From: Gammaproteobacteria bacterium
Lineage (GTDB): Bacteria > Pseudomonadota > Gammaproteobacteria > Steroidobacterales > UBA11654
Direction: 5' to 3'
Length of the DNA stretch: 40,013 nucleotides
Assembly: GCA_029244925.1 (NCBI GenBank)
Contig: JAQWQE010000019.1
Location: 1 to 40,013, forward strand
The notes under the pieces were generated by a model. That model made no database searches. It worked only from the letters and a program-made list of their open reading frames with translations, and was not told where the DNA came from. The position numbers were made by a program, and so were the translations under genes. Positions 1 through 40,013 of this stretch are shown here, one piece after another (the first letter of the stretch is position 1; every line of letters starts with the position of its first letter).

Positions 1-1002
1 CTGATTGTTTATTGTTGCAGTAAAAGAGGTCTTATTAAATTTAATTATTTCCTTGTAGTATATTTGTTTTGAGATGTATTCAACAAATGATTTGTTAATG
101 ATTTTTTGATCTAATTCTAAATTCATTATAGATAGGTGGGCTAGAGATTCATTTACTATAGGATTTTCTTCGATTATTTCTTCTATTGCAGATGTAACTT
201 TATCTTCTTCATTGGTGTCTTTTGATAGTTTAAATAATTTTGGTAATAGTAAAAGATGCCCAAGGCTTGATACCTTGGCAAGCTCTTTGTAATGTTCAAT
301 ACTAGTAATTAAATTTTTATTATTGACTTCAATTATTGTCTGAAGAAAATGTGCTCTAATGGAATGATTGTTTTGAGATTTTGCTTTATTAATATAATCG
401 ACAGATAATTCTTGGTTATCAAGCTTTAGATGATCATCCGCTATTTGACATAAGTAATGTGTAATCATTGTTTTCGATTCATTTAGTGAATCAATTTTAA
501 TCAATTCTTCGAGAGAAATAAGAGCATTATCCCACTCAGATGTGTATTCATATATCTTAATAAGTTTTTTTAAAGAAGCTATTTCGTGAGACTTTACTGT
601 TTTTAACTTTAGAAATATATTTTCTGATTTATCATAAATACCAGCTGCATAGTAATCTTCAGCTAGCTCTTCTAAGGTTTGATAATAATGATACTCATTC
701 AATTGATCTTTTTTTAATATCATTTCATGAAGTTTTATAGCTTTATCAATATTACCTTGTCTTCTGAATAAGACTCCTAAAGCTAGATGAGTCTCAATGG
801 TATCATCGTCTATATTTATGATATTAGAGAAAAGGTTTATAGCTTTATCTGATTTTTCATCCAGTAAATATTTGAGTCCAATTAAATAATCTGGGCTAAT
901 TACATTGTCATCATCTTTATCAATAAATTTAATGTATATATAGCTGACAAGCCCAAATAGAATAAAAATGGCTGATAGATAGATTGTATTTTCTGATGGC
1001 AT
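1..1002 (-). CDS. lapB: LapB (YciM), lipopolysaccharide assembly TPR protein, 3'-truncated by window edge
   Basis: An open frame of 334 codons runs from an ATG at 1002 to the left edge without a stop, so the C-terminus lies outside the window. Residues 5-24 form a single hydrophobic N-terminal membrane anchor. This is followed by the family signature around residues 37-95 (SPDYLIGLKYLL, then THLALGVLFRRQG), the start of tetratricopeptide repeats that continue to the edge. Known LapB proteins are about 390 residues and end in a rubredoxin-like metal domain, which would be the roughly 55 residues missing here. In E. coli LapB is an inner-membrane protein that promotes FtsH-dependent turnover of LpxC and so limits lipopolysaccharide synthesis. 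The gene lies 22 bases after ihfB in the same direction. E. coli has lapA at that place, and it is absent here. Identity is confident; the metal domain cannot be checked. Confidence 0.88.
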   Translation of the reverse strand, partial: MPSENTIYLSAIFILFGLVSYIYIKFIDKDDDNVISPDYLIGLKYLLDEKSDKAINLFSNIINIDDDTIETHLALGVLFRRQGNIDKAIKLHEMILKKDQLNEYHYYQTLEELAEDYYAAGIYDKSENIFLKLKTVKSHEIASLKKLIKIYEYTSEWDNALISLEELIKIDSLNESKTMITHYLCQIADDHLKLDNQELSVDYINKAKSQNNHSIRAHFLQTIIEVNNKNLITSIEHYKELAKVSSLGHLLLLPKLFKLSKDTNEEDKVTSAIEEIIEENPIVNESLAHLSIMNLELDQKIINKSFVEYISKQIYYKEIIKFNKTSFTATINNQ

Positions 1003-1024
1003 TGATTGCTATAACCAAAAAATA

Positions 1025-1315
1025 TTATTTACCTTCATTTACTTTTTGTTTTAGTTTTTTACCAGGTTTAAAGTGCGGAACATAGCGCTCTGCTATTTCA
1101 ACAGCCTCACCTGATTTAGGATTTCTACCAATTCTTGATTTTCTATAGCGTAGTGCAAAACTACCAAAACCTCTTATTTCTATCCTTTTACCTGATGCCA
1201 GTGATTCTAGCATTGAATTGATAATAGTTTTAATTGCTAAATCTATGTCACGTTGTGGTAACTGATCTTGATCTTTAGATATTAATTCAATTAAATCTTT
1301 TTTATTAATGTTCAT
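1025..1315 (-). CDS. ihfB: Integration host factor beta subunit
   Basis: This 96-residue protein is a complete HU/IHF-family DNA-bending protein. Its beta-arm region reads RGFGSFALRYRKSRIGRNPKSGE, with the RNP proline that intercalates into DNA in this family. IHF is a heterodimer of alpha and beta subunits that bends DNA sharply at specific sites and helps organise the nucleoid, replication initiation and promoter architecture. Assignment to beta rather than alpha or HU rests on its place directly after rpsA, the conserved proteobacterial rpsA-ihfB order, and on the N-terminal NKKDLIELIS segment. It starts 48 bases after the rpsA stop and is followed 22 bases on by lapB. No clear Shine-Dalgarno sequence is visible in front of the ATG. 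Confidence 0.93.
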   Translation of the reverse strand: MNINKKDLIELISKDQDQLPQRDIDLAIKTIINSMLESLASGKRIEIRGFGSFALRYRKSRIGRNPKSGEAVEIAERYVPHFKPGKKLKQKVNEGK

Positions 1316-1346
1316 TTATTAATTACATAAAAAATAAGTAAAAAAA

Positions 1347-1397
1347 GGAACTATATTAAATAATTAATCTTTTTTAAATTTTGATTTTAATAGTTCC
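1347..1397 (-). repeat. Inverted repeat around the rpsA stop codon
   Basis: GGAACTAT at 1347-1354 and ATAGTTCC at 1390-1397 are perfect 8-base complements separated by 35 bases of A/T-rich sequence. The rpsA stop (1364-1366) lies in the loop. In the rpsA-ihfB transcript this could form a long-loop hairpin at the end of rpsA. There is no T-run directly after the second arm, so it is not a standard intrinsic terminator. The pairing is seen in the sequence; any function is inference, and chance pairing is possible in such AT-rich DNA. Confidence 0.3.
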
Positions 1398-3040
1398 CCT
1401 AAACTTGTTTTCGAAATAGATTTTTTTTCATCTGCTTTATAAGAATCAATAGCTTCTCTTTCTTCTTTCTCTTCTTTTGCTTTTATGGAAAGCTTTAAAG
1501 TTCTACTTTTTCTATCCGATCCTATAATTTTAGCTTCTATTTCATCATTTTGTTTGAAGATAGTTCTCATGTCTTCAACTTTATCTCTAGATACTTCAGA
1601 AATATTAAGAATTCCTTTTATTTCTTTATTTATCAGGATTACAGCATTTCTTTCATCTACTTCGCTAACAATTCCTTTTATGATTGATCCTCTAGGATTG
1701 GATTGATTAAATTCTAAAAACACATCTGTATTAAGTTGTTTAATACCTAGTGAAATTCTTTGTCTGTTAGCCTCAATTGAAAGAATTGATGTTTCTATTT
1801 CATCAGACTTTTTGAATTGTGATAGGTCAATATTGTCTTCATCATTCCATGAAATATCTGATATATGTATTAATCCATCTATTTCCCCATCAAGTTCAAC
1901 GAATATTCCAAAATCAGTAATGGATTTAATTTTACCTATTATTTTGTCTCCTATGGAGTTATTTTCTGCAAAACTTTGCCATGGATTATCTTTGCATTGT
2001 TTTATTCCTAATGAAACTCTTCTTTTTTCATTATCAATATCAAGAATCATTACAGTTACTTGATCACCAATATTTGCAATTTTATATGGGTTTGGATTGC
2101 TATTTGTCCAATTAATCTCAGAAACATGCACTAATCCTTCGATGCCTTCTTCTATTTCTACAAATAAACCGTAGTCGGTTATATTAGAGATCATGCAATC
2201 TATTTTATTTCCAATTTGATGCTTGCTTATAATCTTCTTCCATGGATCTTCATCAAGTTGTTTTAGCCCTAAAGACACTCTGAATTTTTCTCTATCTATA
2301 GATATTATTTTAACTTTAACTTTATCCGCCATAGATAGTATTTCAGATGGATGTTTGATTTTTTTCCAAGCTATATCTGTAATATGAAGCAATCCATCCA
2401 ATCCACCCAAATCAATAAATGCACCATAATCTGTTAAATTCTTTACTATTCCTTCAATTATTTGTCCTTCTGTTAGTTTTGAAATAATTTCTGATTTATT
2501 TTCAAGAGTGTCTCCTTGCAATGCACCTTTTCTAGAAACCACAATATTATTGGTTTTTCTTTCAGCTTTAATAATTTTAAATTCAGAGACTGTTCCTTCT
2601 AGATACTGTGTGTCTCTCACTGGTCTTATATCTACAAGTGAGCCAGGCAGAAATGCATTAATTTGATCAATTAGTACAGTGAATCCTCCTTTAACTCTGG
2701 TTTGAATATAGCCCTCTATAATTTCATTTTCATTCATTGCATTGATGATGTTTGCCCAGGTGGTTTCATTTTTTGCTTTTTGCCTGGATAGTCTTGTAGT
2801 CCCATCACCATTTTCAATTTCTTCAATGACAACTTCAACGTTATCACCTACTTGAATTTCTATTTCACCACCTGGATTTTTAAATTGGTTAAGACCGACA
2901 AATGATTCTGATTTTAGTCCGGCATTAAGTACTGCATGATCATCTGTTATCTCAATTACAGATGCTTCTATTAGTTGTCCCTTTTTTATAGTTTTACTAT
3001 ATTCGCTATTCTCAAATAAGCTTTCAAAATTTTCATTCAT
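1364..3040 (-). CDS. rpsA: 30S ribosomal protein S1
   Basis: The 558-residue product matches the usual length of proteobacterial S1 (about 557) and consists of six successive S1 (OB-fold) repeats. The middle ones show the typical GxVxxITDYGxFVxLxxGxxGLxHxSDI pattern, for example around residues 195-230, 280-315 and 365-400. S1 binds mRNA on the 30S subunit and helps load messages with weak or no Shine-Dalgarno sequence. That fits this genome, where many starts lack one. The gene begins only 2 bases after the cmk stop, the conserved cmk-rpsA pairing. The stretch before its own ATG is A/T-only with no visible ribosome binding site, as is usual for rpsA. The C-terminus is lysine/glutamate rich. 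Confidence 0.97.
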   Translation of the reverse strand: MNENFESLFENSEYSKTIKKGQLIEASVIEITDDHAVLNAGLKSESFVGLNQFKNPGGEIEIQVGDNVEVVIEEIENGDGTTRLSRQKAKNETTWANIINAMNENEIIEGYIQTRVKGGFTVLIDQINAFLPGSLVDIRPVRDTQYLEGTVSEFKIIKAERKTNNIVVSRKGALQGDTLENKSEIISKLTEGQIIEGIVKNLTDYGAFIDLGGLDGLLHITDIAWKKIKHPSEILSMADKVKVKIISIDREKFRVSLGLKQLDEDPWKKIISKHQIGNKIDCMISNITDYGLFVEIEEGIEGLVHVSEINWTNSNPNPYKIANIGDQVTVMILDIDNEKRRVSLGIKQCKDNPWQSFAENNSIGDKIIGKIKSITDFGIFVELDGEIDGLIHISDISWNDEDNIDLSQFKKSDEIETSILSIEANRQRISLGIKQLNTDVFLEFNQSNPRGSIIKGIVSEVDERNAVILINKEIKGILNISEVSRDKVEDMRTIFKQNDEIEAKIIGSDRKSRTLKLSIKAKEEKEEREAIDSYKADEKKSISKTSLGELLKSKFKKD

Positions 3041-3042
3041 TT

Positions 3043-3705
3043 TTAATTATTTATATATTTTAATGTTTTATCAAATACTTCATTAATTGTTAATTTATCT
3101 GTATCTATTATATATGCATCACTAGGTATAACTAATGGAGATATCTTTCTAGATACGTCTCTACTATCTCTATTGTCTAACTCTTCAATTAGATGCGGAA
3201 GGCTAACATTAATTCCCTTTTGCTTCAACTGCTTATGTCTTCGTTGAGCTTTAATTTCATTTGAAGCTGTTAGGAATATTTTTTTTTGAGAATTTCTAAA
3301 TATAACACTTCCCATATCTCTGCCTTCAGCAATTAGGCCAGGTTCTTTGCAAAAGGATCTTTGTATGTCTATCAAGGACTTTCTCACATCAATATTTGAT
3401 GAAATTATTGATGCTCGTGTAGCACATTCCTCATTATTAATTTCTGCAGTGATATCTTGATCATTACAGATAATTTTAAATTCCTTATTATCGGTTATGA
3501 ATCTAATATTTAGAGTAGAGGTAAGGGATATTATTTCTTTAATATTATCAGTGTTAATGTTCTCAAGTTCTGATAAGTATGCAACTGCTCTGTATATTGA
3601 TCCGCTGTTTAAATAATTAAGGCTTAAGTAATTTGCTAGCGATAATGCAAGAGTGCCCTTACCTACTCCACTGGGTCCATCTATAGTGATTATTTGTAAA
3701 TTCAT
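3043..3705 (-). CDS. cmk: Cytidylate kinase
   Basis: The 220-residue protein starts with a P-loop, GPSGVGKGT at residues 10-18, followed by the CMP kinase patterns NSGSIYRAVAYL (about 36-47) and GRDMGSVIF (about 128-136). A basic lid-like segment, AQRRHKQLKQKG, follows around residues 153-164. It phosphorylates CMP and dCMP with ATP in the cytoplasm, recycling nucleotides from RNA turnover. Length is normal for the family (about 225). Its start overlaps the aroA stop by 4 bases (ATGA) and its stop lies 2 bases before rpsA, so it is almost certainly translated within one transcript with both. Confidence 0.96.
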   Translation of the reverse strand: MNLQIITIDGPSGVGKGTLALSLANYLSLNYLNSGSIYRAVAYLSELENINTDNIKEIISLTSTLNIRFITDNKEFKIICNDQDITAEINNEECATRASIISSNIDVRKSLIDIQRSFCKEPGLIAEGRDMGSVIFRNSQKKIFLTASNEIKAQRRHKQLKQKGINVSLPHLIEELDNRDSRDVSRKISPLVIPSDAYIIDTDKLTINEVFDKTLKYINN

Positions 3706-5009
3706 AATTCTTTTTTGATGATGTTCATTCCAATTGAATTCATAAGAGTAATAAATGATGGAAAAGAAGTATTGATATTTTCACAGTTTTCTACTTCTAT
3801 TTTTTCTTTTGCAATCGATGATGCAACTAATGCAGTCATAGCTATTCGATGATCTCCGAAAGAATTAATTATACCACCACTGATATTTCCACCTTTTATT
3901 TCTAATCCATCTTGATACTCATTAACCTCTATAGATAGATTTTTCAGTAGATCTACCATTGATTTGATTCTATCAGACTCCTTAAAGCGTAATTCTTCGG
4001 CGTTTCTTATTATGGTTTCGTCAGAAGCCATTGCCGCAGCTAAAAATATTAATGGAAGTTCATCAATTGCCAATGAGATAAGTTTATTAGGAACTTTTAT
4101 GCCCATTAGTTTAGAGGAAGAAACAATTACATCCCCGGTTGCTTCATAATTTTTATTAGTAATATCTACTTGAATATCAGCTCCCATAAGTCGGAGAATA
4201 TTTATCAATCCTGTTCTAGTTGGGTTTAACCCTACATTTTTAATTATTATTCTAGAATCTTCTGATAATAATGCTGCAACAATAAAAAAAGATGCAGATG
4301 AAAAATCACCAGGCACTTTAATTATCTTTGGGCTTTCAAGTATTCCAGGATTAACTTCAATACTATTTTTGCTTGTAGATATTGGATAATTAAAGAGTTT
4401 CAACATGTTTTCAGTATGATCTCTAGTTGTTGTATCTGTGTGCAGAATAGTCTTATTTCTACAAAATAATGAAGCTAGAATTATTGCAGATTTTATTTGA
4501 GCGCTTGGTATATCAAGCCTGTAGTCAATGCCATGAAATTTACCTAGGGGTGGCAAAATTTTCACCGGTGCTTTTCCATTATTGGTTGATATATTGGCGC
4601 CCATTAGTCTTAGAGGAGAAGCAACTCTCTCCATTGGTCTTTTAAGTAATGAATGATCACCTGTTAATGTAGTGGTAAAAGTTTGCGATGATAATATCCC
4701 CATGAATAATCTTAAGGATGTACCAGAATTACCAAAATCCAATACACTCTTTGGTTCTGATATTCCATCTATACCAAGACCATGAATATCTATAAATTGA
4801 TTATTAGTAATGATATTTGATCCAAGTGATTGGCTCACATCAATCGTACGCTTAACGTCTTCAGATTCTAATAAGTTGTATATTTTCGTCCGACCTTTGC
4901 ACAGCATAGAAAATATTATAGCTCTGTGAGATATTGACTTATCACCCGGTACAATGACTGTTCCTGATATTGTTTTGGTGGGATTAGCAATTAAAGTTAA
5001 GTTACTCAT
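3702..5009 (-). CDS. aroA: 3-phosphoshikimate 1-carboxyvinyltransferase (EPSP synthase)
   Basis: This 435-residue enzyme joins shikimate 3-phosphate and phosphoenolpyruvate to EPSP, the sixth step of the shikimate pathway. Seen in the sequence are PGDKSISHRA (K24), DFGNSGTSLR (residues 91-100, with Gly96), KRPMERV (123-129), SAQIK (169-173), RDHTE (196-200) and NPTR (262-265). The last four-motif set (GDKS, SAQxK, RxHxE-type, NxTR) is the pattern described for class II EPSP synthases; E. coli AroA is class I. In Pseudomonas this locus carries a tyrA-aroA fusion, but here aroA stands alone. It overlaps cmk by 4 bases and follows pheA after 19 bases. Herbicide behaviour cannot be told from sequence alone. 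Confidence 0.96.
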   Translation of the reverse strand: MSNLTLIANPTKTISGTVIVPGDKSISHRAIIFSMLCKGRTKIYNLLESEDVKRTIDVSQSLGSNIITNNQFIDIHGLGIDGISEPKSVLDFGNSGTSLRLFMGILSSQTFTTTLTGDHSLLKRPMERVASPLRLMGANISTNNGKAPVKILPPLGKFHGIDYRLDIPSAQIKSAIILASLFCRNKTILHTDTTTRDHTENMLKLFNYPISTSKNSIEVNPGILESPKIIKVPGDFSSASFFIVAALLSEDSRIIIKNVGLNPTRTGLINILRLMGADIQVDITNKNYEATGDVIVSSSKLMGIKVPNKLISLAIDELPLIFLAAAMASDETIIRNAEELRFKESDRIKSMVDLLKNLSIEVNEYQDGLEIKGGNISGGIINSFGDHRIAMTALVASSIAKEKIEVENCENINTSFPSFITLMNSIGMNIIKKEL

Positions 5010-5028
5010 TCAGGAAATGTCTAATGTA

Positions 5029-5841
5029 TTAATTATGTGATTTATAGGAGCCTAGAAGTTTTATTTCATTATCACTTTGCTGAATAGTATTGAGTGTCTT
5101 TTTTATTGCCTCATCTTCATAATTGCCTTCAAAGTCTATATAAAAAGAATACTTCCAGTTTTTTGTCTTAACGGGTCTTGATTCTATTCTTGTTAAATTT
5201 ATATTGTTATCAGAGAAAGGTTTAAGCAAGCTATATAGCGACCCTGATTTGCTTTCTGCTTGAGGAATTATAACGATAGAAGTTTTAGACTTAGATGTAA
5301 CACTCTCCATTGATCTTGATAGAATTAAGAATCTAGTTTCATTATTTCTGAAGTCTTGAATATTGGTTTGAATAATATTCAGATTATAATAACTGGAAAG
5401 TATATTTGGGCCTATGCATGCATCAGTGCTAGATTTTACTTTGATGGCGCCTTCGGAGTTACTTAAAACAGGTATTAAATTAGATTTTGGTATATTGTCA
5501 TTAATCCATTTTCTGCATTGAGCAAACGATTGTGGATGTGAATAAACATTAATAATTTCATTACTCTGTATATTTTTTGCAAGTAAGCATTGATTAATAG
5601 GGATTTTAATTTCACCAATTACATAAATATCTCTTTCCAGCAGTTGATCAAGAGTATTATTTACAGCTCCTTCAATAGAATTTTCTACAGGTACAACACC
5701 ATAAGTAGACTCTTGATCAATTACTGATTGAAAAACGTCTTCAATGGATGGTTTGGGTATTTTAACAGCCTCATTATTAAAGTAAGTTGATAATGCTATT
5801 TCTGTAAATGTACCTTTGGGTCCTAGATAAGCTATAGTCAT
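5029..5841 (-). CDS. pheA: Prephenate dehydratase, monofunctional (no chorismate mutase domain)
   Basis: The 270-residue protein begins directly with the dehydratase domain (YLGPKGTFTE at residues 5-14, then PVENSIEGAVNNTLDQL at 51-67). It contains the catalytic TRF triad at 169-171 and ends in an ACT regulatory domain with GSLY (200-203) and ESRP (220-223). These ACT motifs are the phenylalanine-binding sites in the family. Gammaproteobacterial PheA is normally a P-protein of 360-390 residues with an N-terminal chorismate mutase. That domain, about 90 residues, is absent, and there is no room for it upstream because the serA stop is 5 bases before the start. The enzyme converts prephenate to phenylpyruvate for phenylalanine synthesis. 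Chorismate mutase must be supplied by a gene outside this window. Confidence 0.93.
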   Translation of the reverse strand: MTIAYLGPKGTFTEIALSTYFNNEAVKIPKPSIEDVFQSVIDQESTYGVVPVENSIEGAVNNTLDQLLERDIYVIGEIKIPINQCLLAKNIQSNEIINVYSHPQSFAQCRKWINDNIPKSNLIPVLSNSEGAIKVKSSTDACIGPNILSSYYNLNIIQTNIQDFRNNETRFLILSRSMESVTSKSKTSIVIIPQAESKSGSLYSLLKPFSDNNINLTRIESRPVKTKNWKYSFYIDFEGNYEDEAIKKTLNTIQQSDNEIKLLGSYKSHN

Positions 5842-5846
5842 TCTGA

Positions 5847-7010
5847 TTAGCCGATACTATTAATTTTAATTACACCTTCAATCTTTGATATGGCATCAAT
5901 TATATGATTTTCAGGAGGCTTATCTATAACCAGTATTGTGTATCCTATTTGATCTAGGTTCTTATGAGAAAGATCATTGATATTAATGCCAGATTTACCA
6001 AGACATGTTGTAAATTGACCTACGATATTTGGTACATTTTTGTTAGTGATGCACAGTCTATTTTCACCATTATTCGGAATATATACATTGGGGAAGTTTA
6101 CAGAATTAACCGTATTACCATCTTCTAGAAATGATTTGATACTTTCAGCTACCATGATTGAACATTTAATTTCCGCTTCATTTGTTGAGGCGCCTAAATG
6201 TGGCATATTAATGACTTTAGGATTATTAATTAGTTCCTTAGAAGGAAAATCTGTTACGTAATTTTTTAACTTATTGTTATCTAGAGCTTTAAGGACAGCC
6301 TCTGTATTCACAATTCCTTCTCTAGAAAGATTAATTATTACACACTCATTATTCAAGTGTGAAATTTCCTCGATGTCTATAAAGTTTTTAGTACTTTTTG
6401 TCATTGGAATATGGAGAGTAATGATGTCTACCGATTTTAAAAGGTCTTTAATTGATTCCGCTTTTTCAATTCCAGGTTTGAGTTCCCAGGCATTTTCAAC
6501 AGTCATCATAGGATCAAATCCAATAACATTCATGCCTAAATCTAGACACGTATTCGCTACTTTTACGCCTATTGCCCCTAATCCTATTATTCCTATAGTC
6601 TTATTAGGAAGTTCATACCCCACATATTGTTTTTTTCCCTTTTCAATATCTAGTTTCAAACTCTTTGAGTTCTCAATGCCATCAACATAGTTCATTGCTT
6701 GGTTAATATTTCTTGCAGCTATCAATATGGATGCAATAACGAGTTCTTTTACTGCGTTTGCATTTGCTCCAGGGGCATTAAAAACTGGTATTGCATGATT
6801 TGCCATTGTTTCTATAGGTATATTATTAACCCCTGATCCTGCTCTTCCTATGCACTTTAGTGAGTTTGGTATACTCATCTCATGCATATCATAGGATCTT
6901 AAAATGATTGCATCAGGATTATCAACAGAAGTGCCAATATGATATTTTTCACTAGAAAAAGTCTTTACTCCTTCTTGTGAAATATTATTTAGTTGCAATA
7001 CTTTAAACAT
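5847..7010 (-). CDS. serA: D-3-phosphoglycerate dehydrogenase
   Basis: The 387-residue protein is a D-2-hydroxyacid dehydrogenase. It has a nucleotide-binding GLGAIG loop at residues 143-148, the active-site arginine R230 in NLSREG and the active-site histidine H271 in MPHLGAST. The N-terminal part carries GRAGSGVNNI and NAPGANANAVKELVI, typical of phosphoglycerate dehydrogenases. Residues from about 315 form a C-terminal ACT-like domain, the usual serine-sensing module. It oxidises 3-phosphoglycerate to 3-phosphohydroxypyruvate, the first step of serine synthesis. It overlaps the serC end by 8 bases, so the first two enzymes of the pathway are translationally linked. serA is not part of the standard gyrA-serC-pheA arrangement known in Pseudomonas, so it appears inserted here. 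Confidence 0.93.
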   Translation of the reverse strand: MFKVLQLNNISQEGVKTFSSEKYHIGTSVDNPDAIILRSYDMHEMSIPNSLKCIGRAGSGVNNIPIETMANHAIPVFNAPGANANAVKELVIASILIAARNINQAMNYVDGIENSKSLKLDIEKGKKQYVGYELPNKTIGIIGLGAIGVKVANTCLDLGMNVIGFDPMMTVENAWELKPGIEKAESIKDLLKSVDIITLHIPMTKSTKNFIDIEEISHLNNECVIINLSREGIVNTEAVLKALDNNKLKNYVTDFPSKELINNPKVINMPHLGASTNEAEIKCSIMVAESIKSFLEDGNTVNSVNFPNVYIPNNGENRLCITNKNVPNIVGQFTTCLGKSGININDLSHKNLDQIGYTILVIDKPPENHIIDAISKIEGVIKINSIG

Positions 7011-8088
7011 TATTTAAATTTCTACTTTGGAAAAAATCCATAAAATCAATTAGTTTTTTTACACCCTCAATTGGCATTGCATTGTACATACTTGCTCTCA
7101 TACCACCAACTGTTCTATGTCCTTTTAAGTTTTTCAGACCTTCTTTAGAGGCTTCAGAAAGAAAATTTTCAGTAAGACTATCATTTTCTATGATGAATGG
7201 GATATTCATCCATGATCTATATTGTTTATCTACAGGATTTGAATAGATAGTTGAATTATCAATGTATTCATATAGTTGTTTCGCTTTTTCTTTATTTATT
7301 TCCCCGATAGTTTTTAATCCGCCTTGATCAAGTATCCACTTAAAAACTAGACCGGCCACATACCATGCAAAAACAGGAGATGTATTAAGCATAGATTTTT
7401 CTTTTGCATGTGATTCATATCGTAATATTGGAGGTAGGTTTTTTGCTTTATTTTCAATAAGATCATTTTTAGCTATGACAATTGTTAATCCAGCAATTCC
7501 TAAATTCTTTTGTGCTCCGGCAAATATTAAATCATAGTCATTAACATTGATTGGTCTAGAACAAATTGTAGAAGACATGTCATTAATTATAGGTACATTT
7601 ACTGCTGGAGTTTCATGTATCTCTAAACCATGAATGGTTTCATTAGAAGCATAGTAGAAATATTCAGCATCATTATTTAGAGACCAGCTAGTGGTATCAC
7701 TTAAAGACGTGTAATTATTATCTTTAGAGTCAGATACAATGTTTACATTAGTATGATAATTTCCATAATTGGCTGCTTTGGCTGACCAAGCACCGGTTAC
7801 TAAATAATCTGCAGATGCTTCATAGGATAGATTTTGAGGCAGCATTGTAAACTGATGAGTGGCGCCCCCTTGTAAAAATAATACAGAATAGTCTGAATTT
7901 ATATTAAGTAAGTTTCTAATATTTTCTTCAGATTCATCAGCATATTTCTTAAATGCAGAACTTCTATGGCTGATTTCTAAAACAGACATGCCTTGATCAA
8001 AGTTATTAATTTCTGATTTTATAGTATCAATAACACCTTCAGGGAGTGCTGAAGGTCCAGCACTAAAGTTGTATATATTGTTAGGCAT
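7003..8088 (-). CDS. serC: Phosphoserine aminotransferase
   Basis: The 361-residue protein has the SerC opening NFSAGPSALP (residues 7-16), SHRS (40-43) and the pyridoxal-phosphate lysine in GAQKNLG (K194). These are the family's usual positions, and the length equals the usual 360-362. It transaminates 3-phosphohydroxypyruvate to phosphoserine with glutamate, and in many bacteria also acts in pyridoxine synthesis. It starts 4 bases after the gyrA stop and overlaps serA by 8 bases. The gyrA-serC adjacency is a conserved gammaproteobacterial feature (as in Pseudomonas). Confidence 0.96.
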   Translation of the reverse strand: MPNNIYNFSAGPSALPEGVIDTIKSEINNFDQGMSVLEISHRSSAFKKYADESEENIRNLLNINSDYSVLFLQGGATHQFTMLPQNLSYEASADYLVTGAWSAKAANYGNYHTNVNIVSDSKDNNYTSLSDTTSWSLNNDAEYFYYASNETIHGLEIHETPAVNVPIINDMSSTICSRPINVNDYDLIFAGAQKNLGIAGLTIVIAKNDLIENKAKNLPPILRYESHAKEKSMLNTSPVFAWYVAGLVFKWILDQGGLKTIGEINKEKAKQLYEYIDNSTIYSNPVDKQYRSWMNIPFIIENDSLTENFLSEASKEGLKNLKGHRTVGGMRASMYNAMPIEGVKKLIDFMDFFQSRNLNNV

Positions 8089-8092
8089 TTAT

Positions 8093-10630
8093 TTATTCTT
8101 CTTCATTTTGATCACTGATAATTCTTTCCATACCAAGCAGTTTATTATCATCTGATAAGCGAATAAGAGTTACGCCCTGAGTATTCCTTCCAATTAAAGA
8201 TATGCTATTGATTTTTGTCCTTATAAGATTACCAGTTGAACTGATAAACATAACTTCATCGTGTTCTTCTACTTGATTGGCACCAATTAGTTTTCCATTT
8301 CTTTTCGAGGTTTGAATGGCGATAACACCTTTTCCTCCTCTTTTTTGTATGGAGAATTCTGAGGTCTTGGTTTGTTTTCCATATCCGTTTTCTGTAGCTG
8401 TAAGTATATTACCCTCTTCAAGAACTAGCAGTGATATTACTTTTTGACCTTTTTCAATTTTCATTCCTCTAACGCCTTGAGATACTCTTCCCATGGGTCG
8501 TGCATCTTTTTCTGAAAAACGAATTGATTTACCTGAGTCAGCAAAAAGCATTATGTCTTTACTACCATCTGTAATTTCAACATTAACAACTTTATCTTGA
8601 TCTTTGAGTTTTATAGCTTTGATTCCATTTTTCATTGGCCTAGAGTAGGCAGACAGGCTTGTTTTCTTTATGGTTCCCGATTCAGTAGCCATAAACACAA
8701 AGCTATTGTCATTGAATTCTTTTACAGGTAGAACCGCTTGAATTCTTTCATCTTGTTCCAAAGGTAAAAGATTAACTATGGGTCTACCTTTAGCATTTCG
8801 TCCACCTTTTGGAAGTCGATAAACTTTAATCCAATAAACTTTCCCATAGCTAGAAAAACAAAGTAGCGTATCGTGAGTATTTGCAACAAAAAGCTTAGAA
8901 ATAAAATCTTCTTCCTTAAATGAGGTAGCTCTTTTGCCAGTTCCCCCTCTATTTTGTGCTTGATAAACATCTAATTGTTGAGTTTTTGCATACCCTTCTC
9001 TGGATAATGTAACTATTAAGTCTTCTTCTGGTATGAGATCTTCATCAGTCAGATCTGAATAAAACTCTACAACTTCTGTTTTTCTTTCATCTCCATATTT
9101 TTCTTTTGATTCTATGAGTTCATTTTTGATTACATTTCTAAGCGTGTCAGGGTCTGAAAGTATTTTTGAAAACCTTTTAATGTCTTCTAACAGTTCGGTG
9201 TATTCGTTGTATATATTGTCTTGCTCTAATCCTGTTAGACGATTCAATTTGAGGTCTAAAATTGCTTTAGCCTGATTTGTAGACAACCTGTATCCACTTT
9301 TTTCAATTCCAAATTTTTCATTTGCATTTAAAGTTTTAGGTATTGTTGAAACATTTCCTGCTTTTTTAATCATCTCTCTAACTTTTCCAATTTTCCATAG
9401 TTTAGAGATCAATGCTTTTTGAGCATCTGCTGGAGTTTTAGATTTTTTAATGACTGAAATCATTTGATCAATATTGGTAAGTGCAATGGTCTGTCCTTCT
9501 AATATATGTGCTCGATTGATTGATTTTTTAAGATTGTAAATTGTTCTTCTGGTTACAACATCCCTCCTATGTCCTAAAAAAGAATCGAGGATGTCTTTGA
9601 GATTCATCAATTTTGGTTGTCCATTAGTTAAGGCAACCATATTTATTGAGAATGTATTCTCAAGAAGTGTTTGTTTGTAGAGGTTATTCAATAAGACATC
9701 TGTAACTTGTCCCCTCTTGAGTTCAATTGCAATTCTCATTCCATCTTTATCAGATTCGTCTCTTAGCTCTGATATGCCTTCTATTTTTTTATTCCTGACT
9801 AGCTCTGCAATTTTTTCAATTAATTTAGCTTTGTTAACTTGATAAGGTAATTCAGTTACGATAATGGCTTCTCTATCCGTACCTTTGATTTCTTCAATTT
9901 TAGTTTTAGCTCTAATGTGTACCCTACCTCGTCCAGTTTCATAGGCAGTTTTGATACCATCTATGCCATGTATAGTTGCTGCAGTTGGAAAGTCAGGAGC
10001 TGGAATTTCTTTGATTAGCTGATCAATAGTTGTTTCAGGGTTTTCAAGTAATAAAAGTGTTGCATTTATTACTTCAGTTAAATTATGTGGAGGTATATTA
10101 GTGGCCATTCCTACTGCTATTCCTGCTGAGCCATTTATTAGAAGGTTTGGAATTCTTGCAGGTAAAACTGCCGGTTCACTTTCTGATTCATCGTAATTTG
10201 GTATGAAATCAACAGTTTCTTTATCTAAGTCAGAAAGCATTTCTTGAGTAATCTTTTGCATTCTTATTTCGGTGTATCTCATTGCTGCTGCTCTGTCGCC
10301 ATCGACCGAGCCAAAATTACCTTGACCGTCTACAAGCGTATATCGCAAAGAAAAATCTTGAGCCATTCTGACAATAGTTTCATAGACTGCACTGTCACCA
10401 TGAGGATGATATTTACCAATGACATCACCTACGATACGAGCTGACTTTTTATATGGCTTGGTGTGGTCATTACCTAACACTTTCATAGCATACAATACCC
10501 TTCTATGAACTGGTTTAAGTCCGTCTCTTACATCAGGAAGTGCTCTACCAACAATTACGCTCATGGCATAATCGAGATAAGATTTTCTCATTTCATCTTC
10601 TAGTTTAATTTGAGATATCTTATCGTTCAT
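8093..10630 (-). CDS. gyrA: DNA gyrase subunit A
   Basis: This is a type IIA topoisomerase subunit of 845 residues from the ATG at 10630. An in-frame TTG at 10666 would add 12 residues, but the ATG gives the usual GyrA start (MNDKIS...). The catalytic tyrosine is Y119 in AAAMRYTE, equal to E. coli Tyr122. The quinolone region reads [13 protein letters not shown], giving Ser at the E. coli 83 position and Glu at the Asp87 position. The C-terminal beta-pinwheel has a GyrA box (QKRGGKG), which is needed for DNA wrapping and negative supercoiling, so this is GyrA and not ParC. It is the first gene of a long minus-strand run and is divergent from ubiG. Confidence 0.97.
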
Positions 10631-10764
10631 TTGTATTTTATTTGGTAGGAAAGATTTAATTATCAATTAGTAATCTATTTAAATTTATAATGATTAATAA
10701 TTGATAACATTTTATCATAATGTACTTAAATCAAGAACTAATATAGTTCTAAATATAGATAAAT
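10631..10764. promoter_or_regulatory. Divergent gyrA/ubiG promoter region with two inverted repeats
   Basis: This is the 134-base gap between the divergent starts of gyrA (ATG at 10630) and ubiG (ATG at 10765), so both promoters should lie here. It is almost purely A/T. Two perfect short inverted repeats are visible: TGATAA-CATT-TTATCA at 10702-10717 and AGAACTA-ATA-TAGTTCT at 10734-10750. The second would form a 7-base-pair hairpin just before ubiG. Candidate hexamers exist (TTGATA at 10701 on the plus strand, TATAGT at 10742) but none are paired at a convincing 16-18 base spacing. Which promoter elements are real cannot be decided from sequence. Confidence 0.5.
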
Positions 10765-11478
10765 ATGAAACTAAACAATAACAGTAATATAGATCCTCTT
10801 GAAATTGATAAATTCAATAAGCTGGCTGAAGATTGGTGGAACCCTAATGGCGATTTTGCACCACTGCACCAACTAAACCCATTACGTTTTGAATATATTA
10901 AAACCAATGCTGATCTTAAGGATAAAGTCTGTATTGATATTGGATGTGGTGGTGGGATTTTAACTGAATCAATAGCTAGTAAAGCAAACAGTGTTATAGG
11001 TATAGATTTAGCTTCCAAGGCTTTATCAGTCGCAAAGAGTCATCAAATTCTTAGTTCGTTAAGTAATATCGAATACCAAGAAGTATCTATTGAGGAACAC
11101 GCAAGAAAATATCAAAACTATTATAATGTATTAACATGCATGGAGATGCTCGAGCATGTCCCCTTTCCTGAAAAAACAATTGAGGCGTGTTCTAGTGTAG
11201 TTAAGAAAGGCGGCCAGTTATTTTTTTCTACAATTAATCGAAATCCTAAATCTTTTTTAATGGCAATATTAGGAGCAGAATACATTCTCAAACTTCTACC
11301 AAAAGGAACTCATGAATATGATTGCTTTATAAAACCATCAGAATTAGAGAATTGGGCAAGAAAGTATAATCTCTATCTTGATGAGCTTATTGGCGTTCAA
11401 TACAATCCATTAACTAAATCTTTTAGTCTAACTGGTGATGTGTCGGTGAACTATATGATGAAGTTTACTAAATTTTAA
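10765..11478 (+). CDS. ubiG: UbiG, ubiquinone biosynthesis O-methyltransferase
   Basis: The 237-residue class I SAM-dependent methyltransferase carries the UbiG-specific opening AEDWWNPNGDFAPLHQLNPLR (about residues 21-41) and the SAM-binding loop DIGCGGG at 58-64. Further methyltransferase patterns include CMEMLEHVPFP and the C-terminal VNYMM segment. UbiG carries out both O-methylation steps of ubiquinone synthesis, and ubiquinone is the electron acceptor of the complex I encoded at the right of the window. It is the first gene of a plus-strand trio; the phosphatase gene follows after 9 bases. ubiG-mupP-yciK near gyrA is the known Pseudomonas arrangement, which supports the identity. Confidence 0.96.
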   Translation: MKLNNNSNIDPLEIDKFNKLAEDWWNPNGDFAPLHQLNPLRFEYIKTNADLKDKVCIDIGCGGGILTESIASKANSVIGIDLASKALSVAKSHQILSSLSNIEYQEVSIEEHARKYQNYYNVLTCMEMLEHVPFPEKTIEACSSVVKKGGQLFFSTINRNPKSFLMAILGAEYILKLLPKGTHEYDCFIKPSELENWARKYNLYLDELIGVQYNPLTKSFSLTGDVSVNYMMKFTKF

Positions 11479-11487
11479 AAATCAAAT

Positions 11488-12147
11488 ATGAGTCAAAACA
11501 AACTTAAAACTATATTATTTGATTTGGATGGAACACTCGTTGATACAGCACCTGAAATGTATATGGCTCTTAATATTTTATTGGATGAGGAGAAAATTGA
11601 TAAAAAACCATTCAAAGTTATAAGACCTCAAATTTCTAATGGTGTTAAAGGAATATTTAGTATTGCACTCAATGGCATGCCTGATACTGATAATAGAATG
11701 TTTAAAAGGTATTTAGATATTTATGAAAGTTTGTTGGGTACAAGTGCTCATTTATTTGATGGTATGATTGAAGTCTTACGATTAATTGAAGAAAAGAACT
11801 ATGCTTGGGGTATTGTGACTAATAAATCAAAACGTTTCGCAATTCCATTGATAAAAAAACTAGATTTACTTGATCGAACTAATTGCTTAGTTTGTGGGGA
11901 TACAACAGATTATTTAAAACCCAGTCCCGAACCAATATTGCATGCTTTAAGTATAATAAATAGTGATGACAATCATGTTGCATACTATGTTGGTGATTCT
12001 AAAAAGGACATTGATGCTGCTAAGTCTGCTGATATTCTATCGATAGCCTGTATGTATGGTTATATATCTAAACATGAGAACACTAAACTATGGAATGCCG
12101 ATAGTTATGTGGGTTCACCCATGGAGATAATAGATGTTATCGGATAA
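11488..12147 (+). CDS. HAD-family phosphatase at the mupP locus (MurNAc-6-phosphate or phosphoglycolate phosphatase)
   Basis: The 219-residue protein is a haloacid dehalogenase-type phosphatase. Motif I is FDLDGTLVDT with D12 as nucleophile and D14 as acid/base, motif II is GIVTNK, a KPSPEP segment supplies the lysine, and motif IV is YVGDSKKDIDAA. By sequence type it belongs to the Gph-like group (phosphoglycolate phosphatase). In Pseudomonas the gene between ubiG and yciK is mupP, which dephosphorylates N-acetylmuramic acid 6-phosphate in the AnmK-MupP-AmgK-MurU cell-wall recycling route. The identical ubiG-X-yciK order makes MupP the better guess, but substrate specificity is not readable from these motifs. 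It overlaps yciK by 14 bases. Confidence 0.8.
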   Translation: MSQNKLKTILFDLDGTLVDTAPEMYMALNILLDEEKIDKKPFKVIRPQISNGVKGIFSIALNGMPDTDNRMFKRYLDIYESLLGTSAHLFDGMIEVLRLIEEKNYAWGIVTNKSKRFAIPLIKKLDLLDRTNCLVCGDTTDYLKPSPEPILHALSIINSDDNHVAYYVGDSKKDIDAAKSADILSIACMYGYISKHENTKLWNADSYVGSPMEIIDVIG

Positions 12148-12862
12148 TTGTTTAGAGAACAAAGTGATTTTAGTTACAGGTGCTGGTGATGGCATTGGCA
12201 AGGCTGCGGCAATTAGTTATGCATCTCATGGTGCAAAAGTGATTCTATTAGGAAAAACTTTATTTAATTTAGAGAATACTTACGATGAAATCATAAAACA
12301 GGGTTACGAGGACCCCTCCATTTCTTTATTGGATTTATCTAAAGCAGATGGAAGCGATTACGATGATCTTAGGGATAACTTGGCAAACAATTACAAACAT
12401 CTTGATGGGTTATTGCTCAATGCATCAATTTTAGGAGATAGAAGTCCAATAGAGGATTATGATATTTCCGTATGGGTACAGACATTGCACATTAATTTAA
12501 CGGCACAGTTCATACTAGTTAAAACACTGTTACCCGTGCTGCATTTATCTAATAAAGCCTCAGTTATATTCACTTCTAGTGGAGTTGGAAAAATTGGTAA
12601 AGCTTTTTGGGGAGCTTATTCTGTGTCTAAATTTGGTATTGAAGGCCTTAGTCAAATTCTATCTAATGAACATAGTAATGATAAAAGCATAAGGTTTAAT
12701 TGTATTAATCCTGGAGCTATTGATACAAAAATGAGGAAAGCTGCATATCCGTTAGAGAACCCAATGAATCTTCTAAAGCCACAGGATATTATGGAAAAGT
12801 ATTTATGGTTGATGTCAGATGACAGTAGCGATGTCTTTGGTCAAAGCATAGATTGCCAATAA
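12134..12862 (+). CDS. yciK: YciK family short-chain dehydrogenase/reductase
   Basis: The 242-residue Rossmann-fold oxidoreductase has the dinucleotide motif TGAGDGIG at residues 15-22, the LLLNASILG strand (93-101, replacing the usual NNAG), and the catalytic Ser148/149, Tyr162 and Lys166 (YSVSK). This is the classical SDR layout. YciK has no firmly established substrate. It is recognised here by the LLxNAxxLG variant and the ubiG-phosphatase-yciK order. Its start overlaps the preceding gene by 14 bases, and its TAA (12860-12862) is directly followed by the stop of the convergent rluB with no intervening base. Confidence 0.88.
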   Translation: MLSDNCLENKVILVTGAGDGIGKAAAISYASHGAKVILLGKTLFNLENTYDEIIKQGYEDPSISLLDLSKADGSDYDDLRDNLANNYKHLDGLLLNASILGDRSPIEDYDISVWVQTLHINLTAQFILVKTLLPVLHLSNKASVIFTSSGVGKIGKAFWGAYSVSKFGIEGLSQILSNEHSNDKSIRFNCINPGAIDTKMRKAAYPLENPMNLLKPQDIMEKYLWLMSDDSSDVFGQSIDCQ

Positions 12863-13582
12863 TTATAATTCCGAGACTATCTTATATTGACCTTTCTTTA
12901 AATCAGTTGGAAGGATAATATCACCAAATCTTATTCTAATCAGTCTGCTAACTTTAATGCCATGATGTTCGAACATTCTTTTTATGAATCGATTCCTTCC
13001 CTCATCAACAGTAACTTTAAACCATTTTTTGTTATTGGCATCTTGAATTTGAGCAATGGTTTTAAATTTAGCCATGCCATCGGATAGATTAATTCCATTT
13101 ATCATTGATTTTTCTATATCAGATTTATACTTACCATAGATTCTAACCATGTACTCTCTCTCATATCCATTCGATGGATGCATCCATTGATTAGCTATAG
13201 TCCCATCTGTTGTAAAAAGTAACAATCCAGAAGTATTGATGTCTAATCTTCCTATTGATATCCATCTGAGATTATTTAGCCTTGGCAATGCTGAAAAAGT
13301 AGTTTTTCTGCCTCCAGGATCGTTTTTAGAGCAGATTTCACCTTCAGGTTTATTGTATATTAAATGTTGATGATGAGTTTTTGATAAGTCATCTACAACA
13401 AGAGTGCTTTGCTGTATTTTAATTTTGTCACCAATTGATACTTTTTGACCTAGAATTGCTATTTTATTGTTAACAAATATTTTTTTAATCGATATTAGTT
13501 TTTCAATAGATCTTCTGGATCCAAAACCTTTTTCCGAAAGATATTTATGCAATCTTATGTTTTGACTATTGGTTTTGATCAA
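12863..13582 (-). CDS. rluB: RluB-type 23S rRNA pseudouridine synthase
   Basis: The 239-residue protein has an N-terminal S4 RNA-binding domain (RLHKYLSEKGFGSRRSIEKLI, about residues 10-30). The RsuA/RluB/RluE/RluF-family synthase domain follows, with the catalytic aspartate D114 in GRLDINTSGLLLFTTDG. RluB makes the pseudouridine at 2605 of 23S rRNA in E. coli. RluB is preferred over RluE/RluF/RsuA because it follows scpA-scpB, a very common order, and because of its S4-plus-catalytic domain layout. At 239 residues it lacks the basic C-terminal tail of longer RluB proteins. It begins 3 bases after the scpB stop and converges on yciK with no gap. Confidence 0.87.
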   Translation of the reverse strand: MIKTNSQNIRLHKYLSEKGFGSRRSIEKLISIKKIFVNNKIAILGQKVSIGDKIKIQQSTLVVDDLSKTHHQHLIYNKPEGEICSKNDPGGRKTTFSALPRLNNLRWISIGRLDINTSGLLLFTTDGTIANQWMHPSNGYEREYMVRIYGKYKSDIEKSMINGINLSDGMAKFKTIAQIQDANNKKWFKVTVDEGRNRFIKRMFEHHGIKVSRLIRIRFGDIILPTDLKKGQYKIVSEL

Positions 13583-13585
13583 AAC

Positions 13586-14185
13586 TTAATTAATTGATTC
13601 CGGAGGTATTGTTGTCTTTTTACTATCTGTTGTTTCATCTAATGCTAAATCTAAGTTCTTTGGTTCCTTGATCTGTGGTAATTCTGGTAATTGACTTAAA
13701 GATTCAAGTCCAAAGTAGTCTAGAAATTCTGGGGTTGTTGCAAACATTGCTGGTTTACCAGGGACTTCTCGATAACCTATTATTCTTACCCAATTTCTAT
13801 CAGTGAGCGTTTTCATTATACTTGTACTGACTGTTACACCTCTGATGGATTCAATATCACCTCTTGTTACAGGTTGTCTATAAGTAATAATTGAAAGCGT
13901 TTCAAGCAGTGCTCTTGAATATCTAGGTATTCTTTCAGAAAAGATAATACTCAGATAATCTGTTAGTGTATTTTTTGCTTGAATTCTATAACCACTAGCA
14001 ACATTGATAATTTCTATTTCTTTTAGTGAGTAATCATCTTTTAGTTCATCGATAGCATTAAGAATATCAGCTTTTGTAGTTTGATTATGCTTTGATAGGA
14101 CTTTGTATAATTTATCAGCTGATATCGGTTCAAATGATGAAAGAAGAATTCCTTCAATAATGTTTTTAAGTGCTTTCTTATTCAT
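13586..14185 (-). CDS. scpB: ScpB, segregation and condensation protein B
   Basis: The 199-residue protein shows the ScpB tandem winged-helix pattern. It starts with IEGILLSSFEPISADKL (about residues 10-26), has ALLETLSIITYRQPVTRGDIESIRGV in the middle (about 93-118), and GKPAMFATTPEFLDYFGL near 147-164, ending in a polar, acidic tail. ScpB dimers bind ScpA and regulate the SMC ATPase complex that compacts and segregates the chromosome. Its scpA neighbour is 4 bases upstream and rluB 3 bases downstream. Because smc lies in the same run, all three condensin subunits are encoded together. Confidence 0.93.
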   Translation of the reverse strand: MNKKALKNIIEGILLSSFEPISADKLYKVLSKHNQTTKADILNAIDELKDDYSLKEIEIINVASGYRIQAKNTLTDYLSIIFSERIPRYSRALLETLSIITYRQPVTRGDIESIRGVTVSTSIMKTLTDRNWVRIIGYREVPGKPAMFATTPEFLDYFGLESLSQLPELPQIKEPKNLDLALDETTDSKKTTIPPESIN

Positions 14186-14189
14186 TGAT

Positions 14190-15011
14190 TTATTTTTTAT
14201 TGCTGCTTAATAATGCTTTTATGTGAATTGTACCGTATGATTTTGCTTGTACAATTTCAATCAATGATTCTTTCATTAGCTCCAATATAGCTAGAAAAGT
14301 TACGACTAAGCCCATTTTTTCCTCTTCTAAATTGAATAATGAACTGAATTCTACAAACTCTTTATTTTTAAGTGTTTCTAGAACATCTCCCATTCTTTCT
14401 CGAACAGAAAGAGGTTCTTTGGTAAAATGGAGTGTGGAGAACATGTCAGCTCTTTTTAAAACATCTTGAAATGAGAACACTAAGTCTTTTAAATCAATGT
14501 CAGGTAACTCCATTGGTTTTGCTAAATTATCAGAATTAACATTCGATACAAAGACGTCTCTATCAACCCTTTTCAATAAATTAATACTTTCAGAAACCGT
14601 TCTAAATCTTTCATATTCTAGTAACCTTCTTACTAACTCTGCTCGAGGATCATCTTCTTCTTCAATTTCTTCAAAAAGAGGAAGGAGCATTCGTGATTTA
14701 ATTTCTGCCAACATTGCTGCCATTAATAAATATTCACCTGCGAGCTCAAGAACTAGATCACTCATTAAATTAATATAATCTACATATTGTTTGGTTATTT
14801 CTGCAATTGGTATATCCAATATGTTTAGGTTTTGTTTTCTTATTAAATAAAGTAATAAGTCTAATGGGCCCTCAAAAGTATCTAAAAAAACTTTAAGTGC
14901 TACTGGAGGTATGTATAAATCTTGTGGAAGTTCAGTAAATGATTCACCATCAACGATAGCAAATGGCATCTCATTTTGAGTAGGATTATTGTTTATAAAG
15001 CCGTTATCCAT
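14190..15011 (-). CDS. scpA: ScpA, kleisin subunit of the SMC condensin complex
   Basis: The 273-residue protein has the ScpA hallmark FEGPLDLLLYLIRKQNLNILDIPI (about residues 47-70), then YLLMAAMLAEIKSRMLLP and a C-terminal winged helix (VVTFLAILELMKESLIEI, around 240-257). In known SMC-ScpAB the N-terminal domain contacts the neck of one SMC and the C-terminal domain the cap of the other, closing a ring. It starts 59 bases after zipA. That gap is AT-rich and shows no convincing promoter or terminator. Its SMC partner, encoded just upstream, lacks a visible hinge. This matters for how a closed ring could form here. Confidence 0.94.
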   Translation of the reverse strand: MDNGFINNNPTQNEMPFAIVDGESFTELPQDLYIPPVALKVFLDTFEGPLDLLLYLIRKQNLNILDIPIAEITKQYVDYINLMSDLVLELAGEYLLMAAMLAEIKSRMLLPLFEEIEEEDDPRAELVRRLLEYERFRTVSESINLLKRVDRDVFVSNVNSDNLAKPMELPDIDLKDLVFSFQDVLKRADMFSTLHFTKEPLSVRERMGDVLETLKNKEFVEFSSLFNLEEEKMGLVVTFLAILELMKESLIEIVQAKSYGTIHIKALLSSNKK

Positions 15012-15070
15012 TTATTTAAAAATCATACAATCATTTATCAAGTTAATAGCTAGTTTTTTTATCTATAAAG

Positions 15071-15580
15071 CTATGCTGTAATATTATTCCTAAGCATTTC
15101 TAGGTAATTATTCTCATTAATTATTTGTCCTTCATCATTGTAAATTCTACCATTAATTTCTCTATTGATTTTATTTGCAGAATTAAACATGGTGTTGAGT
15201 ATTTTTTTATTATCAATAGGGTTTGATGTAACAAAGAAGAAAGTTAATCCTCTGATATTGAGAGCATCTTGGAAGTATCCAGGTTCATATAGATTCGCAA
15301 TAGTGAATATAATTTTACCATTATCAGATTTTTCAAAAACACCATTCTTATTTAAAAAAATATTATGATTTTTGAATTCATTAATTAGAAACTCTAAGTT
15401 TGTTTTTTTATTATTTAGGTAAATTCTGATTGATATAATTTCACCTGTATCATTGTGGAAAGAAAAATCACTATTGATTTCAAATTGATGTTTCTTAGAC
15501 TTACGTGGCCTATTTTCATATAGTAAGAAAATTATGAGCCCAAAAAATAGGATGCTAATGATAATCCATGAAATATCCAT
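15071..15580 (-). CDS. zipA: Short ZipA-like cell division protein
   Basis: The 169-residue protein has an N-terminal membrane segment (residues 4-20), a short basic stretch (RPRKSKK, 24-30), and then a domain resembling the ZipA FtsZ-binding domain. That domain shows LNKNGVFEKSDNGKIIFTIAN (about 76-96), EPGYF, and an RGLTFFF strand, as in ZipA (FSIANMxEPGxF, GLTLFMxLP). ZipA normally runs 250-330 residues because a long proline/glutamine-rich linker separates anchor and domain. Here the linker is almost absent. ZipA tethers FtsZ polymers to the inner membrane early in division. The start overlaps the smc stop by 1 base, and smc-zipA is a conserved gammaproteobacterial pair. Ligase gene ligA, often next, is missing. 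Identity is inferred from domain pattern and synteny. Confidence 0.78.
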   Translation of the reverse strand: MDISWIIISILFFGLIIFLLYENRPRKSKKHQFEINSDFSFHNDTGEIISIRIYLNNKKTNLEFLINEFKNHNIFLNKNGVFEKSDNGKIIFTIANLYEPGYFQDALNIRGLTFFFVTSNPIDNKKILNTMFNSANKINREINGRIYNDEGQIINENNYLEMLRNNITA

Positions 15581-18297
15581 CAGGAGGGACTAACTTCTTC
15601 TGTTAATGCTACTGCTTCATCAAGGTCAACAGACACCAATCTAGAAACACCAGGTTCGCTCATCGTTACCCCTATAAGTTGCTTAGTTAGTTCCATTGTC
15701 GTTTTATTATGAGTTATTACTACAAATTGAACAGTGCTACTCATTTCTTTAACTATTTGACAAAATCTACCAACATTGTTGTCATCTAGCGGAGCATCTA
15801 CCTCATCAAGTAAACAAAAAGGTGCAGGGTTTAACTCAAATATAGAAAATAGAAGTGCTACCGCAGTGAGTGCTTTTTCTCCGCCAGACAATAAATGAAT
15901 ATTACTGTTTCTTTTTCCTGGTGGCCTTGCCATTACAAAAACACCGCCTTCCAAAGCATCATTATTTTCAAGTTCTAGGTAAGCTTTACCACCCTCAAAA
16001 AGCTTAGGAAAATGCTTTTGCAATCCTAGATTTACTTTCTCAAAGGTTTCATTGAATCTGATCTTTGACTCATCATCAATTTGTTTAATTGCTCCAGTTA
16101 GTGTTTCTAAGGCTCTATTAAGATCATCAAATTGAGAATCAAGTTTGTCTTTTCTTTCTGTTTCTAATTCATATTCTGAGGATGCAGCTAAATTGATTGG
16201 TCCAAGTCTATCAATAGACTTTAATATTTTTTCTAATTCATCATGTAAGTCTTTTTCAGATTTTAGATTGCTAGAAAATGATTCTAATTCTTCGTTTGAA
16301 TAGCTACTATCTTGGAGTTGTTCATTCAGAGATTCTGTTCGAACATCAAGTTCTTTTTCTTTTAATTTATATTGATCTAACTCGTCTCTGGATTGATTCA
16401 CTTTCGAATTAATATTTGTCCTATCTATTTCTAGATTTCTAAGTTGAGACTGGCTATCCTCAGTTTCTTTTCTAAGTAGGTTAAGTTCTGATTCTGAATC
16501 CAAGCTTTTATTCAGTAATGATTCTAGTTTTTTTCGTATCTCATTTTCTTGTTCATTTTGTTTTATTGGTCCATTGGTTATCTCTAAAGATTTTGCTTTT
16601 AATTGAGTAATCTGGATCTCTATTCTATTAATAGCTATCTCAAATGCATTGATTGCTGACTTTTTAGATTCAATTTGTACTTCTAATGAATGTGCTTTTG
16701 GTAAAAGAGAGTTTAATTTTTGCTTTAAGGTGTTTCTATTGTTGGCTTGATCAGATTTCTTTTTGTCTGAATTCTCTTTTTTTGTCTCTAGATTGCCCAG
16801 TAAGTTTTTTGACATATCGTAGTTTTCTTTTGAAATTATGAGTTCTTTTTCATTGGTTGTTATTTCATTTTCAATGGATTGAAACTCATTGGTTAAATTT
16901 TCTAATTTATTATCAATATCAAAAATCTTTGTTTCAATGATTTCTATACCTTGCTTACTAATTGCTTCTTTTGATTTGTTTACTTCAACTTTTAATACTG
17001 AGAAAGCTGTTTTGATATTATTTAAATTCTCAATAGTTATTTTTTGTTTAGCGGTATTAAGAAGTTGCTTAGTCAGTATAGTGATCTTTACATTTTCAGT
17101 TTCTATTATGGTATTTGCCCTATTCAATTCATTTGTAGTTAGCTCATTATTTTGATTTTCTATAGCAATCTGTTGGTCCAATGCCTCGACTTCTAACTGC
17201 AGTGCATTTACTAATATTTGTGTATCTTGATTGGTTTTTTCAATACCTATTAAGTCAGTTTGATTCAGGGTGATATTTTTTATATCTTCTTTTAATTCAA
17301 TATTGAGTCGTATCAGTTCTTGCTTAAGATCTTCAGCATTAATTGTTTTTTGTGATTCAAGTTCTTTCTCATATTCAATTGATTGTTCTAGTCTTGCTAT
17401 ATTAGCTTGCAGTTCAAAATGCTGTTTTTGCTTATTATTGAAAGAGTCTGAATTTTGACTGTCTTTAATTCTTGCTTCTTCAATATCTGCTTCAACTTTT
17501 CTGAGAAAAGTAAGATTATCATCAAAAGCATTCTGATATTGTTTGGATTCACTTTTATTTGATTCCACTTGTTCGTTTAGAACTTTAATCTTCGATAAAA
17601 TTATTTCAACAGCAATTTGCTTTTCCCTTTGTTTTAAAGTTGTGTATCTACCAGCATCATTTGCTTGTTTTTTGAGTCTTTGAATTTGTTTCTCTATCTC
17701 ATCTTTAAGATCATTTAATCGATTAAGATTTTCTTTTGTGTTTTTAATTCTAGATTCAGTTTCTTTTCTTTTTTGTTTGTACTTAGAAATCCCTGCTGCT
17801 TCCTCTAAAAACAATCTCATTTCTTCAGGTTTACCTTCTATAAGTCCTGATATCATTTCTTGCTGAACAATCGCGTAACTTCTTGGACCAAGACCTGTTC
17901 CTAGAAACAAGCTAGTTATATCTTTTCTTCTACACTTAGTTCCGTTAAGAAAATATTGTGATTGGCCGTCTCTAGTAATGACTCTTCTAGTTGATATTTC
18001 ATTATAGTTTGCATACTCTCCGCCCAGTTTTTTATCAGTATTATCAAAAAATAGTTCTATTGAAGCACTGCTGACAGGTTTTCTAGTAGATGAACCATTG
18101 AATATGACATCTGACATGGATTCCCCTCTTAGATACTTAGCCGATGACTCGCCTAATACCCATCTAACAGCATCTATTACATTTGATTTACCACATCCAT
18201 TTGGGCCTACAATTCCTACCAGATTTGAGGGTAGCAATAGCGTCGTTGGTTCAACGAAAGTTTTAAAGCCTGAGAGTTTTATTTTACTTAATCGCAT
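15580..18297 (-). CDS. smc: SMC chromosome-condensation ATPase lacking a recognisable hinge domain
   Basis: The 905-residue protein has complete SMC head halves. Walker A is GPNGCGKSN (residues 31-39), a Q-loop region follows, the ABC signature is LSGGEKALTA (803-812), and Walker B is CLLDEVDAPLDD (828-839). The RLGPINLAA element before the C-terminal head is at 697-705. Ordinary bacterial SMC is about 1150-1190 residues with a 150-residue globular hinge in the middle. Here residues about 170-735 are charged, Glu/Lys/Gln/Asn-rich coiled coil with only a few glycines (216, 351, 450, 501, 576, 699, 735). No hinge motif is visible. There is also no CxxC zinc hook, so it is not Rad50/SbcC; the only cysteines are 35, 122, 828 and 846, all in the heads. 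G450 lies near the exact middle of the coil. It heads the smc-zipA-scpA-scpB-rluB run. Confidence 0.92.
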   Translation of the reverse strand: MRLSKIKLSGFKTFVEPTTLLLPSNLVGIVGPNGCGKSNVIDAVRWVLGESSAKYLRGESMSDVIFNGSSTRKPVSSASIELFFDNTDKKLGGEYANYNEISTRRVITRDGQSQYFLNGTKCRRKDITSLFLGTGLGPRSYAIVQQEMISGLIEGKPEEMRLFLEEAAGISKYKQKRKETESRIKNTKENLNRLNDLKDEIEKQIQRLKKQANDAGRYTTLKQREKQIAVEIILSKIKVLNEQVESNKSESKQYQNAFDDNLTFLRKVEADIEEARIKDSQNSDSFNNKQKQHFELQANIARLEQSIEYEKELESQKTINAEDLKQELIRLNIELKEDIKNITLNQTDLIGIEKTNQDTQILVNALQLEVEALDQQIAIENQNNELTTNELNRANTIIETENVKITILTKQLLNTAKQKITIENLNNIKTAFSVLKVEVNKSKEAISKQGIEIIETKIFDIDNKLENLTNEFQSIENEITTNEKELIISKENYDMSKNLLGNLETKKENSDKKKSDQANNRNTLKQKLNSLLPKAHSLEVQIESKKSAINAFEIAINRIEIQITQLKAKSLEITNGPIKQNEQENEIRKKLESLLNKSLDSESELNLLRKETEDSQSQLRNLEIDRTNINSKVNQSRDELDQYKLKEKELDVRTESLNEQLQDSSYSNEELESFSSNLKSEKDLHDELEKILKSIDRLGPINLAASSEYELETERKDKLDSQFDDLNRALETLTGAIKQIDDESKIRFNETFEKVNLGLQKHFPKLFEGGKAYLELENNDALEGGVFVMARPPGKRNSNIHLLSGGEKALTAVALLFSIFELNPAPFCLLDEVDAPLDDNNVGRFCQIVKEMSSTVQFVVITHNKTTMELTKQLIGVTMSEPGVSRLVSVDLDEAVALTEEVSPS

Positions 18298-18389
18298 AAA
18301 AAAACTTATAGATAAGACTTTATTTTAGAGTAATTCAAAGATATATACATTAAAATATTTAATATAATCAATAAATAATCTAACGAAAA
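18298..18389. promoter_or_regulatory. Divergent smc/queF intergenic region
   Basis: These 92 A/T-rich bases separate the divergent smc and queF starts and should hold both promoters. A good minus-10 match, TATAAT, lies at 18363-18368 on the plus strand, 21 bases before the queF ATG (18390), but no convincing minus-35 sits 16-18 bases upstream. On the minus strand, TTGAAT (18339-18334) could be a minus-35 for smc, with only a poor minus-10 partner. No preQ1 riboswitch-like pseudoknot is visible in front of queF. Confidence 0.35.
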
Positions 18390-18782
18390 ATGTCTGATCA
18401 ATTAAATATTCTAGAATCATTTGATAATCCAAATATTAATAAGGATTATTTAGTCAAAATTAAAGTGCCTGAGTTTACATGCTTATGTCCAAAAACTGGT
18501 CAACCAGATTTTGCTATCGTTTATATTAGATATATACCTAAAGATTTGTGTGTGGAGTTAAAATCATTAAAGCTCTATATGGCAAGTTATCGAAATATTG
18601 GAGTATTTCATGAGGCAGTTACAAATAAAATATGCAATGATTTGGCAACTATTATTAATCCAAATTACTTAGAAATTAAAATTAAATTCAATGTGCGTGG
18701 TGGCATTTACACGGAAGTTCAATGTAGAAATATAAATAAACAATGGACTGATGAGTTGAGCTTAATTAACTCTCGTTCATAA
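18390..18782 (+). CDS. queF: QueF, NADPH-dependent 7-cyano-7-deazaguanine reductase (unimodular type)
   Basis: The 130-residue protein is a tunnelling-fold reductase. It has the QueF motif CPKTGQPDFA, in which C33 is the catalytic cysteine and D40 the proton donor. SLKLYMASYRN (59-69) and FHE with H74/E75 bind the pteridine-like substrate. It reduces preQ0 to preQ1 in queuosine tRNA modification. E. coli QueF is a 282-residue two-module protein. This one has the short Bacillus YkvM-like architecture, in which motif and active site lie in one module. It is transcribed away from smc and followed 62 bases later by dksA, which has its own candidate promoter. Confidence 0.93.
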   Translation: MSDQLNILESFDNPNINKDYLVKIKVPEFTCLCPKTGQPDFAIVYIRYIPKDLCVELKSLKLYMASYRNIGVFHEAVTNKICNDLATIINPNYLEIKIKFNVRGGIYTEVQCRNINKQWTDELSLINSRS

Positions 18783-18786
18783 TTAC

Positions 18787-18814
18787 TTCACAAAAGTTAT
18801 TTTCTCAGTATAAT
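18787..18814 (+). promoter_or_regulatory. Candidate sigma70-type promoter for dksA
   Basis: TTCACA at 18787-18792 (5 of 6 consensus bases for the minus-35) and a perfect TATAAT at 18809-18814 are separated by 16 bases. They lie 31 bases before the dksA ATG and begin just after the queF stop (18780-18782). The match is good for such AT-rich DNA, although A/T-rich hexamers also arise by chance here. Confidence 0.5.
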
Positions 18815-18844
18815 CTTTCTGTCTTTTAAATTAATACTAGAATA

Positions 18845-19315
18845 ATGAAAACAAAAAAAGTAAAGAATGTTAACGGTACTCTTAACGGTACTCTCATCCA
18901 GCAATTTGGTATAGACGGTTATAAACTTAAAGCAAAAGAAAAATATATGTCTAAACGGCAATTGAATCATTTCACTAAGATTTTAAGTGCATGGAAAGAA
19001 CAACTTGAAAATGAAGCAGGCAAAACAGTAGATCATATGCAAAAAGAAAGTAGCAATCTTGCAGACCCAAACGATAGAGCATCCCAAGAATCTGAATTTG
19101 GTCTGGAACTTAGAACACGAGATCGTGAAAGAAAGCTATTACGAAAAATACAAATTTCATTAAATAAAATTAAATCTGGTAACTATGGATATTGCGATGA
19201 AACTGGTGAGGAAATTGGCCTCAAAAGACTTGAAGCCAGACCAGTAGCTAGTTTAACTTTGGAAGCTCAAGAAAGAAGAGAAATATCTGATAAACAATAC
19301 AGCGATATTAGGTAA
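18845..19315 (+). CDS. dksA: DksA, RNA polymerase-binding transcription factor, zinc-cysteine-poor form
   Basis: The 156-residue protein aligns along its length with E. coli DksA (151). It keeps the coiled-coil tip DPNDRAS, with D74, D77 and A79 matching E. coli D71, D74 and A76, the residues that reach the RNA polymerase secondary channel. It also keeps the RDRERKLLRKI coil segment and GLKRLEARPVASL. The zinc finger is degenerate: C117 remains, but the other three ligand positions are T120, T138 and A141. Zinc-independent DksA forms are known (Pseudomonas DksA2, alphaproteobacterial DksA). With ppGpp, DksA adjusts rRNA and biosynthetic promoters. It has its own candidate promoter and ends 2 bases from the convergent pnp stop. 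The N-terminus contains an in-frame 12-base tandem duplication. Confidence 0.93.
   Translation: MKTKKVKNVNGTLNGTLIQQFGIDGYKLKAKEKYMSKRQLNHFTKILSAWKEQLENEAGKTVDHMQKESSNLADPNDRASQESEFGLELRTRDRERKLLRKIQISLNKIKSGNYGYCDETGEEIGLKRLEARPVASLTLEAQERREISDKQYSDIR
18870..18893 (+). repeat. Tandem 12-base direct repeat in the dksA 5' end
   Basis: Two identical copies of TTAACGGTACTC lie back to back at 18870-18881 and 18882-18893. They encode the repeated NGTL at residues 10-17 of DksA. Because the unit is a multiple of three, copy-number change would not shift the frame. The segment is in the variable N-terminal tail ahead of the coiled coil. Confidence 0.85.
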
Positions 19316-19317
19316 CT

Positions 19318-21429
19318 TTAACCTTCATTAACAGTCTTTTCTTCTTTATCATTTTCTATTGCTTTCATTGACAGTCTGATTCTCTTTTGTCTATCAATTT
19401 CAATGACTTTTACTTTTACTATCTCACCTTCAGTAAGAACTTTGTCAACAGACTCCACTCGCTCTTTTGATATTTCTGATATGTGAACCAACCCATCTTT
19501 ACCAGGTAGTATTGTTACAAAAGCACCAAAATCCATAATTTTTGCAACTCTACCTTCATAGATGGTATTTAATTCTACATCTTTCGTTAAATGTTCAATT
19601 TTTTCTTTAGCTAATAGACCAGATGATTTATCAACGGAGGCAATGGTTACAATTCCATCATCATTGATATCAATTTGAGCACCAGTTATTTCTGTCAGTG
19701 ATTTTATAGTCGCTCCACCTTTCCCAATCACGTCTCTAATTTTATCTTTTGCGACAGTAATAGTAATTATTGAAGGAGCGTAATTGGAATATTCATCCGA
19801 AGGTTTATTGATAACTGCATTCATTTTATCCAAAATATGAAGTCTTGCTGTTTTAGCATGTACCAGGGCATCATCCATTATTGATTTTGTTATTCCATCA
19901 ATTTTTATATCCATTTGTAAAGCAGTTATGCCTTCAGTTGTACCAGCAACTTTAAAGTCCATATCTCCTAAATGATCTTCATCACCAAGAATATCTGTTA
20001 AAACTTGATACTTATCTCCATCTTTTACTAATCCCATAGCAATACCAGCTACAGCAGCCTTGATTGGCACCCCAGCTTGCATTAAAGCCAAGCTAGATCC
20101 ACACACAGTTGCCATTGAGCTAGATCCATTAGATTCTGTTATTTCTGAGACTAGGCGAATAGTATAGGGAAAAGTTGCCATATCAGGTAAGACTGCTTCA
20201 AGAGCCCTTCTTGCTAATTTACCATGGCCAATTTCTCTTCTTTTTGGAGATCCAATAAACCCTGTTTCACCAACAGAATATGGTGGGAAGTTATAATGAA
20301 GCATAAATTTATCTTTGTATTCACCTTCTAGGGCATCGATTATTTGGGAGTATCTTTCCGTTCCTAATGTAGCGACTACAATGGCTTGTGTTTCACCTCT
20401 GGTAAACAAAGCAGAACCATGCGTCCTTTCTAAGATATCAACTTCTACATCAATGTTTCTAACTGTCGTTGTGTCTCGGCCATCAATTCTTGGGTCGCCA
20501 TTTAAAATTCTATTGCGAACGATTGATTTTTCTATAGCTTTAATTTCATCTTTAATATCAGATGCATCGTATTCAGAATCACCATTATTGGTTTCACTAT
20601 CAACATGATTTCTTATTTCATCCAAATGTTTTTGTCTTTCAACCTTATCAGCAACTTGGTATGCAGATGTAATTTTGTCAAAAGCAAGATCATTTACTAA
20701 TTTCACAAGTGAAGCATCTTTTTCAATCTCTTCAACAGGCCATTGTTCTTTTCCTACTTCGTCTTTTAATTCTTGAATAACATCGATAACCGTTTGCATT
20801 TGTTCATGTCCATACATTACAGCACCAAGCATAATTTCTTCTGACAATTCATTTGCTTCAGATTCTACCATCAATATAGCTTCTTTTGAGCCAGCTACCA
20901 TTAAGTTTAATTTAGAATCATCCATAGCCGATAGACTGGGATTAAGAACGTAATTATCATTGATATAACCAACTCTAGCACCACCAATTGGTCCATTAAA
21001 CGGAAGATCTGATATTGATAAAGCAGCAGATGCTCCAATCATAGCGATCACATCGGTTTGGACTTCTGGATTTAGACTCATTACCGTCAAGATCACCTGG
21101 ACTTCATTCATGAAGCCTTTGGGAAATGATGGCCTTAAAGGTCTATCAATTAATCTAGAGATAAGTGTTTCTTTTTCTGAAGGACGTCCTTCTCTTTTAA
21201 AGAAGCCTCCAGGTATCTTGCCAGCAGCGTATGTATTTTCTTGGTAATTTACTTGTAATGGAAAGAAGTTTTGGTTGGGTTTTACTTCTTTTCTTGCTGC
21301 TACTGTTGCTAATATTGTTGTTCCGTCACATGTGATCATTATTGACCCATTTGCTTGTCTAGCTATTTTCCCAGTTTCAATTAGTATTTCTTGATCTCCT
21401 AATAAGATCTTTTTTGATATTTCACTCAC
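19318..21429 (-). CDS. pnp: Polynucleotide phosphorylase
   Basis: The 703-residue exoribonuclease has two RNase PH-like domains, the first with [10 protein letters not shown] and [14 protein letters not shown] near residues 36-87. A KH domain follows ([13 protein letters not shown], with the GxxG loop, about 563-575), then an S1 domain ([13 protein letters not shown], about 625-637). It degrades RNA from the 3' end by phosphorolysis and works with RNase E in the degradosome. Length is near the usual 700-711. The start is GTG at 21429, preceded by a GAAAGG Shine-Dalgarno-like sequence. It follows rpsO after 54 bases that contain a stem-loop, as in the classical rpsO-pnp arrangement where pnp leader structure mediates autoregulation. 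It converges with dksA, leaving 2 bases between the stops. Confidence 0.97.
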
Positions 21430-21455
21430 AATTATTTTTTTCCTTTCAAATCTAT

Positions 21456-21474
21456 GAACTACAGAATGTAGTTC
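21456..21474 (-). promoter_or_regulatory. Stem-loop in the rpsO-pnp intergenic leader
   Basis: GAACTACA (21456-21463) and TGTAGTTC (21467-21474) form a perfect 8-base-pair hairpin with a 3-base loop in the minus-strand transcript. It lies between the rpsO stop and the pnp Shine-Dalgarno. No run of T follows it, so it is not an ordinary intrinsic terminator. In E. coli the pnp leader carries hairpins cut by RNase III for autoregulation. This one sits in the equivalent place but is much shorter, so a stability or translational role is equally possible. Confidence 0.55.
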
Positions 21475-21483
21475 GTTCTATTA

Positions 21484-21753
21484 TTATTTTCTCAAGCCTA
21501 GATCTGATATAAGTTTTTTATAAGCTGTAAGATTTTTATTTTTCATGTAATCAAGAAGTTTTCTTCTTTTATTAACCATCATAAGAAGACCTCTTCTTGA
21601 ATGATGATCTTTTTTATGATTTTCAAAGTGACCCATAAGAGTATCAATTTGTTCAGACAGTAGAGCTATTTGGACATTAGCAGAGCCAGTGTCATCATTG
21701 GATGTTTTATGTTTTTCAATAATCTCTTTCTTTTTATCAGTTGCTAAAGGCAT
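21484..21753 (-). CDS. rpsO: 30S ribosomal protein S15
   Basis: The 89-residue product is the usual S15 length and contains the signature LLSEQIDTLMGHFENHKKDHHSRRGLLMMVNKRRKLLDY (about residues 30-68). That segment holds the HHSRRGL motif that contacts 16S rRNA at the central-domain three-way junction. S15 is a primary assembly protein of the 30S platform. It lies 73 bases after truB, which is the longest gap of this operon and holds a candidate promoter. The A/T-only stretch before its ATG shows no Shine-Dalgarno sequence. Confidence 0.97.
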   Translation of the reverse strand: MPLATDKKKEIIEKHKTSNDDTGSANVQIALLSEQIDTLMGHFENHKKDHHSRRGLLMMVNKRRKLLDYMKNKNLTAYKKLISDLGLRK

Positions 21754-21783
21754 TTTATTTATTAATTATTTAATTCAGACGCT

Positions 21784-21811
21784 ATTCTACATAGTTTATT
21801 CGAATCAACAA
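21784..21811 (-). promoter_or_regulatory. Candidate internal promoter for rpsO-pnp
   Basis: Reading the minus strand, TTGTTG (21811-21806) and TAGAAT (21789-21784) are separated by 16 bases and lie about 31 bases before the rpsO ATG. The minus-10 matches 5 of 6 consensus bases, but the minus-35 only 3 of 6. E. coli has an rpsO promoter in this same gap, which is the main support. Confidence 0.35.
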
Positions 21812-21826
21812 CAACATAATCAATAT

Positions 21827-22726
21827 TTAACTCAAATTAAATACTTTATTCGGCTTAATAATATTTCCACCTAATACCATGCCAATCCCTTGTAGCTGAT
21901 TTGATTCATTATATATTATAATTGCTTCATCAATAATTAGCTCTTCGTTCTCAATTTTAATGTTTTGACCATGATTAAATTGTGTTGATTGTTCTGTATT
22001 AACTTTAATTTTAGGCTTATTTTTAAAGACTATATCCATGGGATGAATGCAATTATGAAGTTCATTTTTAGACATATTGGATATTTGAAACAAGTTATGC
22101 ATTTGATAATTATCAAGCAGTTCTATATTGGTTCTTCGAAGTTGTGTTACGTGTGCATAATTACCCATTTTTTTTGCAATGTCTTCAATCAAGACCCTGA
22201 TGTAAGTTCCTTTGCTGCATTTGACTTCAATTTCAAAATCTTTTTCTGTTAAGTTGATTAATGTTATTTTATAAACGTTTATTTTTCTGGACTCTCTATC
22301 AATGATTTCTCCTTTTTGTGCATACTTATAGAGTCGTTTACCATTAATTTTTACAGCAGAAAACATAGGAGGCTTTTGAAACGATTCACCTAAAAATAAG
22401 CCAAGATGTTTTTTAAAATCTGAATGATTCACAATGGATATTGTTTTAGTATCTATAGTTCTTCCCTCTGCATCACCTGTTTCTGTTGTCTCTCCTAGTT
22501 TTGCTGTCACAACATAGGTTTTAGAAGAATGTAATAAATAAGAAGACACTTTCGTCGCTTCACCAAAACATATAGGAAGGAGTCCTGTAGCTAAAGGGTC
22601 GAGAGTACCTGAGTGGCCTGCTTTATTAGCACCAAAAATATGCTTTACTTTTTGTAATGCACTATTGGAGGTAATGTTTGAATGCTTATCAAATAAAAAG
22701 ATCCCGTTTATATTATTTTTTATCAT
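21827..22726 (-). CDS. truB: tRNA pseudouridine(55) synthase TruB
   Basis: From the ATG at 22726 the protein has 299 residues. An upstream in-frame TTG at 22744 would add 6 and is less likely. GHSGTLDPLATGLLPI (about residues 37-52) contains the catalytic aspartate D43. KPPMFSAVKINGKRLYKYAQKG and SKGTYIRVLIEDIAKK are typical TruB segments, and the last 60 residues look like a C-terminal RNA-binding domain. It isomerises U55 in the T-loop of tRNAs. The start overlaps the rbfA end by 14 bases, matching the conserved infB-rbfA-truB-rpsO order. Confidence 0.95.
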   Translation of the reverse strand: MIKNNINGIFLFDKHSNITSNSALQKVKHIFGANKAGHSGTLDPLATGLLPICFGEATKVSSYLLHSSKTYVVTAKLGETTETGDAEGRTIDTKTISIVNHSDFKKHLGLFLGESFQKPPMFSAVKINGKRLYKYAQKGEIIDRESRKINVYKITLINLTEKDFEIEVKCSKGTYIRVLIEDIAKKMGNYAHVTQLRRTNIELLDNYQMHNLFQISNMSKNELHNCIHPMDIVFKNKPKIKVNTEQSTQFNHGQNIKIENEELIIDEAIIIYNESNQLQGIGMVLGGNIIKPNKVFNLS

Positions 22727-23072
22727 TCTCAATTGCGGAATCAATTAATTTATTTATATGATTAGCTTCTTCTTCTTTTGTATCGAATATGAAGGTAAGT
22801 TCTGGAACTTTTTTTATTGATAATTTATTACTAATTTCTTTTCTTAAAAACCCAGATGCTTTGTTTAAAATATCTATATTGTTTTTGTTCTGATTGTCTT
22901 GATTAAGGGAAGTGAAGTAAATTTTTGCATAACCCAAATCTCTACTCAGATTAACCTCAGTGATAATAATTGTCTTAAGTCTTTTATCTTTTATTTTAAG
23001 ACTTATTGCTTCACTAATGATGCGATGTATCTTTACCTCAATCCGCTTATTAATTGAAAAATCATTAGGCAT
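22713..23072 (-). CDS. rbfA: 30S ribosome-binding factor A
   Basis: This 119-residue small KH-type protein carries RIISEAISLKIKDKRLKTIIITEVNLSRDLGYAKIYFT (residues 17-54) and VPELTFIFDTKEEEANHINKLI near the C-terminus, both typical of RbfA. It binds the immature 30S subunit and helps mature the 5' end of 16S rRNA, especially in the cold. It begins at the base directly after the infB stop and overlaps truB by 14 bases, so it is translated in a tight chain within the nusA operon. Confidence 0.94.
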   Translation of the reverse strand: MPNDFSINKRIEVKIHRIISEAISLKIKDKRLKTIIITEVNLSRDLGYAKIYFTSLNQDNQNKNNIDILNKASGFLRKEISNKLSIKKVPELTFIFDTKEEEANHINKLIDSAIENDKK

Positions 23073-25505
23073 TTATAATTTAACTTCAATATTTCTAAAG
23101 CACTCAATTTGATCGCCCGCTTTAACATCATTATAGTTTTTAACTCCAATGCCACATTCTGTACCTGATTTTACATCTTTGACATCATCTTTGAATCTTC
23201 TTAGTGATTCCAATTCACCTTCGTAGATCACAGTATTATAGCTAAGAACCCTAATAGGGTTAGATTTAATGACACTGCCTTCAAGCACTAGGCAACCAGC
23301 TATTTTACCTATATTTGGTGAGTCAAAAATATCTCTTACTTCTGCTATACCACAAATCTCTTCTTTAATTACTGGAGCAGCTAAGCCTTTGATCATATTT
23401 GAAATATCATCTATAGTTTCATAAATTATGCTGTAGTACTTAATATCAACAGATGAATTTTTAATGGATTTCTTTGCTGTGTTGTCCGCTCTTACATTGA
23501 AACCAATAATAAAAGCATTTGATGCTTCAGCAAGGTTTATATCAGATTCATTGATTCCGCCAACACCAGAAGAAACGATATCAATATGAACTTCTTCTGT
23601 TGTTAGTTTTAGAAGTGAGTCTTTTATAGCCTCTGAGCTGCCATGAACATCAGCCTTAATCATAATGGGTATAGACTTTAATTCACCACTATCGGGATTC
23701 TCCATAAAATTTTTCATTTTAAGAATTTGTTGTTCATTTAAAGTATTTGTTCTATTGCTTTGTTTTCTTTGAATAGCAATATCCTTTGCTTGTCTTTCGG
23801 TATCTATTACTCTCATTTCATCACCAGAGTTCGGAGCTGCTGATAGTCCGTAGAGTTTTACCGGCATGGATGGCAGGACAAACTCTAAATCTTTATTTTC
23901 TTCATTAATAAGAATTCTAGCTTTACCAGATACTTCACCAACTATAATTAAATCACCCTTGTTTAGTCTCCCTTCTCTAATTAAAATTGTAGCTACAGCA
24001 CCTTTACCACTTTCAACACCTGATTCAATGACTGTTCCAATAGATCTTCCTTCGTTTGGTGCTTTTAAGTCCAGAATTTCCGTTTGCAAAAGGATGGTTT
24101 CTAGCAAAGTATCAACCCCTTCTCCACTTATAGCTGAAACATTTACAAATAAATAGTTACCGCCTAGTTCTTCTGGAATTATTTCATTTGTAATAAGTTC
24201 TGATTTGACTTTTTCTAAGTCAACGTCTGGCTTATCTATTTTATTTATGGCTACAATTAAAGGAACTTTTGCTAACTTTGCATGTTCTATAGCTTCAATA
24301 GTTTGAGGCTTAACTCCATCGTCAGCAGCTACGACAAGTATTACTATATCAGTAACATTGGCTCCTCTTGCCCTCATTTGTGTAAATGCTGCATGACCAG
24401 GAGTGTCTAAAAAAGTGATAGTTTTATCGTTATGTTCTATCGTGTATGCTCCAATATGTTGAGTGATCCCACCTGCTTCTGATTCTGTAACTTTAGTGTT
24501 TCTAATGTAATCAAGAAGCGATGTCTTACCATGATCAACATGGCCCATAATTGTAACGACAGGTGGTCTTTCAACTGCTTCATTAGTATTTACATGGGAC
24601 TCAAATAATGAGTCTTCAGCTGATCTTTCATCCATAATAATTGCTTTATGGCCCATTTCTTCTACTAGCAGTATTGCAGTATCTTGGTCTAAAGGATCAT
24701 TTCCACTGGACATAATTCCTTGTTTCATCATTACAGTAATGACTTCACCTACTTTTATAGAAAGTTTTTGAGCTATCTCCTGTGGAGATATAAATTTGGG
24801 AATTTTAATTTCTTTGGTTATCGGCGAGACTGGTTTTTCAAAACCTTGTCCTTGATCTAGAGATGTAACATTAAGTGTGCGTCTAACTTGACGTTTTTTT
24901 CTTTTTTTAACTTTACCTGAAACATGAAGTTCTTTCATTTGAAAAGAACTGTTATCAAATTGTTTTGTCTTTTTTCTTTTCTTATTTTTACTATTAGCAG
25001 TTTTTTCTTTTTGTGGTTCTTGAATGATTTGTCTTGGATTATTTTTTTCTAAGACATTTTTTTTGAGTTCATTTAACTGTTCTTTCTCTTTTTCTATTTC
25101 TATTTCTTTTTGTTTGTCTTGTTCAATTCTTTTTTGCTCTAGTTCTTTTGACTTTTCTTCTTCTACTAATGCTTCTTTTTTTGCTTCTTCCAGTAACGAG
25201 TCTTTACTGAGATAAGTTCTTTTTTTTCTGACTTCCACATTAACAGTTCTCGTGGTTCCAAATCCGCCAGAAAGCTTAAGCTCACTCTGTGACCTTCTAT
25301 TGACTGTTAGTTTTTTTGGAGATGTTGCTAGCTTAGATGTACCATGACTTCCTCTCAAGTGATTTAAAAGAAGGAGTTTTTGATCATTTGAAATAACTGC
25401 ATCTTCATTGTCTACTTCAATACCTGCGTCTTTCAATTGACTAATTAGTTTATCGCTTGATATTTTAAGTGCTAGTGATAATTTTGATACAGTTGTAGTT
25501 GACAT
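23073..25505 (-). CDS. infB: Translation initiation factor IF-2
   Basis: The 810-residue GTPase has an N-terminal IF2-N module (about 1-50), a lysine/glutamate-rich linker (about 104-160) and two basic clusters (NKKRKKTK near 174, KVKKRKKRQVRR near 198). A second IF2-N-like module spans about 236-290, followed by the G domain. G1 is GHVDHGKT (321-328), G3 DTPGH (367-371) and G4 NKID (421-424). IF-2 places initiator tRNA on the 30S subunit, and the initiator tRNA gene is in this same cluster. An AAGGA Shine-Dalgarno-like sequence precedes the ATG by about 10 bases, 18 bases after nusA. Shorter than E. coli IF-2 (890) through a shorter linker; otherwise complete. Confidence 0.97.
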   Translation of the reverse strand: MSTTTVSKLSLALKISSDKLISQLKDAGIEVDNEDAVISNDQKLLLLNHLRGSHGTSKLATSPKKLTVNRRSQSELKLSGGFGTTRTVNVEVRKKRTYLSKDSLLEEAKKEALVEEEKSKELEQKRIEQDKQKEIEIEKEKEQLNELKKNVLEKNNPRQIIQEPQKEKTANSKNKKRKKTKQFDNSSFQMKELHVSGKVKKRKKRQVRRTLNVTSLDQGQGFEKPVSPITKEIKIPKFISPQEIAQKLSIKVGEVITVMMKQGIMSSGNDPLDQDTAILLVEEMGHKAIIMDERSAEDSLFESHVNTNEAVERPPVVTIMGHVDHGKTSLLDYIRNTKVTESEAGGITQHIGAYTIEHNDKTITFLDTPGHAAFTQMRARGANVTDIVILVVAADDGVKPQTIEAIEHAKLAKVPLIVAINKIDKPDVDLEKVKSELITNEIIPEELGGNYLFVNVSAISGEGVDTLLETILLQTEILDLKAPNEGRSIGTVIESGVESGKGAVATILIREGRLNKGDLIIVGEVSGKARILINEENKDLEFVLPSMPVKLYGLSAAPNSGDEMRVIDTERQAKDIAIQRKQSNRTNTLNEQQILKMKNFMENPDSGELKSIPIMIKADVHGSSEAIKDSLLKLTTEEVHIDIVSSGVGGINESDINLAEASNAFIIGFNVRADNTAKKSIKNSSVDIKYYSIIYETIDDISNMIKGLAAPVIKEEICGIAEVRDIFDSPNIGKIAGCLVLEGSVIKSNPIRVLSYNTVIYEGELESLRRFKDDVKDVKSGTECGIGVKNYNDVKAGDQIECFRNIEVKL

Positions 25506-25523
25506 TATATTTGGTTCCTTATT

Positions 25524-27044
25524 TTAATCTTCTTGCTGATTAGTTGTTATTTCACCTTTTTCAAACCATTCTTTTCTAGCTTCTAAAATAATTTCTCCTG
25601 CAAGTATTTCGTCAATTTCATCAATAACTATTAAGTCATCTATGGATTGTTCTGCAAGTGTATCTTTGTCATTAATTCCATTTCTGGCAAGTGCATAAGC
25701 GATAGATTCAGTTACAGATTCTAATTCAATTAAATTTTTTGATGGACCATTTTCTTCAAGGTTTTCTTCAGTAGTAATCGCTTCTACTAGGAGTTGATCC
25801 TGAGCTCTTTCTCTTAATTCATTCACTAGAGCTTCATCAAAACCATCAATTTTTTCTAATTCATTAATAGGCACATATGCACCTTGATCAATAGTAGAAA
25901 ATCCTTCTTGTGCTAATAAAGTGGCAACGTCTTCACCGACAGATAGTTTTTCGACGAAAATTTGAGCATTATATTTTATCTCCTCATCATCTTTTTCTAA
26001 TGCTTCTGTTTCGCTTAGTACATTCAGCTTCCAACCAGTTAGTTCACTGGCTAATCTTATATTTTGTCCGCCTCTACCAATAGCCTGTGATAATTTTGCT
26101 TCTTCCACTGCTATATCCATACTATTTTTTTCTTCATCAACTATGATAGATACAACATTAGCTGGCGACATTGAATTAACAACAAATTGAGCATTATTAT
26201 TGGACCATAAAATGATATCGATCCTCTCTCCATTAAGTTCATTTGATACCGATTGAACTCTAGATCCTCTCATTCCAACACAAGCACCAACAGCATCTAT
26301 TTTTTTGTCTTCTGAATGAACTGCTATTTTTGCTCTAAGTCCAGGATCTCTAGAGGCACCTTCTATCGTTATGAGATTTTGTGAAATCTCAGGTACTTCA
26401 ACTTTAAATAATTCAATTAAGAATTCTGGCATGACCCTAGATAATAATAATGGTGGCCCTTTTAAATCATCATTGATTGATTTAAGAATAGATTTAATCC
26501 TATCTTGTGGCCTCAAGGCTTCTTTAGGTATCATTTCTTTTCTCGGAAGGAAAGCTTCAGCGTTATTACCTATGTCAACATAAAAGCCATTTCTATCCAT
26601 TCTTTTGACAACACCACTGATTACTTCCCCTACTTTATCTTTATACTGTTCTATTGTTTTTTGTTTTTCAGCCTCTCTAACTTTTTGAACAATAACTTGT
26701 TTAGCAATTTGTGCACCAATTCTATCAAAATCTACAGAATCAATTTCCTCTTCAACATACTCTCCAGGTTGTGCATCTTTATTTACATCAATAGCATCGA
26801 TCATTCTCAATTCAATGTCTGGGTCCTCTAAGTCTCTAGACTCATCTGCAAAAACCATCCATCTCCTGTAGGTATTGTAATCGCCAGATAACCTATCAAT
26901 TTTGACCTTAACATCAAGATTGTAATCGTATTTTTTCTTAGTAGCAGATTCAAGAGCATTTTCTATAGCTTCAAATATAATTTCTCTATCCATATCTTTA
27001 GTCTCTGAGACTGCGTCAACCACTCTAATTATTTCTAAACCCAT
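25524..27044 (-). CDS. nusA: Transcription termination/antitermination protein NusA
   Basis: The 506-residue protein has the NusA N-terminal RNA polymerase-binding domain (REIIFEAIENALESATKKKY, about 20-39) and an S1 domain (GEVISGVVKRMDRNGFYVDIG, about 138-158). Two KH domains follow, with GMRGSRVQSVSNELNGERIDI and AIGRGGQNIRLASELTGWKL. The C-terminus has two acidic helical repeats (about 365-425 and 440-500), as in gammaproteobacterial NusA. It modulates pausing, termination and antitermination. An AAGG Shine-Dalgarno lies 9-10 bases before the ATG. It sits between rimP (13 bases) and infB (18 bases), the conserved rimP-nusA-infB core. Confidence 0.97.
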   Translation of the reverse strand: MGLEIIRVVDAVSETKDMDREIIFEAIENALESATKKKYDYNLDVKVKIDRLSGDYNTYRRWMVFADESRDLEDPDIELRMIDAIDVNKDAQPGEYVEEEIDSVDFDRIGAQIAKQVIVQKVREAEKQKTIEQYKDKVGEVISGVVKRMDRNGFYVDIGNNAEAFLPRKEMIPKEALRPQDRIKSILKSINDDLKGPPLLLSRVMPEFLIELFKVEVPEISQNLITIEGASRDPGLRAKIAVHSEDKKIDAVGACVGMRGSRVQSVSNELNGERIDIILWSNNNAQFVVNSMSPANVVSIIVDEEKNSMDIAVEEAKLSQAIGRGGQNIRLASELTGWKLNVLSETEALEKDDEEIKYNAQIFVEKLSVGEDVATLLAQEGFSTIDQGAYVPINELEKIDGFDEALVNELRERAQDQLLVEAITTEENLEENGPSKNLIELESVTESIAYALARNGINDKDTLAEQSIDDLIVIDEIDEILAGEIILEARKEWFEKGEITTNQQED

Positions 27045-27057
27045 CTTTTTTTACCTT

Positions 27058-27516
27058 TTATTTAAATACTGGAACAATTCTACATATATCAATTAGTTTA
27101 ATGTCAATTTCTATTTTTTTATTGTCATGGTCATTTATCGTTATGGTATTTTTGACTCTATTTAATAACTGACCTTTAAAATTCTTTCTATCTAGTAGTT
27201 TATTTTTTAACTTAATTTTAATAGTTTTTCCTATAAATTTATCAAAATGTTCTTTATTAATCAGCTTTCGATCAAGACCTGGTGATGAGACTTCAATTAT
27301 ATAACTCTTATCACATTCATCGTCTTCAAATATAGGTGATATTTCTTTGGTTGTATTCACGCAATCATCAATATCTATTCCATTATCATGATCAATGAAA
27401 ACAGTGATTTTGAGTCCTTTTTTTTGTGGGCTAAACTCAAGATCCATTAATTCATATCCTAGTGATTCAACACTATTGAATAATTGTTGTTCTAAACTCT
27501 TTTCTAAATAATCCAT
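27058..27516 (-). CDS. rimP: Ribosome maturation factor RimP
   Basis: The 152-residue protein matches RimP: YELMDLEFSPQKKGLKITVFIDHDNGIDIDDCVNTTKEI (about residues 20-58) and SYIIEVSSPGLDRKLINKEHF (about 72-92) are family signatures. It binds early 30S assembly intermediates and aids 16S rRNA maturation. Its ATG follows 13 bases after the T-run of a small terminator hairpin, so most transcription may arrive by read-through from the initiator tRNA promoter. E. coli shows the same metY-rimP-nusA layout. Confidence 0.95.
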   Translation of the reverse strand: MDYLEKSLEQQLFNSVESLGYELMDLEFSPQKKGLKITVFIDHDNGIDIDDCVNTTKEISPIFEDDECDKSYIIEVSSPGLDRKLINKEHFDKFIGKTIKIKLKNKLLDRKNFKGQLLNRVKNTITINDHDNKKIEIDIKLIDICRIVPVFK

Positions 27517-27529
27517 AACACCTAAAAAT

Positions 27530-27548
27530 AAAAAAACCCCAGATGGGG
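27530..27548 (-). terminator. Short intrinsic terminator between initiator tRNA and rimP
   Basis: In the minus-strand transcript CCCC-ATCT-GGGG (27548-27537) is followed immediately by seven T (27536-27530). The stem is only 4 G:C pairs, so termination should be partial. That would let some polymerases continue into rimP-nusA-infB while tRNA is made in excess. In E. coli terminators also follow metY at this point. Confidence 0.6.
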
Positions 27549-27562
27549 CCTAACCAAAATTT

Positions 27563-27639
27563 TGGTAGCGGGGACAGGATTTGAACCTGTGACCTTCGGG
27601 TTATGAGCCCGACGAGCTGCCAGACTGCTCCACCCCGCA
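27563..27639 (-). tRNA. metY: Initiator tRNA-fMet (CAT anticodon)
   Basis: This 77-base gene folds into a standard cloverleaf with loop CTCATAA, so the anticodon is CAU. Initiator features are present: three G:C pairs at the base of the anticodon stem (TCGGG/CCCGA), A11:U24 in the D stem, and no Watson-Crick pair at position 1:72. The CCA end is encoded (27565-27563). Unlike the E. coli C1:A72 mismatch, this gene has U1 and U72, with G2:C71 and the rest of the acceptor paired. It lies directly upstream of rimP, as E. coli metY does. A 12-base palindrome (CCAAAATTTTGG, 27554-27565) starts inside the CCA end and extends past it. Confidence 0.95.
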
Positions 27640-27653
27640 TCTGTTGGAAGATG

Positions 27654-27682
27654 ATACTAATGGTTTTTATCTAATCTATCAA
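27654..27682 (-). promoter_or_regulatory. Candidate promoter for initiator tRNA and the rimP-nusA-infB operon
   Basis: Reading the minus strand, TTGATA (27682-27677, 5 of 6 consensus) and TAGTAT (27659-27654, 4 of 6) are spaced by 17 bases. Transcription would start about 7 bases before the tRNA 5' end at 27639. The minus-35 overlaps the nuoN stop codon (27681-27679). Spacing and location are both good, but A/T-rich matches can be chance. Confidence 0.5.
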
Positions 27683-29106
27683 TATATTTGATCAAATAAT
27701 TGACTAATAACTGAAATTAGTTTCTCTGGAAATAATCCTAATAGTAATAATGAAGAACCAATTGTAAATAATAATGATTTTTGAATGAGGTTAGATGTAT
27801 TTTTCATTAATGGTATATCCGATTTTTCAAAGTACATATACCAAACGATTCTTAAATAATAATAAGCAGCGATTACAGTTATTATAATCGCAATTATAGC
27901 TGCATATATCATGTCTGAATTTAGAAGCGTAGAAAGAACAATCCATTTTGCATAAAACCCAATAAATGGTGGTATACCTATCATACTAAACATGCAAAAT
28001 AGCAACATTAGAGCAACCCAAGGATGACTATTATTCAATCCTTTTAAATCGGTTATTGTATCAATTGACTTATTGTCTGATGACAGCACTTCTAGTGCTA
28101 TGAATGTAGCTAGTGTCATTATTATGTATATCAATAAATATATTAGAGAGGATTCAATTGCTATCTGATTGGAAGCTGATATGGCTATAAGAATGAATCC
28201 TATATGTCCAATAGTTGAATAGCCTAATAAACGTCTAATTTGATTTTGACTCAAGGCTACTATATTTCCAAAGATCAGCGATGCAATACCAAGTATTAAC
28301 AAAAATAAAGACCATAAAGATGAGAGAGAGTAAAAAGAATCTATTAATAACCTATACAATAAGGCAAAGGCACCTATTTTTGGTAATGTTGAAATAAAAA
28401 GAGCAACTGAGTTAGTGGAACCTTGGTATGAGTCTGGAACCCAGCTATGAAATGGAAAGGCTCCAAATTTGAAAACAATTCCACAGATAATGAAACCAAT
28501 AGCAATTTGAAGTTCTATGGAAGTATCAACTGAAAGGTTATTAAAATCTAAAATATTAATGCTTCCATATAATCCATAAATTAATGAAACACCATATAAA
28601 AATAACCCGGATGCAATAGACCCAAGTACAAAGTATTTCATAGCAGCTTCAGATGATTTAACAGACTTTCTATTTGAGGCAACAAGTCCATACAAAGACA
28701 ATGACAGTGTTTCAAGACCAAGATAAATAACTAATAAATTTGATGCTGAGCAAAGGATTGAGATTCCCAATAGAGCGAAGAGTTCGATTAGTATTAATTC
28801 ACTTTTATTATTAAGCTGATTAATGTTTGTAGCTAAAATAATTAATATACTGAGCCCGTATGCGGTAATTTTGAGTCCAGAACCGAGAGTGTCAATTACT
28901 ACTTGTCCGTTTAAGATTATTTCATATGGATTATTGAAAGTAGAGACTATTGATAATAAGGCTACCAATGGAGTTAGAGCGCCAATCAAGACTGGCAATA
29001 GACTTATTGATCTTAATGAATGAATACTTTTAATTAAAACCAGAACACAAATTCCAGATGCAATAATTATTTCAGGTGCTAAGAGCCTTAATTCAGTAAT
29101 ACTCAT
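27679..29106 (-). CDS. nuoN: NADH-quinone oxidoreductase subunit N
   Basis: The 475-residue protein is an antiporter-like membrane subunit of complex I with about 14 hydrophobic segments. It has the NuoN pattern YLGLETLSLSLYGLVA (about residues 127-142, containing the conserved membrane glutamate) and FHSWVPDSYQGS near 222-233. Together with NuoL and NuoM it forms the proton-pumping arm in the inner membrane. The start overlaps the nuoM stop by 4 bases (ATGA). It is the last nuo gene, and a candidate tRNA promoter overlaps its stop. Length is typical (about 480). Confidence 0.96.
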   Translation of the reverse strand: MSITELRLLAPEIIIASGICVLVLIKSIHSLRSISLLPVLIGALTPLVALLSIVSTFNNPYEIILNGQVVIDTLGSGLKITAYGLSILIILATNINQLNNKSELILIELFALLGISILCSASNLLVIYLGLETLSLSLYGLVASNRKSVKSSEAAMKYFVLGSIASGLFLYGVSLIYGLYGSINILDFNNLSVDTSIELQIAIGFIICGIVFKFGAFPFHSWVPDSYQGSTNSVALFISTLPKIGAFALLYRLLIDSFYSLSSLWSLFLLILGIASLIFGNIVALSQNQIRRLLGYSTIGHIGFILIAISASNQIAIESSLIYLLIYIIMTLATFIALEVLSSDNKSIDTITDLKGLNNSHPWVALMLLFCMFSMIGIPPFIGFYAKWIVLSTLLNSDMIYAAIIAIIITVIAAYYYLRIVWYMYFEKSDIPLMKNTSNLIQKSLLFTIGSSLLLLGLFPEKLISVISQLFDQIY

Positions 29107-30602
29107 GATGCTTTGGATAATATTAATTCAGACAAGACATTGATGCTATTAAACATTAAATCAAATAGAGGATTTGGCCATAGTCCCAGAGCCAATATTG
29201 ACAGTGCCAATAAACATAAAGGCAAGGACTCAGTAAAATTAATTTCTTTAAGAGTGTTAATTTTATTATTTTCAACCGATCCAAAAATAACTCTTTTTAC
29301 CATCCACAGTGTATAGAAAGCTCCTATTACCAGTGTTGTTGCAGCCATTGTTGCGATCCAGGCATTGATTTTAAATGAGGCAAGTATAATAATAAATTCA
29401 CCAACAAAACCCGATGCTCCAGGCAAAGCAGCATTCGATAAAGCAAAGAATACCATCAGTGCTCCGAATTTTGGCATAACAGTTATAACCCCTCCATAAT
29501 CTGATATTTTTCTTGTATGCAATCGGTCATACATAACCCCAATGCATAAGAATAGTGCAGAAGATATTAAGCCATGTGAAATCATTTGGATCATTGCTCC
29601 ATTAATTGCAAGATTCGCTGTTTCAAGATTGAGACTATCATTACTGGAATACAAATAAACAAAACACCCTAGAGTTACGAAACCCATATGAGAAATAGAT
29701 GAGTAAGCAATTAATTTCTTCATGTCATTTTGGGCTATAGCTACCATACCGATATAGATGATTGCAATTAGTGACAACACTATCATGAAGCCTGAAAGGT
29801 AGACAGCACCTTCAGTTGCAATGGGCAGAGAGAATCTTAAAAAACCATAACCTCCCATTTTCAATAAGATAGCAGCAAGTATTACCGATCCACCAGTTGG
29901 AGCTTCAACATGAGCATCTGGCAGCCATGTATGAACTGGCCACATTGGAATTTTAACTCCAAATGCAAATAAAAATGCTAGAAATATAATAATTTGTTCA
30001 TTTAATGATAGGTTGGCATTATAAAAATCATTTATTGCATAGCTACCAGTTTTAAAATACAAATAAATTAATGCCAATAGCATAAATACCGAACCCAGAA
30101 AGGTGTATAAAAAGAATTTAACTGTGGCATAAATTCTATTTTTGCCACCCCAAACTCCGATGATAATGAACATTGGAATTAACATTGCTTCCCAAAAAAT
30201 ATAAAAAAGAAAAGCATCCAATGATGAGAAAACACCAATCATAAGTGTTTCAAGAATGAGAAAAGCAGCTAAATACTGGTGCAAACCTTTTTTCTGTGAA
30301 GTATTGGAAGTGATGATAACTAAAGGAGTAATAAAAGTTGTTAAGAGTATTAAAGGTAAAGAGATACCATCAATACCAATGAAATATTGAATATTGAATC
30401 GAGTGATCCAATTCATTTGAGTTTGGAATTGATATTCAGTAGATAGTGGATCAAAAAGATAAAGTAGATAAAGTGATAGTAGAAATACAATTAACGACGA
30501 AGATAAGGCTATGAAGTAGTTAAGTCTTAAGTAGTCTTTTCCTAGAAAACCTATTAGTAAAGAGGCGATAATTGGAATAATAATGATTGAATTAAGTAAC
30601 AT
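29103..30602 (-). CDS. nuoM: NADH-quinone oxidoreductase subunit M
   Basis: The 499-residue antiporter-like subunit carries YIFWEAMLIPMFIIIGVWGG (about residues 132-151, with the conserved membrane glutamate) and WLPDAHVEAPTGGSVILAAILLKMGGYGFLRF (about 224-255), the NuoM/Mrp antiporter signature. It has about 14 transmembrane helices and helps translocate protons in complex I. It shares one base with the nuoL stop (TAATG) and overlaps nuoN by 4 bases. Confidence 0.97.
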   Translation of the reverse strand: MLLNSIIIIPIIASLLIGFLGKDYLRLNYFIALSSSLIVFLLSLYLLYLFDPLSTEYQFQTQMNWITRFNIQYFIGIDGISLPLILLTTFITPLVIITSNTSQKKGLHQYLAAFLILETLMIGVFSSLDAFLFYIFWEAMLIPMFIIIGVWGGKNRIYATVKFFLYTFLGSVFMLLALIYLYFKTGSYAINDFYNANLSLNEQIIIFLAFLFAFGVKIPMWPVHTWLPDAHVEAPTGGSVILAAILLKMGGYGFLRFSLPIATEGAVYLSGFMIVLSLIAIIYIGMVAIAQNDMKKLIAYSSISHMGFVTLGCFVYLYSSNDSLNLETANLAINGAMIQMISHGLISSALFLCIGVMYDRLHTRKISDYGGVITVMPKFGALMVFFALSNAALPGASGFVGEFIIILASFKINAWIATMAATTLVIGAFYTLWMVKRVIFGSVENNKINTLKEINFTESLPLCLLALSILALGLWPNPLFDLMFNSINVLSELILSKAS

Positions 30603-32551
30603 TATGTTCTCTCAATAGAGGTAAAGATAATCCATCCTAGGAATAGAGATAAAGAAAGAATCATCATAAAAGCATAGTGATAGATATACCCTGTTTGTAC
30701 TTTTTTAAATTTGGAGGAGATTTTATGAATGTTTCTCCCAATGCCATTAACCAAGGTATCGTCAATGATTCTAATGTCGCCGAATGTCCAAAAGAGATTA
30801 CCAATTTTTTTAAAAGATTGGCCTATAACTTTTTCAATCAGGTAATCAAAATAATACTTCTCTAACAAAAAATTGTGTATGGGTCTAAAAAAATCTGAGA
30901 TTTTTTGAGGCAAATCAGGCTTTATAATGTAGAGATAGAATGCTGCTATAAAGCCAAGAGTCGCTATATAAATAACAGGACTTTCCAATGAATGAAATAA
31001 AAAACCTATAGGATTTGTAAATTGAAATCCAAATAAATCATAAGCAGAAGCCTGAATGATTGAGTTGGCAAAAAATTCACCAAACACCATGGGTCCAATC
31101 GTTGGCCAGGCAATTAATGCAGATGGTATTGCTAATAAGATAAGTGGTATAACTATTGAAAGCGAGGGTTCTTTTATGGCATCATTTTTAAACTTATCCT
31201 CACCGTGAAAGACAATGAAGAGCAATCTAAATGAATACAATGCAGTGATAAATACGCCAACTAAAACTGCCACGTATGCATAATTTGATCCAAATATATT
31301 GGAATGATGAACTGCTTCAATAATTGCGTCTTTAGAAAAGAATCCTGAAAATCCAGGGAATCCAATTAAAGCAAGTGTTCCTATTACACTGGTTACATAA
31401 GTAAAAGGTAGATAGCGATACAATCCCCCCATCTTTCTGATGTTTTGTTCATGGTGTAATGCGACTATAACTGATCCAGCTGCTAGAAATAATAAAGCTT
31501 TGAAGAAGGCATGAGTCATTAAATGAAAGAGACTTGCCGAGTATGCAGAAACTCCAGCAGCAACTATCATATAACCCAACTGAGACAATGTTGAATAGGC
31601 GATTACTCGTTTAATATCAGTTTGAACTAAGCCCAGAAAACCCGTAAATAATGCTGTTGTTGCTCCTACAATTAACACAAAAGATAAAGCCGAGACCGAT
31701 AATTCAAATAGTGGTGACATTCTCGCTAACATAAAGACACCAGCAGTTACCATGGTTGCAGCATGGATCAATGCAGATATTGGTGTAGGGCCTTCCATCG
31801 AATCAGGTAACCAAACATGCAAAGGCATTTGTGCTGATTTACCCATTGCTCCACCGAAAAGAAGTATGCAAGATAGTGTTATCACTGAAACATTTAAAGA
31901 ACCTGATATTGGAATTGAGATATTGGATAAAGATTCAGCTGATTTGAATATAGATATGTAGTCGAGTGTACCTAAATTTGCAAACAGTAATGCAATTCCC
32001 AATAAAAGACTAAAATCCCCTACTCTATTAATGATAAAGGCTTTAAAATTTGCCTTAATTGCTGATGCTTTGGTGTACCAAAAACCAATCAACAGATAAG
32101 ACATAACACCCACAGCTTCCCAACCAAAGAAAAGTTGTAAAAAATTATTAGCCATCAGCAAAGAGAGCATAGAGAAAGTAAATAAAGATATGTAAGTGAA
32201 AAACCTGTGGTAACCAGGATCATCCTTCATATAACCCATGGTATAAATATGAACCATTAATGAAATAAAACTAACAACAAACATCATGCTGGCTGTTAAA
32301 TTATCTATTAATAAGCCTAATTGAAATTCCAGTTCACCTATTTTCATCCAGGTATAAATAGATTGGTTCAGTACTTGTGATGAATCCTCAATTAAAATAC
32401 TTAATAATAAAGTTGATATAACCAATGACACCAGGACACCAAAGATTGTGACAGAGTTTGTAAACCATTTACCTAGAGATTTACCAAAAGCTGCAGCTAA
32501 TAGAGCTCCACATAGAGGTGCTAATAAAGCGATTAAACTCAGTTGATACAT
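30602..32551 (-). CDS. nuoL: NADH-quinone oxidoreductase subunit L
   Basis: The 649-residue protein is the largest membrane subunit. It shows FFGWEAVGVMSYLLIGFW (about 140-157), WLPDSMEGPTPISALIHAATMVTAGVFMLAR (about 246-276) and FSGFFSKDAI near 400. The C-terminal part is long and ends in a hydrophobic segment, consistent with the lateral helix HL that NuoL lays along the membrane arm. It is the distal proton channel of complex I. nuoK ends 2 bases upstream and nuoM begins within its stop codon. Confidence 0.97.
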   Translation of the reverse strand: MYQLSLIALLAPLCGALLAAAFGKSLGKWFTNSVTIFGVLVSLVISTLLLSILIEDSSQVLNQSIYTWMKIGELEFQLGLLIDNLTASMMFVVSFISLMVHIYTMGYMKDDPGYHRFFTYISLFTFSMLSLLMANNFLQLFFGWEAVGVMSYLLIGFWYTKASAIKANFKAFIINRVGDFSLLLGIALLFANLGTLDYISIFKSAESLSNISIPISGSLNVSVITLSCILLFGGAMGKSAQMPLHVWLPDSMEGPTPISALIHAATMVTAGVFMLARMSPLFELSVSALSFVLIVGATTALFTGFLGLVQTDIKRVIAYSTLSQLGYMIVAAGVSAYSASLFHLMTHAFFKALLFLAAGSVIVALHHEQNIRKMGGLYRYLPFTYVTSVIGTLALIGFPGFSGFFSKDAIIEAVHHSNIFGSNYAYVAVLVGVFITALYSFRLLFIVFHGEDKFKNDAIKEPSLSIVIPLILLAIPSALIAWPTIGPMVFGEFFANSIIQASAYDLFGFQFTNPIGFLFHSLESPVIYIATLGFIAAFYLYIIKPDLPQKISDFFRPIHNFLLEKYYFDYLIEKVIGQSFKKIGNLFWTFGDIRIIDDTLVNGIGRNIHKISSKFKKVQTGYIYHYAFMMILSLSLFLGWIIFTSIERT

Positions 32552-32553
32552 AT

Positions 32554-32859
32554 TTATTCTTTTAAGGCGGTTAAATTTTCAACATCAATCGATTTGTTAT
32601 TCCGATAAAGGGCAACTAATATTGCTAAGCCTATTGCTGCTTCTGCAGCTGCTACTGTTAAGATAAAGAATACAAATATTTGTCCTTTGTAGTCTTGATT
32701 GAAGTAAGAAAAAGCTACAAAATTGAAATTTACAGCCAGTAATATTAGTTCTGTGCACATTAGGATAATAATAATATTTTTTCTATTAATGATTATTCCA
32801 ATAATTCCGATAGCAAATAAGATAGCTGAAAGTGTTAGATAAGTTTGCAGAGTTATCAT
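32554..32859 (-). CDS. nuoK: NADH-quinone oxidoreductase subunit K
   Basis: The 101-residue protein has three transmembrane helices. Conserved membrane glutamates are seen in [18 protein letters not shown] (near residue 37) and [18 protein letters not shown] (near 73), both required in the proton path between NuoA/J/H and NuoN in known complex I. The start abuts the nuoJ stop directly, and nuoL starts 2 bases after its stop. Normal length for NuoK (100-102). Confidence 0.97.
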
Positions 32860-33459
32860 CTAATTATTCCCTCTCTCTAAATCGACTAATTGAACTCTTT
32901 TACTGGGATCAATATCAATTTGTTTTGAAATAATTTGCGTTTTCTTACCTTTTTTTGTCCTAAGTGTTAAAGAGATTGAAATAATGATACCCAGTAAAAG
33001 GATGAAACCAGCAATTTCGAAAGGATAAATATATTCAGAAAAAAGTAACTTTCCAAGTTCAAGAGTATTGTTTTCAGAAGATGGTGCAGAAATTATGACT
33101 GCTGTTTCTGTAAATTGATTAGATTTAAGCCAAATAAGGGTTATCATTTCAATTAATACAACCAGTCCAATTGACAGTGCTAATGGAGCAATCGTATTGA
33201 ATCTTGAGTTTGTTTTCTGCTCATTAATGTTAAGCATCATGATGACAAATAAAAACAACACCATAACAGCACCCACATAAACTAAAATCAAAATGAGAGC
33301 TAAGAACTCTGATTCCAACAAAAACCAAAGAAAAGCACTGGTAATAAAGCTTAGTATCAATGAAACAGCTGAATACACTGGGTTTCTAAAGAAAACAACA
33401 CCTAAGGCAGCACAGATTAAAATAGAAGAAAAAGTATAGAATATTATTTCAGTAATCAT
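32860..33459 (-). CDS. nuoJ: NADH-quinone oxidoreductase subunit J
   Basis: This 199-residue membrane subunit has about five hydrophobic helices, with the NuoJ pattern FFRNPVYSAVSLILSFITSAFLWFLLESEFLALILILVYVGAVMVLFLFVIMML at residues 23-76. This region contains the YVGAVMVLFLFV helix that carries the family's pi-bulge. The C-terminal tail is basic and charged. It lies in the membrane arm near the quinone site. It shares one base with the nuoI stop and abuts nuoK. Confidence 0.96.
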   Translation of the reverse strand: MITEIIFYTFSSILICAALGVVFFRNPVYSAVSLILSFITSAFLWFLLESEFLALILILVYVGAVMVLFLFVIMMLNINEQKTNSRFNTIAPLALSIGLVVLIEMITLIWLKSNQFTETAVIISAPSSENNTLELGKLLFSEYIYPFEIAGFILLLGIIISISLTLRTKKGKKTQIISKQIDIDPSKRVQLVDLERGNN

Positions 33460-33944
33460 TATGTAAACTTTGAATCCTTGGCTCTATTCGTTGTTATTTC
33501 TTCCTTGTAATCATCACCAGTCTCAAGCAGCATTTCTTTGGTTTGTATTCTTTGGTGATTCTCTGTCATGTGGTAAGCAAAGATATTAGTTTCAACAATG
33601 GAGTCAACGGGACACGCTTCTTCACAGAAACCACAATAAATACATTTGAATGCATCAATTTCAAACTTTGTAGTTCTTCTTGTGCCGTCTTCTCTTTCTT
33701 CAGACTCAATTGTGATTGCTTGTGCTGGACAAACTGCAGAACAGAGTTTGCAAGCAATGCATCTTTCTTCACCATTATCATATCTCATGAGTGCTAGTTT
33801 TCCTCTAAATCTTGGTGAAAGAGGTGTTTTAACTTCTGGGTATTGAATGGTCACTTTTTCTCTAAAGAGTGCTTTCAAAGTGACATTAAATCCTTTTATC
33901 AAATCAATCATGGATAATGTTTTAAGTATGTGTTTAATATTCAT
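33459..33944 (-). CDS. nuoI: NADH-quinone oxidoreductase subunit I (2 x [4Fe-4S])
   Basis: From the ATG at 33944 (ATGA overlap with the nuoH stop) the protein has 161 residues. A longer frame starting at 33986 would add 14 residues lying inside nuoH and is rejected. Two ferredoxin motifs are present: [12 protein letters not shown] (about 62-73) and [13 protein letters not shown] (about 101-113). These ligate clusters N6a and N6b, the last relay before the quinone-proximal N2. Length and the [12 protein letters not shown] insert resemble the alphaproteobacterial/mitochondrial-type subunit rather than the 180-residue E. coli form. Confidence 0.96.
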
Positions 33945-35011
33945 ACAGAACTCCAAGGGCCGACTTCCATTACAAACATAATGCATTCAACACCAATCCA
34001 TACGATGGTAATTGGTATCAAGACTTTCCAACCTAAGGTCATCAATTGATCGTATCTATATCTAGGAAAAGTTGCTCTGAGCCACACAAATACGAATAAG
34101 AAGAATAATGTTTTACTCAATAACCAAAAAATACTAGGCTGGATTAAAAAACTAAAAACACTATTTTCTAGTATTGAAAAATTAGAAAATACACTTTCCC
34201 AACCACCCAAAAAAAAGATTGCAGTCAGTATGGATATCAAAGCCATGTTAATGTATTCAGCAAGAAAGAAGATAGCAAAAGCAGCGCCCGAATACTCAAC
34301 ATGAAAACCAGCAACAATTTCCGCTTCTCCTTCTGCGACATCAAAAGGATGCCTGTTTGTTTCAGCAACTCCCGATATAAAGTAGACAATGAATAATGGA
34401 AAAAGAGGTATAAAAAACCAGTTCTGAATGCCGCCTGATTGAGCAGCAACAATTGCTCCTAATTTTAAGCTGCCACCTGCCATTAAAACGCCAACCAATG
34501 CAAATCCCATTGCTATTTCATAAGCCACCATTTGAGCTGCTGCTCTCATGGAACCAAGAAATGCATATTTTGAATTCGATGCCCAACCAGCAAGAATAAC
34601 GCCATAAACACCAAACGAAGTAAGAGCCAACAAATATAGTAGCCCAGCGTTAATGTCAGCAATCAGAAACTCTGGATTCAAAGGTACTACAGCCCATGCT
34701 GCTATAGCTGGAATTAGCAGAAGTATAGGAGCAAGTAAAAACATAAATCGGTCAGCTTTTGCAGGGATAATGATTTCTTTAAACAATAATTTAATGGTAT
34801 CTGCAAGTGATTGGAAGATGCCTTTAGGACCGACTCTATTTGGACCAATTCTTGCATGCATATATCCCATAATTTTGCGTTCAAAGTAGACCATAAAAAC
34901 AACGAAAAGAATTAAAGATGCAGTGACAATAATAATATTAATAACAGAGATAATTAGCGACACTTCTTGAATTGTGAGAGTACTAAATAATGATGTAATC
35001 AATTCTTTCAT
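33941..35011 (-). CDS. nuoH: NADH-quinone oxidoreductase subunit H
   Basis: The 356-residue membrane subunit has about eight transmembrane helices and the highly conserved [21 protein letters not shown] near residues 44-64. It also has [25 protein letters not shown] near 141-165 and [26 protein letters not shown], which line the quinone chamber and the entrance of the proton path. It anchors the peripheral arm. It begins 8 bases after nuoG and overlaps nuoI by 4 bases. Confidence 0.97.
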
Positions 35012-35019
35012 TTCTATGA

Positions 35020-37173
35020 TTATGACTCTATTTTAGATTCTTTGGTTAATTGCAAAGGCCTTGATCTTCTAACAATGGAATCAGTACTATAAAGATTATA
35101 GTTATTCAAAGATTCTAAGATATCTGCATTAGAATTAATCGAAGGTAACTCAGTGTTAGGATTAATGTTTGCTTTTGATTCAGCAATGAACAATTGTGTT
35201 TTATTAATAATATCCTCAAAAGGTAATGGTTTAGCCTTAGCATAATCTAGAGTATCAAAGAGGATATCTTGATTGGTTTGTAAAGAATCTAGCTGCAATA
35301 GCCCTTCATTAAAACTTTGCAATACTCCAGATACATTAATAAAACTTCCACAAGATTCATATGGAGTTTTAATCGGTATTACGATGTCGGCATGCTCTTT
35401 AAAAACATCATTCATAAATGGTGTAAAAACAACTACTGTTTCTGCTGAATCAATAGCTTTATAAAGCTCATCTCTGAAAAGGCAATCATCCGGTTCAATG
35501 TTATAAAGAATGAGCATTTTATTTATATTGGTTGATATTTGTATTGCATTTAAACCTATATCTTTAGTTCTTCCAAACGAAGAGCGATGAGGAATGCAAC
35601 CACTGATATACGCACCGGCAGTATTAGCACTGAATGTAATTTCACCTTTGGAGGAGTTTGTCATTGAAGATAAAATATCAATATAACTTCTGATTAGAGA
35701 ATAATCCTTATTATTTCTAGTAACCAAACCCGAAATCACCAATGATTTTTTACTAATCAGAGAGTTGGCAGTTTTAATGTGTGCTGGGGATGGTTCTTTG
35801 AGTTTGCTCAGAGCATCTAATATGTGATCTGGAAATTCTTGATTGCTTAAAGACAGAGCTGCTTTAACTATAAGGCCTGTATTTTCTGCAATGAGCGAGC
35901 TTTCGCTGAGTATGTAATTCTCTATCGGAAAATGATATTCATCAAGTGAACGATTGATAATGTGAATTTCACAATTACGATCTGCTGCTTTTTTAATCCA
36001 GTGAGCAATTATAGGAGTTTCTTTTCTAATTGTTGACCCGATTAAAAGTATGGATTCCATGTTTTCGATTTCATTTAATGGAATATTGAGTAATGGAAAC
36101 AGAGGGTCTAGAGCATCACCAGAGAAATCAATTTGATTGATTCGATGATCAATGTTGTTGACTTGATTCTCTTCCATAAGATGAGCAAATAAAAGTTGCT
36201 CCTCAAATGAGGATGAAGGAGAAACCAAGGCTGAAATATTCTTTTTATCTTTTATGCTATGAAGTTGATCTATGAACATATTGATTCCATCATTTGTACT
36301 AATGGGAGTCAGTTTATTATTTATTCTCACAAGGGATTCGTGAGTTCTATCTTCACTGTAGATACCATCAAAAGCATAGCGGTCGCGATCAGAGATCCAA
36401 GTTTCGTTTATACTTTCATTTACCTTGGGTACCACTCTCTTAATGAGATTATTTTTAACATGTAAATAAACATTACTACCCGCACAATCATGAGGAGATA
36501 TGCTATCAATCTGGTCTAACTCCCAGGTTCTATCAGTGTAACGATAGGGTTTATTATTGAGTGCACCAACTGGACAAAGGTCTATGATATTTCCTGATAA
36601 TTCATGATCAATTGATGATTCAACAAAGGTGCTTATTGTTGAGGATTCACCTCTTCCCATTGTTCCAATTTCAGGGAGACCAGCAACTTCTGTTCCAAAG
36701 CGAACGCATCTTGTACACATGATGCAACGAGACATATCTGTTGAAATTAGAGGACCAAGGTTGTCATTGGATTTGGTTTGTTTTTGAATATCAAATCTCG
36801 AATTATTCTTACCGTAAAGATAAGCCAGGTCTTGTAATTCACACTCACCGCCTTGATCGCATATTGGGCAATCAAGGGGATGGTTAATTAGTAAAAATTC
36901 CATAGTAGCTTGTTGAGCTGTTTGAGAATTATTAGATTTAGTTTTAATTACCATTCCTTCACTTACTGGAGTTGCACAAGCTGGTATTGCATTCTTAGTA
37001 TTTTCTTCCTCAACAAGACACATTCTACAATTAGCAGCAATTGATAGTTTCTTGTGATAACAAAAACGGGGTATGTAGACACCCAATTGATCAGTAACTT
37101 CAATCAACATTTGACCCTGTTCTACTGAATATTCTTCACCATCTATACTAATGTTTACATTTTTTTCAGTCAT
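35020..37173 (-). CDS. nuoG: NADH-quinone oxidoreductase subunit G
   Basis: The 717-residue iron-sulphur subunit has an N-terminal [2Fe-2S] domain ([15 protein letters not shown] near residues 38-52 and PACATPV), which ligates N1b. [17 protein letters not shown] follows near 99-115 (N5, with a histidine ligand), then [16 protein letters not shown] and [12 protein letters not shown] (N4). The rest is a molybdopterin-like oxidoreductase domain without a visible metal ligand. E. coli NuoG is about 908 residues and has an extra cluster N7. This shorter form lacks that extra segment, as in alphaproteobacterial and mitochondrial complex I. Lies 2 bases after nuoF and 8 before nuoH. Confidence 0.96.
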
Positions 37174-37175
37174 AA

Positions 37176-38462
37176 TTAAGCTGCTCTAGATTTACCTTTA
37201 TTTCTAATCATGAATTCGAATTCTTCAAAGTAATGATGCAGAAAACTTTGAACAGGCCAAGCCGATGCATCACCAAAAGCACATATGGTGTTACCCTCAA
37301 TTCGATTGGCTACATCGATTAGAAGATTTATATCAGTTTCTTGACCTTGTCCTTTGGTGATTCGATCAAGTATACGATAAAGCCATCCAGTTCCTTCTCT
37401 GCATGGTGTGCATTGACCACAGCTCTCTGCATAATAAAACCTAGAAATTCGTTTAAGCATTTCAACCATACAAGTGCCCTCAGCCATCACAACAACAGCA
37501 CCTGTACCAAGTGATGAACCTGCTTCTTCAAGAGATTCATAATCCATAGTGCATTTGGAGATGATATGTCCAGGGAGAACTTTTGTCGAAGACCCACCAG
37601 GAATGACGGCTTTAAGTTTCTTGCCATCAATAATACCACCAGAAATATCCATCAATTCATTGAATGATATACCAAGTGGCAATTCATAATTACCTGGATT
37701 ATTGATGTGTCCTGACACAGAAAAAATTATTGTACCTTTCGATTTTTCAGTACCCATTGATGAGTACCATTCTGAACCTTTTTCTATAATTTTAGGAATT
37801 GTAGCCAGGGTTTGAGTATTATTTACTGTTGTAGGTGCCCCATAGAGACCAAAATTTGCTGGAAATGGCGGTTTGAATCTTGGTTTTCCTTGTTTTCCTT
37901 CTAAAGATTCCAGCAAGCCTGTCTCTTCTCCACATATATAAGCACCTGCTCCAAGAAAATTATATAAATCAAAGTTAATGTTAGAATTAAGTATATTTTT
38001 TCCTAGGAAACCATATTCATAAGCTTCTTCTAAGGACTTTTTTATCTGAAGGTAGCAATCGCCCATGAATTCGCCTCTTACATAGTTATAGCCAACTGTA
38101 GCATTGATAGCGAAGCCAGCAATTGCCATGCCTTCTATCAGCGCATGTGGGTTGCGCTGTAAAATTTCTCTATCGTGGCAAGTTCCTGGTTCACTCTCAT
38201 CAGAGTTACAAACGATGTATTGCTGTTTTCCAGTATTAGGCATAAAGCTCCATTTTTTTCCTGTTGGAAATCCAGCGCCTCCCTTACCTCTTAGACCAGA
38301 AGCTTTGACTTCATTGATGATTTTTTCTCTAGTTGTATTTTGGTCAGACGATTCGATAATTTTTTTCCATGCACTATAGCCACCAATATTGATGTAGCTC
38401 TCAATAGATGCTGACTCTGAATCATCATGATTTGAAAATATTACTTTATTTATTTCAGTCAT
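37176..38462 (-). CDS. nuoF: NADH-quinone oxidoreductase subunit F
   Basis: The 428-residue NADH- and FMN-binding subunit has the glycine-rich NADH motif GLRGKGGAGFPTGKKW (about residues 53-68) and the FMN site ESEPGTCHDREI (about 90-101). The N3 [4Fe-4S] ligands sit in SCGQCTPCREGTGW and NTICAFGDASAWPVQSFL. It takes electrons from NADH and passes them to the cluster chain. The start overlaps the nuoE end by 8 bases, and nuoG follows after 2 bases. Confidence 0.97.
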   Translation of the reverse strand: MTEINKVIFSNHDDSESASIESYINIGGYSAWKKIIESSDQNTTREKIINEVKASGLRGKGGAGFPTGKKWSFMPNTGKQQYIVCNSDESEPGTCHDREILQRNPHALIEGMAIAGFAINATVGYNYVRGEFMGDCYLQIKKSLEEAYEYGFLGKNILNSNINFDLYNFLGAGAYICGEETGLLESLEGKQGKPRFKPPFPANFGLYGAPTTVNNTQTLATIPKIIEKGSEWYSSMGTEKSKGTIIFSVSGHINNPGNYELPLGISFNELMDISGGIIDGKKLKAVIPGGSSTKVLPGHIISKCTMDYESLEEAGSSLGTGAVVVMAEGTCMVEMLKRISRFYYAESCGQCTPCREGTGWLYRILDRITKGQGQETDINLLIDVANRIEGNTICAFGDASAWPVQSFLHHYFEEFEFMIRNKGKSRAA

Positions 38463-38952
38463 TACTTTTTTGCAAACGTTCTAAAATTTCATCAACTTTT
38501 TTAATTGTCAGGTTTTCTATATAGATATGATCTACCATCATCATTGGCGCTCCTGTGCATGCTGCAAGGCATTCTTCTTCTTTTTTTAGAAAAATGTTAC
38601 CGTCGGGTGTTGATTCACCAAGACCAATACTTAGTTTCTTTTCAAGATGATCAATGATTTCATTGGAACCTCTCAGCATGCAAGAAATATTATTACAAAC
38701 CGCGATCTCATGTTTACCCACAGGTTTGGTTTGAAACATTGAATAGAATGTAGCTACCTCATAAACATTCATTTTAGGAACATCTATGTAATCAGCTACT
38801 TGATTCAATAGATCATTAGTTAAGAAACCTTTATTGTGATGTTGAACAGCATGAAGAGCAGCAATAATGGCAGAACGCTGTTTACCTTGTGGAAACTTCT
38901 GTATCCAATGATCAATAGTATTAGTAATATTTTTAGGTAATAACGTTTCCAT
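38455..38952 (-). CDS. nuoE: NADH-quinone oxidoreductase subunit E
   Basis: The 165-residue thioredoxin-like subunit has the four [2Fe-2S] ligands of cluster N1a as CNNISC (about residues 85-90) and CLAAC (about 127-131), followed by GAPMMMV. Upstream it has YEVATFYSMF (about 62-71), characteristic of NuoE. It forms the NADH-dehydrogenase module with NuoF. It starts 5 bases after nuoD and overlaps nuoF by 8 bases. Confidence 0.97.
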   Translation of the reverse strand: METLLPKNITNTIDHWIQKFPQGKQRSAIIAALHAVQHHNKGFLTNDLLNQVADYIDVPKMNVYEVATFYSMFQTKPVGKHEIAVCNNISCMLRGSNEIIDHLEKKLSIGLGESTPDGNIFLKKEEECLAACTGAPMMMVDHIYIENLTIKKVDEILERLQKSND

Positions 38953-38957
38953 AACTC

Positions 38958-40013
38958 TTATCTATCAATTTCTCCAAAAACCACATCTAAAGTTCCAATA
39001 ATTGAAACCACATCAGCCAACATATGGCCTTTTGACATTTCACTGATTGCAGCAAGATGAGGAAAACTTGGGGCTCTAATTTTAAGACGATAAGGTTTGT
39101 TTGCCCCATCTGACATCAAAAATACACCAAATTCTCCTTTTGGGTGCTCGATAGCAGTATAGACACTTCCTTCTGGTACAGAATAGCCTTCAGTAAAAAG
39201 TTTGAAATGATAAATTAAAGATTCCATATCATGCTTCATTGATGATCTTTTCGGTGTTGTTAATTTATTATCATCGATCATAACTGGTCCTGGATTGTCC
39301 TCCAGCCATTGAATACACTGTTGAATGATAAGATTTGATTGTCTCATCTCCTCCACTCTAACCAAATAACGATCGTAACAATCACCGTTAACGCCAACGG
39401 GTATTTTAAAGTCAAGTTCATTATAAACTTCATAAGGCTGCTTTCTTCTTAAATCCCACGCAACTCCAGAACCACGAAGCATTGCACCAGTAAATCCTAA
39501 TTCTATAGCTCTCTCAGGAGTGACAATTCCAATATCCACAGTTCTCTGTTTCCATATACGATTGTCTGTAAGCAATGTTTCATATTCATCCACATGACCT
39601 GGAAAACGATCGGTAAAATCTTTAATAAAGTCAAGCAATGAACCATCTCTGTTGTAGTTGAGTTTTTTTACCTTTTTTTCAGAAATATATTTATTTGCTT
39701 CAAACTTAGGCATAGAATCTGGCAAGTCTCTATAAACTCCTCCTGGTCTGTAGTAAGTTGCGTGCATTCTTGCACCTGAAACAGCTTCATAACAATCCAG
39801 TAGGTCTTCACGTTCTCTAAAGCAATATAAAAAAAGCGCCATAGCTCCAATATCAAGTCCATGACAACCCAGCCATAGTAAATGATTTAGTATTCTTGTT
39901 ATTTCATCAAACATGACTCGAATATATTGAGCTCTTACTGGGGGTTTAACACCAACAAGTTTTTCTATGGCAAGTATATATGGGTGCTCACAACACATCA
40001 TGGAAACATAATC
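38958..40013 (-). CDS. nuoD: NADH-quinone oxidoreductase subunit D, 5'-truncated by window edge
   Basis: The frame stays open to the right edge (GAT at 40013-40011, reading [12 protein letters not shown]), so the N-terminus is missing; 351 residues are visible of a usual 415-420. Seen are [63 protein letters not shown] and the C-terminal [19 protein letters not shown], all NuoD/49-kDa signatures. This subunit forms the quinone pocket with NuoB. Because the start is outside, a NuoCD fusion of the E. coli type cannot be excluded, though the other subunits argue against it. Presumably nuoABC lie further right. Confidence 0.95.

Follow-up and report, generated by a model that had tools for sequence, protein, structure and literature searches.

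In SMC models, the hinge is assigned dimerisation, ring closure, the DNA gate and DNA contact. A locus in the window (the whole stretch of 40,013 nucleotides of gammaproteobacterial DNA that was analysed) raises the question of how an SMC-ScpAB complex could be built without this domain, as an earlier, sequence-only reading had proposed that its SMC is hinge-less. We asked whether the hinge is really absent, how far the trait extends and how two such SMCs might be joined.

The smc gene of the window and the search for a hinge

The smc gene (15580..18297) starts with ATG and lies on the minus strand, a strand that the sequence-only reading had left unnamed. The score of its 905-aa product with TIGR02168 (the SMC equivalog model SMC_prok_B) was 836.6 bits, above the cut-off of 567 bits, and Pfam matched SMC_N. 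Translation confirmed that both ATPase halves are intact, as had been claimed, with Walker A (GPNGCGKSN, residues 31-39) at 18181..18207, the ABC signature (LSGGEKALTA, residues 803-812) at 15862..15891 and Walker B (CLLDEVDAPLDD, residues 828-839) at 15781..15816, all on the minus strand. ScpA and ScpB had also been correctly recognised beside smc: scpA, encoding the kleisin (273 aa; 14190..15011, minus), matches PF02616 (E 1.4e-34) and scpB (199 aa; 13586..14185, minus) matches PF04079 (E 1.5e-45), and scpA is separated from smc by a zipA-like gene (169 aa; 15071..15580, minus; PF04354, E 1.1e-12). In the order of transcription, smc is followed by zipA, scpA, scpB and rluB, and dksA-pnp-truB-infB is found on its other side; the gene order around smc is conserved within the window family, including in its second genus. 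Since the head motifs, the kleisin and ScpB are typical of SMC-ScpAB, the ATP cycle and kleisin bridging should, judging by the family, be ordinary.

The zipA product (15071-15580, minus) is only 169 aa long and scores below the NCBIfam cut-off, and its identity among window-family relatives is just 29-39%, unlike that of the neighbouring genes. The pnp gene of one relative (G009, C1:289061-291085) is in separate pieces with a stop within the matched stretch, which may be real decay or a sequencing error. The scpA-scpB pair is within ~10 kb of gyrA in the window and in other hinge-less families also; it is near gyrA, with smc elsewhere, in G094, G226, G326, G411, G438, G439, G440 and G442.

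Pfam found no SMC_hinge in the window SMC at E<=10, and PF06470, which matched in 12 of 14 control genomes, had no match across the whole window genome (1.58 Mb, 79% complete). A second profile (A1), made from the hinges of 11 gammaproteobacterial relatives, recognised the solved SMC hinges 5h69 and 1gxl and matched order-mates at 1e-50 to 1e-68. This profile detected no hinge anywhere at E<=10 in the 11 window-family genomes (11/11), which is evidence against a detached hinge too. When hmmsearch was run with filters off on 67 SMCs, the split between hinge-bearing and hinge-less proteins was unchanged, and Pfam SMC_hinge, which matched three relatives with a hinge, matched none of six further hinge-less SMCs. 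The proposal that the hinge is genuinely absent was thus upheld: no profile matched the protein, residues 400-520 included, and the close relatives of the family lack a hinge as well. A cryptic hinge was ruled out by Pfam, by the order-mates' profile and by HMMER with filters off, and a split hinge elsewhere in the genome was ruled out by PF06470 (own genome) and by A1.

Collapse or deletion of the gene centre during assembly or annotation would also shorten the protein, and the window does come from an 85-contig draft genome. A protein search over 59 genomes for relatives of the window SMC sampled ten from the window family, eight with complete SMCs of 905-906 aa (63-67% identical to the window SMC) and two cut by contig ends. 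The length is constant across the complete genes of the window, seven congeners and the second genus, and other families have hinge-less SMCs in genomes assembled as a single contig (G226, G439, G440 and G442). The relatives' smc genes rule out loss in assembly, and we give an artefact practically no credence.

Alignment with smc from related genomes, a check recommended by the sequence-only reading, showed that the hinge is missing throughout the window family and carried by its sister families. SMCs of hinge-bearing order-mates measure 1162-1169 aa, except in two lineages at 1008 aa where the arms are shortened and the hinge is kept. The alignment with 20 order-mates is essentially gapless to residue ~419 and resumes at ~452, with ~297 residues of the order-mates (hinge and nearby coil) represented by ~32 in the window family. 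The replacement segment (~residues 420-451; 16945..17041, minus) has approximate borders, because gaps in the coil float.

Shortened SMCs with a retained hinge (1000-1008 aa) were observed in three lineages (L047 of G015, L048-L050 of f13 and L098 of G061). These proteins have lost ~80 residues per arm, and their arms of ~255-262 aa are near the 253-267 aa at which resized versions of B. subtilis Smc were reported to be functional (PMC5344682).

Distribution and history of the hinge-less SMCs

A survey with TIGR02168 across 369 gammaproteobacterial genomes gave further hinge-less candidates, whose status was confirmed by profile on the fetched genes and partly by Pfam. Outside the window family, hinge-less SMCs of 727-995 aa were found in six more gammaproteobacterial families. 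The SMC of family f151 is 926-944 aa, and all 17 genomes with a match in its order have an SMC of ~926-944 aa. That of family f52 is 923-940 aa, whereas its order-mates f191 and f172 have SMCs of 1146-1164 aa with a hinge. In an order of four families (f171, f181, f44 and f190), the fetched genes encode hinge-less SMCs of 727-827 aa, open frames reach at most 843, and SMC matches were obtained in 58 of 61 genomes; one genus of this order is at 995 aa and hinge-less too. The trait is therefore not local and is common to at least seven gammaproteobacterial families. The A1 profile found no detached hinge in the other hinge-less families, and both ScpA and ScpB were present in 29 of the 30 genomes tested, the exception (G497) having neither.

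The 995-aa genus (g302 of f181; L107-L109) was suspected of bearing a hinge, which the profile and Pfam ruled out. Its arms are longer than those of sister genera (995 vs ~730 aa), apparently because arm segments were duplicated within the protein; a second copy of the neck-like stretch GSFNLASPEEY is present in this SMC.

The genomes of the additional hinge-less families are of 0.7-1.8 Mb, and the GC content of the measured hinge-less loci is 27-36%. The hinge is retained in G015 (31% GC, 1.6 Mb), so a small, AT-rich genome is not by itself enough to force its loss. Comparison with the published description of SAR86/Magnimaribacterales (PMC11582366) suggests that the four-family order fits this group, given its family structure, the range of the family genome sizes and the presence of one small, fast-evolving family.

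A rival reading is that of a decaying or repurposed SMC, chromosome organisation having been abandoned during genome reduction, and the small, AT-rich genomes, together with the essential role of the hinge in studied SMCs, would be in keeping with this. However, dN/dS of close pairs was mostly 0.00-0.05 in the heads, 0.05-0.09 in the arms and 0.10-0.14 in the apex region, well below 0.2 in every SMC region; by this measure, strong purifying selection acts on smc. Decay, which we judge very improbable, is also opposed by the retention of ScpA and ScpB and by frames that stay open over their full length in nearly every genome of several families. That the hinge is absent and SMC-ScpAB function is retained is, on the contrary, something of which we are quite confident.

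The history of the loss can be read in two ways. Trees of the SMC heads neither supported nor rejected one origin, an AU test of a single clade giving p 0.18 for all hinge-less SMCs and p 0.36 without f52. All hinge-less lineages formed one clade in the PNP-only tree (87/95) and in the GyrA+PNP tree (82/81), and in the latter the window family adjoined the putative SAR86 order (94/91). The marker-gene trees placed the GC-rich, hinge-bearing f191 next to the hinge-less clade. By the order codes of the collection, f1 and f52, both hinge-less, are neighbours of families with a hinge, and these codes imply three to four hinge losses. We lean towards one old hinge loss, which the two marker genes favour. 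The apex profile of one family did not recognise the apexes of others above background.

Predicted shape of the coil and joining of two SMCs

The statements of the sequence-only reading on coil composition were found to be accurate: Gly and Pro are rare in the coil, G450 is the sole Gly/Pro between residues 352 and 500, and the coil of the window SMC contains no Cys, hence no Rad50-like CxxC hook. For residues 300-600, AlphaFold2 (fragment with a two-row alignment; mean pLDDT 85.8, mostly >95 in the distal arm and 70-83 at the apex) predicted a helix at 321-445, a turn at 446-447, a helix at 448-575 and zero strands. The distal arm (residues 321-575; 16573..17337, minus) is thus predicted to be an antiparallel hairpin of two long helices, the turn of which (16957..16962, minus) was predicted in both the full-length and the fragment models. 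The full-length model agrees with this hairpin, but confidence in it was low (two-row alignment; mean pLDDT of 53), so we relied on the fragment only. The simple hairpin that had been envisaged was borne out by AlphaFold, with the turn at 446-447 instead of the guessed G450. Before and, most clearly, after the turn, hydrophobic residues recur with heptad spacing. Comparison of the central 101 residues with solved structures gave weak matches, mostly to generic coiled coils; a weak coil match to the SMC construct 4rsj (E 6.2) did not cover any hinge-like stretch in the query. In 25 of the 33 hinge-less SMCs, the density of hydrophobic residues peaked at most 40 residues from the midpoint of the arm, by a crude test in which ~1/5 of windows are near the midpoint by chance and which fails in genus g302 (0/3).

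We propose that this protein is the cell's genuine SMC, the chromosome-organising ATPase of SMC-ScpAB, which lost the hinge and ~45-50 coil residues per arm in an ancestor and whose coil now closes as a plain helical hairpin. The complex would still load on and organise DNA, and two SMCs would still join away from the heads. The hydrophobic-rich hairpin tips may pack together as four helices, in a contact that would be weaker than a hinge and more dynamic, and the outcome would be a hinge-free yet closed SMC-ScpA ring. In B. subtilis, SMC function was abolished when hinge dimerisation was lost, and growth on rich medium was normal when a Rad50 zinc hook replaced the hinge (PMC5344682). The substitution by a zinc hook indicates that dimerisation, not the hinge fold, matters in B. 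subtilis, and some dimer contact, rather than the hinge fold itself, would be expected here. The hydrophobic peak near the arm midpoint (25/33) suggests that this contact could be a packing of tip to tip. Against a specific tip interface speak the weak conservation of the apex, which by dN/dS is the least conserved region of the SMC, and the failure of apexes to be recognised across families. We slightly favour this explanation as a whole, that is, a functional SMC-ScpAB in which a weak dimer contact between the tips takes the place of the hinge; the tip-to-tip dimerisation step, taken alone, we hold to be evenly balanced.

The main rival to this explanation dispenses with a stable tip contact: the monomers would be joined solely through ATP-driven engagement of their heads and through ScpA, which would link the neck of one SMC to the head of the other, and DNA would be held in the head-kleisin compartment with no hinge-closed ring. 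No dimerisation module is recognisable at the tip, which is the least conserved part and differs between families, arm length in the hinge-less families varies from ~190 to 325 residues (estimated from differences in length), and the heads, ScpA and ScpB are strictly retained, all as such a mechanism would have it. The B. subtilis protein is, however, non-functional once hinge dimerisation is abolished (PMC5344682), and most hinge-less SMCs are enriched in hydrophobic residues near the tip. We consider this rival a tenable but less probable account.

The SMCs could also be joined by another protein at their tips, either an adaptor or a hinge from a gene elsewhere, which would account for the disappearance of an essential contact from the SMC chain. 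Yet A1 found no detached hinge in the 11 family genomes or in the other hinge-less families, and PF06470 is absent from the window's own genome; the latter is 79% complete, and several of the other genomes, single-contig ones included, are far more complete than this. We think such a joining protein improbable, and tip packing remains our preferred reading.

Meaning and comparison with known systems

A whole natural lineage that has lost the hinge and kept ScpA, ScpB and the ATPase motifs tells us which of the hinge's jobs are dispensable, and the hinge-less families, with arms of ~190 to 325 residues, are natural test proteins. With a bare helical hairpin in place of the hinge, the joining of the two halves becomes a testable question. 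We advance only tentatively, and with more doubt than belief, that the SMC-ScpAB of several families of streamlined Gammaproteobacteria (with one order that fits SAR86) works without a dedicated dimerisation domain after one ancient loss. If true, bacteria would be able to organise their chromosomes without a hinge-gated SMC ring. Should the order be SAR86, a hinge-less SMC would be used by one of the most abundant bacteria of the ocean, and a cultured isolate, strain HIMB1674, exists (PMC11582366).

The canonical SMC of SMC-ScpAB (B. subtilis, order-mates) resembles the window SMC in its ATPase halves, coiled-coil arms, ScpA and ScpB and single copy. It differs by its hinge and arms of ~320-340 residues, whereas the window SMC has no hinge, arms of ~280 residues and hairpin closure. 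Rad50/SbcC and the archaeal ASRPs (ClsN/Sph) also have a hairpin coil without an SMC hinge. Rad50/SbcC dimerise via a zinc hook, with CxxC at the apex. ASRPs dimerise via a zinc hook as well (PMC9389158), whereas the coil of the window SMC is without Cys. The B. subtilis Smc with a Rad50 hook is likewise an SMC-ScpAB without the hinge fold, but it is engineered and has a known dimeriser (PMC5344682); the window SMC is natural and has no known dimeriser.

The claim that no hinge-less SMC had been described does not stand, since SMCs termed "hinge-less", with no hook and no regular SMC alongside, were reported from marine Actinobacteria by Sussfeld et al. 2025 (PMC12153180), as a metagenomic gene cluster with no reported ScpAB context. 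These proteins share with the window SMC the SMC head, the antiparallel coil and the lack of hinge, zinc hook and regular SMC. They belong to a different phylum, and the window group is genome-resolved, with ScpA and ScpB tested and hinge-bearing sisters identified. The nearest matches of the window SMC are gammaproteobacterial SMCs, the actinobacterial ones being compared by description, and a named relative that carries this gene is listed under Gammaproteobacteria. The window SMC shares the hinge-less and CxxC-free features of the Actinomycetes proteins and falls outside their clade. Retrieval in that study demanded 80% mutual length cover (PMC12153180), a threshold at which an SMC of 730-905 aa would fail against one of 1166 aa. 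No report of a hinge-less SMC in Gammaproteobacteria was found in our incomplete coverage of the literature. What is new here is a second, genome-resolved occurrence, in several families, with ScpAB retained and with hinge-bearing sisters.
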